Shown: positions 1 to 64,000 of the stretch, in pieces
How positions within the stretch are numbered: position 1 is the first letter of the stretch
Layout: each line of letters starts with the position of its first letter
Assembly (NCBI RefSeq): GCF_965363235.1
Contig: NC_134845.1
Span: forward strand, 64,633,261-64,697,260
From: Mytilus galloprovincialis
Taxonomy: Eukaryota > Mollusca > Bivalvia > Mytilida > Mytilidae
Reading direction: 5' to 3'
Length of the DNA: 64,000 nt
Position numbers and translations under genes: made by a program
Notes under the pieces: generated by a model
Told to the model about the DNA's origin: nothing
Database searches by the model: none
What the model saw: only the letters and a program-made list of their open reading frames with translations

Positions 1-74
1 CCGACGATTACTTGTGTTCAAATCTCAAAATGGGTCTTCAATGCAGAGAGAAACTCCCGCACCCGGAGGCGTGT
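1..74 (-). repeat. 3'-end relic of Penelope-associated repeat (outer piece)
   Basis: Read on the minus strand this matches the 'cacctccgggtgcgggaat...cattgaagacc' block that occurs on the plus strand at 14295-14436, 16064-16206 and 48028-48284. The copy is split: its other part resumes at 4131 after the element at 79-4130. The window edge cuts it. Confidence 0.75.
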
Positions 75-1289
75 TTAAAGGGAAATCACACTATTGTTTA
101 TACGCATCGCTCTCGGCGCCGCCATAGTGTCGTAACTGTATTATGACGTCGCCGTTTTCGATTCCGCCGTAAAGGTTGCTAATTTATGAAAAAGCGAACG
201 CTCGAAGGGATGTTCCACTAAAGCAGGAGAAACGATTATGGACATATCATACTTTTTACAACTGATATGTTGTACTAGCGAGTGTCTAGATTGTATTGGG
301 GTTTACCTGCGGAATACAAAATAATGGGCAAGTACTGCAGAATAAAAGGGGAAAAAAAGATTGAATGATGAGGTGCTAAAATATAAAGAATAAAAAATAT
401 TGGAAACACAAAATAAACATTAATAAATGAATGACCCACTATCCAGATCATTATGATAAAAAAGGATCTACCAATACAAAACACATAATCATCATGCATA
501 ATCAACACTAAGAACGTTGGAAATTCATAGCATATTCAATGAAACTTAGTACCCTCTCCGACCATTTTCTCGATAACGAAGTCGGTGACATATATTTTTT
601 TTTTAATTTTCTGATGTATATGTTCATTATCTAGTTGAATTCTAAATTTCCAAAAATATTATGGACTCATCTTGACCTTAAGTGCAAAAATGAAAATGCT
701 ACTCGATATGGACAAAATGTATGGCAAAAAATAGCCGAAAGTGGTCAGCGTATCACCGCGATGCAGTATGTAGGGTTCAGTGTATATTTTCGGGGGGTAC
801 ATATAGACCAAGTGTACCAGCATGTTAGCGTATAGCTATCGGAATCTGTAGTTTTCTGTTCAAAAGAGGGTTGTAAATAAGAACAATGAGTTTCAACTTA
901 CAGTTTTCTCATATCACTTGCATGCAACGTCATAACTATTATAGTCTTCTATACTACATGTATAAATAATTCATCAAACATCTCATTTCATATAAGTATT
1001 TATCCGGCTCAGCCTGTCGGGTTTTTACAAAGCAGAGTCAAATTCATATGTTCTAGTTCTGAATATGCACTAAACTTGCCACTGGACGTAAATGTGTGAA
1101 GTGCTATTTGAAATCGTTATTTATTTCACATGTGACGACAGAAATGATCTAAGTGTCGTCCATCTTTCCCAAATGTTCCTTTGATATCTAACGCCTCTGA
1201 ACCCTGAACAGTTGGGGCAAGTTTGGATACAATATTAAAGCTTGATACGGTCTAAATTTGGATTGTGATAAAAATTTTGACATAATATA

Positions 1290-1985
1290 GGTTTCTGACA
1301 CAAAATAAATGTGGTCAAAGGTATTAATACTTTGCAATTGGAGATTTCTTTTTGAGATATTTCGGAAAATTTGCAAAAAAACAAATGAAACGCCACCCCC
1401 TCCCTTCTTGGAGTAATTACCACCAAACTCAATCACAGCCTTCCCTGTGTGGTATGGAACCTTGTAGTATAATTTTAGATAGATCCATAACACAAGTTAT
1501 TGTAAAAAGTAATCTTAGTAAAATGCTTGCTTGTGGCCCCTAATTCCTGAACGTTTTGAGCAATAACATGTACCCCTTAAATCAATTTCAAATTTTCATT
1601 TGTGATATGGAACCTTGTGGTACAATTTCAGAAAGATTGATTACTTCTCAAAGTCATATTAGAAATTTATGAAAATCAAGAGGGTATCTACATTAACAGA
1701 TATAAACAATTTATCAAAGTTGTATGAAAATTGATAAAAGCGATATTGAGTTATAATTGTCCGAAAACTGGAAAATCCCCCTTTTTTAATGGATAACTCG
1801 GAAACGTAAAATCAAAATTTATAAAAAAAGAAAGGGAGCTCACGTCAATAGATATAAACAATTTCTTTAAAGTTTATGCCAATTGGTTAAAGCGTTTTCG
1901 AGTTAATGTACGACGTGTTGATGACGGACGGAAGAACAGATGTATACCATAATACGTCCCGTAACCGGGCGTATAATAATTCAAC
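1290..1985 (+). repeat. Dispersed mollusc repeat ending in ATACGTCCCG/CGGGCGTAT
   Basis: Two imperfect internal copies of 'tatggaaccttgtagtataattt' (about 1451 and 1606) are followed by 'gataactcggaaacgtaaaatc' and 'cgttttcgagttaatgta'. The 3' end is the small inverted pair around 1949-1976. I recognise this arrangement as a common bivalve interspersed repeat; its class is unknown to me. No coding frame survives. Confidence 0.55.
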
Positions 1986-2031
1986 AGGTACTATACATTT
2001 GGCTTTACCAGTCTCTAACAAGAGAACTATT

Positions 2032-2033
<2 letters not shown>

Positions 2034-2066
<33 letters not shown>
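2034..2066. repeat. (CA)n microsatellite
   Basis: About 16 uninterrupted AC dinucleotides, within the 4-kb TTAA-flanked element. Confidence 0.95.
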
Positions 2067-2070
<4 letters not shown>

Positions 2071-2478
2071 TTTATGTAGAGATATACACATGTCTCACAG
2101 AGTACTGCTAAACTGTAACAAACACATTAATGGTCCGTCTGGTGAAAGAATATTCCACTCATATAAACAAATGTTTTGTGCTGATGTTCATGTAATATTT
2201 GCCACTGAAAGTTTTGCAAAAATCAAAAAAACAATGGTAAAAAAATTAATAAATAGTAATAAAAGTTCAGATGTAGGTTCGAGTTTAGATCACTCAATGT
2301 GATCACTGTCGACATTGATAAAGGGATATTGTCGGAGACCGTGACTGAAAAGGACATCAAGTTTTTTGACTCCTTATTCTTTGGTTCTTTAAACAAAAAT
2401 AGCCAACATGATATATCAGAGAGTGCATAATATTGGCACAGAAATTCAATTAATTATTGTCAAATTAACTATCATTAA

Positions 2479-2702
2479 TGAGGGGTTTGGGGGTGGGGGG
2501 TGGGAGTGGGGGGTTCAGAGGGGTCCTGATCCCGAAATCCCGGGCTTAAAAACATGAAATCCCGAGGTCCAGAATTAAAAAAAAAATCCGGACATCCCAA
2601 ACATCGAAAAAAGAAGTCCCGGATCCCGTAAGGGTCAATCCCGAAATCCCGATCTTAAAAACACTTGATCTCGACGTCCCGAAAAAGGTCCTGCCCCCCT
2701 CA
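2479..2702. mobile_element. MITE-like element, copy 1 ('atcccgaaatcccg' family)
   Basis: A 224-bp block built from repeated 'aatcccga' words. Ends TGAGGGG / CCCCTCA are flanked by TTAA on both sides (2475-2478, 2703-2706). A second copy at 40128-40297 shares a run of more than 40 identical bases starting 'ggggtcctgatcccg'. The terminal inverted repeat is short, so the boundaries and TTAA duplication are probable rather than proven. It is nested in the larger TTAA element. Confidence 0.55.
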
Positions 2703-4130
2703 TTAATCAGTATTGGCAAAAATAGGTGCATTTACCCCAATGAAAGATAAATGTGATAAAAGAATATACATTCAAACAAAAAGAGGTGCACCAACAGAAA
2801 ATAGAAACCACATTCCTACTCTTAATTTGATCGGATCTCAAAATTAAAACTCTTACCAGAACTTTTACTCTATCTAACAGTATAACTCAAGGAGTTTCTA
2901 AGTGTAACACGAGCTTAAGCTAGAATTCTTACTGGAAAATATATTCGAAATCAAAATAAAACTGGAACTCGAACTTAATTTGTGTCGATTATGGAGCGTT
3001 GTGTAATAACAGAAATGTTAGCCAATTTTAAATTTCTTCCGAAAACGGTGTCATTGAGGGCTTTTTTTTTAAATTGCCGAGTTTGTGGCTTTTTAAACAC
3101 GGCATTTCGGGTTTTATCTTCCCGGAGCAATGGACAAGTTAGTGAATTTATTCTGTTTGTAGTCTAAATGGAACGTGTTACTTTTCAGCCCAGATACCCT
3201 CAATCTTCCGAAGTAGAAGATTCTAAATCTACAAGCCGTAAATTACTTCTTTAATACGGCATGAGGCACACATTACATTAGTTTTTCCTATACAACAAAT
3301 GCAATTAAGAAATTTAGATGACTCCAACTTTGACAATTACTTTTTAATAAACTGTATGTTTAATAATGAATAATCAAAATACCTTAAAAAAAACATTATT
3401 ATATAAAAAAAAATTAAAAATATAAAAGTTAACCCAATAGTTCCAAGCATTGCAAGAAATGCTGCTATGCTAGTAGACTGGTTCCCGATCGCAATATTCA
3501 GTATATTACACATTTACCAATATGAAAGAGTATCCTAATAGCTAATACCTGTAACGTAGTCCCGGGAACCAGGATACTATGCTAGCAACGTCGTTCTATA
3601 ACGTTAAGAGAAAAAGTTATAATTCCCGCCAAAAATTGATAATAAGATTATTTCCACGGTAGCGGATTTAAAACATCGGTGACCCCCCTTTTTTATTAAT
3701 GCTTTTAAAATCTCCCCTGAAGCTGCAACTAATGCAGAAGTTTGAAGGAAAAACCATTAGTAGATTTTTTTTATTTCAAGAAAAATCTATAATAAACGGC
3801 AATTAAAATTGGCGGGAAATGTAAAAAGGCCTTAAAAAATAAGGAAACTGAGAAAAATAAATGTGTATAAGATAAAAGTTACAATTGTCTGTTTTAGTTA
3901 AACCATTTAAACATCGTTTTTCAATAATTTTGCCTTCTTTTAGCATTTTTGAACGCTATTTCTATATTACGGTATAACGCAATTCTTTACTTTTTGATGA
4001 CGTCATATCTCGAAAACAACATCGGTGACCCCAATTTTTTTTCCGCCTAAAATATTGAAATAAGTATGATCTGTCTAAATGCAAAATTTCAATGAATTAT
4101 TATTAGTAGTTTAAATAGTGTGATTTCCCT

Positions 4131-4178
4131 TTAAGCTGGTCCCTAAACAAAAATGTATATACATTAATATGTGTATTC
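4131..4178 (-). repeat. 3'-end relic of Penelope-associated repeat (inner piece)
   Basis: Begins 'agctggtccctaaacaaaaatgtatata', the complement of the 'tttgtttaggggccagct' block seen at 16064 and 48143. It continues the relic interrupted at position 78. Confidence 0.65.
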
Positions 4179-4179
4179 A

Positions 4180-5178
4180 TTTTGCCCCGCTATCGTTCCT
4201 AGATGGTATATTGGAACTTAATTGAATGAATGAACATGAAAAATGGAGCTAAAATAATGTCTATTAGAGTACAATAAATAAAGTTCGGACTTTTAATAGG
4301 TCTCAAAATCATTGAATCAAATAGGATATCAAATGTAAAAATGTTAATTTCAGTTTAAATATTAAAAAAGGAAAACGACCGTATACATGTTGCGCTTATC
4401 TATCTTCCATAAACGAGGGTCTGGATGATCGAGATTAACAGAATTAAGAAAAACTAGAAAACAGTATAATGAATAGAAAAAAAGAGCAAAACATATAAAG
4501 GATAAGGTTGATTGAGTGTAACATTAAAAAAAATACTATGCAAAATAAAAAAATTACGTAATGCCATTCAGATTACAAAAATGAACGATGTAACAGAATA
4601 ACAAAATCATATTATTACAGAATGATCTAATATTAAAAATACTTTCAAGAGAATTTTACAGAATAAGTGTTATATTTAAAAAAATATATATATATGCCAT
4701 CAAAGTAGAAGAATACAGAAATTTAAAAACAAATCCCTTTAAAACTCTTATACAAGGATTCAAAAATTTATTCTAAAATACTACATTTAAGAATAGAAGG
4801 TTAACAATATGATCACTGTTCAATGAAACAAGACTATATTAAACACTGGATGTGTGCAACATTGATTTATCGTTAATAGATATGTTAATTCGACGAGTTT
4901 TCCCTTGATTGAAACATTGTTGTGCTTTCCGGATTGACTCTCCAAAACTTTTTTTTTTTTAACGAGTAAATTTCTGATCTTTTCAGATGTCGTTAACGTT
5001 AGTTTACCGTAAACGTTGGTTTATTCTAAATTAAATGTTAAGTCAAGAGGTTTTTTCTTGTTAGAAAATTTGTAGTGCTTTCTGAGTGGCTTCTCCAGAA
5101 CAAAATCTTTTTAAAGAGTAAATTTCTGATCCGTTCAGATGTCGTCAACGTTTTTTTTTTTTTACCCTGAATGAAATG
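4180..5178. other. Gene-free A-rich stretch
   Basis: Plus-strand sequence is rich in A with repeated 'acagaata' words (4440-4790). Towards the receptor gene, at 4890-5178, there are three imperfect copies of a roughly 130-bp block ('tttctgatcttttcagatgtcgt', about 4971 and 5125, and a third entering the gene's 3' end). No coding frame or RNA gene seen. Confidence 0.5.
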
Positions 5179-6858
5179 TTAACTCGAGAAGTTTTCTCCT
5201 GTTGTAATGCTTTCTGATTGGCCTCTCCAAAACAAAAGCTTCTTCAAAAGTAAGTTTCTCATCTTTTCACTCATTGCTATATATATCATGAAATTCGACG
5301 CACAAGCCAATACGGTAAACAGCTTCAAAATCTCAATTAACACTTTCAAACCATCCAAAGTAATATCTACACGACCCCAAATGATTGTAAGTATATAGTT
5401 CATCGGCTCACTGTATGGAGTGGAACTTAATGTCAGAGCCGGCAGGTTTAAGAGCGATGACGTCATGTGTTTTATCATGCAATTAGTACAAGATATTAGA
5501 TAATCTTCCAATTGTTCACTCATCCACTTTGTCAAACCTAATTTGTAGAAAAATGAATAACAAAAAGCTACTTTAAAGGTTTTGAATGCGTACGAAATGA
5601 GCGTTTGTACTGGTTCCATGGTTGTATTGCTGATTTTTTCTAACAACTGTTTAAACATTTCCTTTTGATTTAAATTAAGATTATCTTTGTAAACATCGTA
5701 AATCTCCAGGTAAACGTTTTTCATTAATAAGTTGATAACATCTGTTTTTTGTTTGAAGGAAAGTTCTACTACATCAAACAACCCTTTTAAATCACTCTCT
5801 GATATAATACCAGTCATGTTATAGGGACCACACAGATCACTTTCTTCTTCATGCTCTTTTTCAAATATAATCGAATAGTTAAATGTAAGTTCTGTTGATT
5901 TCCTAAACTTCTCTGTTTCATAATCGAAGCATAACAAAGAGTCTCTTTCCATTGTTGTTTTAATTTGGTTCCATACAACATCTTTCTGACCAATGTCTGA
6001 CTTAAAAGTGTTAAATAATGCAGTATTTATACAGACTTTTGGTATTTCGGATAGAAGAAACACGACCATTAAAATTACTGTAAGTACGCATGATTTTTTT
6101 TCTTTTACTGAAATAGTTGACCGCCCCCTTATCCCTTTCCTGATACATAGGCTGGTGATGATGTAGAGTGTGGAAAATAGCATTGTTCCTAAGGCAATGA
6201 ATAATACGCTTGTGGCTAGTATTGGATAATAAGCCAAGACATAGTTCTCCCACATAGACAGTGGTTCGGATATCATACATGTACTATTACCATCCGTTTT
6301 GAATGAGATTACAAACGCCCGCGGGAAATGGAACGCCACAGATATAAAGAAACACACAAAACAAACTATATAAGAACTTTGTGCCTTAATGTTAATATGG
6401 CTCCAAATTGGAAAAATTATAACGCACACTTTTTGTAGTCCTAAAGAAGCTGTTAAGAAAACCGAAACGAAATGGAAAGTATCAACAAGTTGCGTGCTGT
6501 AATAATGCATGACACAAAAAGGATAGTTTAGCGTTACAAATGTTTGGATTTCCTTAAAGCTGTTTGATGAGATTCTATGTATAGGTTCTAATTGATCTGT
6601 CAGATTAGATTCATTATTCGTGCCTCCAATTGAATTGTACAGTAAAGCAAACACGGGCTCTAGTCCGTAAATGCACAAGGCTGTTAAACTATCTGTTATA
6701 GCAAGTGCTTGCAAAAGAATGGCGAACGGCCGCTTCATGCTTTTATCAAAAAGCGCAATAAACACAATCATATTCATAATAATAGCAAGGTAAGAAATTG
6801 CTGGTCCAATTACAATATTTACCACAAATGGAAATCGTGCAGATAAAATGAAAAACAT
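5179..6858 (-). CDS. Intronless rhodopsin-like 7TM receptor with giant extracellular loop 3
   Basis: A 559-residue membrane protein. Predicted helices: TM1 ~12-37, TM2 ~45-72, TM3 ~118-150, TM4 ~163-187, TM5 ~206-238, TM6 ~255-282, TM7 ~503-530. Cys115 (start of TM3) and Cys194 (loop 2) could form the usual class A disulfide. The DRY position reads GLQK and the NPxxY position reads NFMIY, as in divergent invertebrate receptor families. The TM6-TM7 loop is about 220 residues (usually 5-20) with sequons at NYS, NMT and NTT, and ends in a conserved STPYSEPMNYIL block. The ATG aligns with that of the paralogue at 23817, which supports the start. Probable plasma-membrane peptide or chemosensory receptor, ligand unknown. 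Neighbours are repeats only. Confidence 0.9.
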   Translation of the reverse strand: MFFILSARFPFVVNIVIGPAISYLAIIMNMIVFIALFDKSMKRPFAILLQALAITDSLTALCIYGLEPVFALLYNSIGGTNNESNLTDQLEPIHRISSNSFKEIQTFVTLNYPFCVMHYYSTQLVDTFHFVSVFLTASLGLQKVCVIIFPIWSHINIKAQSSYIVCFVCFFISVAFHFPRAFVISFKTDGNSTCMISEPLSMWENYVLAYYPILATSVLFIALGTMLFSTLYIITSLCIRKGIRGRSTISVKEKKSCVLTVILMVVFLLSEIPKVCINTALFNTFKSDIGQKDVVWNQIKTTMERDSLLCFDYETEKFRKSTELTFNYSIIFEKEHEEESDLCGPYNMTGIISESDLKGLFDVVELSFKQKTDVINLLMKNVYLEIYDVYKDNLNLNQKEMFKQLLEKISNTTMEPVQTLISYAFKTFKVAFCYSFFYKLGLTKWMSEQLEDYLISCTNCMIKHMTSSLLNLPALTLSSTPYSEPMNYILTIIWGRVDITLDGLKVLIEILKLFTVLACASNFMIYIAMSEKMRNLLLKKLLFWRGQSESITTGENFSS

Positions 6859-8867
6859 CCTGATGGTACAATGATAGTTTCAGTATGAAATATATTTGCT
6901 GCAGGCATAAGATAAATGTTCTTGATAAACTATTACTAATTAGTTTCAAATACAATGAACAGAAAATATGTAAAGTAATTATTATTGATTGTTTGTCCTG
7001 TTGACCTGTCCGTGTTACCCAATTCATAGCAATTATCTATTAATGTATGTTATAAATGGAGGTTATTTCTTTTTTTTTTTTATTATTACTAAATATCATT
7101 TTCATTTGGGTTTTATAAATGCAAATTCACATTTTCATTTTCTCAGCTTGTTACGTATACTGCTAGAGTTTATTTTGTGAATTTCTTAAAGAATCGTTAT
7201 TGCCACTGACGGTTAATATAAGAATGAACGATGAACGCACGTTGAACGGAAAAAATACAGATTGAAGAATGATGAGCGTACGATTGGTACACGCAGGATA
7301 CACGCACGCAACACGCACGATACACGATGAACGGAAAATGGTTAGTTTACATTTTAGGTCTCCTTAAGTCTTCATACGTTGCTGCATAGTACAATGTTAA
7401 AAAAACGCACTGCGATTTTCAAATAAAATGTCCAAATACATTAGTCAAATACGTGAGTTAATAAGTAACCCTAAGGCATAAAAACTACCTTTTTGGTGTT
7501 TTTTGATTATATTTAAGATAAATGAAAACGTTTCACCCGAAAAACTATGAAATAAAAGAACTTTTTAAATTTAAATATTTTTTTTAATTGTTTAGAATTT
7601 GTGTATTGGTGAGTTGATTTCTCTAATTTTGTTTTCTCATGTGCGTGTTTTTTTTGTTTTTTTTTAAATTTTGTTCAAATAAATGAAGAATGAAAACATA
7701 TTCATAATTTTGAAATAAATAAAATTCGGTACCAAATAAAACTTAAAATCAATCTAATGAATTCAGTTAATGTCCATGCCGTTAAAATAAGCCCTCAGGG
7801 ATAAGAATGACAAGTATGTATATTCCCGACAAATAATATTAATTACAAAATTCGTGTTTAATGTGTACATCGACGTATATTGTATAACCATTAGAAATAT
7901 ATAAAACTGTTTATATTTATAATCTCAGTTAACAAATTTCGAATATCCAGTTGATGTTGACGCCACGAACTGCTTGTAATAAATTACACGTTTTCACCGC
8001 TACCGATTGATAATATAAGACAAATCTGCGTGCCGTGTGCAGTGTTTCGACTCTCTTCTGATATATATACTAGATAATCAGAGTTCCGTCTGAAATTATG
8101 TTTTTCTTAAAAATGAGGAATTGCTAACTTACTAGCAATAATTTCATAGAGGTCTCCGATCTTTGCATACTTAAATACACAGTTCCATGTAACTGTGTAG
8201 ATTTCTCTCTTGAAATAACTTACATATATGTTTTTTTATAGCTGACTATGCGGTATGGGTTTATATGTAAAACTTGTAATATTTGACACACCATTTGTTC
8301 TTCCTTAAATATGATCATAATATCCAGCTTTCAAAGAATTTTTAGAATTACGCGTGTATGTCTAACCGCTCAATAAATTTTCTATTTAGAAATCTGTATT
8401 ACAAATCATGACATAGCGAAAGCAAATACTCTCCTCTCAGTCAAATATTCATACCAGTAGTGTATAACGTGTCAACATTTTTCTAGTATCAGATTCAGCA
8501 ACCAACTCCACTAAATAAATGCCTCTACAAAGAGAAATGAAGAAGATCTTTCGTTTGTTAGCGAGTCTATACCATACGGAAAATTTTAAACTCTTCCACA
8601 CAAAAGCATTCATTCGAAATAAAAAGAAGAAAAGAATATCAAATTGTTATAGAATAGCGACATTCGATGTTTAGCAACTACCGTCGTCAAAGTTTTACTC
8701 TCATATCAATAATTTCCAAAATGTGACAATACAAATCATTGACATTGCTAAACTGTTTTAATATCAAAGTATTCAGTTACATAATATATATCAGATAAGA
8801 TATTGGAATAATAAATATCTATATTCTGTTTTTATATTTGGCATGTTTGTTTTTCTTATTATTGAAG
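6859..8867. other. Gene-free region upstream of receptor 1
   Basis: Low-complexity AT-rich DNA with poly-T runs. At 7222-7335 there is a degenerate short repeat of 'gaacgcacg' and 'acacgcacgatacacg' words. A 25-bp scrap of the abundant mussel repeat ('tagctgactatgcggtatggg') lies at 8240-8262. No convincing core promoter could be chosen. Confidence 0.45.
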
Positions 8868-8945
8868 GCCGAAGAAGTAATCCGACATTAAATTTTGGGA
8901 TCGTTATCTCACTGGCAATCATTCCACATCTCCTTATATTTCATA
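8868..8945 (-). repeat. Abundant mussel short repeat, partial
   Basis: Minus-strand copy of the 'gaagatgtggtatgattgcc...aaggcc' family; only the outer ends ('aaggcc' and 'ggcaatcattccacatctcc') align well. Confidence 0.55.
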
Positions 8946-9025
8946 TGGAGTACAAGAATGTCTGAATCCATTTCACTTAAACAATTTCTGTTCCAATATT
9001 TAACTTTCATATAAAACATGACTGC

Positions 9026-9080
9026 GGCCTTCAATGCAGCGAGAAAATCCCGCACCCGGAAGTGGTCTCGGTTGGCCCCT
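9026..9080 (-). repeat. 3'-end scrap of Penelope-associated repeat
   Basis: 'ggccttcaatgcagcgag...cccgcacccgg...ggcccct' is the complement of the block at 14295-14350. Confidence 0.65.
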
Positions 9081-9421
9081 AAAAAAGTTCATGATAACTC
9101 CAACACAAGTTATGAGCTTACATTCGAAAAAAATCATTTACGAAAAGTTTTATAAGAACTTATTACACATAGCATATGGTTATGATATTTATCTTGGCGT
9201 TTAATTTCATTTTCCTGAAATGAGATTCGTATTAGTTCTACCAGACTGTTTAAAATTTTAACGTCATAGTATAAATCTATCATTACATATTCACCCAATA
9301 CAGTTTCATTTTATGTAACTCAGCAATAATTTTTATCTGGATGAACTTTTTTATTCAGTTTTGCCTTCATTATTTACTAAAATCAGACTGTCAAATGTTT
9401 TATATTTGTCAGTTCGGGCCT

Positions 9422-9556
9422 TTAATAGCTGACAATGTGGTATGGATTTTGAACATTGTTGAAGGCCGTACGATGACCAAAAATTGTTACCTCTATCTAA
9501 TTTAATTTCTCTGGTGGGAAGTTGTCTCATTTGCAATTATACTGCATCTTCCTATT
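9422..9556 (-). repeat. Abundant mussel short repeat
   Basis: Almost full copy on the minus strand: 'tagctgacaatgtggtatgg', 'attgttgaaggccgtacgatgacc', 'agttgtctcatttgcaattat'. The same order appears at 59527-59658. I see no clear RNA polymerase III A/B boxes, so the SINE or MITE class is not settled. Confidence 0.7.
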
Positions 9557-9559
9557 TTT

Positions 9560-11690
9560 ACATTGTCCCTGGCAATTAATCAGTTTCATAAGTTTGGAAT
9601 ATGTTAAGATTTAACAACACCAGTACGTATACAGTGCACGTGACAGATATATTACTTTTAATTACAACACACTTAAAATATATAGTTAGTAATATTACAG
9701 AATAAATTGTAAAACACTGCATGTAAAAGATGTCAAGACAGTATGTTTTAGAGTTGATACGAAAAGCATGAACCTGAAAACATGAACAATTAGAGAATTA
9801 ACGTTTTTATGTACCGGCTGCATAGACAATAAATTTATTAACAAATATAGGAAAACATGGTAATCAATACATGAATTTAAATTCAAGTTTTTTATGTGGC
9901 AGTTTGTTTGTTTGAGAATCATCAAACGCGTTGATATAGGTCGATGCTTTATCGTGTGATGACTTATTAAATAACGGGTCATTCAAAGATGTATTCACAA
10001 TTGTCAACTTGGGGAATTGATACGGTTTACTCTTAACTGTTGCGCGTTGACATGGAAAAGTCTTGATGAATAAATTAAAACAATATGATTTTTCTTTACT
10101 GTTTAAGATATTCAAATAATTGGTTTATATTTGGTAACATGACTACTAGCATTTAAGATATACAGATATCGATGTTAGTGTCACGTCCAGTGGCAATTAT
10201 TAAGCATATTCAGATTGCATAAAAATCAAGTCTAACATTTGATTTATAAGTCTCGTTAGTGAGGTTGATTGTTCGACCGAAATGAAAAATTGAAATTTTG
10301 ACTCGTGCAGAAAACACTGAAAATATTCAATTATAAGTTACTTATAATATACTTATACTGCATGTGGACTATTTAAATTATATCATTTATATATTTAAAT
10401 GTTACACTTAGAATTTATTGATATGTATTATTAATAGGGAATATTTGACGGAGATAAATTATCTAACGAAAATAAATAGCGTTTGAAATGGACAGAAGAT
10501 AGATAGTTATATCGGGGTTTCTTTTCTGCTTGAGTGATTTACCTTACAAGAAGGCGTACACTTTAAAGTTTAAAAAGAATTAACATCAGTTTTAAAAAGC
10601 TTAACGAGGGCGTGGCTTATTGGTTTGACGGAGATTTCCCGGGTCTTAAAATATATTGAATGACTGCAAGGGAATCTATTTGACTGGTATTAAAATAGTT
10701 TAAAAGGGATTGAATAAGATAGAAATCTGTTTTTAATTTTTGTTAATCTGATTCAATATTCCAGTAATCTTTTTTAAAGCGGGTTAAAACTTTTTTGTTC
10801 GTTTAAGCTAATTTCGGGTTACTAGTGTTTAAGACAAAAATTTTATTCAACATTTTTTGTTATCATTTTCTGATAGAGTGATGTGCATATTTGGCACTTT
10901 CATGCATATCTTTTCGGTTGATACTTATTTCATACGAGAGCCGATTTGTTTTTTCTAAGATAATTTTTCACATATCAAAATACGACTTATATGCATATTC
11001 AATTGTATAACAAATGCTTTTATTCTTAGTCTGATGGAATTAAACAAAAAAACTATTAACGGAAGTATTTGAAATAAGATATGAAAGTTTAATATGTTTT
11101 TTTTTTTAACACGTTGTACCTTTCATATAGATTCGTCCGTACCTGATTATTTCCTATATAAGATGGACCGATATTTCCCTCACGTGCCATGGTTTTTTTG
11201 TGCCATCAGTGAGGAGTGTTGGCCGCTAGAGGAAGTCGGATTGTTCAACTATTTATACAAGTAAAACTACAAACATCAGCACTGTTAAGCATTGGAATGT
11301 CTTATACTTAAAATCTTGTAATTTGAAATGCAAATAAGCACTTTTTTATAAATGTTATAGGAGTTATTTAACATTGACGAACTTATATAGCCACATACCT
11401 AAGTACCGGATTGTTTTCATGGTCAGTTCAAAATTTTATTAGAAACATGTTATATTTGTTTATTTTATAAATCTAAATTCCATCCAAAAAACGGGCAATG
11501 GTAGTTTATTTTTTGTGTTTTATTTTCTTCTTTTTTTTCATTTCACCTTCAATCGAAACAAACCATATGCATACGAATCATTTAAAAAAACTTTTACCCT
11601 TTCAATATTGTCTTTGGTTGAAATAAAGGTAAATACTGTACATTTTTTTTTAAAATGCCAATTTAACAAAGACTAATAGGGAAAAATCAA
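9560..11690. other. Gene-free AT-rich stretch
   Basis: Only short reading frames with no family resemblance. 'ttaacgagggcgtggcttattgg' (10601) and a 'ctatataag' box (11153) were noted but no transcript could be tied to them. Confidence 0.4.
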
Positions 11691-12347
11691 TGGTGGTATT
11701 ACACCTATTTAGGGAAACTAAATGTGCACTCGTGACCCTATTGTACTTTCATTTTTAAAAGTTATTAATAAACCAGTTCATACATTGTAAACATAGACTA
11801 TTCGGAATGGATTTAGACACAAAACGCACGTTTGAGGTAAAATTGCATTGAAATGGGGGTTTACGGGTGTTTTCTAAGTCAAATGGGTGGACAGACGAAG
11901 CTGTATTTAGATTACTGTGTTAAATTTTAAATTACCCTTACAGTTTTGTTTATACAACATGTGAATTTTTTATTTCAGTGTTAACCATGTTCTGAAGAGC
12001 ATTCTGTTGAGAAATCTTATATGTGAATTGGTCTGCAGATGACACTTCAGCATTAAAGTATGTATCAACTATCATCATGTTTTTTGGGTTTTTTTTGGCC
12101 GCAAAAGTTTACAATTTGCCATTGTGCCATCTACATTTTGCACAGACAATAACTCATCTAAACACCTAAAAAATCAGAATGTGAATATATATGTTCAAAC
12201 TCTTTTGGGTCTTTTTTTAGTAGCAATAAACAAAAAAACTATGTTAATTGGACATGCTTTGATACTATATGTGCCCTTGAATTTTTACTAGATAACATTT
12301 TTGTTCGCTTTGGGGATTCCGTATATCGTCAGATTATCGGAATTCCA

Positions 12348-13127
12348 ATGGGGACTAACTGTGCACCACTTATTGCGGACCTGTTTTTGTATTGTTATGA
12401 GTTACAATTTATGACAAAAATAAGCAAAGACCCATCGAAACAACATCTAATAAACAAATTCAATAATACTTTTAGATATTTGGATGATATTTTGGCTCTC
12501 AATAATGACGACTTCAGTATGTATATTAATGAAATTTATCCTGTTGAACTTACTTTAAATAAAGCTAATACTAACAATGACCACTGCACTTTTCTCGATC
12601 TTGATATCTTTATCACTAATGGAAAGCTGAATACTAAAATTTATGATAAAAGGGATGATTTTTCATTTCCTATCGTTAATTATCCGTTTTCAGATGGTGA
12701 CGTTCCCTTGTCACCATCGTACGGTGTTTATATATCTCAACTTGTACGATTCGTTCGTGTATGTAACAATGTTTTAGATTTTAACGAGAGAAATTTATGT
12801 ATTACTGAAAAATTATTACACCAGGGTTTTCGATATCACAAACTAGTCAAAACATTTACTAAATTTTATCATCGGTATAAAGACATCATTCGCAAATATA
12901 GCTCAACATGCAGACTTCTAATACTTTCAGGTATTTCACATCCAATTTTTTATGGAAATATTCTTTATAAAGCACAAAGGTGTCAGTATTCACCTCAGAA
13001 ACTTACAAAACCTTTGAATAGACTTATTAAGAAGGGATATAATTACGATATTGTTGTCAAGTCATTAAAGATTGCATATTTTGGCGTTAATATTGAGTCA
13101 CTGATAAGGTCTTTGCATCGGAACTAA
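12348..13127 (+). CDS. Reverse transcriptase C-terminal part of Penelope-like element (partial)
   Basis: The 259-residue frame opens with the RT fingers/palm block MGTNCAPLIADLFLY and has the catalytic FRYLDDILALNN (residues ~42-53), then the conserved KIYDKRDDFSFP and SYGVYISQL blocks and a thumb-like tail with GISHPIFYGN. These match the same blocks of the complete element at 33733-36747 but with many substitutions, so it is a separate lineage. No GIY-YIG domain follows the RT, and the N-terminal part is absent here. Not expected to be functional. Confidence 0.75.
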   Translation: MGTNCAPLIADLFLYCYELQFMTKISKDPSKQHLINKFNNTFRYLDDILALNNDDFSMYINEIYPVELTLNKANTNNDHCTFLDLDIFITNGKLNTKIYDKRDDFSFPIVNYPFSDGDVPLSPSYGVYISQLVRFVRVCNNVLDFNERNLCITEKLLHQGFRYHKLVKTFTKFYHRYKDIIRKYSSTCRLLILSGISHPIFYGNILYKAQRCQYSPQKLTKPLNRLIKKGYNYDIVVKSLKIAYFGVNIESLIRSLHRN

Positions 13128-13626
13128 ACACATTTATTCTAAAAACAGTTGTTGGCATGACACGGGTTATGTTCTTCTCATATATGTTATGATGGTATGA
13201 TACTAAACCCCTAACGGGAAGGATTGTGCCTGATGTTCATATGATGAAATCATAATCTTTTAGTCAGTTTAATTGAAGTCTGAAGCTGGCATGTCAGTTA
13301 ACTGCTAGTAGTCTGTTGTTATTTATGTATTATTGTCATTTTGTTTATTTTCTTTGGTTACATCTTCTGACATCAGACTGGGACTTCTCTTGAACTGAAT
13401 TTTAATGTGCGTATTGTTATGCGTTTACTTTTCTACATTGGTTAGAGGTATAGGGGGAGGGTTGAGATCTCACAAACATGTTTACCCCCGCCGCATTTTT
13501 GCGCCTGTCCCAAGTCAGGAGCCTCTGGCCTTTGTTAGTCTTGTATTATTTTAATTTTAGTTTCTTGTGTACAATTTGGAAATTAGTATGGCGTTAATTT
13601 TCACTGGACTAGTATATATTTGTTTA

Positions 13627-14291
13627 GGTAGCAATACACAGTTAGAAGTTTAGTTTCGCATTATGGCCCCTGTGAATTTTTTAAATATGAAAGTTTTTGT
13701 ACAATAAAATTGATTTTTAGATACTTGAAGAATAATATAGCCTTCTTATTGGGTTTATATGACCATTAAGATTGTTTTTAACATGTTTTATAGGCCATTT
13801 ATATGATTGACAGTCCGTATTTTCCTATCCGTACCGTTCATAGGTCCATACATTATTGTAGTGTTTATCAACAAAGATTTTGTGCTCGATCTTTTCAATT
13901 CAATTTTATGGAAAAACGAGCAGATAAGCATATGATTTTTTTGGGACCACTTGATAGATATAAACCTATGGATTCAGGAAAGGTATTACTGTAATTAATT
14001 GAAATTTTCCTTTAGACCAAATTTTGGAGACTTTTGTGACATGTTCACCCCCCTTTTTTGCTATATTTTGTATCTAAGAAATGCAGATTGTTGCCATGGT
14101 TACACCCAAGAGGGATTATATTTCACCCTTATGACCATTAGAAATCAAATCTATGAAAGATTCTCTTTCTATAAGTATATACATGCATAACAAACATATA
14201 AAGCCTTCTTTTTTAGACAGGAGGAGAAAGAGAGTGTTTAAAAATTATGAGTGTCAATTTTAAGTTTTTTTCCTAACTGTGTATTGCTACC
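13627..14291. mobile_element. 665-bp TIR element with TTA duplication (copy 1)
   Basis: Termini GGTAGCAATACACAGTTAG and its complement, flanked by TTA on each side (13624-13626, 14292-14294). Comparison with uninterrupted copies of the host repeat ('tttgtttaggggccagctg' at 16064 and 48143) shows a clean insertion with a 3-bp duplication. A TWA duplication is the signature of PIF/Harbinger transposases; assignment is inference because no transposase is encoded. Confidence 0.85.
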
Positions 14292-14439
14292 TTAGGGGCC
14301 AGCTGAAGGACGCCTCCGGGTGCGGGAATTTCTCGCTACATTGAAGACCTGTTGGTGACCCTCTGCTGTTGTTTTTTATTTGGTCGGTTTGTTGTCTCTT
14401 TGACACATTCCCCATTTCCATTCTCAATTTTACTTATTT

Positions 14440-15850
14440 GTCCTGGATTTATACACATCAGAATCCAGTCTCACATACTTAAACTTTATAATTCTTACCA
14501 ATTATTTTTTGTACCAGCATTCCAAGGGACATAACCCTTTTTAAAAACATTTTGAGGTATTTTTTTATTACTCTTTCTCCCCATTTTCTAATGTAAAATA
14601 CAAGAAAGTTGACTTTTTGTGTAAATCCATTAGAAATATACTGTTATGAGTAAATAAAAAGACTTTGATACCAGTAGCAATAAATGATTAGGGGAACAGA
14701 CCAAAAACTCAAGTTACACATAAGGGCTTATAGAAACTTCCGTGTAGACTGTTAACATTTATAGAGTCAGTTCTTTCAGCTAAAACACTTTAATTATTGA
14801 TTTAACATTACATCTATTTCATTTTTGTGGGAAAATAATCAAATTTGTTTTATTTTTTAGACAAAAGATATCAAGTTTTGATGAAAAAGGAAGGAAGGAG
14901 GAAAAATGGACCAAAACAGACCAAAACAGACCTTCAAATGAACTCTAAAAGGTGCAATAAAATTGTTTATCATCTTAAAGTTGTCTTTTGTATTCTATTT
15001 AATTGTTTGAATGCATAGATCATGAGTTTATGATCAGATATTAGTCAACACTGCATTTTATAATGATACACTGAAATTAGGATTTTTCGAAGAAATTAGA
15101 CTGAAATTGCCGTAGGATATATCCTTACATTATAGTGATTTTCTCTGAAACTATAGTTCTGACTGAGACAAAACTTGACAGTTATGCTTGAAATAACTTG
15201 CAATTGGTGGGAAAAAAATTACAGTAAGTTTATTTGACATTTAGGTGTTCTTTAGGTGTAATACCACCAAATCATGGTACGTCACATCCGGTTGCATACG
15301 AAAGTACGCCTAAAAAAATATTCCCTTGAATTTGACAGTTGTAGAAAATTAACCCTGCATTTCAATGCACTTAAATTTTTCTGAGTCGTAAATTTGTACA
15401 TACACCTAGAATGTTTTGGACAGTTCTTACCTATAACATTTCTATTTATATATGGTCATATTGATTTTTTTAATTTGAGTATTTTAATAGGCATTTATAC
15501 ATTTTTCTAGTTTAATTTGTCATATATAGTTTTTTTCAATTTTTTTATTTATTTTATCCATTTTATGTCAAACAAAATATTATTGGATATCATTGTTACA
15601 TTTCATGATTAATTATTAAGTATTGATCATATTTTTAGTTGTTATAGCTTTTGAGCATAATGAACCGTTGTTAATATAAACGAATAGAAAAAAATACGTA
15701 ATGATACTAAATCTCATACATGTTTGTATTATTACCTAATATTGTATATTGTCAGGCTTTTCAGGGTATAAAATACATTTGAAAGAATGTGGATTACAAA
15801 GTGATTATATCATTCGCTCGGGAAAAATGTTTACCTGAATAGAGTTCGTA
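14440..15850. other. Gene-free region
   Basis: AT-rich with a direct duplication 'gaccaaaacagaccaaaacagacc' (14909) and no frame or RNA gene that I can support. Confidence 0.4.
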
Positions 15851-15859
15851 TTGTTAGTG

Positions 15860-15992
15860 GTATCAATATTTAGATTTATAGCTTGGTACGCAGATCACAC
15901 TTTATTATTTCCAATATTTTTTTTAAATTCAGACTTAACTTTGGTTCTTGTAGAGAGTTGTCACATTGGCAATTATACCACATCTTCTTATT
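15860..15992 (-). repeat. Abundant mussel short repeat, diverged
   Basis: 'ttgtagagagttgtcacattggcaattataccacatcttctta' is the complement of the family's 5' end; the inner part is diverged. Confidence 0.65.
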
Positions 15993-16063
15993 ATCATATT
16001 AACAAAACAGTTGATAAAACGACATTCCATCTTTTCCTTTTCATTTTGTTGCCTTTTGTAGTT

Positions 16064-16206
16064 TGTTTAGGGGCCAGCTGAAGCACACCTCCGGGTGCGG
16101 GAATTTCTCTCTGCATTGAAGACCTGTTGGTGACCTTCTGTTGTTGTCTTCTCTATGATCGGGTTGTTGTCTCTTTGACACATTCCCAATTTCCATTCTC
16201 AGTTTT
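16064..16206 (+). repeat. 3'-terminal fragment of Penelope-associated repeat
   Basis: Runs from 'tttaggggccagctgaag' to 'cccaatttccattctcag'. It is a severely 5'-truncated copy of the 3' end seen at 14436. This copy shows the uninterrupted site used by the MITE at 13627. Confidence 0.75.
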
Positions 16207-16908
16207 CCATATACTGATGGTATTTTTTTTTAAGGATGATTCAATTTTAGATTATTTTTTATGCTTCATTCCCAGCAAGGAAATATTTATGAACTATTCA
16301 ACATTTCACACAGATTTTAATGTCATATTATTTAGTCCTAGCTCAGACTTTAAGTCACAAACAACAGAAACAGTGCAGACATTATTTGCGACAATAGTTA
16401 AGTGACGTAGAAATCTCGCAAATCTCGCAAATTTCGCAAATCGATTATGCTGATACTAATCAAGGTGACAAGTAAATACTGAAATAATCGCATGAATTCA
16501 AAAGACGCTATACCGGTTGCGTCGACAATGTAAGCGTCTCCTGCTTTGCATGTATCACTTGCAAGTCCAATTAAAAGTGATACGAAAGATACCAAACGGT
16601 ATTTCAAACACTCAGTCAAAATTTCATAACCGGGAAAAGGACATACTCGGTAATTTACAAATCAGACGACTATACTTGTATCTAAAGATCTAAGTCTGTG
16701 CATAACCATTCTCTAGTGAGTTATGACACCGAAATATCGTATCGGTCAACCAATTCCTCAAGGTGATTATAAAACGTATAGAGTTTCGATTTTAATCGTA
16801 CTTACTCATAACTCTGTTCTGTGTTCATGTAAGGAGTATGCCCCTGTTAATGAAGTCCAAACAGTGAAAAAGTGAACGAGTGTTACGTATTAACTTAAAT
16901 ATTTTTTA

Positions 16909-17640
16909 TTATGTAAACGCCTTACGATGGAACTGATGGTATGTTACTGTTGAGAAAATGAAAAAGTTGACAATTGGAAAGTTGTAATCATCACGGTTGC
17001 ATAGATTTGAGTTTGAAGGTTCATTAGTGTTAATATCGAAGAAAAGATCAAGATATGAAGCAGATCTTCTACTTTCATTAGTATTCTTATTCTGAAGTTC
17101 AGTAGGATATATGAGATGTAAGCCTTCATTAACACCTATGTAGTTCAGTGAAAGAACATTCTTAATATATCTCAAGACAAAAGTAAAGAATATTGCGAGC
17201 TACTTTTTGTTTTTCTGTCTTTGAGAAGGTTTTTCATGAATTCTGATTTTTATGAGTACTAAAAATGTCGACCAGTAGTGTTGCAAAATAAGTACCCATT
17301 GAAACCCGATTGGCTGCCTTTTTTTTTTTAGAATGTTGTTATGACTTTACACGAGTTCGAAATATCTGCTGAAATATCAATACACCAAACTCAACAATAA
17401 GTTGTCCATTAGAAAGTTCAGTATTTTGTTGATAGCATCTTCGGTGTATTTGTTGTTGGAATCATTTTTTCAGTCAGTCATGCAAATACGGATATCAAAG
17501 AACGTATTGTGCACAGGTTGGATTTGTTTTATGAAGGATCATCTTCCTCATGAACGTATGAAGTTCCGTAGAATGGAAAGAGACAACTTCTCAATTTCAT
17601 TCATGTTGTTTAGTCTAAATTTTTGGAATACAGAATTATA
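16909..17640 (-). mobile_element. Old Penelope-like (Naiad-related) RT relic
   Basis: On the minus strand the translation shows blocks parallel to the complete element at 33733: a match to LDFLIDNIFVEFGG near 17440, the MGTNCAPLL region near 17290, RYIDDVLSLN near 17150 and LIYPSELEIK...ASYLDLF near 17080. Divergence is high and the copy is clearly broken in several places. Orientation is opposite to the fragment at 12165. Confidence 0.7.
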
Positions 17641-17863
17641 AATAAGAGAAGAAAACAAAATAAATGGTCAGTACTATCTTCCATTTACATATATGATGGA
17701 TTCAAGTATGCTGCTTCACCACATTACAGATTTCAAGAGAGAGAAATGTTTCTTCGTGGTAACTAAATTTAAAGCAAAACCAACTATTAAAATATGCTTG
17801 TCAGAATATTCTTATATCTATATATTCCTATATGTATCATTAATTGGTCACATTTTTTTAAAG

Positions 17864-17966
17864 AAATATTTTGACTTTTTCTTATCATTTAGAATTTTCA
17901 TTAGAGGAAATCAATTCAAGATATTAAAATGAAAATTCCAAATGATAAGAAAAAGTCAAAATATTT
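17864..17966. repeat. Near-perfect 39-bp inverted repeat (hairpin)
   Basis: Arms 17864-17902 and 17928-17966 are complementary with one mismatch, separated by a 25-bp loop. Left arm begins 'aaatattttgactttttctt'. No direct duplication of flanks was evident. Could be a minimal foldback element or a local inversion-duplication. Confidence 0.8.
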
Positions 17967-18529
17967 AATATGATTTGATATTTATGTTTCTACTTCTTCC
18001 AGAATAAAAACCAAAAAAATCTGCTGCATTCAAAAACAATCAGTGCCAATACTTTGGAAAGCCTAAAATGTAAACATTTATAGGTTCAACAAAACTGATA
18101 GTATAGTAACCCACATTTTTAACTGATTTAAAAATAACTTATGAAAAAGCGATTCTACGTTTGTGTGTTTTCATGTTTGTTTTGTGTTGACATCGGGATT
18201 ATGTGAATAAAAAACAACAAGTCATTGAAAAAATTTATTAACGTGTAGTACAATATCATTTTATTTGATATTTTGATTACTTTGTGGCTTTTAGATATTC
18301 TATTGAGGCGTTATTCAATAAAACTATACAAAACTACCATGTTTATCAATACTGGATGTAAACTGAATTTCTTTAATATATAAGTTTTTATATAGAGATT
18401 ATATTCTCTATTTCAGTTTCCAGAGATGATAAAAAGGTACAATGATTACAATAACTGTAAGAATTCATGATTGCTTTAATTCAAAATTGATGAATGTAGC
18501 TCTAACGTCTTTCTCGGTTACTGTGGGTT

Positions 18530-18720
18530 CGTTTATTTTTGTGGGTACCAGTTTTTGGGGGGTTGAGGAAAACTTACATACAAGCCTATAAAAAATATGT
18601 AATTCGTTGAAATTTTAAATTCATGGTTCACCCGTAACCATGAAATCAACAAAAAATGCTTTCCCATGAAAATGGTAAATCGACAGTAAATAGCGTTTTT
18701 ATGATATACACACAATTACC
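18530..18720 (-). repeat. Mollusc 'gtgggtaccagtttt' dispersed repeat
   Basis: 'gtgggtaccagtttttgg', 'gaggaaaacttacata', 'tcatggttcacccg' and 'ccatgaaatcaac' are parts of a repeat I recognise from other bivalve sequence. Non-coding. Confidence 0.45.
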
Positions 18721-18789
18721 AACGCAAATTATCGGCTAGAGTTTTCACTAAACAATTACTGAATTGGATATACATAAACATGCAATACT

Positions 18790-18930
18790 GGTGGTATTTC
18801 CATAACTATGAGAGGATAACAGAAACGAAATGAAATGTATCCACCAATTGTGCGCTGTAATTATTCAGAATACAAATTGATATTTTAGTTCTACAAATTT
18901 CTCTAAAGCTTTCAAAATATGAAGAGTCCG
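18790..18930 (-). pseudogene. Receptor relic (TM3 region) between the two 7TM genes
   Basis: Read on the plus strand, 'acagaaacgaaatgaaatgt', 'gcgctgtaattattca' and 'ctacaaatttctctaaagc' line up in order with 6455-6560 of receptor 1 ('accgaaacgaaatggaaagt', 'gcgtgctgtaataatgca', 'ttacaaatgtttggatttcc'). The aligned part covers loop 1 and the start of TM3. No long frame remains and the rest of the gene is not recognisable nearby. It shows that a third receptor copy, on the same strand as receptor 1, once existed here. Confidence 0.6.
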
Positions 18931-19154
18931 TTTAGTAAGTCTGAATTATAAATATTAAACGGTTTTCCCATTGGATGATACAATGACTCAAATGCTTGTT
19001 ATAACATGAATATAAAAAATGTTAAATGAATTATAAATATTGAGAAATAAAAGAACTAACATGCATCCAAGACTGTACTTAAATTTCTTACTTAATCCTT
19101 TTTATATGGAAATAATTACTTACAGGGAGAACTCAGCTAGCCGCCCATGTTCTA

Positions 19155-19345
19155 AATTAGAAGCAAAAGATACCAAAGGGACATTCAAACTCGTGAGTCG
19201 AATTATATAAACTGACAATGCCATGGCTAAAATAGAAAAAAAGACAAGCAACAGTACACAAAACACAACACAGAAAACTTAAGACTCGGGAACACGAACC
19301 CCAACAAAAGCTAGGGGTAATCTCAAGTGCTCTGGATGGGTTAAT
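19155..19345 (+). repeat. Abundant mussel repeat ('aagataccaaagggac' family)
   Basis: Contains 'aagataccaaagggacattc', 'actgacaatgccatggcta', 'cacgaaccccaac' and 'ctaggggtaatctcaagtgc' in the order found in a well-known mussel interspersed repeat. No coding content. Confidence 0.55.
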
Positions 19346-19837
19346 TACGATCTGAGAGCTACTCTGTAAAGGCATATACACTTTTAAACCTGGTGTCTAT
19401 GATGATTTTATCTAGAACTAATAGTGACATTTTCACCCTTTTACTGATACTGATTGTGTGACAGTTTTGGACAGTCTTACCTTCGACTGGTACTGACATT
19501 TCTAACCTAGAACAGATTTTTACCAGTTATACCCTTAACCAAGTATAAGGTAGAACCGTCCTAGTATAGTGTTTTATGACATATTATTCTTACAGTTTTA
19601 AAGAGAAGTTAGAACCGATCCTTACTGCAAGTAAACTATATAATGATTTGATGAACTATAAAATATATTTAAATAAAGCAATGAAGTACATAATAAGTAG
19701 TTTAGCTTTCTGTTAGAATCTTGTCATTTAATGATGACTTCTCAAATAGAATTTAAGTAGATTTAAAGCTATTGTCTTGTATTATATTTAAATTGGGACT
19801 TCGACTCGTTATTTTCATTACAACCAAAGTATTTACC

Positions 19838-20085
19838 TTTTCTCTGTGGATTAGACGTAAGTGTTTTCCTTGTGGTCTTATCTTGTGATTACCAATTAAG
19901 TCATCTTTGGATGATCTCTGATCAGCTCAACAATATTCCTGAATTTATATTTGGTTTTAAAAGGTTTCTCTGTGGATTAAGCGTAAGAGTTCTCTTCGTG
20001 GCATTATCTCTAGGTTACGTTTTAAGTATTCAAACCTTTCACTGGTAGGTCTCTGCTAGGCTCGATAATATTACTGATTATATCA
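19838..20085. repeat. Diverged tandem duplication, unit about 130 bp
   Basis: 'tctctgtggattagacgtaag' (about 19838) and 'tctctgtggattaagcgtaag' (about 19967) start two units that continue with matching '...tgtggtcttatct' / '...cgtggcattatct' and 'gatctctgatcagctcaa' / 'ggtctctgctaggctcga'. Confidence 0.7.
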
Positions 20086-20257
20086 TAAAATTAGAAATAG
20101 GAATACGATAATCACTGAATCAGTGATAATTTATAAGGTTTGTTCTAGTAAAAAGAGGAGGACGTTTAACAAATTTACAGATCACTATTCGGGTATCGAA
20201 TACAATTTGTTTTGGTAAATAGATGCATTAAATACTGCAACACACGCTTGTTTTGTA

Positions 20258-20738
20258 GTCCTGTGGTGTTGAGTTGTCATCTTAATGTTATATTTCACAT
20301 GGCTATAAAAGGGGAGGTTTGAAATGCCACAAAACCAGGTTCAACCCGCCATTTTTTTTCTTTAAAAATGTCCTGTACCAAGTCAGGAATATGGCCATTG
20401 TTATATTATAGTTCGTTTCTGTATGTGTTACATTTTAACGTTGCGTCGTTTGTTTTCTCTTATTTTTGAGTGTAAATTCACATTGCGATAAGACGTGTCA
20501 CGGTACTTGTCTATCCCAACTTCATGTATTTGGTTTTGATGTTATATTTGTTATTCTCGTGGGATTTTGTCTGTTGCTTGGTCCGTTTCTGTGTGTGTTA
20601 CATTGTAGTGTTGTGTCGTTGTTCTCCTCTTATATTCAATGCGTTTCCCTCAGTTTTAGTTTGTTACCCTGATTTTGTTTTTTGTCCATGGATTTATGAG
20701 TTTGAACAGCGGTATACTACTGTTGCCTTTATTTTGTT
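20258..20738 (+). mobile_element. Solo 3' fragment of the Naiad-type Penelope element
   Basis: Collinear with 33185-33650 of the complete element: 'ccacaaaaccaggttcaacc', 'tgtaccaagtcaggaatatgg', 'gataagacgtgtcacggtac', 'cagcggtatactactgttgcc'. Moderately diverged, so older than the tandem copy. It ends at the same 'tgcctttattt' terminus and lies beside a copy of the repeat into which the complete element also inserted. Confidence 0.8.
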
Positions 20739-20879
20739 CTTTCAAAATTGGGTAACAAGTGGAGTGATAACTAATATATATATATCAACGTACCCGTGGT
20801 TGTTTAAATGTTTGTATTATTTTTTGCCCGCTTCAGTGTGATTTTCGGGTTTAATTATGACAGCAAATGTTTGATTTTT

Positions 20880-21250
20880 TTTTAAGATTTATTTTATTGG
20901 TATTACTCTATGGCTTTGTTCTTCAATTCCCAGTCGTGGCGTGATCATCGGTTTGCAAAGAATTCCGCTCTTGTGGTAGTAGGAGCTGTCTTAATCTTAC
21001 CGTGAAGGAATTTTTTTTTTTGCTCCATGTTGAATGCCTCACTATGACTTTCAAATGAAGAACAGCAATAAAGCACTGTTCCTTTGCTTTTTTTTTGTTT
21101 TTTGCTGTGCACATACTGATTTTGTGTCATGGATGGACACCTTGTATCCTTTTTTTTCTATGATACATATAACATATTGGTTGGTGAGGAAAATTTATCA
21201 GAAGGTTTTATTTTTAGAAAACTTTATTAATAAGTCAAACTAGATTGCAG
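20880..21250. repeat. Repeat R (target of the Naiad insertion), copy 1
   Basis: Contains 'ccatgttgaatgcctcac', 'gaagaacagcaataaagcac' and 'ttgctgtgcacatactgatt'. Related sequence occurs at 21415-21600 and split around the Naiad element (31861-31955 and 38203-38330). On the minus strand a short frame at 20945-21130 stays open, but I cannot name a product. Confidence 0.55.
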
Positions 21251-21414
21251 AATTTTAGATGTAAAATTCTTCCATCAACAAAAGTATAACTGTCACAACA
21301 AGTTCTAATAAGAAAAATCACTATAAAGAGTAAAATCAATATATGTAAGTACAATTTGAGATGGTGACATAAAAAATTGAAGCATAGAATGTTATACAAA
21401 AAAGGCTATGTTTA

Positions 21415-21600
21415 AGGCCTCGTTGTGACTTTGAGATGAAGAACAGCAATAAAAGCGATGTTCCTTTAATTCTTGTGTGTGTTTTTTGGAGTTTTTTGTT
21501 GTTGTTTTTTTTTGCTGTGCATGTACTGATTTTTTGTCGTTGATGGATACCCCATATCCTATGTTTTTTTTCAGTTATACACTATTTTATTAATCAAATT
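21415..21600. repeat. Repeat R, copy 2
   Basis: 'gatgaagaacagcaataaaa', 'gatgttcctttaattc', 'tgctgtgcatgtactgatt', 'gatggataccccatatcc' repeat copy 1 about 390 bp downstream, in the same orientation. Confidence 0.65.
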
Positions 21601-23816
21601 ACACAATGCCAATTGATAAAGGTATTTAGACAAGACATTTAAGATAAGAATACACACCACATGTGTCATTTGTAAACGATTTTGTATTCAAAATTTTATA
21701 AAAAAAAACAAGTTGAACATTTGTAGATGGAAACTGAAACTGAAACAATATAGTATTCCTACAACCTATAGTACTGTTACTTTTGTAAAACATAAGAGGA
21801 AGAATATTTACATTTCTTATTTACATGTTTGTTTTTATAAATCTTTTTGTGAGAAAGTACACCATCTTCTAACAAATATTAATTTCAAAAACAAGATATA
21901 AGTATTTGGATACAAAATATCAGATCATGGGCAGTAAGGTTTTACCTTCTTTCTTTTACAGTTTTAGTCTTTTGTATTTACAAGTTATAATATGTTTTAG
22001 AGCAAAAATTGAAATTCTTAGATATGTATGATTTGTGTTTAAAAGAACTAAGAAGGGCTATGAAAGGAAAAAAACGTTCTCGCAAAAAATCTTTTACATA
22101 AATTTGAAAGATTTATATAAAAGAATTTTTAAAAAAATGATCAAAGTTTGTGTAATGTCTCTTTATTATATTCGAAATTATACCCAGAAAGCATGTCACA
22201 TGGATACGTCTCTGGAGCTTGACCAGTGCAGTATAACTGTAACATGCAATATGAATAATATAAAATATATATTTGTTGTTAAAAAATATCTAAATAGCAT
22301 TATCTTATTAACTTATGACTCATTTTTCTATTGAATTATACCAAATCGCAGTATTCCGAAATTATTTTAATGCATAAGATTTTACTTACGAAAAAAAAAA
22401 TCATTAATCGAAGTTGAAAATACACAAAGATTGAGTGAAAATATATATGCTTCACTACTATTATTATTAATGAATAATATTTTCTTCAATTCTTCGTTCA
22501 TAAATATAGAAATAATATAAAATCTACTGTTTGAACTCCCGTTGACAAAGTTGGCCTTTGTTGTATTTGACTATTCTCTCTGTGTCCTCGTTGTTTTGTT
22601 TACATATAGTTTCTCACGTTTTCAAGTACGCCCACATCCTATGCTTTCAAAATTTTGAATTTAAGCATTCCTGATTAAAGTAAATCCAGAAACATCTGTG
22701 GGACTAACCAACAAACTTAAAAAGTGCTTTTTTCATTTCTTTCATTGGAAAAAAATCGTAATAATTGTCAGATTTGCCTTGAATGTTACATGCTAGGACA
22801 ACAATGAAACCGATACACATTATCTGATGAAACTCATCAAATAGATTAAATGACTGTCATCTTTACAAACTTCATTTATTGGCATATCAGTAAGTGGGAA
22901 TGTAGGAAAGGGGATTTATTTCAATAAGAATGCATCCTTCTGCCACAAATAAGCAAAGAACATCTAGAAGGCAATATTCTACAAAGTGGATAAAGGGGAT
23001 AAGTCTGTTTATCCCAACCACAGTGTTTGTTTGTACAAACACTGTCTATCTGCATAATGTGTTGGTCGTTACTGGTCGTAATTGTTCGTTATTGTTCGTT
23101 CTTGTTCGTTATTGGTCATCGTTGTTTCTATGTCTATTTTTTTAGAACGAGTTGATTGTTGGTAGTTTGATTGGTCCAGCAAACTCTCCAATATTTTAAG
23201 GAGGTGCTTTAGGGGTCCTTAGATGTATTTCTTTTTTTTTAATTTATTTTAAGCCATTGACCTCTATTCTTTATAAATTTTGACTCTCTTTTCTGTTAAC
23301 TAAATCCAGACCTACATTTTTGGAAATTCCTTTTATCCTTTTTATGTCTTATTAGACAAATACGTAGATGTGTATACAATTTATCTAGCTCTATTTAATT
23401 TTAAAAAAGTCAATCCATATATAAAACAGAATCTACAACAATTTGTCATCAATCGTAGTAATAAACAATCTTTATTGTCTTTCCAGAAAAATCAGGAAAG
23501 TCTGCAATCCAGAAAAATCAGGAAAGCTTGAAACGAAATAGAATAATATTTTTATATACTGAGACATTATCTGTCCAATTCATATGAAATATTTATATTT
23601 TTATTTTCCCATAAATCTTATTTAGGTAATTGGTCGTTGAATATATATTTCAAAGTTTAGAAATCCCATGGTGAATGTGTCAGTTATATACTTTAATGTC
23701 AAATTCTCCTCACTTTCTCATATATATTTATATTACTCAAACAATATATCAGTTAGTTATATAACCGACCACACTAACAGAGCTACCCTTTTGCTTTGAA
23801 GATATCGTTTTAAAAA
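21600..23816. other. Gene-free region upstream of receptor 2
   Basis: AT-rich. Minor structures: a 10-bp hairpin 'cagtgtttgt/acaaacactg' at 23021-23044, tandem 'ttgttcgtta' words at 23070-23125, and a duplicated 'ccagaaaaatcaggaaag' at 23484-23526. TATATA boxes at 23720-23735 lie about 90 bp before the receptor ATG and could serve as its promoter, but this is only suggestive. Confidence 0.4.
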
Positions 23817-25325
23817 ATGTTGTTTATTCTATACTCACGGAGTCCATTTTGGCTTAATATCGTTGCTGGACCAACTGTGTCGTATATATCTATAGTGATG
23901 AACATAATTATTTTTTGTGTTTTACTTGATCGAAAAATTAAAACGCCTACAACAGTTTTGATGCAGGGACTGGCTTTAGCCGACAGCCTTACCGCGTTAT
24001 GTACCTATGGTTTCGAGCCATTATTTGTACCTTTTTATGATAAGATTGGATATTATGTTAACTTCAATGATACAAGTGAAGCGACGGAAAACCTTTTCCT
24101 GGAACTAACAGAGTTCGTTTGCCTGAAGTTTCCACTGTGCTGGCTTCACTTTGTAGTAACTAACTTGACAGACACATTCCACCTTGCGTCCATATTGATA
24201 ACAACATCTCTTGGAGTACAGAAACTTATGGCTGTGATGTGTCCAATATGGAGCAGGACCAAAGTTACCAATAGAAAGGCGGGAATAGTTTGCGGCGTCT
24301 GTGTTGTAGGCTCAATGGTAATGAGTATCCCCAGATTGTTTGTTGTTGGTTTTAAATCCGGCAAAGAGGATATCTGTTTGGTGTCAGTTGCGCACGCTAA
24401 CATGCAGAAATACATCCTGACATTTTATCCAATTCTTTTTACCGTTGTTTTATCCACTGCAGTAGTAACTATGTTGGTTTCTACATTTTATATCATAGTT
24501 ATACTGTGTCGCCGAAAACATGTTCGAGGTCATGCATCAGTTTCAAGGTCTGAAAAGAAATCTTGCATACTCATTTTGAGTGTGATGGTCGTATTTTTAC
24601 TCACGGAAGTACCAAGATTATACATCAATACAACCCTTTTCTTCACTTACAGTGCTAACCTGGAAAATAACGCAAACATGGCCGTCAAAAAGATTGCGAC
24701 AGAATCACACAAAACTATAATGTCAAACTTTAACAGGGATCATGATATACCACAGTATTCTAGCTCAACATTGAATGAGAGCTGTATAAGAGCTATCTTA
24801 ACGCCGTTGTCTGATCGGGGATTTTACGATCGTCCCATTCAACGTGTTTCGAGGTACGCTAACGTCATGTTTAAGGACAAATATCAGTTAAATTTACTAA
24901 ACACCATGCGTTATCTCTTTTTTCGTTTGTTTCACGAAATTCGAAAAAGTACAGCGATGATGTTATGCAGTTGGTATGATAAAAAAAGAAAAATTGACAA
25001 AGACTTGTTCGAACATTTAGTAGATTATGTATTTGATGAAGGGGTGTTGTTCAGTGATAATGGACCTTTCCTTTTACTCGGATCTACACCGTACAGTGAA
25101 CCCATGAACTACATACTCAACATTATCTGGGTAAATTGGGGCATAAGTTTAAACAATTTAAAACTTTTTATTGAGATTTTAAAACTTGCAATGATTGTGG
25201 GATGTTCATCCAACTTCCTCATATACATAATCATGAGCAAGAAGTTACGTCAGGCTGTATCTAGGAAACTGAAAAGCTGTCGAGACACACATGAGAGACG
25301 AGTAGAAGAGATCGAAATGAACTGA
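23817..25325 (+). CDS. Intronless rhodopsin-like 7TM receptor, paralogue of the gene at 5179
   Basis: A 502-residue receptor that aligns with receptor 1 from the first methionine. Shared motifs: ADSLTALC in TM2, LTDTFH before TM3, SLG-QK in place of DRY, EKKSC before TM6, and the terminal STPYSEPMNYIL-NIIW block followed by TM7 with SNFLIYI replacing NPxxY. Helices: TM1 ~13-37, TM2 ~46-70, TM3 ~110-143, TM4 ~156-178, TM5 ~199-231, TM6 ~248-274, TM7 ~448-473. Extracellular loop 3 is about 170 residues and almost unalignable with that of receptor 1 except for its last ~25 residues. Basic C-tail. Probable cell-surface peptide or chemosensory receptor. The orientation is opposite to receptor 1. 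Confidence 0.92.
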   Translation: MLFILYSRSPFWLNIVAGPTVSYISIVMNIIIFCVLLDRKIKTPTTVLMQGLALADSLTALCTYGFEPLFVPFYDKIGYYVNFNDTSEATENLFLELTEFVCLKFPLCWLHFVVTNLTDTFHLASILITTSLGVQKLMAVMCPIWSRTKVTNRKAGIVCGVCVVGSMVMSIPRLFVVGFKSGKEDICLVSVAHANMQKYILTFYPILFTVVLSTAVVTMLVSTFYIIVILCRRKHVRGHASVSRSEKKSCILILSVMVVFLLTEVPRLYINTTLFFTYSANLENNANMAVKKIATESHKTIMSNFNRDHDIPQYSSSTLNESCIRAILTPLSDRGFYDRPIQRVSRYANVMFKDKYQLNLLNTMRYLFFRLFHEIRKSTAMMLCSWYDKKRKIDKDLFEHLVDYVFDEGVLFSDNGPFLLLGSTPYSEPMNYILNIIWVNWGISLNNLKLFIEILKLAMIVGCSSNFLIYIIMSKKLRQAVSRKLKSCRDTHERRVEEIEMN

Positions 25326-25663
25326 AATTGTACTTTCCATTTTATTGCCATTGTTTGGTAGATGGGTTATCCATTGTAAGCATTCTCCTGGACTGCGAGT
25401 GAACACTTTGATAGTTTAGAACAGACCAACATTTTTACTATTTTATAATGGTTCGCGTTTACAGATGTTACAAATATTTCGTCCAATACAAACAAAAATC
25501 GGTTGAACTGACATTGGATCTTCTGGATGTCTTCACTTAACAGTGTTACAATAATAATGCACAGGTAAAATAGCAAGGCCTGTTTCACGTACGTAACACG
25601 TATTTTTGGTACCAAAGATAAAAATTATTGGAATAAGCATTCTGAGTAACTTTCTAAAACTGA

Positions 25664-26545
25664 GAGCAGAATAAAAAAGGAAAAAACCAATTTTCCTCTT
25701 TTTTCACTCTTAATTCTGACAAGTGCAATTAGAGGCCAAATTCGGACCAGAACGTAATAAATTTATTCTATAACCCATGTATTAGAGAAAAAATCATGAA
25801 AAACAAAGACAATTCTGTTATATTAGTATTTATTTGATACATTTCAAAATAAATTTATACTGAAATCTACACTTAGCTGTCCATTTTCAGTCAACTCTCT
25901 GTAAAGGATTCAACATAGAATAAATTTATTCTAAATGCATGGTGCTTTCGGTATATGATCATTTCTAAAATAAATTTATTTTATAGAGCCATAATATCTA
26001 TTATTAGTTCGAGAAAATCATAGAATACATTTATTATACATTCAATGTCATTTATGATTATAACAATATTTAAAATAAATTTATTTTGAAAGTCCAATAA
26101 TCTGTATGGTGAGGCTGAGACACACAATACATTTATTCTACATTCAATACGATTTCGGATTATAATAAAATATAAAATAAATTTATTTTGAAGTAAAGTT
26201 ATCTGTATGGTGAGGCTGTGACACAGAATAAATTAATTCTATTTGAATGCGATTTCGGATTATAATAAAATATAAAATAAATTTATTTTGACGTAAAGTT
26301 ATCTGTATGGTGAGGCTATGACACAGAATAAATTTATTCTATTTGAATGCGATTTCGGATTATAATAAAATATCAAATAAATTTATTTTGAAGTAAAGTA
26401 ATCTGTATGGTGAGGCTGTGACACAGAATAAATTAATTCTAGTTTCAATGCGATTTCGGATTATAATAAAATATAAAATAAATTTATTTTGAGTTAAGTT
26501 ATCTGTATGGTGAGGCTGAGACACAGAATAAATTTATTCTACATT
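25664..26545. repeat. 100-bp tandem array with AATAAATTTATT palindromes, copy 1
   Basis: Units begin with 'tctgtatggtgaggct' at 26101, 26202, 26302, 26402 and 26502, so the period is 100-101 bp. Each unit holds two palindromes, GAATAAATTTATTC and AAAATAAATTTATTTT, about 50 bp apart; about 15 full or near matches are seen. The left end (25664-25735) has the hairpin GGAAAA-AACCAA-TTTTCC. The whole block recurs inverted at 42090-42774. Minisatellite cores of this kind occur in non-autonomous Helentron-like elements; that link is inference. Confidence 0.85.
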
Positions 26546-26742
26546 CAATATGAATTTTGTTCTATATAAAAATAATCTTAAAAGTATTACATGATACAAA
26601 ATTAAAATAATTTAAAAGAAATTCCAACGGTCTTATTTATTACAGACAAACTGAGAGACAACTTGAAGCTTCGTTATAATGCATCTGGTACTAATCGTTT
26701 AGTAATCTGATCTTTTAGTGACATGCAGATCTGTAGCTGGAA

Positions 26743-26838
26743 TTATTCATCTTCAAACTCTTCTGACCTTTTCAAACAATCATCTTTGTAAATGTAATAT
26801 TCCCAAATACATGTTTCCATTATTCCGTTCAACCAAAG
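26743..26838 (-). CDS. Candidate terminal exon of unidentified minus-strand gene
   Basis: After 'gatctttcagatag' on the minus strand a frame of 31 residues runs to TAA, including METCIWEYYIYKDDCLKRSE and an acidic end. Two alternative AG acceptors (26842/26838) give different frames, so the join to the upstream exons is unresolved. I do not recognise the product. The exon stops about 200 bp from the palindrome array. Confidence 0.3.
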   Translation of the reverse strand, partial: LWLNGIMETCIWEYYIYKDDCLKRSEEFEDE

Positions 26839-27517
26839 CTATCTGAAAGATCAAATAAAAAAATGCAGTTCATACAAAAAAAAAGAAAAATGTGTCTATG
26901 GGCTACAAATGATCCTACTCGTAAATGTGCACGTGTCAACTTCCACATTCAGATACATGTACAGGATTCAAGTAGTGAAGACAGTTTTGTGATTTTAACA
27001 TTCGGTTGAGGCAAACTTAAGTTAGAGAACAGAAACATCCAGCATTGTTTATGGTTATAAATGGGCATAACCCAAGATGGTTAAAGTCTTGCAACATCTT
27101 ACATTAACCTTGTCAAAAATGAATTGTAACTTGTAAAGTAAGCAAATGTTTCAGAGAGATGTACAAGGACTGAAGGAGCAGCCGGATCTGATCGCCGTAT
27201 AAATAAGATGTGCAAATGATTGTACAACTGAACATCACATATCAGGCCCTCGCTCTAAAATTCATAATATATTCCTTTTCATAGAGTAACCGATACATTG
27301 CACGCATTCTTAAAATAATGAATTTTAAATCACTAATAACAATTCCGACCGAACTACATAATACATAGTCAAAATAGTCAAAATACATGTATGAATTATA
27401 TTTAAATTAACACTTTCAAAATCTTTAGCAATGAGATAAGAAAGAACACTTTTTATAAAACAACAATTATGAATCTTAATTTCAGCATTCTAAGATACTT
27501 TTTTTTTTTTTTTTTAC

Positions 27518-27584
27518 CTCTAAAGATTTTCCTCAAAATGTATCCTTCACTAATGTTCTCGGTGGTTGTAGTAATTTCTGCCAT
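27518..27584 (-). CDS. Candidate first coding exon (alternative start)
   Basis: ATG in the context 'gacaaaATGGCA' opens 22 residues (MAEITTTTENISEG...KIFR), then a splice donor AGAG|gtaaaa. An in-frame stop upstream makes this ATG the likely start. The intron phase is 1. Product unknown. Confidence 0.3.
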
Positions 27585-27899
27585 TTTGTCTGCCTTCTAA
27601 ACTTTTGTGTTTCTTTAAAAAAAATCCTTTTGATAGAAGTGTCTGGTGACCTATAAAGAACAGCGTATTATATTTTGACTGAAATGGTCATGTTATCCAT
27701 GAAGATGCAGACTTTTTGTCAATTATTCTGTGTGCCAAACAGATTGCATAAGAGTGTGAGTACAGTTCTTTAGGTACTTATGAAAATGTTCAAAACTATA
27801 TTTTTTTACATACAATAATCTCTTGCTCGTTTATTCGTTTTTCGCAATGGTGTGTTATTTTTTCATAGACTTATGAGTATAAATATGATCCTTTGGATT

Positions 27900-28016
27900 C
27901 AGTGGCGGATCCAGTTAGGGTTCTGTGCTTTGAACACCCTTTTTTTTACGATCATTGGTTTTAAATTGGAACAAATGTTTAGAACCCTCTTTTAAAAATG
28001 ACTGGTCCCGCCCCTG
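27900..28016. mobile_element. 117-bp MITE with CAGTGGCGGATCCAG ends
   Basis: Left end CAGTGGCGGATCCAG and right end CTGGTCCCGCCCCTG form an imperfect terminal inverted repeat (12 of 15). The interior has the 'gaacacccttttttt' / 'gaaccctctttt' pair typical of a widespread small MITE. The CAG(G/T)GGCGGATCC end resembles hAT-type termini, but no 8-bp target duplication is visible. Confidence 0.6.
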
Positions 28017-29045
28017 GGTATCTTTCACTTTTTGCTAAAATAATAGGTACATTTTCCATCCTTCTATGAAACAATTTCATAGCTAGTGTGTCCTAACAGC
28101 TGTTCTAAGACTAAGCGTAAAGAAAGTTAACTTTTTAATTTTTTAAATGTTTAAAAATTACTTCAACTTTCACCAGTAGGAAATAATAATGAGATTACCA
28201 ATTAGAAACATTATTAATATCTTAATAATTAAACTTAAGATAATAAAAAATATTTATCTAATAATTTTACGTTCAAACTTATGTTCGCATGTTTTCAGAT
28301 ACCATCTCCAATATAAAAAAAATCACATTATGAAAAAATTAACTTGTTATGTGTTCCTCTTCTACTAGCTTCAAAATGTATCCAAAATCAAGAATGTGGA
28401 ACATACTCTATCTGACATAATCATTTAGTAACTGATGCAATTAGTGTCTCGAGCTCTTTTATGCCCGTCTTGAACATAAAAAACTAAATATAAAATAAAC
28501 AACTCTGCTAATGCTCAGGTTGGTTGCCATATTATAAAACATAGTTAATAATATAGAAACCAATGGGGATAACAAAGAACTTCTTTAGTCATACAAAACA
28601 CTGTCAAAAACCCAAACATACTATCCACACTGATCTGTGTCCACACTTGTAGTATATAAATTTATCTTTGTGATATAACAAATTGTCAGAGTAGTAAAGT
28701 CAAATTTAGTGATAGCATTAAGCTTTGCTTCATGATACACCTCTTTCTTTAATGATATGATTATCGTTATCATAATCAGTTTTGGAGTTCCATAAATGTT
28801 TTATTCCAAATTGTACTTGTTTATTATGGAGTGATCGATATTATTCTTATGCAGTGCTATCGTAAAAAAAATATGCCAATTGATTCGCAGATGCGGATCG
28901 ATCGAGGATTTGAAAAGGGACATAAGCAGAGACTTATTAAACGTCTAGTATGCATTAAGCATGTATGTCGGGTATCCACGAGGGGACCCCAGTATCCGTG
29001 ACCCCCACCCCTCACCCCACCTCTAGTAAACTGAGCAAAACTAAC

Positions 29046-29150
29046 CTCCAATTTCTTGAACTGTGATGAATGTTTCATAATCGAAACTGGAAAACTATCC
29101 CGTCTATGTTTAACTTGTCTTTCCTCCTTTTGATGTCCACTGTCTGTCAT
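29046..29150 (-). CDS. Candidate first coding exon of unidentified minus-strand gene
   Basis: ATG at 29150 opens 35 residues rich in charged amino acids (MTDSGHQKEERQVKHRRD...KKLE) and ends at the donor GAG|gttagt, phase 0. Composition differs from the AT-rich surroundings. The signal could be the N terminus of a cytoplasmic protein whose later exons lie at 26.7-28 kb. No family recognised. Confidence 0.35.
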
Positions 29151-31860
29151 CTTCGTTGCACGTACATAGAGAGAAATACCAAGTGATCATATTATACAAA
29201 ATTACAGATCAGTGTCATATAAACTGGTCCGCCGTTCCATCTATACAATGTAATTTCGCACCGTCAGTGTAGCGATAAGTGAACACAACAGGGGTCCAGT
29301 TTAAGTGTCCTGCGTCTTGTCATTAATTATCTTGTGTTTCCATTTGAAGACTTCTCGGCATGTGGTAACACTATGGGCCTACAATCAACGTACGCGTGCA
29401 TTACATAAAATTGATAAGGCTTTTAAGCCGCGTTTGTTGTAATTAGTAATAATTATTTTACAACTTCTGATAGATATGCGGCACTTGTTTGCTAACATAC
29501 ATTAAACAAATCGAAGGTTGTAAATTATTTGAATCTGTGTCATTTCATAGAGGTTTTTAATGTATGGTCATTTTATATCTTTCAAATAAAATAATATGCT
29601 AAACAAAAATGGACAACTACAAAATTATAATGGTCTGGATGGATGGTCCATCGATTTTGTATTCTTTTAATTTTTAAAACATTTTTTCTATTCTTTATAA
29701 TTTTGCTCATTATTCTCTATTTGATCATCCTTTTATTTTCTATTCTTTATATTTTTTTTGTATATGCTATATGTATTGTCCTTTATTCTGCGTTTCCCAG
29801 TCGCGTGATTTGATATTCTGTCAACTCTAACAAGACCCTCAAGTATTATTACCGATAAAATAGGCGTTTGAGAATGTGTATCATTTTGTCTTATTCTTTC
29901 TTTTATTTGTTTTAAAAGATTGGAAAGTAGGTATATATATATGTATGGGTGTTGCTGAATTTATGGACACTTAAGGGTGACTTGGGAATAGAATTATCTT
30001 CATCCGCCAAAATAGAAAAAAATGTAAAACCCGTATAAAAAGTTTACCGAACTTCATCCTGGTCTACCCTTAATTTATTACAGGTATTCCCCATGCATGG
30101 TAATACGTATGTATTGTTTTAAAATAGCTTTTCGTTCCGTGCATGCATGCATGAACTATTTGACACTGCACGTTCTCAGTCTGCAACCACCAATCTGTCA
30201 ATCAATCGATTTTATAGAAAAGATGTATCATATCTTACATCAAAACAATGTATAACGCCACCCGTTCATCTTTTTCTACAAAATGATATATGTGCAGATC
30301 ACACTGCTGACATTACTAGACCACATATATGACACTTCGTCTATACCTGAGGATGTGGATGGGGGTTTACAGAATAGAGAATAATGAACAAAAAATAGAA
30401 ATAATAGTATCGGAAGTATTGGAACAGAATATAAACAAACAGGAACATAAATTGTACGGCTTCTAATTATAAATGATTACAGTTCAAACACAGCTGCATC
30501 ATACATTAAAGTTAACGGTCAGTCAGACAGTCTGCTAAAGTTCCAAAACAATAAATCTACAAATACTTAACACTCTAGGCCAAGGCAAATTAAATACCGA
30601 TCTTAGATAAGAAATAAATGTGCAAGTTTCACCCTATGACAGTTTTTAGATAAAAAAAAAAAAAAGACGATTTTTAAGTTTGCTGAACACATGTTTAGGC
30701 TAAAATTACGTGCATATTCAGGACTTGAACAAAATAACAATAAATCCAGTAGATATAGATTCGTAATGGAATGTCTTCATTGACTTTGTCTTGTGTAAAA
30801 AGCTCTTTTGAAATCCCCGCGGGTTTAAGCAACTTTGAAGTAAGTGCTTTGGTACTTTCATAGTTTATATAGTTTTTAAGTTAATTCGCCATTTATTATT
30901 TTATTATTTACATGTGAAACAATAACCCGGATAAATCATTCCAAAAACATGATAGTGCTTACATTTTATAAGAGGATAACGAAATTAGAGAATTATATTT
31001 ATTTAGATAGATATCCATGATGGAGCAAAGTTTCAACCACTTTTTTATGTCCCTTTTTACCATAAGATACTCGCGTCATTATTTATATGAAGAATGATGA
31101 GGATGACGATAATAACGATGTATGATGTCCAGTGGTAACTATTACATACATACACCCAGAATGACAACATGCTTTATGTTATTAACACGTTTTGTACTAG
31201 ACAAACTGAGTCAGATGTTTTGACGCATTTTTCAGCAGATACAAATAACTTTGTAAGAAGACGTGCCAAGACGCATTATTCTAACTTCAATCGTACCAGT
31301 ATTCAAATGCTTTCATTACTTATAAACGAATGTTTTCTTAACCTTCATTATTTGTTTGATAAGAGCAATGTTACAGTAATATCATGGAAAAACCATTGTT
31401 TTTACGGAAAGCTGGAACACTGAGAAGCTAAGTCAACAGTGTAGTATTCCGGACGTCAACACCAAAAAACAGCATGCAAATATATATATGGGGGATAAGT
31501 ATACCATTATTTACACATCAGACTGTACTAGTGATATCATAACTTTGAATACACCAAACTAAGTACTTCATACCTGAGTAACAGGCAATGTACGTCCTCA
31601 ATTTTATAGAACTAATTCATAACTTTTTGCTTCATTTGTATTCATCTGTCAAATGTGTGTGTTCTGCAAGGTTCAGCAGTCCTTACCCTTTCATTTGATA
31701 TATGTATCTATATTACTTACCAAAAATTATTCTGCATATAATATAGTTTGATTTAATCACGTAAGAACTACTAAAATTTTTAAATACGTACTTCTTTCCT
31801 TTTTGATCGCACCCGAAATGGTTGGTGTAACATCTTACGAAGTCTATTCATTTTTTTTTG
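29151..31860. other. Gene-free region
   Basis: AT-rich with pyrimidine-biased 'tattctttat' tracts (29650-29790) resembling the complement of 300-400, and a 'gggtgacttgggaatagaa' motif (29966) shared with 45759. No frame worth naming. Confidence 0.4.
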
Positions 31861-31955
31861 GCAAACTATTTCGCTCTGGCTGTTGCTAGTGGTCGTCTTA
31901 CACGTGCAGTGCTGTGAGATACTTTTCGTTCCACGTTGAAGGTTTAATGTGACTT
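31861..31955. repeat. Repeat R, left remnant flanking the Naiad element
   Basis: 'ccacgttgaaggtttaatgtgactt' corresponds to 'ccatgttgaatgcctcactatgacttt' in copy 1 (21025). The matching right part resumes at 38203, so the Penelope element landed inside repeat R. Confidence 0.5.
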
Positions 31956-33658
31956 ACATACCCTCTGCCCCTTCGTATGGTGTTTACATATCACAATTGA
32001 TACGTTATTCACGTGCTTGTTCACACTATACGGACTTCATATACAGGAGTGTGCTCCTTACGCAGAAACTGCTCCAACAAAGTTATGAGGAGGACAGATT
32101 AAAATTGACACTCCGTAAATTTTATGGACACCATCACGATTTGGTGGATCCATACGATGTTTCGTTGACCAAACTAGCTAAGGACATTTTTACCACATGG
32201 TAGATTGTGTTTTGTCATAATGTCGTCTAATCTTTTAATTACCAAACGTGACTTATTCCCGATTGTGACTGTTTTGCCGAGTGTGAACTCACATTACTAT
32301 AAGACGTGGTACGGTACTTATACATCCCAAATTCATGTATTTAGTTTAAATGTTTAATGTTATATTTGTTATTCTCATCGGATTTTGTCAAATGTGTTGA
32401 CGTCTTTTCTATTATATTTCTGTGTTATGGTAAAGAAAATTAATCACCGCCTTCATTTATCAGATTTGATTTCGTTCAAAGTAATCAGTACGATATTTTA
32501 CGTTTGAAGTTAGATTCATAACAAACCTGACATAGTTTTATAATATAGTTAATTGCTACCTCAGTTTTATATTAATAAGAATTAAAATGTGCTTTGTTAT
32601 TAAATGCAATATCAGTATTTAGTTCAAATATATAATCTTAAATTAATCCTAATTCTAATGACGTCATTTTTTCGTCATTTTTCATTTTTTGATGCTCTGT
32701 TTTACTAATTCTAATGACGTCATTTTTTCGTCATTTTTCAGTTTCAAATAGGACGTCACTTGGCGTAGAGGTTTAAACGTATTCGGATGTGTCTACTTTT
32801 GTGTTTCAAATGTCTGGTTATGTAAATGTATTTCAGTTGTTTCCTGTAATTAGTTAATACTTCAGCTTTATCATGTACATCTTTTGAATATTCATTTTAT
32901 TAAATTTACTGTTTGCAAAAGTATAAATTACTCTAAATTATAGGGATTTTCTGGTAACTTAACGGAAAACCCTTGCCGTTTTTGGCACAACCTTTTTGAT
33001 CTTTTGGTCCTCGATGCTGTTCAACTTTGTACTCGTTTCGGCTTTCAAACTTTTGTATCTGTGCGTCACACATAGGTCTTGTGTGGACAAAATACACTTC
33101 TGGCGTATTAAAATTTTAAACTTGTTGCCTTTTGTTGGCTGTTGTTCGTGTGATTCTTTGTCAATTGTGTTCTCCAATTTATTTATATTGTAGTCCTGTG
33201 TTGTCATTTTGATGTTATATTTCATATGGCCATAAAAGTGCGAGGTTTGGCATGCCACAAAACCAGGTTCAACCCACCATTTTTTCCTTTAAAAATGCCC
33301 TGTACCAAGTCAGGAATATGGTCATTGTTATATTATAGTTCGTTTCTGTGTGTATTACATTATAACGTTGTGTCGTTTGTTTTCTCTTATTTTTGAGTGT
33401 AAATTCACATTGCGATAAGACGTGTCACGGTACTTGTCTATCCCAAATTCATGTATTTGGTTTTGATGTTATATATATATGTTATATTTGTTATTCTCGT
33501 GGGATTTTGTCTATATGTGTTACATTTTAGTGTTATGTCGTTGTTCTCCTCTTATATTTAATGCGTTTCCCTCGGTTTTAGTTTGTTATCCCGATTTTGT
33601 TTTTTGTCCATGGATTTATGAGTTTTGAACAGCGGTATACTACTGTTGCCTTTATTTA
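31956..33658 (+). repeat. Upstream pseudo-LTR of the Naiad element
   Basis: Starts in the codons for residue ~923 of the ORF, includes the 3' end of the coding region (to the stop at 32201-32203) and the whole 3' UTR, and ends 'tgcctttattta'. Its position directly before the full unit makes it the natural place for a promoter. Confidence 0.9.
32659..32722 (+). promoter_or_regulatory. Pair of TGACGTCA (CRE-type) sites in upstream pseudo-LTR
   Basis: Perfect TGACGTCA palindromes at 32659-32666 and 32715-32722 lie in two copies of a 30-bp block ('taatgacgtcattttttcgt'). TGACGTCA is the consensus for CREB/ATF factors. Role in driving the element is inference. Confidence 0.5.
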
Positions 33659-33660
33659 TC

Positions 33661-33732
33661 ACCACCGGACCGGAATCTCTGCTGGTGGACAATCTGTCCC
33701 CGAGGATTCTACCAGTCCGGTAGCCTAACAGC
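33661..33732 (+). other. GC-rich structured 5' leader of the complete unit
   Basis: Directly after the junction, ACCGGAC (33664-33670) can pair with GTCCGGT (33715-33721); GAATC pairs with GATTC inside; GGAC-aatct-GTCC forms a tip; CTGGT can also pair with ACCAG across this. It ends 11 bp before the ATG. No hammerhead core (CTGATGA/GAAA) is present. All three frames are open over most of it. Confidence 0.55.
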
Positions 33733-36700
33733 ATGAAAACTAGTAGAACAAAAAATATTATACTGGATGATACGACGCCCAGGATAAAAAGGTGTCAATC
33801 GGCTGTTGTCAAGGACACAACAACACCGATTTTATCAGGTGTCCCAAGGATCATCTTAAATGATGTTATGAAAATGACACACGTGCAGTCTTCTGAATCC
33901 TCATTATACTATAAAAATTCAGACAAGTTTGAATATATTCGGCCGTGTACTGTTCAACTTTCAGATATTTTAGATTTCAATGACAACCATCAATATTGCT
34001 CTATTTCCAAATGTAACCGTAAAAATTGTAAAACCTGTGATATACTTATAACTGATACCCACTTTCAAAGTAATTTAACCACCAAAAATTACAATACACA
34101 TAGTCATGAGGATTTGAATTGCACTGCTTCCAATATTGTATACGGTATTGAATGTACTCTTTGTGGATTGATCTACGTCGGGGAAACTCGACAAAGACTC
34201 AATTTTAGGATGAATGATCATCGGTCTAATGTAAATGATCCTAATAACAACAAATTTCTCTATAAACATTTCAATCAGCCCGACCATTCTTTTGTTTCAA
34301 TGAAAGTCCGGATTATAGAGAAAATATATCATCCAACAAATGACCCCATATTGAGTACACCATATCGTTTACAAAGAGAAGACTTTTGGATAAGAGAGTT
34401 GGGAACAGCCATTCCCTATGGATGCAATGACAAAATTGATGGTGTAGGTATTTTGTCTAGTCCCAGGTGTAGTACTGTCAATACATTACAATTGTTTAAT
34501 ACTTCTGCTCGACGAAATAGAAGTCATGGTCACAGAAAATATATACCACCTGCTGTACACACCGTGACAATTGATAGTCTATTAACGTCTGTTCAAAAAC
34601 CTTTAGGAATTCATCTTATTAGAACTAAATTATACTCCATTCCATTGTCAAAACTTTCTTTACTATTTCAAGATGCCCAAAATACTTCCGTTACTGATTC
34701 TCGTTCTGTTTTGTATAGATTAGTTGCAATTATCATGGACATTGCTAACCATAGACTATTCAAACCCGTATCGACTACATCCAATAGTGAGGAAAAACGT
34801 TATTTTTTTAAGGTAGAATTCGCCAATAAAGGTTTAGATGCTATAAATATTAGCAATATTTTCCATCAAAAATCTGTACAAAAAACTATACCTGATTACT
34901 TCAAAAATAAAGCTACACCTGTTATTTCTTATACTTACACCAAGTCTATTGCATCCAAGATTTTCAACCACAAGAGAGTTTTAGAGGCTTTTAACCTCAA
35001 AGATACAAAATCCAAGCCTCCGGATTGCTCATGTGCATCGTCACAATACAATTACAGTCCAGCTGGTCATATTATTACTGGAGACCTTGGCATCGTTACC
35101 AATGAACAACTAAGAGAGTTGTTAGCCAAGGGACCAAAATATAGAATCCCCCAGCCCATCAACTGGAAAAAGAATTTCAAGTTACTGATGGATGCAGTTG
35201 AGGACTATGCAAGAAAATGGGTAAAGCGCGAACCAGACGAACCAGAACTGGATACTTTGTCTGAATGGATCAAAGCTATTCGATCATGCATTCAGAGGCG
35301 CATACAAAAACTACGATGTAATATGAGTACTAAAGTTTCTAACCCTTTCAAGAATCCGGAGGTTGTGGATGCTTTATCCTCTTTGCATGACAAATATGTC
35401 GTTGTTCCAGCAGATAAAGCCTCCAATAATATTGTCTTCATATGTAAAAAACATTATTTGCAATGTCTCACTACAGAGCTTGGAATTGATAAAACTACTG
35501 GTAATCCTACATATTCTTTAACATCATTTACCAAGGACGAAATTTTACAAAATCATAAATCTGTCCTTCTTTCTTTTGGTATCAACATCAAAGAAAACGA
35601 AGAAAACTTGCCTTCATTATACTGGATACCCAAATTACACAAAACTCCATATAAAGAACGATACATAGCTGGGTCTTCAAAATGTTCAACCAAACATCTT
35701 TCTAAAGTACTGACTACTATTCTTTCGACAGTTAAAGATGGGCTTCAAAAATATTGTGAGGAGATATATTCTACCAGTGGTGTTAACCAGATGTGGATTC
35801 TCAAAAATTCGAAAGATCTACTGCTTAACCTTCAATCACAATCTTTGCAATTTTGCAGCAACATAAAAACTTTTGATTTTTCTACGCTATATACTACTAT
35901 TCCCCATGCTCAGTTGAAAGATCGACTACACCATCTCATAAAACAGAGCTTTTTCTATAAAAATGGAAATCGTAGATACAAATTTCTTGTTTTGGGTTAC
36001 AATAATTCATATTTTGTGAAAAATCACACTGAATCTCCCAGAAAATATACAGAAGATGATATTATCAAAATGCTGGACTTTTTGATCGACAATATATTTG
36101 TTGAGTTTGGAGGATTTATATTTCAACAGACAGTCGGTATTCCAATGGGTACTAATTGTGCACCCCTGCTGGCTGATTTGTTTTTGTACTCGTATGAAGC
36201 AGAATTCATTCAGAACCTTCTAAAAGACAAAAAGAAAAAGCACCTTGCGAAATTCTTTAATTTTACTTTCCGATATATTGATGATGTTCTATCATTGAAT
36301 AACCCATATTTCAGCCAATACTTACATCTCATATATCCAAGTGAACTTGAAATTAAGGATACCACTGATACTAGAAGGACTGCTTCATACCTTGATCTTT
36401 TCCTCAATATTGACGTAGATGGACGACTTCACACGAAAATCTATGATAAACGGGACGATTTCAACTTCCCAATTATCAATTTCCCATTTCTTAGCAGTAA
36501 CATACCCTCTGCCCCTTCGTATGGTGTTTACATATCACAATTGATACGTTATTCACGTGCTTGTTCACACTATACGGACTTCATATACAGGAGTGTGCTC
36601 CTTACGCAGAAACTGCTCCAACAAAGTTATGAGGAGGACAGATTAAAATTGACACTCCGTAAATTTTATGGACACCATCACGATTTGGTGGATCCATACG

Positions 36701-36747
36701 ATGTTTCGTTGACCAAACTAGCTAAGGACATTTTTACCACATGGTAG
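33733..36747 (+). CDS. Penelope-like (Naiad) polyprotein: GIY-YIG endonuclease + reverse transcriptase
   Basis: A 1004-residue ORF. Residues ~85-102 are cysteine-rich. The GIY-YIG nuclease spans ~134-232: VYGI at 136-139, CTLC at 141-144 inside the core, YVG at 148-150, conserved Arg near 155-159, His179 and His185 as likely remaining zinc ligands, and a Glu near 216-222 for metal. The nuclease is N-terminal, unlike classical Penelope where it is C-terminal. A linker (~260-540) carries the CSCAS...GHIITGDLGI block. RT: VVPADKASNN at ~557-566, WIPKLHKTP at 631-639, catalytic Asp715 in FDFSTLYTT, IPMGTNCAP at 803-811, YIDD at 848-851. Its job is copying the element's RNA at a nicked target. The ATG follows the structured leader. 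Confidence 0.95.
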   Translation: MKTSRTKNIILDDTTPRIKRCQSAVVKDTTTPILSGVPRIILNDVMKMTHVQSSESSLYYKNSDKFEYIRPCTVQLSDILDFNDNHQYCSISKCNRKNCKTCDILITDTHFQSNLTTKNYNTHSHEDLNCTASNIVYGIECTLCGLIYVGETRQRLNFRMNDHRSNVNDPNNNKFLYKHFNQPDHSFVSMKVRIIEKIYHPTNDPILSTPYRLQREDFWIRELGTAIPYGCNDKIDGVGILSSPRCSTVNTLQLFNTSARRNRSHGHRKYIPPAVHTVTIDSLLTSVQKPLGIHLIRTKLYSIPLSKLSLLFQDAQNTSVTDSRSVLYRLVAIIMDIANHRLFKPVSTTSNSEEKRYFFKVEFANKGLDAINISNIFHQKSVQKTIPDYFKNKATPVISYTYTKSIASKIFNHKRVLEAFNLKDTKSKPPDCSCASSQYNYSPAGHIITGDLGIVTNEQLRELLAKGPKYRIPQPINWKKNFKLLMDAVEDYARKWVKREPDEPELDTLSEWIKAIRSCIQRRIQKLRCNMSTKVSNPFKNPEVVDALSSLHDKYVVVPADKASNNIVFICKKHYLQCLTTELGIDKTTGNPTYSLTSFTKDEILQNHKSVLLSFGINIKENEENLPSLYWIPKLHKTPYKERYIAGSSKCSTKHLSKVLTTILSTVKDGLQKYCEEIYSTSGVNQMWILKNSKDLLLNLQSQSLQFCSNIKTFDFSTLYTTIPHAQLKDRLHHLIKQSFFYKNGNRRYKFLVLGYNNSYFVKNHTESPRKYTEDDIIKMLDFLIDNIFVEFGGFIFQQTVGIPMGTNCAPLLADLFLYSYEAEFIQNLLKDKKKKHLAKFFNFTFRYIDDVLSLNNPYFSQYLHLIYPSELEIKDTTDTRRTASYLDLFLNIDVDGRLHTKIYDKRDDFNFPIINFPFLSSNIPSAPSYGVYISQLIRYSRACSHYTDFIYRSVLLTQKLLQQSYEEDRLKLTLRKFYGHHHDLVDPYDVSLTKLAKDIFTTW

Positions 36748-38202
36748 ATTGTGTTTTGTCATAATGTCGTCTAATCTTTTAATTACCAAACGTGACTTAT
36801 TCCCGATTGTGACTGTTTTGCCGAGTGTGAACTCACATTACTATAAGACGTGGTACGGTACTTATACATCCCAAATTCATGTATTTAGTTTAAATGTTTA
36901 ATGTTATATTTGTTATTCTCATCGGATTTTGTCAAATGTGTTGACGTCTTTTCTATTATATTTCTGTGTTATGGTAAAGAAAATTAATCACCGCCTTCAT
37001 TTATCAGATTTGATTTCGTTCAAAGTAATCAGTACGATATTTTACGTTTGAAGTTAGATTCATAACAAACCTGACATAGTTTTATAATATAGTTAATTGC
37101 TACCTCAGTTTTATATTAATAAGAATTAAAATGTGCTTTGTTATTAAATGCAATATCAGTATTTAGTTCAAATATATAATCTTAAATTAATCCTAATTCT
37201 AATGACGTCATTTTTTCGTCATTTTTCATTTTTTGATGCTCTGTTTTACTAATTCTAATGACGTCATTTTTTCGTCATTTTTCAGTTTCAAATAGGACGT
37301 CACTTGGCGTAGAGGTTTAAACGTATTCGGATGTGTCTACTTTTGTGTTTCAAATGTCTGGTTATGTAAATGTATTTCAGTTGTTTCCTGTAATTAGTTA
37401 ATACTTCAGCTTTATCATGTACATCTTTTGAATATTCATTTTATTAAATTTACTGTTTGCAAAAGTATAAATTACTCTAAATTATAGGGATTTTCTGGTA
37501 ACTTAACGGAAAACCCTTGCCGTTTTTGGCACAACCTTTTTGATCTTTTGGTCCTCGATGCTGTTCAACTTTGTACTCGTTTCGGCTTTCAAACTTTTGT
37601 ATCTGTGCGTCACACATAGGTCTTGTGTGGACAAAATACACTTCTGGCGTATTAAAATTTTAAACTTGTTGCCTTTTGTTGGCTGTTGTTCGTGTGATTC
37701 TTTGTCAATTGTGTTCTCCAATTTATTTATATTGTAGTCCTGTGTTGTCATTTTGATGTTATATTTCATATGGCCATAAAAGTGCGAGGTTTGGCATGCC
37801 ACAAAACCAGGTTCAACCCACCATTTTTTCCTTTAAAAATGCCCTGTACCAAGTCAGGAATATGGTCATTGTTATATTATAGTTCGTTTCTGTGTGTATT
37901 ACATTATAACGTTGTGTCGTTTGTTTTCTCTTATTTTTGAGTGTAAATTCACATTGCGATAAGACGTGTCACGGTACTTGTCTATCCCAAATTCATGTAT
38001 TTGGTTTTGATGTTATATATATATGTTATATTTGTTATTCTCGTGGGATTTTGTCTATATGTGTTACATTTTAGTGTTATGTCGTTGTTCTCCTCTTATA
38101 TTTAATGCGTTTCCCTCGGTTTTAGTTTGTTATCCCGATTTTGTTTTTTGTCCATGGATTTATGAGTTTTGAACAGCGGTATACTACTGTTGCCTTTATT
38201 TA
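36500..38202 (+). repeat. Downstream pseudo-LTR of the Naiad element
   Basis: Second copy of 31956-33658, as the natural 3' end of the complete unit (last ~82 codons plus 3' UTR). Contains the same CRE-type pair at 37203-37210 and 37259-37266. Confidence 0.92.
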
Positions 38203-38330
38203 CAGCGCTGTTCCTTTGCTTAATTTTTTAATGTGTTTTTTTTAATGTGGTTATATTCATTTTCTGTCACGGATTGATACCCAATATTCTTTCAGTTTGT
38301 TTTTCTATGAAAAAAATGTTCCTTTACAAA
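38203..38330. repeat. Repeat R, right remnant flanking the Naiad element
   Basis: 'cagcgctgttcctttgct' and 'ctgtcacggattgataccc' match 21075-21145 and 21455-21555. Confidence 0.55.
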
Positions 38331-39720
38331 ACATATTGGTATATTCCAAACTTCGATTTTTTTTTAATAACGTAAATGATTTTTAATTTTAGCAAGGAGG
38401 TTATTGTGAGATATTCTAACCTAACTAAACGAAAAAGAGAATTGTAATATAAAATCTTACGATTCTAAAGTTTCTTCGAACAAGATTTGTTATCATATGA
38501 TATGCTAATTACCCATATCATATTTTAATGACCACATACTGTGCCCATCGTGATCATATAAACCCTAATAAATTATAAACATTCGAATGTAAAATTTCGC
38601 ACGATAGATAATGACAAACAAACGACGGAAATTACATAATAAATCCACAGCGTGTATTTTAATATATTTGTCAGTACATGGATAACCCGAATAATCCAGT
38701 CGTTATATTACGATCACTTCGATCACTCCATTAACCATTTCCTCGAGAAAGTAGTGGATAGGGGCGCTGAATTATTCGAGTTAGTACATGGAGGAAAGAT
38801 ATTCAAAGATTAGGAGCGACGATTCAATATCCATTTGTGTATTGTATTTGTCGTGGTTGAAACGGCACCAGGAACATATCAGGATAGACAACAAAAGTCT
38901 GTAAGTATCTATTTTATGTATTTATAAATATTAACATAGATCCTATAAGCCTGTCATGCCTTCTGTTGACAAATTTTCTTAACTATGCACTTTTTTAGTA
39001 GACCACCGATGTCCTTTTCGAACTAAACGAAACTCTTTGAAAAGACACACCTCAGTCGAATCTCTCTTCTCAAATGAATGCCTGAATGGTCATCAAATTT
39101 ATACTTGTTATGGGCAAAAAATGTATTAATTCTGACTGCAAGGAATTTTAAATGGTAAATAATATACATTTTATCTCGAGGAAAATGTATACACACTTAG
39201 ACAACAGTGAATTTTTCATAAATAATATATAATGGTAAAAGTGTAGCATACACATGATATATATCATGTGTATATCATGTGTATTAACTATTAAACTCTG
39301 GAAGAAATATAGTCAAGCATGAATACAAATTAATGGGTCCTATTTGGAAAAAGATAATTTTTCTCAGAAAGGTATCTCTTTCTTCAGAGGTTTATATGAA
39401 ACTTTGATGTCTGTTGTGCAGTGATGGTTTTTTTCTTTCTCCGACGCCTGTATGCGAGACATTATTATAGTAGGTATTGCAACCCGTCTGACAGTTCTCA
39501 ATTGACTGCGACCTCATTTTTATGGTTCATTGGACAATTTTTAGTTGTGTGGTTGGGTCAATTTTTCGGGCATTATAAGCAATAGGTCAATAATATGTAG
39601 TGTATGGAACAACCATGACAACTGTGGTGTCATGTCTATCTGTCGGGGTTAACATGACCTTAACCTAATTGTTTGATGATAAGATGTTGTATTAAGATCT
39701 GATTCTCAGGTACTATTAGC
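38331..39720. other. Gene-free region
   Basis: A GC-richer patch at 38640-38910 ends at a good splice-donor-like 'agtct|gtaagtatct' and has direct and inverted repeats ('agtacatgga', 'cgaataat/attattcg'). It could be a non-coding first exon, with no further support. The remainder is AT-rich. Confidence 0.35.
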
Positions 39721-39724
39721 AACA

Positions 39725-39900
39725 CCAGAACACACCCACAAAATCGCGGTCATATACAGCTTGTGAACTGGGATGATTTTTTGTATTAAAAAGATATTAT
39801 GTATGGAGAATTTCATAAAAAGGTATCAAAAGCCCTCTCCCTTTTTTCAAAGTCTGATATTTGTTTCTTTTCTGTTAAATTCAATAGTTTTTGTGTCTCT
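39725..39900 (+). repeat. 'aacacacccgcgaaatcgcgg' repeat, distant copy
   Basis: 'agaacacacccacaaaatcgcgg', 'ggagaatttcataaaaagg', 'agccctctcccttttttc' parallel the clustered copies at 44236-45430. Confidence 0.6.
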
Positions 39901-40127
39901 GGTCTCAGACCACAATTATTCTTCTCCTTTGCTACAATGCATCTTTTGGTAAACTTTGCACCGCTCCAAACATGAAATAAATGTAACTGCTTATATTTAG
40001 ACCATATTAGTCTAATAAAATATGCTTCTATGACAATTCATCAGTGCTTTTTCTTTTGAGGGCATTATTAACATGCCAATGGTAGGATATGAATCTTGTA
40101 TATATGACTGACCGACTAAGGCTAATT

Positions 40128-40297
40128 TGAGGGGTGGTCGGAGGGGTCCTGATCCCGAAATCCCGGGCTTAAAAACATGAAATCCCGAGATGCAGAATTT
40201 AAAGAAATTCATATCCCGAAATCGAAAAATATATTCCCGGATCCCGCAAGGGTCAATCCCCAAATCCCGAGGTCCCGAAAAAGTCCTGATTCCCTCT
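40128..40297. mobile_element. MITE-like element, copy 2 ('atcccgaaatcccg' family)
   Basis: Shares 'ggggtcctgatcccgaaatc' and what follows with 2517-2562. Ends TGAGGGG and CCCTC; the TTAA flanks of copy 1 are not preserved here, so this copy is older or differently bounded. Confidence 0.55.
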
Positions 40298-40845
40298 TAT
40301 CCCTACCCTACTTTCTTTTTTGCCAACTCACTACTTTCAATTTCAACAATAAATTTCATGCCCCATTTTTTGGCATTGTGTTTTCCAGTCTGCGAATCTG
40401 TGTGTTCGTTCGTTTGTTCGTCCTTCCGTCTGTCCCGCTGCAGGTTAAGGTTTTTGATAAGTAAGAAAAAGGCGAGACATTTGCACTCATATTTTGGTAA
40501 TAAAATGTGTAAAGTGTTGACAAAAGTACATGTACCTAAATTTCAATATATTTTTGTATCAGAGTGCCGAAGGCGCATCTTTAACATTTTGAGAGGAAAA
40601 TGGATATTTTGTTGAAGTGGGGAATGTGTTGGGTACATTACTTATACTTTTACCTGAGGAAGTTGCTATTCTTTTTGAAACATGTCTTACTTGTTTTCTG
40701 GTATGTTGAATGCGGTATGTAAAAGTATTGTCAACACCAGTCCTGTGTTTTGTTTAAAACTTAATGAAACCTGTTTTTAATTGTAATTTGTGTCTTCAGT
40801 TCGCTGTCTCCTAGGCATGAAACATTCATCTGTTTTAAGACTCTA

Positions 40846-40867
40846 TGATTGATTGATTGATTGATCA
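40846..40867. repeat. (GATT)n short tandem repeat
   Basis: 'atgattgattgattgattgatc'. It may be the tail of a retroposon, since the complementary (AATC)n tail ends the block at 45570-46160. Confidence 0.6.
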
Positions 40868-41283
40868 TGACTGGCTGAATGTGCAATGGCAAATATTACA
40901 TGCATATTCAGGAAGTTGGGAACGATTCATGCCAATCCTGTTAAAAAATAAAGAAATATGCCTGAAGAAAAACAATAACAGAGTAAGTGTTCCTGCATTT
41001 TAACTTCAAATATTTCTTGTAGAGTGAGAAAAATGTTATGAAACACCAGCAAAAAAGATTAGATTGTTATTCAGTCCTGACTTATACAGTGTTTCTGAAG
41101 ATGGAGATTAGGTATGCAATAATGAGTTTTTAATTTGATAGAGTGTTGACTTTTAAATTGTAAAAGTTTAATGAGTTACTGTACGTTAATCCCTTTATTG
41201 TATAAAAATTCAACAATTGCTGTTCAAGTGCATAGCATAGCCATCTTTATCTTGCTGTATCCAGAGGCAATATATATATATAT

Positions 41284-41395
41284 AAGAAGATGTGGTATGG
41301 GTGCCAATGAGACAACTCTCTATCCAAGTCACAATTTATAAAAGTAAATCATCATAGGTCAAAGTACGGACTTCAACACGGAGCAAGACTGTTAT
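41284..41395 (+). repeat. Abundant mussel short repeat, 5' part
   Basis: 'aagaagatgtggtatggg', 'gccaatgagacaactctc', 'aaagtacggacttcaaca' in family order. Confidence 0.7.
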
Positions 41396-42089
41396 TAATG
41401 ACAATTAAGAGAGTGAATAATATTATATAAACAAAATAGACATCATAATTAAAAGAAAGACAGACAGTTTCTTCATCAAATATAATAAATTTTGGTATGA
41501 TAACTAAAAATGTTTGAAATTGTTTTGAATTTGTCGTTACTTCTTTCAGATCAGGCCTATCCAGAAGCAAGAAAAAGAACAATTCATAGCACGTACATCT
41601 ACAGAGAGAGACATGTTTTAAAAAACAGATTTATTTTCAATTTTAGAAAAATCTGTTGAACTTTTACTATTTCTTATCTGTTTATTTACATTTATATGTT
41701 GATATTTTGTTTTTTAAAATTGCTGCACAGTAATTCTATTCAGTCCCATATAACAAAATCAGCTAAAGAAATTGATATTTTCATATTTCAAGGGAGTGTC
41801 CTTTTGCATTGTTGATAGCAGATATAAGTATTGTCTTAAGTTGGGTTTAAAAACAGTCAGATCGCAACTTCAAATAATATACATTTTTATGAATGTTATA
41901 TGTCATTAAATAGACATGAAAGATGGAAAATTTTATAGGAACACATTTTTTATGACCTAAATGTATTGTCAAGGTAAATTTATTATTTGAACATATTATG
42001 AAAAACACTGCTGGTTTAAAATAAAATTATTCTATGTAGCCTAATGTAATCATACAGATCAGTATATTTTTTCCTAAACAAATTTTACA

Positions 42090-42774
42090 TATTTTTATAA
42101 CCAGAATAAATTTATTCTGTGTCTCAACCTTAACATAATTACTGTACTATCAAAATACATTTATTTTATATATCATAAAAAATCACATTGAACATAGAAT
42201 AAATTTATTCTGTGTCTCAACCTCACCATACAGATTACATTACTTTCAAAATAAATTTATTTTATATATTATTATAATCATAAATGACATTAAATGTGAA
42301 ATAAATTTATTCTGTATCACAGCCTCGCCATACAGATTACTGGACTTTCAAAATAAATTTATTTTAAATATTGTTATAATCATAAATGACATTAAATGTA
42401 GAATAAATTTATTCTATGATTTTCTCTAACTGATAATAATATCAAGGCTCTTTATAATAAATTTATTTTATAAATGATTAAATACAGAAAGCACCATGCA
42501 TTTAGAATAAATTTATTCTAAGTTGCATCATTTACGGAGAGTTAAATGAAAATGGACAGTAAAGTGTAGAATTCAGTATAAATTTATTTTGAAATGTATC
42601 AAATAAATACTAATATAACAGAATTGTCTTTGTTTTTCATGATTTTTACTCAAATACATTGGTTATAGAATAAATTTATTACGTTCTGGTCCTATTTTTG
42701 CCTCTAATTGCACTTGTCAGAAATTAGAGTGAAAAAAGAGGAAAATTGGTTTTTTCCTTTTTTATTCTGCTCTC
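42090..42774. repeat. 100-bp tandem array with AATAAATTTATT palindromes, copy 2 (inverted)
   Basis: Complement of 25664-26545: 'ctcaccatacagattac' (42223) and 'ctcgccatacagattac' (42324) give the 101-bp period; about 11 palindromes; right end 'gaggaaaattggttttttcc...attctgctctc' matches the complement of 25664-25700. The two copies lie about 16 kb apart in opposite orientation. Confidence 0.85.
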
Positions 42775-42779
42775 TGTTC

Positions 42780-44230
42780 TAACAAATCTATGGACTGCTT
42801 CGCTTTCCCCTTATTAAAGGTAATATATGTGCATGTGGTTGTTGAATTAGTATTGGAAATGTGGTATTTTTAGACATTGATTGATATAAAATGGATGTAC
42901 TTTAAAAGAGTGTGCGTTATACACCCATGCTTTTAAAAAAATTAAAATTCTTGTTGAAAATTAAAACAATTATTATTAATAAATAGAAACGACTCTTGAG
43001 GTGTGCCTTTCTGGAGGTGTGCCTAGATTGTCAGAAGTTATAAAATACAGATAATGCATTTTTGTAAACATTGTATAGGAACATTGTTTAACAAGCAAAT
43101 CGTGCAAATTGCAGAGAAACAAAGCAAATAAACACGTATTAATAATTGATATTTCAATAATAAATTTATCTGTGAAATGTATGCACAATAAAACGAACAT
43201 GAATTAATGACAGTTGATCGGAACTGAAATACACATAGTTAATTTTCCGGCATTTGATGTCTTATCCTGTACGAGAAAAGTCTGTAATTCTTTATCTCAT
43301 TTAAGACAATAGCTGTTGCTGTATCTCAGCCGCATCATAATGCGACCAATCAGAATCTACACGTGATAAGTAATTTATTCAAGATGGCGTGTATTTCGAC
43401 TGAAACTAATAGCTCCGCACCGTGATGCGAAGCAACAAACAAACATACGATTTCCCGCAAATTTCATATATCTGATTACCAAAAAGAATATTGACAACAA
43501 TACATTGAAAATAAAATTCGCAATGCGGACTGCGTCATCTTTTAAAGGTAACCCCTGCCTCCTATTAAAAAGAACAACCAGATTTCAAATACAATTCTTT
43601 GTATCAAAGACATAATTTTGTAAAGGTTTTTAGTATTTTGTGGTAACAAAATCCAGCACTTGATTTCAAAACGTCCAGAGCAATGAAGTTCCCATGGTGG
43701 AAAGCAATATCTCAATTTATAAGTACTTTGTACAACAGATTGTTTTAAGGTAGATAGGCACTAAAATAGAAATATAAGCTGCTTATATATTTTGTACTTG
43801 CTTTCAGTGGCTATGATACAGTATAATATTGTTTAATATCATGTTTTGTTTAGTTTTGTGGTTGATTGATTGTTGGTTATTCAGGACGATTTTTTGTTTG
43901 ATTGTTGTGTTTTTTGTTATGTATTATACTTTAAATTTATTAATTATATAACAGTTAAGTGTTTTTCCTATACTAACTTTTGTTATATGTTCTAGTATAT
44001 ACTTTTCTTTTGTCAAATTATTGGGATTGATCTATTGAATGAGATACCAAAAAGATAGTTTAACCCCAAAACATATCCATTTGACTGTCTGAAATCGGGA
44101 ACTTTGTCAGTGGTTCTGTTATGTTTCTTTTGATATTCTACTAATAAATGTAAAAACAAATCATTTTGGTCTAAAAAATAGTGTGTTAGCCTCTTTAAAA
44201 AAAAAAGATCGTCAGTTGTTTCTTTAATTA
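42780..44230. other. Gene-free region
   Basis: AT-rich. At 43340-43400 a CCAAT box ('gaccaatcag'), an E-box (CACGTG) and 'caagATGGCG' are clustered, but the frame closes after 13 codons and no good donor follows. Confidence 0.4.
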
Positions 44231-44235
44231 AAAAT

Positions 44236-45430
44236 GTACTAGAACACACCCGCGAAATCGCGGGAGTTTAGAGCTTGGTTGAAAGTATGTATACTGTTGT
44301 AGGGAGAAATTTTGTAAAAGATTTTGTGTCTGGAGAATTTCAGTAAAAGAGTTCATGTTTTGAGAATTTCAGAAAAGGTATCAAAATGCATAGGCACTTG
44401 GAAACAGTTTCAGCCCTCTCCCTTGTTTCCAAAGTCCGTTATCCTATAAATAAAGAGTATTTGCGATTAACTATCAATTTCAAGTTTCTTCTCATAGGTG
44501 ATCACTGCTATATTATAGAGAGAGTCTCTATCGACCCGATAATTATTGTGCTGTCCCCGAGTACTCTTATGAAATTTATGTGCAAGTTTAAAACCGGAAG
44601 TCCTGTTTGACTTAAAAGCGAAATCGCGGGCATTTTACGCTTGGTTGAAAGTTTGTTATCTCTTTTAGGAAGAATTTTTGTAAAAATATTTATGTCTGGA
44701 GAATTTAAGAAATGATATCAAAAGTCATATAGGATAAATGGAGACATGACAATATTTTTAAGCCCTCTTTCTTTTTTTCAAAGTCTGTGTAAGTTAAAAT
44801 CGAGGTATGATTGTAGTGGTTCTTACGATCTAAAAACAACGATATGGACAACACTCTGATTGGCTTATTTATTTTTCATTTTTGTTATCTATCATACGAT
44901 TGGTTGGAGAATTTAAGAAATGATATCAAAAGTCATATAGATACATGGAGACAGGACAATATTGTTAAGCCCTCTCTCTTTTTTTCAAAGTCCGTTATCA
45001 TTTTGTTTTCTGTTATATTCCATTATTTTCGCGTTTATGTATACTATGAACAGAGACAAATATTACATTCTATGTCTCTGCTATGAACATACGTATGCAT
45101 ATTATAAATATTAAAGTGTATTTTAAAAAAAATTCTATCAACTATTAATTCTAAGTTTCTTCTCCATGGCGACCACTGCTATATTATATAGAGTGTCTAT
45201 TAGACTATATATATTTTAATAGTATTTTAATCATAGTATACAGTACATGCAGATAAACGCAAAAATAATTGTCCTGTCCCCGTCCGAGTACTTATAAAAT
45301 GTTTGTGTAAGTTAAAACCAAGGTATAATAGTAGTGGTTATTACGATCTAAAAACAACGATATGGACGACACTCTGATTGGCCGATTTATTTTTCATTTT
45401 TGTTATCTATCATACGATTGGTTCTCAATG
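44236..45430 (+). repeat. Cluster of diverged tandem repeats ('aatcgcggg ... agccctctctctttttttcaaagtc')
   Basis: Blocks starting near 44236, 44620 and 44905 share 'aaatcgcggg', 'cttggttgaaagt', 'gaatttaagaaatgatatcaaaagtc', 'gccctct' and 'ttttttcaaagtc'. A second unit, 'ctaaaaacaacgatatgga' to 'atctatcatacgattggtt', occurs at 44829-44905 and 45349-45424. Partial copies are arranged head to tail. No coding frame. Confidence 0.7.
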
Positions 45431-45569
45431 TTAAAACCGGTAGTCATGTCTGACATAAAAGTCGGTCTGATGACGGAATGAATATCCGGACGCCTTTATT
45501 TTCGTTTTTCTTCCAAAATAATCCAAACTTAATTGTCATAAGAATGGATGACAAATGCGACTATGCATG

Positions 45570-46160
45570 GTAACTATAGGACACAGAGGCATGACGATGA
45601 ATTTATTGTGGGAGGAAGAGAAGCGACACTCAAAATGAGGTCTTCTCGTTTAATAGTATAGATGTCTAATTTTTGTTTTATAAATAAAGGAATATGGTAT
45701 TTATTACAGACCTTTGATATTCGTTGCTTGTATTCGTACCCTTTTTTATTAACTTTCAAGGGTGACTTGGGAATAGAAATATGGTCACTTTGCTGTTCTT
45801 CCGACCGGCAGTGATACTCTCGCCAACGTGGAGCGTTCGTTTGTCTGTGCGGGATGTACAAGTACGCAGCCACGTCCGGTCAGAATGGGTACGATAAACC
45901 GATGCATCATGTAGAGTGCCACGCTCTTTGCACGTTAAGAACCCTGGCAAAAATTCATTGAGGGTCTTGAGGTGACCCTTACCAATAAACCCTCATTTTC
46001 CAGTGGCAGTCCAAATATCCCACCCTGGCTTCATCCCGACCGACCCTTATTGCAGAACCTGTCTGTTGTATTTACTGATGATTTGTCCTTGTCCTTAACA
46101 TGATTGTAATATTTGCAACTTGACGTAAAACCAACAACAATCAATCAATCAATCAGTCAT
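45570..46160 (+). repeat. Retroposon-like block with (AATC)n tail
   Basis: Ends 'gacgtaaaaccaacaacaatcaatcaatcaatcag', a microsatellite 3' tail typical of some SINE/LINE families. I could not find tRNA-like A/B boxes or a coding frame, so its class is open. Confidence 0.4.
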
Positions 46161-46331
46161 AACATTTTTAGACTCGGTTTACAGTTTAACTTGGGTTGTC
46201 TTTTTTTGACACACGGTACAGATTTCTTTTCTGAAAAAAAAAATACATTTCATGGAAAATGGGAAAAACAGTATTACTAATTCAAAGGTGTGTGTATCAA
46301 ACTTAAAATTGTGATGAAATCAAAGAATTTA

Positions 46332-46790
46332 TTTTTTCTATATAAAAAATTTTGAAATAGTTATGCTATTTCATTCCACAGACTATTTGCCAGTCAATAG
46401 TTTCAAAGACAATTACCCCGGTTAATAGTTTAAAATCATATTTACCGTACTTTTTCATACTTATTTTTCATTGGACAATAATGACGTCATTAACTTTTTT
46501 GCTTAAATTTGTGTGGTTGGCAACGTCAAACTCTGAAATCGTTAACGGTATAATCTGTTTGTGTCTATCGTAATTTCAAATTAATATATCACTTACCAGA
46601 AGCAATTAAAAAAGAAAAAGAAAATCTTTGCGACGCATGTTTATGGGACATTTTTCTTTTCTTTCAAATGATGTGTGTAGACTTTTTAGAAAGTTGGTTT
46701 GTTCGTTATAATAAAACACTTAATTTGATACTAACTATAGCCCTCGGCTTCGCCTCGAGCAAAAGTTGGTATCTCAAGGACAACAAACTT
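46332..46790. repeat. Repeat S, copy 1, ending in palindrome
   Basis: Shares ordered blocks with 46840-47855: 'ttccacagactatttgc', 'ccccggtta', 'aacggtataatctg', 'cttaccagaagcaattaaaa', and the terminal hairpin 'gatactaactatagccctcggcttcgcctcgagcaaaagttggtatc'-type sequence at 46730-46775 (longest motif abbreviated to its two arms: gatactaacta / aagttggtatc). Confidence 0.65.
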
Positions 46791-46935
46791 GCTATTACCC
46801 TCATAACCAGTCAATAGGTGTATATTATTATACTTCAGTATGTTTTTTCTATATAAAAAGAATGAAATATTTGTGCTATTCAATTCCACAGACTATTTGC
46901 TAATCATTACTTTCAAAGACTATAACCCCGGTTAA

Positions 46936-47160
46936 GGTAGCAATACACAGTAAGGAAAAAAACTCAAAATTGACACTCATAATTTTAACCACTCTCTTTC
47001 CTTTGCTTTCTAACAACTAAGGCTTTATGATAGTGTTATACATGTGCATATATATAGAAACAGCATCTTCCATAGATTTGATTTCCAATAGTAATAGTGG
47101 TAAAATATAATCTCTTTTTGGTGTAACAATGGGAACAATCTGAATTTATTTGATACAAAT
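46936..47160 (-). mobile_element. TIR element of the 665-bp family, partial copy 3
   Basis: Begins GGTAGCAATACACAGTAAGG after TAA and continues as the complement of 51400-51616 ('caaaattgacactcataatttt', 'gtgtaacaatgggaacaatctg'). The other end is missing; a foldback element begins where it stops. Confidence 0.75.
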
Positions 47161-47162
47161 AA

Positions 47163-47364
47163 CCCTTTTACGATATTTAAGAGATAACTGTATTGTATTT
47201 GAAGCTTTGTGGGTGTCCGTCGGTTGTTTTACTGTCACAAATATCCGTTTACCTGTCTCCGCAACGCGTCGCCAGGAGGTAAACTCAATTTGCGACAGTA
47301 AAACTACCGATGGACATCCGCAAAGCTTCAAATACAATACAGTTATCTCTTAAATATCGTAAAC
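47163..47364. mobile_element. 200-bp foldback (near-palindromic) element
   Basis: Arms of about 80 bp, 'ttacgatatttaagagataa' onwards at the left and its complement at the right (47290-47362), with only a few mismatches; the centre again pairs (GTTTACCT / AGGTAAAC). A single-strand hairpin of about 200 nt would form. No transposase. Confidence 0.8.
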
Positions 47365-48027
47365 GGTATAATCTGTATGTGTCTGTCGTCGTAATTTCAA
47401 ATTTACATGTATATTACTTACCAGAAGCAATTAAAAAAGAAAAAGAAAAACTGTATATATGTTAATATCTAAAACAAAACAAATGTACGGTATGGGACTG
47501 ACGTCGTCTTCATTATCTGTGATTGCTTTGGTATACGGTAATATATTTTAGCTAGCATATAGTATATGCACGGGAATTATTACTGGTTTTGATTACAGTA
47601 AATAAGATATTTACAAATACCACATTGGCAAAAGGAACCAAAAAGTTCATATAGTGCATGTAAAAGTGACTATTTGGGTGTTTGTTTTTTTTGTGGTGTA
47701 TGCTAACTTTTTAAAAAGATGTTGTGTTCCGTATAATACAACACTTAATGACTGGTTATGAGTGAAATAGCGAGTTTGTTGTCCCTTTGATACTAACTAT
47801 TGCCCTCGGCTTCGACTCGAACAATAGTTGGTATCTTAGGGACAACACACTAAAAACTCTTCATTGTCTATGGATTCGGGCGTGTATGTAGACATCGTAG
47901 AGTAGCGGATTAGACCGAATGAATCATTCGGGTTAGATTAAGATGCGTTGTGTTGGAATAAGAACATGACTGTGTGTAAGAAGTGAAATAAAAGCGTCAT
48001 ATTGAGTTATATCTATATAGTATTAAA

Positions 48028-48284
48028 AAGAGCATCTGGCCTTTGTTAATCTTGTATGTTTTTTTAAATTTTAATTCATTTATATGTTTCGGAGTTTAGT
48101 ATGAGGTCCATCTTCATTGAACTAGTACACATTTTTGTTTAGGGGCCAGCTGAAGCCCGCCTCTGTGTGTGGGATTTTCTCGCTGTGTTGAAGACCCATT
48201 GGTGACCTTGAGCTGTTTTCTGCTCTTTGTTCGAGTTGTTGTCTCTTTGACACATTCTCCATTTTCATTCTCAATTTTATCATG
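48028..48284 (+). repeat. 3'-terminal fragment of Penelope-associated repeat
   Basis: 'gcatctggcctttgttaatc', 'tttaggggccagctgaag', 'ttgtctctttgacacattc', ending 'ctcaattttat'. 5'-truncated retrocopy. Confidence 0.7.
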
Positions 48285-48788
48285 TGGTAACTTAACAAAA
48301 AATTTGTCAGTTTAGGGACTGATCACCCTTCCGATACACCCGAATAAGTGGGGTTCGAGCAATCTTTAATTTTCTGTATCAATTTTAGTATTGGCAATGT
48401 TTTGCATTGCCTCTTTTTCCAATTAACTACAGTGTTTCTTAGCCTTGACAGGGTTTGATTAAATGGTTAACTAAATGACAAGGCTGGTAAAAGCACTGAA
48501 GGTTTATCACACTCTTTAATATTTTTAAAAACTTGGCCACAGTTATAATTTGAAAAATGATACAATTATATTTACACATTAAAAGCACATGAGAAAAAAA
48601 GGGAGGGGAAACTAAATAAAGCCTCTAATGACGTCAAAACGACTTGGTAAATGCATTGATTAGATTAGACTTTTTATGGAATATCGTATACAAAAGAATA
48701 TAGTAATGTTGATAGGGATGCTGTGTGTGACATTTGTGATATACCCTCGAGATCAGAGGTTCCTTATTCGCCTCCTTGATATGGTACT

Positions 48789-48932
48789 ACATAGAAGACA
48801 CCCCGCAGGTCTGGTAGTATTGCCAAATAAGACAACGATTTATGAGAAAATGACAAAATGTTGCGTGGATGTTAACCACTGTATGTCATCATACGGCCTT
48901 CATCAATGAGCAAAGTCCATACTGTATAGTAA
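48789..48932 (+). repeat. Abundant mussel short repeat
   Basis: 'gtagtattgccaaataagaca', 'catacggccttcatcaatga', 'gcaaagtccatactgtatag' in family order. Confidence 0.65.
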
Positions 48933-48939
48933 AAGACCC

Positions 48940-50170
48940 TCTCTTGCCCTTCATAGATGTTTTGCATGTTTGTGTCTTTGAGTTGCTGTCTCGTTCATGT
49001 GTACTTCACATAGTTATTTATTCGGGTTTACGAGGTTAGCTAGGTTCTAACATTGAAGCTTATGTTGTGTGGCGATTTCATGCAGTTTGGTATTCAATCT
49101 GATTAAAATTTAAATCTATCGTAATTCGCGTCGAAGGTCATATGATGATAACAAAATCAGAGATCTATATTTTAATTAGATTATTAAGTATCATTGTTCT
49201 ACGTTTAATCACAATTATAGAAGCTAAATATTGCATTCAACCTTATAACAGTTGTTCAATGAATAAATGCATGTCGAATTTGATAAAACAGCCGACTTGA
49301 AAATGGTTTTGTTCAATGGTGAGATACATGTATTCTATATATTGATTCCGAATTAAGACTTCTTTATCAGTGTTAAATTAATGTGTATTCTTTTTCTCAA
49401 ACGCAAGGAATGTTTGAGTTACAGGTATCTATTCCAATGCTATTTACTTTGCTATTCAGGAAATATCCGCGTTATACCTGCAAATACTCCTATGTTACAA
49501 TATTCCGATAGTTATTAACTTACTGTAATTGTTAAAATTATTTTTAAAAAAACAACAATATAAGTTTTTAAAAAGGAACTCTTAATTGGTCGTCTTAATT
49601 CAATTCGAAAATAACTGCAATTCTTATGTAAAAAGGTTATCAGCCGTTCTTTAAGCGGTTGTGTGGTCTGAAGGCTACATAATTTGACGATTTTAAAACG
49701 TTTGGCACACATACAATTAATATGATTAATATGCATGTCATTTAGACAAATCATATCACAACAACATAATGGACAGAAAAAATTGAAAAGTTTTAAATTT
49801 TAATGCTCAATGTCATATTTGCACTATCCTTATTGCATCTGTATATCAAATAAACATGAATGTTGCCACGGATATGGAAAAAATCAATTTCATTCATATT
49901 ACCTTCAGGAATGAAAATTGAATTTATGAAATTCATGTTTATTGTTTCCATATACGTAGAAACATAGCACATACGATCAATTTGTTAGAGGGTAAGGAGA
50001 GGAGTCAGTGTAAACATGTTGATGGCCAATTTGCATTTTATTTAGGACTGTATAACACCTCATACCTTAGTAAGGAGTTCAGAAGCAAGGGACATTTATC
50101 TTCAATGTAAGATATTTGTCTTTTTGATATATTTATAAATTTATATTTTAAATACGTTTCCAAGTCTATC
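48940..50170. other. Gene-free region
   Basis: No repeat family or coding exon recognised. Confidence 0.35.
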
Positions 50171-50175
50171 TTTTT

Positions 50176-50565
50176 TCAAATGAAACTTCTGTGCTGTTCT
50201 CCGTACCACACGTTAAAACCTGGATCACATGCTTTCAAAGATGCGCGAAACACATTTTCTATATGTTCCTTGTTACATAAAAATACAAGCAAGGGGATTA
50301 TGAGACTTTCAAAGTTTGAATTTAAACAAATGTAGAGCACTGCGAATTCAATGTTGGTAGTTTTTTGTCGACCTAGGCGTTTATAATATCGATAATGACT
50401 AACCTTTACTAATTTTTCAAGGTTACCCGACTGAGTAGATTGTAAGCGGTCTTCTGAAATTTTATGTGAAATATAACAATCTAATTTCAGCTTATTCGTG
50501 TATGCCTTGTACATAATACCCAGTTGCAAACACAATATTGACAGGTCAAATAATATATATTTCAA
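50176..50565 (-). CDS. Possible last exon with a TM7-like helix
   Basis: The open frame ends in TGA just after 'agtttcatt'. If spliced after 'cataaaatttcag' (~50458), the exon would code for about 95 residues: a basic segment (KVSHYRYYKRLGRQK), then one hydrophobic helix (IEFAVLYICLNSNFES... LLVFLCN) followed by an amphipathic KEHIENVFRASL, resembling TM7 and helix 8 of a class A receptor. It is not related to the two receptors at 5 and 24 kb. No upstream exons were found. It could also be a chance frame. Confidence 0.35.
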   Translation of the reverse strand: MKYILFDLSILCLQLGIMYKAYTNKLKLDCYISHKISEDRLQSTQSGNLEKLVKVSHYRYYKRLGRQKTTNIEFAVLYICLNSNFESLIIPLLVFLCNKEHIENVFRASLKACDPGFNVWYGEQHRSFI

Positions 50566-50952
50566 GAAAAAAAATACAAAAAAGGTTTATTGTTTTTGAA
50601 ATTCACATCCTTTGACACCTTTGAAATTAAAAATATTGAGTACTCCGTCATTTTAGCAAAATAAATGTTTCCATCATAAAATTAACCTCACAGCAATCTA
50701 TTTGTATCGGTGATTTTTAGAGAGTAACGGCGGCATATACATGTAATTACCTTGTTCAGTTTTTACATTTTACTGAGTGCTATCTTATTAAGAAAGGAAA
50801 AGATATGCTGAAAGCATTTTTTTTTGGCCCTTGAATTAGAAAATGAAAAAGTTTTATTATAAGTCTACCTAGGAACATCTTTGTGATTTTATTTCGGTGT
50901 TTATTTATTAATCATTACAAAGTTCGTGCGAAAAAAAGTGGGGAAAACATAA

Positions 50953-51616
50953 GGTAGCAATACACAGTTAGTTTAGTTTCGCATTCTTGCCATGGTGAAT
51001 TTTTTAAATATGAAAGTTTGTGTGCAATAAAATTATTTTTAGATAGCTGAGGAATAAGATAGCCTTCAAAGTGGGTTTATATAAACATCAAAATTGTTTT
51101 TTGCATGTTTTATAGGCCATATTTCTGTTTGACAGTCCGTATTTTCACATCCGTACCGCCCATAGGTCCAGCAATTATTGTTGTGTTTTACAACAAAGAT
51201 TTAACCCTCGAACTTTACAATTCAATTTTACGGGAAAATGAGGTGCATATGATATTTCTTTAACCTCTTAATAGATAAATATCTATGGTTTCAGGAAAGA
51301 TATCACTCTAATGGATTGAAATTCTTGTTTGGACCAAATTTTGGGGACTTTTGTGACATTTTCGACCCCCCCCCCTTTTTGCAATAATTTGTATTAAATA
51401 AATGCAGATTGTTGCCATGGTTACACCAAAAAGAGATTATATTTCACCATTTTTACTATTGGAAATCACATTAGTTCTATGGAAGATGCTGTTTTCATAC
51501 ATATACACATATATAACACAAACATTAAACCGTATTTGTTAAAAAGCAAGGGAAAGAGGGTGTTAAAAATTATGAGTGTCAAATTTAAGTTTTTTCCCTA
51601 ACTGTGTATTGCTACC
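50953..51616. mobile_element. 665-bp TIR element with TAA duplication (copy 2)
   Basis: GGTAGCAATACACAGTTAG at 50953 and its complement ending at 51616, flanked by TAA on both sides (50950-50952, 51617-51619). Collinear with copy 1 at 13627-14291 over its whole length. The two copies share internal 'tttgacagtccgtattttc' and 'gattgttgccatggttacac' blocks. Confidence 0.88.
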
Positions 51617-51621
51617 TAACA

Positions 51622-51676
51622 ATGATTGCTGGACCTATGTCTGGTAAGGATGTGAAAATGCTGACTGTCAAAATTA
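51622..51676 (-). repeat. Inverted scrap of the 665-bp TIR element
   Basis: 'tgattgctggacctatgtctgg' and 'gatgtgaaaatgctgactgtc' are the complement of 51128-51180 inside copy 2, placed directly beyond its right end. Confidence 0.6.
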
Positions 51677-51717
51677 ATACAACATTTAAAACACAGATTA
51701 CTCAATCTTGTGGTTAA

Positions 51718-52462
51718 ATGTTTATAATTAAACCCATTTCAAAGGCTATTTACTTTTGGAGTATCAAAAATTCGTTGGAAGTACTTGATAAATTGCATGC
51801 TTTTATTGGTGATTTTGAATCTGTTCAAAGTTTTGATTTTTCTACCCTATATACCACTTTGCCTCATATTCTTATTAAGAAAAACTTCACACACCTAATT
51901 AAATGGGCATTTAAAAAGTCAGAATGCGAATATATATGTTCAAACTCTAAAAGGTCATTTTTTAGTAATAATAAACAAAAGAACTATGTCAATTGGACCT
52001 GCTTTGGTCTGCTTGCGGACCTGTTTCTGTATTGTTATGAGTTACAATTTATGACTTAAATCAGCAAAGACCCATCGAAAAAAAATCTGATAGTTTCTTT
52101 TGTTATCTTTTCTGACATCGGACTCGGACTTCTTTCAAATTGAGTTTTACTGTGCGTATTGCTGTGTATTTGTTTTTCCTACATTGGCTAGAGGTATAGA
52201 GGAGGGTTGAGATCTAAAAAAACATGGTTAACCCTGCCGCATTTTTGCGCCTGTCCAAAGTCAGGAGCCTCTGGCCTTTGTTAGTCTTGTATGATTTTTA
52301 ATTTTAATTCATTTATATATTTCAAAGTTTAGTATGACGTCCATTTTAACTGTACTACCACACATGTGTTGAAGACCTATTGGTGACCTTCGGCTGTTTT
52401 CTGCTCTTTGGTCGGTTTGTTGTCTCTTTGACACATTCCCCATTTCCAATCTCAATTTTATA
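51718..52462 (+). mobile_element. Penelope-like element relic, second lineage
   Basis: A short RT part with SFDFSTLYTTLPH and LADLFLYCYELQFMT, matching the lineage at 12348, then the shared 3' region ('gcgcctgtccaaagtcagga', 'ttgtctctttgacacattcccc') ending at about 52462. Clearly broken and reduced in several places. Confidence 0.75.
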
Positions 52463-52552
52463 TTAATCTACCGCTATCAAAAATGTATGTTTATTACGCA
52501 GTAACTTTTTTATGTGACCGGGGTAAAAATGCAAAACCACCTCACCTTAATA

Positions 52553-53482
52553 CCCCAGTCCCACTAGGCCACGATCGCACTACGATCTGGGAAAAAAATG
52601 CAAATTTTGATGATCGTAGTGCGATCGTGTAGATCGCAGTAAGGTCGTATCACGGTCGTGGTGAGGTCTTCAAGATCGTGAAGAGCGTGGCCAACTTTGA
52701 ACATGTTCAAAACAATCGTGGTGCGGTCGTGGCGAAATCAGGTCGTAGTAGAAGCGTAGTGAGAGCGCACTAAAATCGTAGTAAGATCACAAAGGTCGCT
52801 GTATAATCGTAGCGAGAGCGTGATTCTAATCGGAGAGACTGCGATACGATCGCACAGCGACGTTATCACGACTTCACTACGACCATCACGTTCTCACTGC
52901 GACCCAACTACGCTTCCACTACGACTATACCACGCTGTTCACGACCATAGTACGATTCTAGCACGCCCTTGCCGTCCTCATCACGCTCTTCTTACGACCT
53001 GACTACGTCCACACTACGACCATCATTCTCATTGTCATTTTCACATAAAATTTATAAAAAAGCTCCCTAGATTTTGTTTGTTTGAATGTAATTATCCATT
53101 TGCTCTAACGGCTCAACCATGGTTCTCGTTTTTATATAGATTAGACCGTTGGTTTTCCCGTTTAAATGGTTTAACACTAGTAATATTTTGGGTTCCTTAT
53201 AGTGTGCTGATTTACGCTCTCGCTACGATTGAACAGCGACCTTTGCGATCTTACTACGATCTTAGTGCGCTCTCACTACGCTTCTACTACGACCTGATTT
53301 CGCCACGACCGCACCACGATTGTTTTGAACATGTTCAAAGTTGGCCAAGCTCTTCACGATCTTGAAGACCTCACCACGACCGTGATACGACCTTACTGCG
53401 ATCTACACGATCGCACTACGATCATCAAAATTTGCATTTTTTTCACAGATCGTAGTGCGATCGTGGCCTAGTGGGACTGGGG
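52553..53482. mobile_element. 930-bp foldback element with 270-bp near-identical arms
   Basis: CCCCAGTCCCACTAGGCC at the left end and its complement at the right, with TA on both sides. The arms (about 52553-52822 and 53214-53482) differ at only a handful of positions. They are dense in 'acgatcg', 'gatcgtagtg' and 'cactacgac' words, unlike the AT-rich flanks. The centre has a run of ~10-bp degenerate 'cactacgac' repeats (52850-53025) and an AT-rich mussel-repeat scrap (53100-53205). No transposase; the TA duplication suggests a Tc1/mariner-type source (inference). Confidence 0.85.
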
Positions 53483-53969
53483 TATAACTGAGGAGTGCTA
53501 CCGTAACTATGTTCTCATAAAATTAACACATGCAAAAAACACCGATTTCATGATCCTCTAAATTGAAACTGAACAATCCCTTAATGCGTATGATGCTTAC
53601 GTTTGTAGTCTAAACATTTTCAGATATTACATATGTCAGAGTATATCCAATTACATGTACAACTTGCGTTATTTGGCTCATTTTAACAGCTGTCCATAAA
53701 TTAGATTCCTAATATGATAACTTATAAGTACTGCAATTTTTAATATCACACCGTGTTAGCGAATACAAGAAATGTTTACTTATTACCACATTTCGTTTGA
53801 AATATGTCCACTTTTTATTTTTTATTATTGTGAAAATTAGTTTGTACGTAAAATGTAGGAATAATTTTAAATATCTATAACATTTAAAAAATTAATGAAA
53901 TTAAATGTCTTACTCATAAAAAAAAAAGGTAAATGGAGCTTATTAATAATGTATGCTTTGTCATTTAAA

Positions 53970-56900
53970 TCAGCATTGTCCTGTTATTTCAATTGCGTCA
54001 ATTTCATAATCCTCGTTGGTATTTGTTGTATCTATTTCAATATGAACTTCATTTGCGGGAAAGGCCACAGTCTGAAATAAACATTATTACTCAATGAATA
54101 CAGTATTGTTCATTTCCCAAAATCCCAAATGGCGATTATGAGCTTGACATACTTGTTTAGGGAGCTACCATTTGATTTTTATGGGGGGCTAGGATGAAAT
54201 TTGAAAAAAATAGGCAGGACAGGAGTTTTGAGTAAAAAAAAAGGCAGGATGAGACACTTTGCAAAAAAAAAGGCAGGATGACAATTTAGGTAAAAAAAAG
54301 TCAGGATAAACTAATAAAAAAAAAGGCAGGACCGAATAGAGTGAAAAATAAAAAGGCAGGACAGAGATTACAACTAAAAAAAATGCAGGACAATTCATCC
54401 TAGCGTCCCCCCCCCCCCCCCATAAAAATCAAATGGTAGCTCCCTTATTGTATGTTGGCATTTTAATGTCTTTTCGCTATTTGTTTCGTTGGATTGCTCT
54501 CTCATTGACGTATTTTAAAGTTTGAATTTTGAAGGTACATCTCTATGCAATAAGTATTCCTCATGTACATTCTTTGCTATATATTTCATACCAAACCATG
54601 TATTTATTTTCAAAAATATATTGTGAGGTAATTTCTAATTGAATTTTAATCAATTTAGTACCAATAAAAGCAGAAATGTGAGTTTGTTTATTTGGTTACA
54701 TACTTTTTGTAATTTAAACAAAAGTATTATTTCATATATAGCTTGTATGGAAATTTGCTATATATTTGACCAAATTAAATTGTAAAAAAAATTATACATG
54801 TTCACATCAGTAGAAAACAACAACTGATGACAAAATTATGACAAAATAAAAAAAATTATTTCGACAATTCTGTGTATTTCAACTTATTGAATGTTAAAAT
54901 TCAATCATTAATGCTATAAAAAAGAAACAGAACCAAAGATGCACAAAACTCATTAGCATTTTGATATTTACCTGAATTGGCGGAGAGAAAATTCTGCTAC
55001 TTGGAACAGTGGAAAGAGTAGCCCTGTCAACTTCCCATACAGTGAGCCAACTGCTATTTGGGGACTTAAAACTTATTCTCCATGCTGATCCTCCTTTGTA
55101 CGTCTCATAAATATTGATACTCTGAATGTAAATTTTCTTCGGATATTCAATCTGAAATAACCAAAAACTGTGATATTGTAAATACAGTACACTTAAGAAC
55201 AAACATCAAAATCTTAACAGCAATTATGAGCAAGACCCGAGGACTCCACGTCAACACTTTAAAGAAGTCTGCACGTGCAACATTCTATTTAAACTCGAAC
55301 CTGTTCAGTTTTCCTTTTTTAAATGTAAGAGCAATAGTGAAGTGAAACTTCTGGTTTTTGAACACCGCAAAACTTCAAAAGCTGCCAAATTAATCTCATT
55401 TTGAGATTATGTCATTAACATACATACATTTAGGCGCAATCTGTGTTTAAAACTGCCACTCCACAAGCTTTTGAGAGCTTTTTTTTCTCCTTTTTCCTCG
55501 TTTTCCTTTCGTTTCATTTCCAACTTTGTCTTCAAAGCTACACTTGCACATGTATTTTTGTAATGTACAGAAATTGTTAAAGTAACTAAATAACATAGTT
55601 CTGATCTAGTACTTTCAGACTATTATACTATTTAAGTACTATAATTTTACAGTGCTGGATTTGCACTACATATATGAATTACTAGTACCCGTTTTGTACC
55701 TCCTTATTGTAGTACATACTATTTTTTTTTTTTTTTATGATTTGATAGGAAATTCTATAGACAGTGTAATAATTTAAATCAACTGAAAAAGTACACACAT
55801 TAATTGTTATACCTTAAAGTCATATAAAACCTCAAATTAAAAAAAAACGATGCATATGTTTTTTTTATAACAAAATGAATAGTTTTCATTATAAAACTTA
55901 TGTACATATACTTTTTTCTGAAGAAAATTCTTTAATTTGTCCACATTAAGAAGAAGTTTACTTTTTTTAAATCGCTTGCTTCCGACATATTTTCCGTATG
56001 CAAGTGACCTTATCGTGACCATTCTCGTAAAAATCCGATGATCGCAATACGCATGGATCTGTCATTAGAATAAACTATTATCTGATATATCCCTGCTTCT
56101 TTGTTTATTGTTAACTATAAGGTGACAATCGGTAAACTACGGCTTCAAAACACGACAATTAATTAGCTGCCATATTTTCACAACATAACAGATAGAGAGA
56201 AAAAAAATTGATGATTATACGATATGTTTGCGTAAAAAATGATAAAATCATGCACAGAAGACTAAGTTTATGACATATACATGCATTGGTTCAAGAATAT
56301 GATAAACATTATGTTTCACCAGTCACTCGTTTCATATGACTTACATGTACTATATACTTTAAAAGTATACAAGATTTACCTACAAATTGAAGTACATATC
56401 CAGCACAACGAAAGTATGGTATTGAAATAGTTTAATAATTTCGAATTATTGTAAAAGAACTAAACTATTAGGTCCTAATGTAATTTTATTACTTGGAAAT
56501 AAGGTACTACAATACTTCAATCGCAAAACACAAATTCATCAAAAGTATACTCTTATTATTATTATAATACCATTATATAGTGATCATCTGCTACTCCCTT
56601 CAAGGCCCATGCTCCTTTTTTATCTCCATATTGTGGATAGACGTTTGGTGGTCCTTTAACTTGGGCTGCTGAATATCTTAAAATAAAAATGTTACTGTAG
56701 TCCTCTATATGTACTGTGATATTGGACTAAATGTTTGTCTGATCTTACAAAAGAAATGAGGACGACACCACAATCAGCAATCCTTGGGTGACTCCGCTTC
56801 TCTCCTTCTTGAGGTACGGAATCGTCCGATATGTGACGATTGGAAGACACCAAAGAGATATTCGAATATTCATAAGTCGATGGCTGGGGTGTCTTAATTA

Positions 56901-59762
56901 TAATCCATAGAATCTTTTAATAATTTGCCAAAATGTAGTTCATATCCTGGTTGTTTAAAAACATTAATAAAAAGAATGGGTCACCGGGCTTATTTTCACA
57001 CTACAGGTTGTGCACAATTGTCAAGATTTTCTATAGATTATGCATGGAAAACCCATTTTTCCGCCATAAAACGCAAACCACACCATAGAATTTTGAGATA
57101 AAATATGAGAAGATAGCTCCAATATTATGCTTTCAGATAAGAAAAAGAAAAAATAAGGTCACCGGACTCGTTTTCTTGCTACGTGTTAAAATAGGTAAAT
57201 TCCTAACACATTCTATTGTAAAGGTAACACTATCTGAATTATCTGCCCTTGCATTTGAGTTGCCTCCCCTTATTTGACAAACTTGGAAAAAAATGAATCA
57301 AACAAAAGAATGCTTATTTTTGTAAAATACAATCATAAATATGACCAAACATGGTATTTTCTATATTATAATGAAAATTCTTACACATGAATTACCTACT
57401 ACTATAAAAATTTGCACATTTCATCAAAAATCTAGACCTTGTTTTCTAGTATTTCAAAATCAAAAATGGAGGAAGACACCCTATCTACCTTTGGTAGAAG
57501 AAAATCTTTAAGTTTCCAATAAATCAAAATGCAGACAAGTATTTTATAGGCATTTCAATTTAATATTTTAAATTGCAAACGTAAAAGCAAAATAGTGTTA
57601 ATTAAGGTAGTTCGGGTGTCTCTTTCTGGGCATATTGAACCTGCAAAATTACCTTTTGATTTAAAAATACTTTACCAAGTATCATTCAATATACAACAAA
57701 AACATTAGATTGAAATTTCAAGAACTATGAAAAACTAAGCGCCATTGAGTGTACTAAAATTTTCAGAAAAATAATTTTAGAATTAAAGGCAGATAATTAT
57801 ACTTAATTTGATAGGACGATTTGTGTTTAGAGGGGTTTATCAAGAAAATTTGTAACCCCCTATTTTTATATATATATTTCGAAAGTATTTTTTAACAGTA
57901 ATTCTCCTTTTGAATTTTTACCAATTCAATCGTTTTATATTTATTAAATGACGAAAAATTAAGTTTCCTCTATATAACCCATATAAAATAACTTTTGGAG
58001 GTACAAGAAGTAAAACATATGATGATTATTAAAACATAACCCTTCATCTCCGTTACACAGATTTGAATATTATGAAGGTATCGAATATTTGTTTAATTTT
58101 TTTGTTTATTGGATTTCATGTTACAAAGAGTACAATCCTAGTAATAAACACATTGCTTGTAAAAGAGCTGTCTTCATATGCCATTGAACTGCAGCTGTTA
58201 ATTTCTCTGTCATTTTGAGTGGTCATGTGTGGAGAGTTGTCTTATTGGCAATCATACTACGCCTTCTTAATTTTATACATACTAATATAGATCTCAGTTA
58301 TGCCGCTTTGTCACACAAATATCATTTACATCATCCAAATTTATATTAACACAATTTATTAATTTTCGAGGCCCCTCATGGGGGGGTCCTAGTAATCACA
58401 TAATCACCATTTTTTTGCCAATATAATCACATAATCATTAAATATTTGCTTATCTTTAGTAATCAAATAATCATAAACTAAAAATACAGTCCTAGGTAAT
58501 CAAATAATCATGAAATATTTGGCTTAATAATCAAATAATCATTAAAAAAACGGCCAAGTAATCACATAATCAAAAACCCCATGAGGGCCCTCATTTTCGT
58601 TGTCTCAATCTCCGCCTCAGCATTTTAACTTAACTTTTAGGACTGTGAGAACACGACACACTTTACACCCTGAGATAATCTCGCTTCTCTTTGTGAGCAG
58701 CGGAGGAAGTGTTAGACTCCAAAACGTACACCAAACACACGCGCATCGATCGACCAAAAATTAGAAGTTAGAAAGTTTTTCATCGGAATGCGTATGTCCT
58801 TACAGTATTTTTATAACATGTCCTCAAATATCAGGATAAAAATCTAGTTACTATATAGAACAGAAGTTTTTATTGATCTAGATTCTCTTGTATTAAACTA
58901 GATAAATGAGATAAAAGTACAAAATTACTTTATATGAAAAAGAAATATTTTTTTTCAAAAAACTACCACGAGATGAACAAAGGACATGCTGTTTAAGTGC
59001 CAAAGTTTTTGTAGAATCAGCCAATTCAAAAAACCTCATTCTGAGCTCGATATGGTAGGTCTTTCATTTCTGATCTCGTAGATAACGTTTGATTAGAATG
59101 ATAGCAAATTATGGAGTTAGCTCCCCTTAATTGTTAATTTCTAGTACATTTCAACCAAATAAATTACCAGAAAATGAATAGGAAACGAATGTTATATTCG
59201 TTCACCATTTTACGTTTTGAATTTAAAGTAATGGAAATTCGAGCGGGTTCTGGTTTGTCATGTTTTCACCACTGTCTGGTTGTTAGTCATATTGGCACTT
59301 AAAAGAGGGTTTCCAAGTAATCATCTAATCACTTTTTTGCCAATATAATCAAATAATCATTAATTATTTTTAAACCAAGATAATCAAATAATCATTAATA
59401 CAGTTCTAGATTATCAAATAATTTAAAAATAACCATGAAATATTTGGTATGGTAATCATATATAGTCACTATAAAAACGGCCAAGACTTAGTAACCACAT
59501 AGTTAAAAAAACATATATTATAATAATAGCTTATTATGCGGTGTGGGCTTTGCTCATTGTTGAAGGACGTGCGGTGACCTATAGTTGTTAATTTGTATGT
59601 AATTTGGTTTCTTGTAGAGAGTTGTCTCATTGGCAATCATACCACATCTTCTTTTTATATATACATGTAGGAAAGCTCTAGATTGGCACTTAAAAGTATA
59701 ATCTTACTCATCGTTATCCCATTGTGTTTTGTAGCCAATGACGTTCGACACCCATTGCTGGT
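53970..59762 (-). CDS. FBXL4-type discoidin-like domain protein, 4 exons, 5' incomplete
   Basis: Exons in transcript order: 59708-59762, 56571-56676, 54972-55151, 53970-54071 (stop TGA). All junctions keep frame with AG acceptors (tttttcag, ttttaag, ttatttcag twice) and GT donors (gtaaga, gtatta, gtaaat). The roughly 146 residues include QQWVSNVIGYKTQW, YSAAQVKGPPNVYPQYGD, INIYETYKGGSAWRI, TVWEVDR, SRIFSPPIQ and YEIDAIEITGQC. These follow, in order, the conserved core of the discoidin-like N-terminal domain of FBXL4 (GxPxVxPxxGD, YETYHxGAVxRI, SRxFxP, ELDAVxLxG). Here a stop follows directly, so there is no F-box or leucine-rich repeat; the product is a lone ligand-binding-like domain. The upstream exon(s), and thus any signal peptide, are not identified. 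Introns hold several MITEs. Confidence 0.82.
54160..54444. mobile_element. 285-bp MITE with TTA duplication in last intron of the FBXL4-like gene
   Basis: Ends GGGAGCTACCATTTGATTTT and its complement, with TTA at 54157-54159 and 54445-54447. The interior is a tandem series of about 30-bp 'aaaaaaggcaggac' units. PIF/Harbinger-like duplication (inference). Confidence 0.85.
56680..58199. other. Intron sequence of the FBXL4-like gene
   Basis: AT-rich, no exon found. 'gtcaccgggcttattttcacactac' (56981) and 'gtcaccggactcgttttcttgctac' (57159) form a diverged direct duplication. Confidence 0.45.
58200..58272 (-). repeat. Abundant mussel short repeat, partial
   Basis: 'gtggagagttgtcttattggcaatcatactacgccttctta' is the complement of the family's 5' end. 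Confidence 0.6.
58368..58592. mobile_element. 225-bp MITE with 'aatcaaataatcat' core
   Basis: GAGGCCCCTCATGGGG and (complement of right end) GAGGGCCCTCATGGGG form the terminal inverted repeat, with direct ATTTTC on both sides (58362-58367, 58593-58598). Between them are eight or so copies of 'taatcaaataatca' or 'taatcacataatca'. Confidence 0.75.
59305..59515. mobile_element. Second, decayed copy of the 'aatcaaataatcat' MITE
   Basis: 'ccaatataatcaaataatcatt', 'tacagttctag', 'catgaaatatttgg', 'aaaacggccaag' follow the order of the copy at 58368; the terminal repeats are no longer clear. Confidence 0.65.
59527..59658 (-). repeat. Abundant mussel short repeat, nearly complete
   Basis: 'tagcttattatgcggtgtggg', 'attgttgaaggacgtgcggtgacc', 'gagagttgtctcattggcaatcat' and 'accacatcttcttt'. 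Best preserved copy in the window; close to exon 59708-59762. Confidence 0.75.
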
Positions 59763-60312
59763 CTGAAAAAAGAATCTCATTTTATTCAACTCTGTTTAAA
59801 ATACAGGGGTTCTTTTCATAGAACATCTTACTACTAAAGTTGATAGTAAATTATATCGAAAAGTTAATGACTAACATTGAGCGAGTATTTCTACCCTTAA
59901 GATTGTTTTGGTGAAATTAGTCGCTGATCCTGTTGACTCCGATGGAAAAATACTTTAACTTTAACCACCAAAAGGCGGTACCTATCGAGAGGAGGTTTTT
60001 AGACGTGCCGATTGTAATTTTGCTGTCAACATTTGAAGTTTTTCAGAGCGACCGTATCCATTGATAAAAATATCTGTCAACGACACTCCATTCTATTTTC
60101 CGTCTAAATAGTCGTGGCTTTCGGGATGCTCTGGTTTTTTTTATTGATATATACTTCTACTAATTTAAAGGAAGACATTTCATTGGTTACACGATTAGAA
60201 AATAGAACGAATGGTTGTTGTATCTTCATAACCAAATCATGGAAATATATCTGTATTTCAAAAATAAACATGACTATCTGTCATAATAAAGCACAAACTA
60301 TATAACTATATC

Positions 60313-61057
60313 AGTTTTACAAAGTATGTTAAACAATTTTGCCATTTTTGTAACAAATGGCAACTTAAGGTAAATGTTGATAAAACAAAAATTCTTGTTT
60401 TTGCAAATGGCAGACTTCCACAAAATTTGAATTTTTTTATTAATGATAATGAAATTGAAATTGTTAAAAATTATAAATATTTAGGAATATTTTTTTCTAA
60501 AAGTGGTTCTTTTTTACAAACTAGAAAATACTTACGAGATCAAGGAATAAAGGCTATGTATTCTATCTTGAAGAAGAGTAAAATTAATAACTTATCTATT
60601 GAATGTCAACTAGATCTCTTTGATAAGGCTGTTGTACCTATTTTGTTATATGGATCAGAGATTTGGGGTTTTGAAAACTTTGACTTGTTAGAGCGAGTAC
60701 ACCTAAAATTTTGTAAACTCATTTTACATTTGAAGCAATCAACCCCAGACTGTATAGTTTATGCAGAACTAGGCAGATTCCCATTATTTCGTTCGTATGA
60801 TAAATTTTTGGGGCAGAATTATAAACGGTAAAGAGTGTAAAATTGCTCATGTTCTTTATAAATTATTACTTATAAATTTAAATAACTATGGTTTTGAAAG
60901 TAAATGGTTGATTTATATTAAAAATGTTTTTAATAATTGTGGAATGTCTAATATTTCGAACCTTCATTTTGCTGACAAATGGGTATCAAAAAGTGTGGAA
61001 CAAAAGCTTAATAATAATAATCTTTTATTCGTAAGCAATACAGCTTATAGAATATAA
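60313..61057 (+). mobile_element. LINE 3' fragment (RT C-terminal region)
   Basis: From about 60313 the plus strand codes for the segment after the RT catalytic site: LKVNVDKTKILVF, then KYLGIFFSKSG, LLYGSEIWGFENFD, AELGRFPLFRSYD; a frame change near 60825 leads into NFWGRIINGKECKI and a stop at 61057. The 5' part including YADD is missing. The order matches the minus-strand LINE next to it, but sequence divergence is large, so it is a separate family. Not functional. Confidence 0.8.
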
Positions 61058-61185
61058 ATATTACAAATATTCAATTACATCAGTGAAATATATTTACATT
61101 TAAATTTAAACAATTAGACAAAAAATCATATAAGTAGGTATACCCATATAACAGTACAGCAGAGTATGATAAAACATAACACATA

Positions 61186-62133
61186 TTAAGCATTTATAAT
61201 GATTAAATTAAATACGTGCCTTCTCGGCCAGTCTTCAAAAAATGAGTTCATTTCACTATGAAATCTACCCTTTACTCTATCTTTGAATTCACTTAAAAAC
61301 AAATTCACATTTTTTACACCCTGATATAACCAAATATCCTGGAACCCATACATGTATAATATGTCTCTAATTCGACAGGCCCAGTTATATTTGTCGTTTG
61401 GTTTTTTATTACATCTCTCGAGCATTTCTTCATAACAACATTTAAGAATACAGTTATCAGTACATAATAGCTTTAACCAATATTTTAACATTCGACAATA
61501 TCTTTCTATAAACATAGGGTATCGTCCCAACTCACAATAAACCATATAATTAACAGTAGATGCTTTCACCTTTAATATACGTTTTAAGAATTTCATTTGA
61601 ACTTGTTCGATATCATCACATTTGTGATTTCCCCAAACTTCACAGCTATAATTCAAAATACTTGCTACATACGTGTCAAACAATGACAGCATAGTTTCAA
61701 AATTAAAACAGTCATCCTGCAATTTACTATACAGGCTAAATAATGCTTTACGACCTTGGTTTGCTAATGATTTTTGAGTGTATGTAAAATAACCATTACA
61801 TCTAAATAAAATACCCAGATATACAAATTCATCACACATATCTATTGAATTTCCATTTAAATACCATCTCTCATTTGCTTTAACTTGTCCTCTGTTTCTG
61901 AATACAACAATTTTTGTTTTTAAACAATTAATAGAATAGACATTTAAACAATTAATCATCTTTTGTAAATCTTCAATATTTTCACTAAACAATACTGTGT
62001 CATCTGCATACATAAGTAAATACAGGTTCAACATTTTTAACTCATAAGGTTGACATCCTTGACTAATAAGCTCTATTTCCATGTCATTTACGTACAATGA
62101 ATATAAAAATGGGGATAATGATTCCCCCTGCAT
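61186..62133 (-). CDS. LINE reverse transcriptase, C-terminal half
   Basis: 315 residues starting MQGESLSPFLYSLYVND (RT block 4), then the catalytic MYADDTVLF (YADD at 42-45), KTKIVVFRNRG, FVYLGILF, ILNYSCEVWG and YCELGRYPMF, the usual order of a LINE palm-to-thumb and post-RT region. The start methionine is simply the first after the frame change and is not a true start. The coding frame is open to TAA at 61186. Confidence 0.85.
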   Translation of the reverse strand: MQGESLSPFLYSLYVNDMEIELISQGCQPYELKMLNLYLLMYADDTVLFSENIEDLQKMINCLNVYSINCLKTKIVVFRNRGQVKANERWYLNGNSIDMCDEFVYLGILFRCNGYFTYTQKSLANQGRKALFSLYSKLQDDCFNFETMLSLFDTYVASILNYSCEVWGNHKCDDIEQVQMKFLKRILKVKASTVNYMVYCELGRYPMFIERYCRMLKYWLKLLCTDNCILKCCYEEMLERCNKKPNDKYNWACRIRDILYMYGFQDIWLYQGVKNVNLFLSEFKDRVKGRFHSEMNSFFEDWPRRHVFNLIIINA

Positions 62134-62180
62134 TAAACCAACATTACTATTAAAAAAATTTGAGAAGCTACCATCAAATT

Positions 62181-64000
62181 TTACACAACATTTATAAGTT
62201 TTGAATAGATAGATTTTAATACATTTAATAGTTTACCAGTAACACCTAATCTGATAAGTCGTAACCATAACTTCATATGTGTGACACTGTCAAACGCCGT
62301 TTTATAGTCAACAAAACAACAATAAAATCTTTTACCAGATCTCAGAGATTTTGAAATTAAAGAATTGAGAGCGAAGATGGCGTCAGTAGTACCATAACCG
62401 GGTCGGAAGCCAAACTGGGCATCTGTTAGTACATCATGGTTTCTACTCCATTTAGTAAGTCGAGCGTTGATGAGAGTTGTAAACAGCTTTCCAATATGGG
62501 ACACAAGAGATATTCCACGAAAGTTTCCAGGCTGATTAAAGTCACCTTTTTTGAATACAGGGATAATAATACTTTTTACCCACAATTCAGGGAAGTCACC
62601 ATTTGTAAGAATACAGTTAAATATTTTACACAACACAGGTTTAATGAAATTTTTACTCATAATAATGTACTCGTTCATCATATTATCGTATCCTGTAGAT
62701 TTGTCTCGTTTTAACTTTTTAATACCATCATCAAGTTCTTTTTCCGTAAATGGAGAATCAAGCTCATCGAACACAGTACCTGTATTTTCGCCTGGTAAAT
62801 CTTGCGGATGTATATCTGGGTTTGATGTTAATTTCTTAAAATGTTCTTCAAACTGCTCTAAAGTTATATTCGGATGTACAACTTTTTTACGTTTCTTAAA
62901 TTTCCTATAGAATTGCTTCGGATTAGTCCTTTTTAACGAAGCCATCATGTTACCTCTTTGATTCTTATATTGTCTTTTCAGTTTATTTTCAAGCCACTTA
63001 TATTTCTGTTTTGCTAAATTAAGACTGAGTCTATTTTCATTGGACCTGTACTTATTAAAAGTTCCTAGTGCCTGTTGGTAAGCATTATATAAGTTTTTAC
63101 ATTCATCTGTAAACCAGGGTTTATCCGTTGTAGTTTTAAATTGTTTATAATCATCAGTACATATATCACAGTATTTTTTATGTCTAATTTCTGACTTTGT
63201 AAACTGTTCAAAAATATCAGACAAAAGTTTATTTAATTCATCCACGCAGATATTGGTGTCACTATTTTCATCTATATTGGTCAACATATCCTCAAACTGC
63301 TGGGCGTTAGCCAACAAACTCTCTCTGACGTCATCTTCGCACTCGTTTCTCCATTTAAAAGTATTATAAACATGTTTACTACATGAGCATTGATCTTTGA
63401 TCAAGTTTACAGTATTGTCCCTAAGGTAAAATTGAACTGACAATGGAGCGTGACATGAAAAACTAGTAAACATTCCTACGTGAAAACTCTTTACCATCTT
63501 AAACATATTCTCATATAATAATAAATAGTCAATTACACTACAACCATTTTTATTATTAAAAGTTATTTTACCACTATCTTCGCCAAAACGTCCGTTACAG
63601 ATGCGTAACCCGGAGGATTTACATAATTGTAAAATTCTTTGTCCGAAACTGTTGGGCGCTTTTGTATCCTCGGAATGTCTCTGTACAAAATCTTGCCTAT
63701 CATTTTCATAATCAATAAATGAGATATTGTCTAGTAATAATGGATCTAAGAAATCGTTCAATAAATAGTCCGGTTTCAAACCAACACGACCATTTAGGTC
63801 TCCTAAAACAGCTACTGTACCAATATTATAAAGAGATTCTATTTGTTCTTGCAAAATGTCAAATACATCACAGTTATATTTACGATAAAACACATTTTTA
63901 ACAGGAGGCATATATATAGAGCATATGTATAAATCTAAATTATCAAGTGTTATACTTTTATCAATTTTAAACCAAATCATACAATCCACACAACATTTCA
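62181..64000 (-). CDS. LINE endonuclease and N-terminal half of reverse transcriptase (partial)
   Basis: Open from the window edge; first methionine at 63989, but coding continues upstream. APE-like endonuclease motifs: LGDLNGRVG at ~62-70, SVIDYLL at 151-157, FSCHAPLS at 177-184 (the His of the catalytic SDHxPL box is kept; Asp reads Cys). RT motifs: SIIIPVFKKGD at ~473-483, NFRGISLVSHIGK at 489-501, AQFGFRPGYGTTDAI at 524-538, FVDYKTAFDSV at 559-569 with the first catalytic Asp at 561. The N-terminal third of the endonuclease lies beyond the window. Confidence 0.9.
   Translation of the reverse strand, partial: KCCVDCMIWFKIDKSITLDNLDLYICSIYMPPVKNVFYRKYNCDVFDILQEQIESLYNIGTVAVLGDLNGRVGLKPDYLLNDFLDPLLLDNISFIDYENDRQDFVQRHSEDTKAPNSFGQRILQLCKSSGLRICNGRFGEDSGKITFNNKNGCSVIDYLLLYENMFKMVKSFHVGMFTSFSCHAPLSVQFYLRDNTVNLIKDQCSCSKHVYNTFKWRNECEDDVRESLLANAQQFEDMLTNIDENSDTNICVDELNKLLSDIFEQFTKSEIRHKKYCDICTDDYKQFKTTTDKPWFTDECKNLYNAYQQALGTFNKYRSNENRLSLNLAKQKYKWLENKLKRQYKNQRGNMMASLKRTNPKQFYRKFKKRKKVVHPNITLEQFEEHFKKLTSNPDIHPQDLPGENTGTVFDELDSPFTEKELDDGIKKLKRDKSTGYDNMMNEYIIMSKNFIKPVLCKIFNCILTNGDFPELWVKSIIIPVFKKGDFNQPGNFRGISLVSHIGKLFTTLINARLTKWSRNHDVLTDAQFGFRPGYGTTDAIFALNSLISKSLRSGKRFYCCFVDYKTAFDSVTHMKLWLRLIRLGVTGKLLNVLKSIYSKLINVV

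Follow-up and report, generated by a model that had tools for sequence, protein, structure and literature searches.

An intact Naiad-type Penelope-like retrotransposon of Mytilus galloprovincialis, with a proposed start of copying at its repeat junction

Introduction

The locus described here raises the question of whether Penelope-like elements (PLEs) that carry their nuclease ahead of the reverse transcriptase (RT) begin copying internally, like Poseidon, but without a hammerhead. The window analysed, a stretch of 64,000 nucleotides, contains what we read, with a probability of about 0.85, as an intact, recently active and autonomous Naiad-type Penelope-like retrotransposon, for which a start of copying at the repeat junction is proposed. 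In the literature searched, which did not cover the main Naiad paper, no biochemistry of Naiad transposition was found. The genome supplies a young intact family in which at least 16 frames are full-length and the exact 3' end recurs in thousands of copies. Its miniatures are natural deletion derivatives and may confine the cis-acting RNA to about 106 nt. A single protein and a short RNA would then suffice to test the question directly.

Organisation of the element

The following features were identified in the window:

31956 to 33658, + strand: upstream 5'-truncated copy (pseudo-LTR), with the last part of the ORF and the 3'UTR, head-to-tail with the full copy
33659 to 38202, + strand: full-length copy, equal to a single 4544-nt period (direct-repeat spacing 4544), 3' end ..GCCTTTATTTA
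33660 to 33732, + strand: 5'UTR, 73 nt
33733 to 36747, + strand: ORF of 1004 aa, endonuclease then RT; at least 16 intact genomic copies
34135 to 34404, + strand: GIY-YIG endonuclease domain (PF01541), aa 135-224; CTLC pair at aa 141-144
35026 to 35034, + strand: linker CxC motif, CSC, aa 432-434, the sole C.C in the protein
35854 to 36291, + strand: RT core, aa 708-853, with FDFSTLY, GIPMGTN and YIDD (sub-cut-off RVT_1 match plus motifs)
36748 to 38202, + strand: 3'UTR containing two sub-repeats that have diverged (83%), at 36823-36942 and at 37939-38065

Translation of the ORF gave one complete frame without an internal stop, and a Pfam search of the full protein placed the GIY-YIG domain ahead of the RT, both as described in the first-pass annotation of this DNA. 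The PF01541 match had an E value of 1.1e-4 and a score of 22.8 bits (cut-off 22.6 bits), with E 1.5e-5 when the N-terminal 256 aa were searched alone. The CTLC pair was found to lie between the GIY-like and YIG-like segments, again as had been stated. The further claim that all catalytic motifs are present was borne out for FDFSTLY, GIPMGTN and YIDD (residues 714, 802 and 848), which we take to be RT motifs, although the RVT_1 match itself remained under its cut-off (E 0.0064). The protein ends shortly after the RT. A single-sequence AlphaFold2 model of the ORF had a mean pLDDT of 31 and was not used, and a search of PDB sequences with the ORF returned a single, irrelevant match (E 1).

Direct-repeat comparison showed positions 31956-33658 to be 100% identical to 36500-38202, with 0 differences over 1703 bp. 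The interval originally drawn, 33659-38202, therefore delimits one copy correctly, being exactly one direct-repeat period in length, but falls short of the entire insertion, which spans 31956-38202 and consists of the truncated copy joined head-to-tail to the full one. This pseudo-LTR tandem layout is shared by other members of the family, as the 3' end of another copy directly precedes 14 of the 16 full-length copies listed. Naiads have an insertion bias for microsatellites; no tandem repeats were reported at the two outer ends of the window copy.

Classification

In Naiad PLEs the GIY-YIG nuclease lies N-terminal to the RT and carries a CCHH motif, while the RT is telomerase-like and has an IFD insertion. 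A CxC between nuclease and RT presumably marks nuclease-first PLEs. Because of its domain order and its CxC linker, the element is, on its sequence, a Naiad-type PLE, an already-known kind. Naiads are not known to carry a canonical hammerhead; here, no Rfam ribozyme match was obtained, and neither the element nor the sequence spanning the junction showed a hammerhead core pattern. With the clade as reportedly described by Craig et al. in 2021, the element shares the N-terminal nuclease, the CxC linker, the pseudo-LTR tandems, the absence of a hammerhead and a very high copy number in invertebrates; the predicted junction hairpins and the tandem miniatures found here are reportedly not part of that description.

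The annotation had already called a nuclease-first PLE, and domain order, CxC, intact frame and many near-identical copies agree with this. It had also argued for the Naiad/Chlamys clade from the nuclease cysteines. The pair exists, as CTLC, but makes a weak argument: a Cys/His motif is reportedly shared by Penelope-type nucleases and absent from that of Chlamys. The pair would then count against Chlamys, yet be expected in classical Penelope as well, and it is probably not diagnostic.

Membership of another PLE lineage, whether Chlamys, an undescribed lineage or a canonical one whose C-terminal nuclease has been lost, would be compatible with the RT motifs and pseudo-LTRs, which are common to PLEs, yet is highly improbable. 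The nuclease precedes the RT rather than lying C-terminal to it as in canonical Penelope and Poseidon, the protein has little sequence beyond the RT, and the cysteine pair is present, whereas the Chlamys nuclease reportedly lacks this motif. A further argument is the likeness of a second family in the same genome to the clam selenoprotein Naiads.

Genomic copies and age

The genome search recovered 16 full-length stop-free frames among the 49 matches listed, so that the near-identical copies which the annotation had proposed to look for were indeed found. So many intact frames are far more than chance would give. All 16 have the same length (3012 nt plus stop) and they form two subfamilies, with dS to the window copy of 0.003-0.016 for subfamily A (L001-L007) and of 0.097-0.113 for subfamily B (L008-L016), the latter with dN/dS of 0.06-0.10. 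The exact 3'-terminal 27-mer occurs in 7009 genomic copies and the exact 5'UTR-start 26-mer in 65, with 0 matches for the backward-sequence control of either. These near-identical frames, low dN/dS values and unequal counts indicate that the family is young, that its protein is under selection and that its insertions are mostly 5'-truncated. The suggestion that the family may be active accords with the lack of any difference between the flanking repeats, which supports recent activity well.

Between subfamilies A and B the 3'UTRs were found to differ far more than the dS of the ORF predicts. Exchange of 3'UTRs between the subfamilies is therefore likely, and the 3'UTR cannot serve as a neutral yardstick.

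The 3' end and the repeat junction

Folding predicted three hairpins at the ends of the copies:

33630 to 33648, + strand: predicted 8-bp hairpin at the 3' terminus of the upstream copy (fold of 33627-33732)
33664 to 33721, + strand: long predicted hairpin within the 73-nt 5'UTR, a few nt past the junction (z about -2.7)
38174 to 38192, + strand: predicted 3'-terminal hairpin of the full copy, directly before the 3' end

The 3' ends converge on a single spot, ..CCTTTATTT(A), between two predicted hairpins. This exact end was seen in all 46 ends read, most of them from loci picked with a query or probe reaching it. The base after the 27-mer is A in 5063 of the 7009 copies, and there is almost no tail of the Poseidon type. 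Beyond this first A, the base pattern fits internal initiation weakly; the excess of T at +2 and C at +3 was judged too small and too context-dependent to count as proof of it.

The fold of 33627-33732 has a predicted energy of -34.0 kcal/mol (z -2.65). The 5'UTR hairpin, like the whole junction block, is identical in all six aligned copies of subfamily B (of nine). That the junction is identical between subfamilies is weaker evidence of selection than it might seem, because in the ORF control 90-267 of 2909 windows of 106 nt were equally identical. Likewise, the 5'UTR hairpin is the most stable among 118 windows, but its status as sole structural outlier was rejected, since at least 10 windows have a more extreme z. 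The many copies hint that the copying machinery recognises a short RNA structure at the repeat junction.

Miniature derivatives

Eight of the 34 loci with an exact 5'UTR start hold miniatures, in which only the 5' region and the final 31-113 nt are retained. These often form tandems, five of the eight loci having at least two units. Unit size ranges from 106 to 268 bp. Every complete unit read retains both the 5'UTR hairpin region and the 3' end, the loci having been found through the 5'UTR. An origin by splicing was rejected, as none of the eight joints tested had a GT..AG, even when shifted by up to 4 nt in either direction (L066 was left out, and the split of L074 fits poorly). A simple search mostly found no target-site duplications, the exceptions being 15 bp at L063, 8 bp with an offset at L048 and 5 bp at L074; no general length is claimed.

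The retained parts of the miniatures bear on how copying starts. In an R2-like start, the RT would recognise the 3'-terminal hairpin and begin at or near the RNA end, the 5'UTR hairpin would serve translation or packaging, and the miniatures would be plain by-products of internal deletion. This account is doubtful, if a serious contender: a predicted hairpin lies directly before the exact end, the 3' end is strongly conserved across the 7009 27-mers and the T and C excess is small, but the complete miniature units, in loci drawn from the 5'UTR search, all keep the 5'UTR hairpin region besides the 3' end, and the Poseidon precedent is internal (PMC11167929).

The tandem arrays could also reflect a new self-cleaving ribozyme in the junction block. 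Multimeric RNAs would then be cleaved at UUUAU^CACC, the products would close into circles, and reverse transcription rolling round these would yield tandem miniatures, as proposed for hammerhead retrozymes. Tandem units of the sizes given, the strong predicted fold in the 5'UTR and the C14 array, with four whole units and a 15-bp target duplication, would suit such a ribozyme, as would the similar short tandems of retrozymes (PMC7229834). It is improbable all the same, given the lack of an Rfam ribozyme match or hammerhead core; moreover, four other arrays begin off a unit boundary, unequal exchange can also lengthen arrays, and the Poseidon ribozyme was dispensable for insertion in vitro (PMC11167929).

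Proposed mechanism and comparison with known systems

We favour internal initiation at the junction of 3' end and 5'UTR. Transcripts would begin in the upstream pseudo-LTR and extend across the ORF, and the protein would bind them at the hairpins on either side of the junction. The GIY-YIG domain would nick A/T-rich DNA, and target-primed synthesis by the RT would begin at CCUUUAUUU(A), a short way upstream of the 5'UTR hairpin. Synthesis would usually stop early, giving 5' truncation, with occasional template switching producing tandems and internally deleted miniatures. A bolder and rather unlikely extension is that the junction block of ~106 nt (the last 33 nt plus the 5'UTR, with CCUUUAUUUAUCACC lying between its two hairpins) acts in cis as a new type of RNA, either a self-cleaving ribozyme or a platform for RT initiation, which would replace the hammerhead in hammerhead-less PLEs, alone suffice for mobilisation and spawn retrozyme-like tandem miniatures.

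Three further known systems were compared. The Poseidon element of Anolis (PAc) has a C-terminal nuclease and a hammerhead, and internal initiation has been proposed for it (PMC11167929). It shares with the present element tandem copies and an RT start that maps to the genomic 3' end. In PAc, however, the start lies inside the ORF, ~111-118 nt into it, with an optional tail of 30-40 bp in genomic copies (PMC11167929), whereas the element here ends at the junction itself. Metazoan non-LTR retrozymes have units of 150-450 bp, a type I hammerhead and circular RNAs (PMC7229834). Like the miniatures they are short tandem units for which PLE enzymes probably provide mobility (PMC7229834). The miniatures, known here from DNA, showed no hammerhead and are, unlike retrozymes, deletion derivatives of the PLE itself. 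In Adineta vaga, the Penelope element Pen3a carried an unrelated host gene between two pLTRs, and pLTR sequences were considered enough in cis to allow mobilisation in trans (PMC3846280), a likeness to the present case; the product there includes a host gene, while here it is a minimal end-to-end unit.

Related sequences

Among viral contigs, no relatives were confirmed. In a search of genome contigs, the MAG of a Bathymodiolus symbiont yielded three relatives, of 41-52% identity; these are probably host-mussel DNA and were left out of any tree because their open frames are short. The second family in the mussel genome contains in-frame TGAs and presumably resembles the clam selenoprotein Naiads; the genome thus apparently harbours a cysteine-type Naiad and a TGA-containing family of selenocysteine type.

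Structure and coding capacity of the window element

A single frame was found to encode the protein of family 1, a Naiad-type Penelope-like element (PLE) of the window:

33733-36747, +, ORF of 1004 aa in a single frame

Pfam placed a GIY-YIG nuclease at aa 135-224, barely over the cut-off when the whole protein was searched and with an E value of 1.5e-5 when the N-terminal part was searched alone, and a reverse transcriptase (RT) at aa 708-853 that scored below the cut-off. The first-pass annotation had described a complete frame with GIY-YIG ahead of an RT bearing its catalytic motifs; this order was confirmed, and the RT-type motifs FDFSTLY (aa 714), GIPMGTN (aa 802) and YIDD (aa 848) were all identified. 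The cysteine motif CTLC lies at aa 141-144, while CSC at aa 432 is the sole C.C of the protein.

The interval 33659-38202, initially taken as the element, corresponds to exactly one 4544-nt repeat period, but the insertion begins upstream, with a 5'-truncated copy starting at 31956 that is joined head-to-tail to the full copy and shows 0 differences from it across the common 1703 bp. Pseudo-LTRs and partial tandems of this type are on record for PLEs (PMC8969392, PMC3846280). The domain order, CxC motif, pseudo-LTRs and lack of a hammerhead suggest assignment to Naiad, and family 1, so placed, adds a member to an already known group.

Copies of family 1 across the genome

Protein search of the 1.385-Gb assembly containing the window (46 of 59815 first-look candidates scored) identified at least 49 matches to the family 1 protein. 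Sixteen of these were full-length and stop-free, all with frames of 3012 nt plus stop, so that the further close copies sought for the element are present (at least 16). Compared to the window copy, subfamily A (L001-L007) showed a dS of 0.003-0.016, and subfamily B (L008-L016) a dS of 0.097-0.113 with a dN of 0.006-0.011 (dN/dS 0.06-0.10). Exact matches to the 3'-end 27-mer in the genome numbered 7009 (backward control 0), and those to the opening 26 nt of the 5'UTR numbered 65 (93 at up to 3 mismatches). These copy counts, dS and dN/dS values and the excess of the 27-mer over the 26-mer mark family 1 as young, with selection acting on its protein and with the 5' end missing from most insertions. 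The tandem layout recurs, with the 3' end of another copy directly upstream of 14 of the 16 full-length copies (exceptions L008 and L011).

Relatives with 41-52% identity to family 1 (L086-L088; JACCHT010000011.1, JACCHT010000009.1) come from a MAG catalogued as a Bathymodiolus symbiont and are apparently DNA of the mussel host included in a bacterial assembly.

The 3' end of family 1

All 46 non-tandem ends examined stop at CCTTTATTT, followed by A in 39, these ends having been located by a probe for that very end (up to 3 substitutions), with 30 of the loci behind the survey picked by a query extending to it; at least three (L002, L046, L079) continue into another piece of element. Among 30 loci picked by ORF alone, 13 non-tandem ends lay at the CCTTTATTT spot and L005 was tandem, the rest being unreached or unmatched. 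The 7009 genomic 27-mers were followed by A in 5063 cases, AT in 2308 and ATC in 473. With backgrounds in the window of 0.256, 0.369 and 0.128 for the respective steps, A alone is in large excess; the T excess after the first A vanishes with a background taken after ATTTA (0.443).

No poly(A) was seen at family 1 3' ends. There is next to no run-on into a following 5'UTR, L069 being the single locus with 54 nt of 5'UTR past the junction (where the 3' end of one copy meets the 5'UTR of the next) before other DNA; Penelope and Poseidon, in contrast, have an optional 30-40 bp tail according to PMC11167929. At window 20253-20734 a diverged relative of the element (87%) is present as a short 3'-end piece that also terminates in CCTTTATTT.

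Miniature derivatives

Joining places within 10 kb reduced the 65 exact 5'UTR starts to 34 loci, eight of which carry miniature units, with the first 73-197 nt fused to the terminal 31-113 nt (ending at CCTTTATTT). Breakpoints vary and microhomology at the joints is 0-3 nt. By chromosome-size contig, these are:

C14 (L063), four 106-bp units, both array ends on unit boundaries, 15-bp target duplication
C5, 25 units repeating every 199 bp
C3, two units of 268 bp plus part of another
C4, one 147-bp unit, with a related broken unit 2 kb off in opposite orientation
C2, three units of ~137 bp, the first one cut
C7, one unit of ~159 bp
C9, one unit of ~204 bp
C11, two 168-bp units plus 24 nt of another

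Of the remaining 26 loci, 24 contain ORF sequence, L067 has lost a larger internal segment and L069 breaks off after its 54 nt. A gapped-pattern search added three loci with miniature-type joints (C2, C5, C6), and a second returned the C14 array only. We read these units as probable natural deletion derivatives of family 1. The junction block (33627-33732, 106 nt) is present in every complete unit examined, the loci having been located via its 5'UTR half. Arrays of a single deletion type could have arisen when multimeric or circular RNA was reverse-transcribed, a route proposed for retrozymes (PMC7229834), or through later expansion at the DNA level. In the literature searched, which did not cover the main Naiad paper, nothing was found on hairpins at the junction or on miniatures derived from nuclease-first PLEs, and priority is not claimed.

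Predicted junction RNA and proposed initiation of synthesis

The predicted fold around the junction (-34.0 kcal/mol, z -2.65) has two hairpins, one of 8 bp followed by a long one, separated by the linker CCUUUAUUUAUCACC. The 5'UTR window had the highest stability among 118 element windows, with a more extreme z in at least 10 windows. Six of the nine subfamily B copies were aligned, and block 33627-33732 is unchanged in all six, as part of a 159-163 nt stretch without differences; identity is 48-78% over 3'UTR stretches and ~97% over the ORF. The unchanged block is moderate evidence of selection, because 90-267 of 2909 ORF windows of 106 nt are likewise identical and the subfamilies may have exchanged their 3'UTRs.

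The family 1 protein may recognise the junction hairpins in RNA, with the GIY-YIG domain nicking A/T-rich DNA and synthesis beginning just upstream of the 5'UTR hairpin. A precedent for such an internal start is Poseidon, whose protein begins synthesis at an internal stem-loop and depends on some RNA downstream of the initiation site (PMC11167929). An R2-like start at the RNA end is judged the less probable course. A ribozyme at the junction is improbable: an Rfam search of the element and junction matched no family, and a search for the hammerhead core pattern found none. Both alternatives to the internal start concern mechanism only, leaving the identity of the element unaffected.

A second PLE family in the window

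Family 2 is represented by:

12348-13127, PLE of family 2
51718-52059, fragment, probably of family 2

At least 147 genome matches were identified (147 of 49729 candidates scored). In one genomic copy (L082), the N-terminal nuclease frame contains three in-frame stops, all TGA, and is lost further on. These TGAs lie at or near cysteine places of family 1 (e.g. CHAKK-TGA-LTC and YLLT-TGA-NKPGCGIQYVGET), for which reason family 2 looks like a selenoprotein Naiad. Craig et al. are said to have described selenoprotein Naiads in clams in 2021.

Three of four window copies finish in TTTA, and a hairpin is predicted shortly inside the 5' end (z -1.1 in one window placing, -2.9 in another). A 10-copy array of 123 bp, derived from the family 2 5'UTR, was found at G000:C5:2885018-2886150 (L084, L085), within one short copy bearing a normal 3' end. 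The array units are without that end, so the 5'UTR alone is repeated, whereas family 1 miniatures keep the 3' end too.

Other features of the window

Frames for two rhodopsin-type 7TM receptors (PF00001), both intronless, were identified at 5179-6858 (-) and 23817-25325 (+); they look akin by eye, with a common STPYSEPMNYIL near the C terminus. A repeat of ~100 bp forms two diverged arrays, at 26022-26549 and 42103-42415 in opposite orientations, which centre on AATAAATTTATT palindromes. A non-LTR retrotransposon remnant occupies 61186-63989 (-), with RVT_1, a weak Exo_endo_phos_2 and a frame in two pieces.
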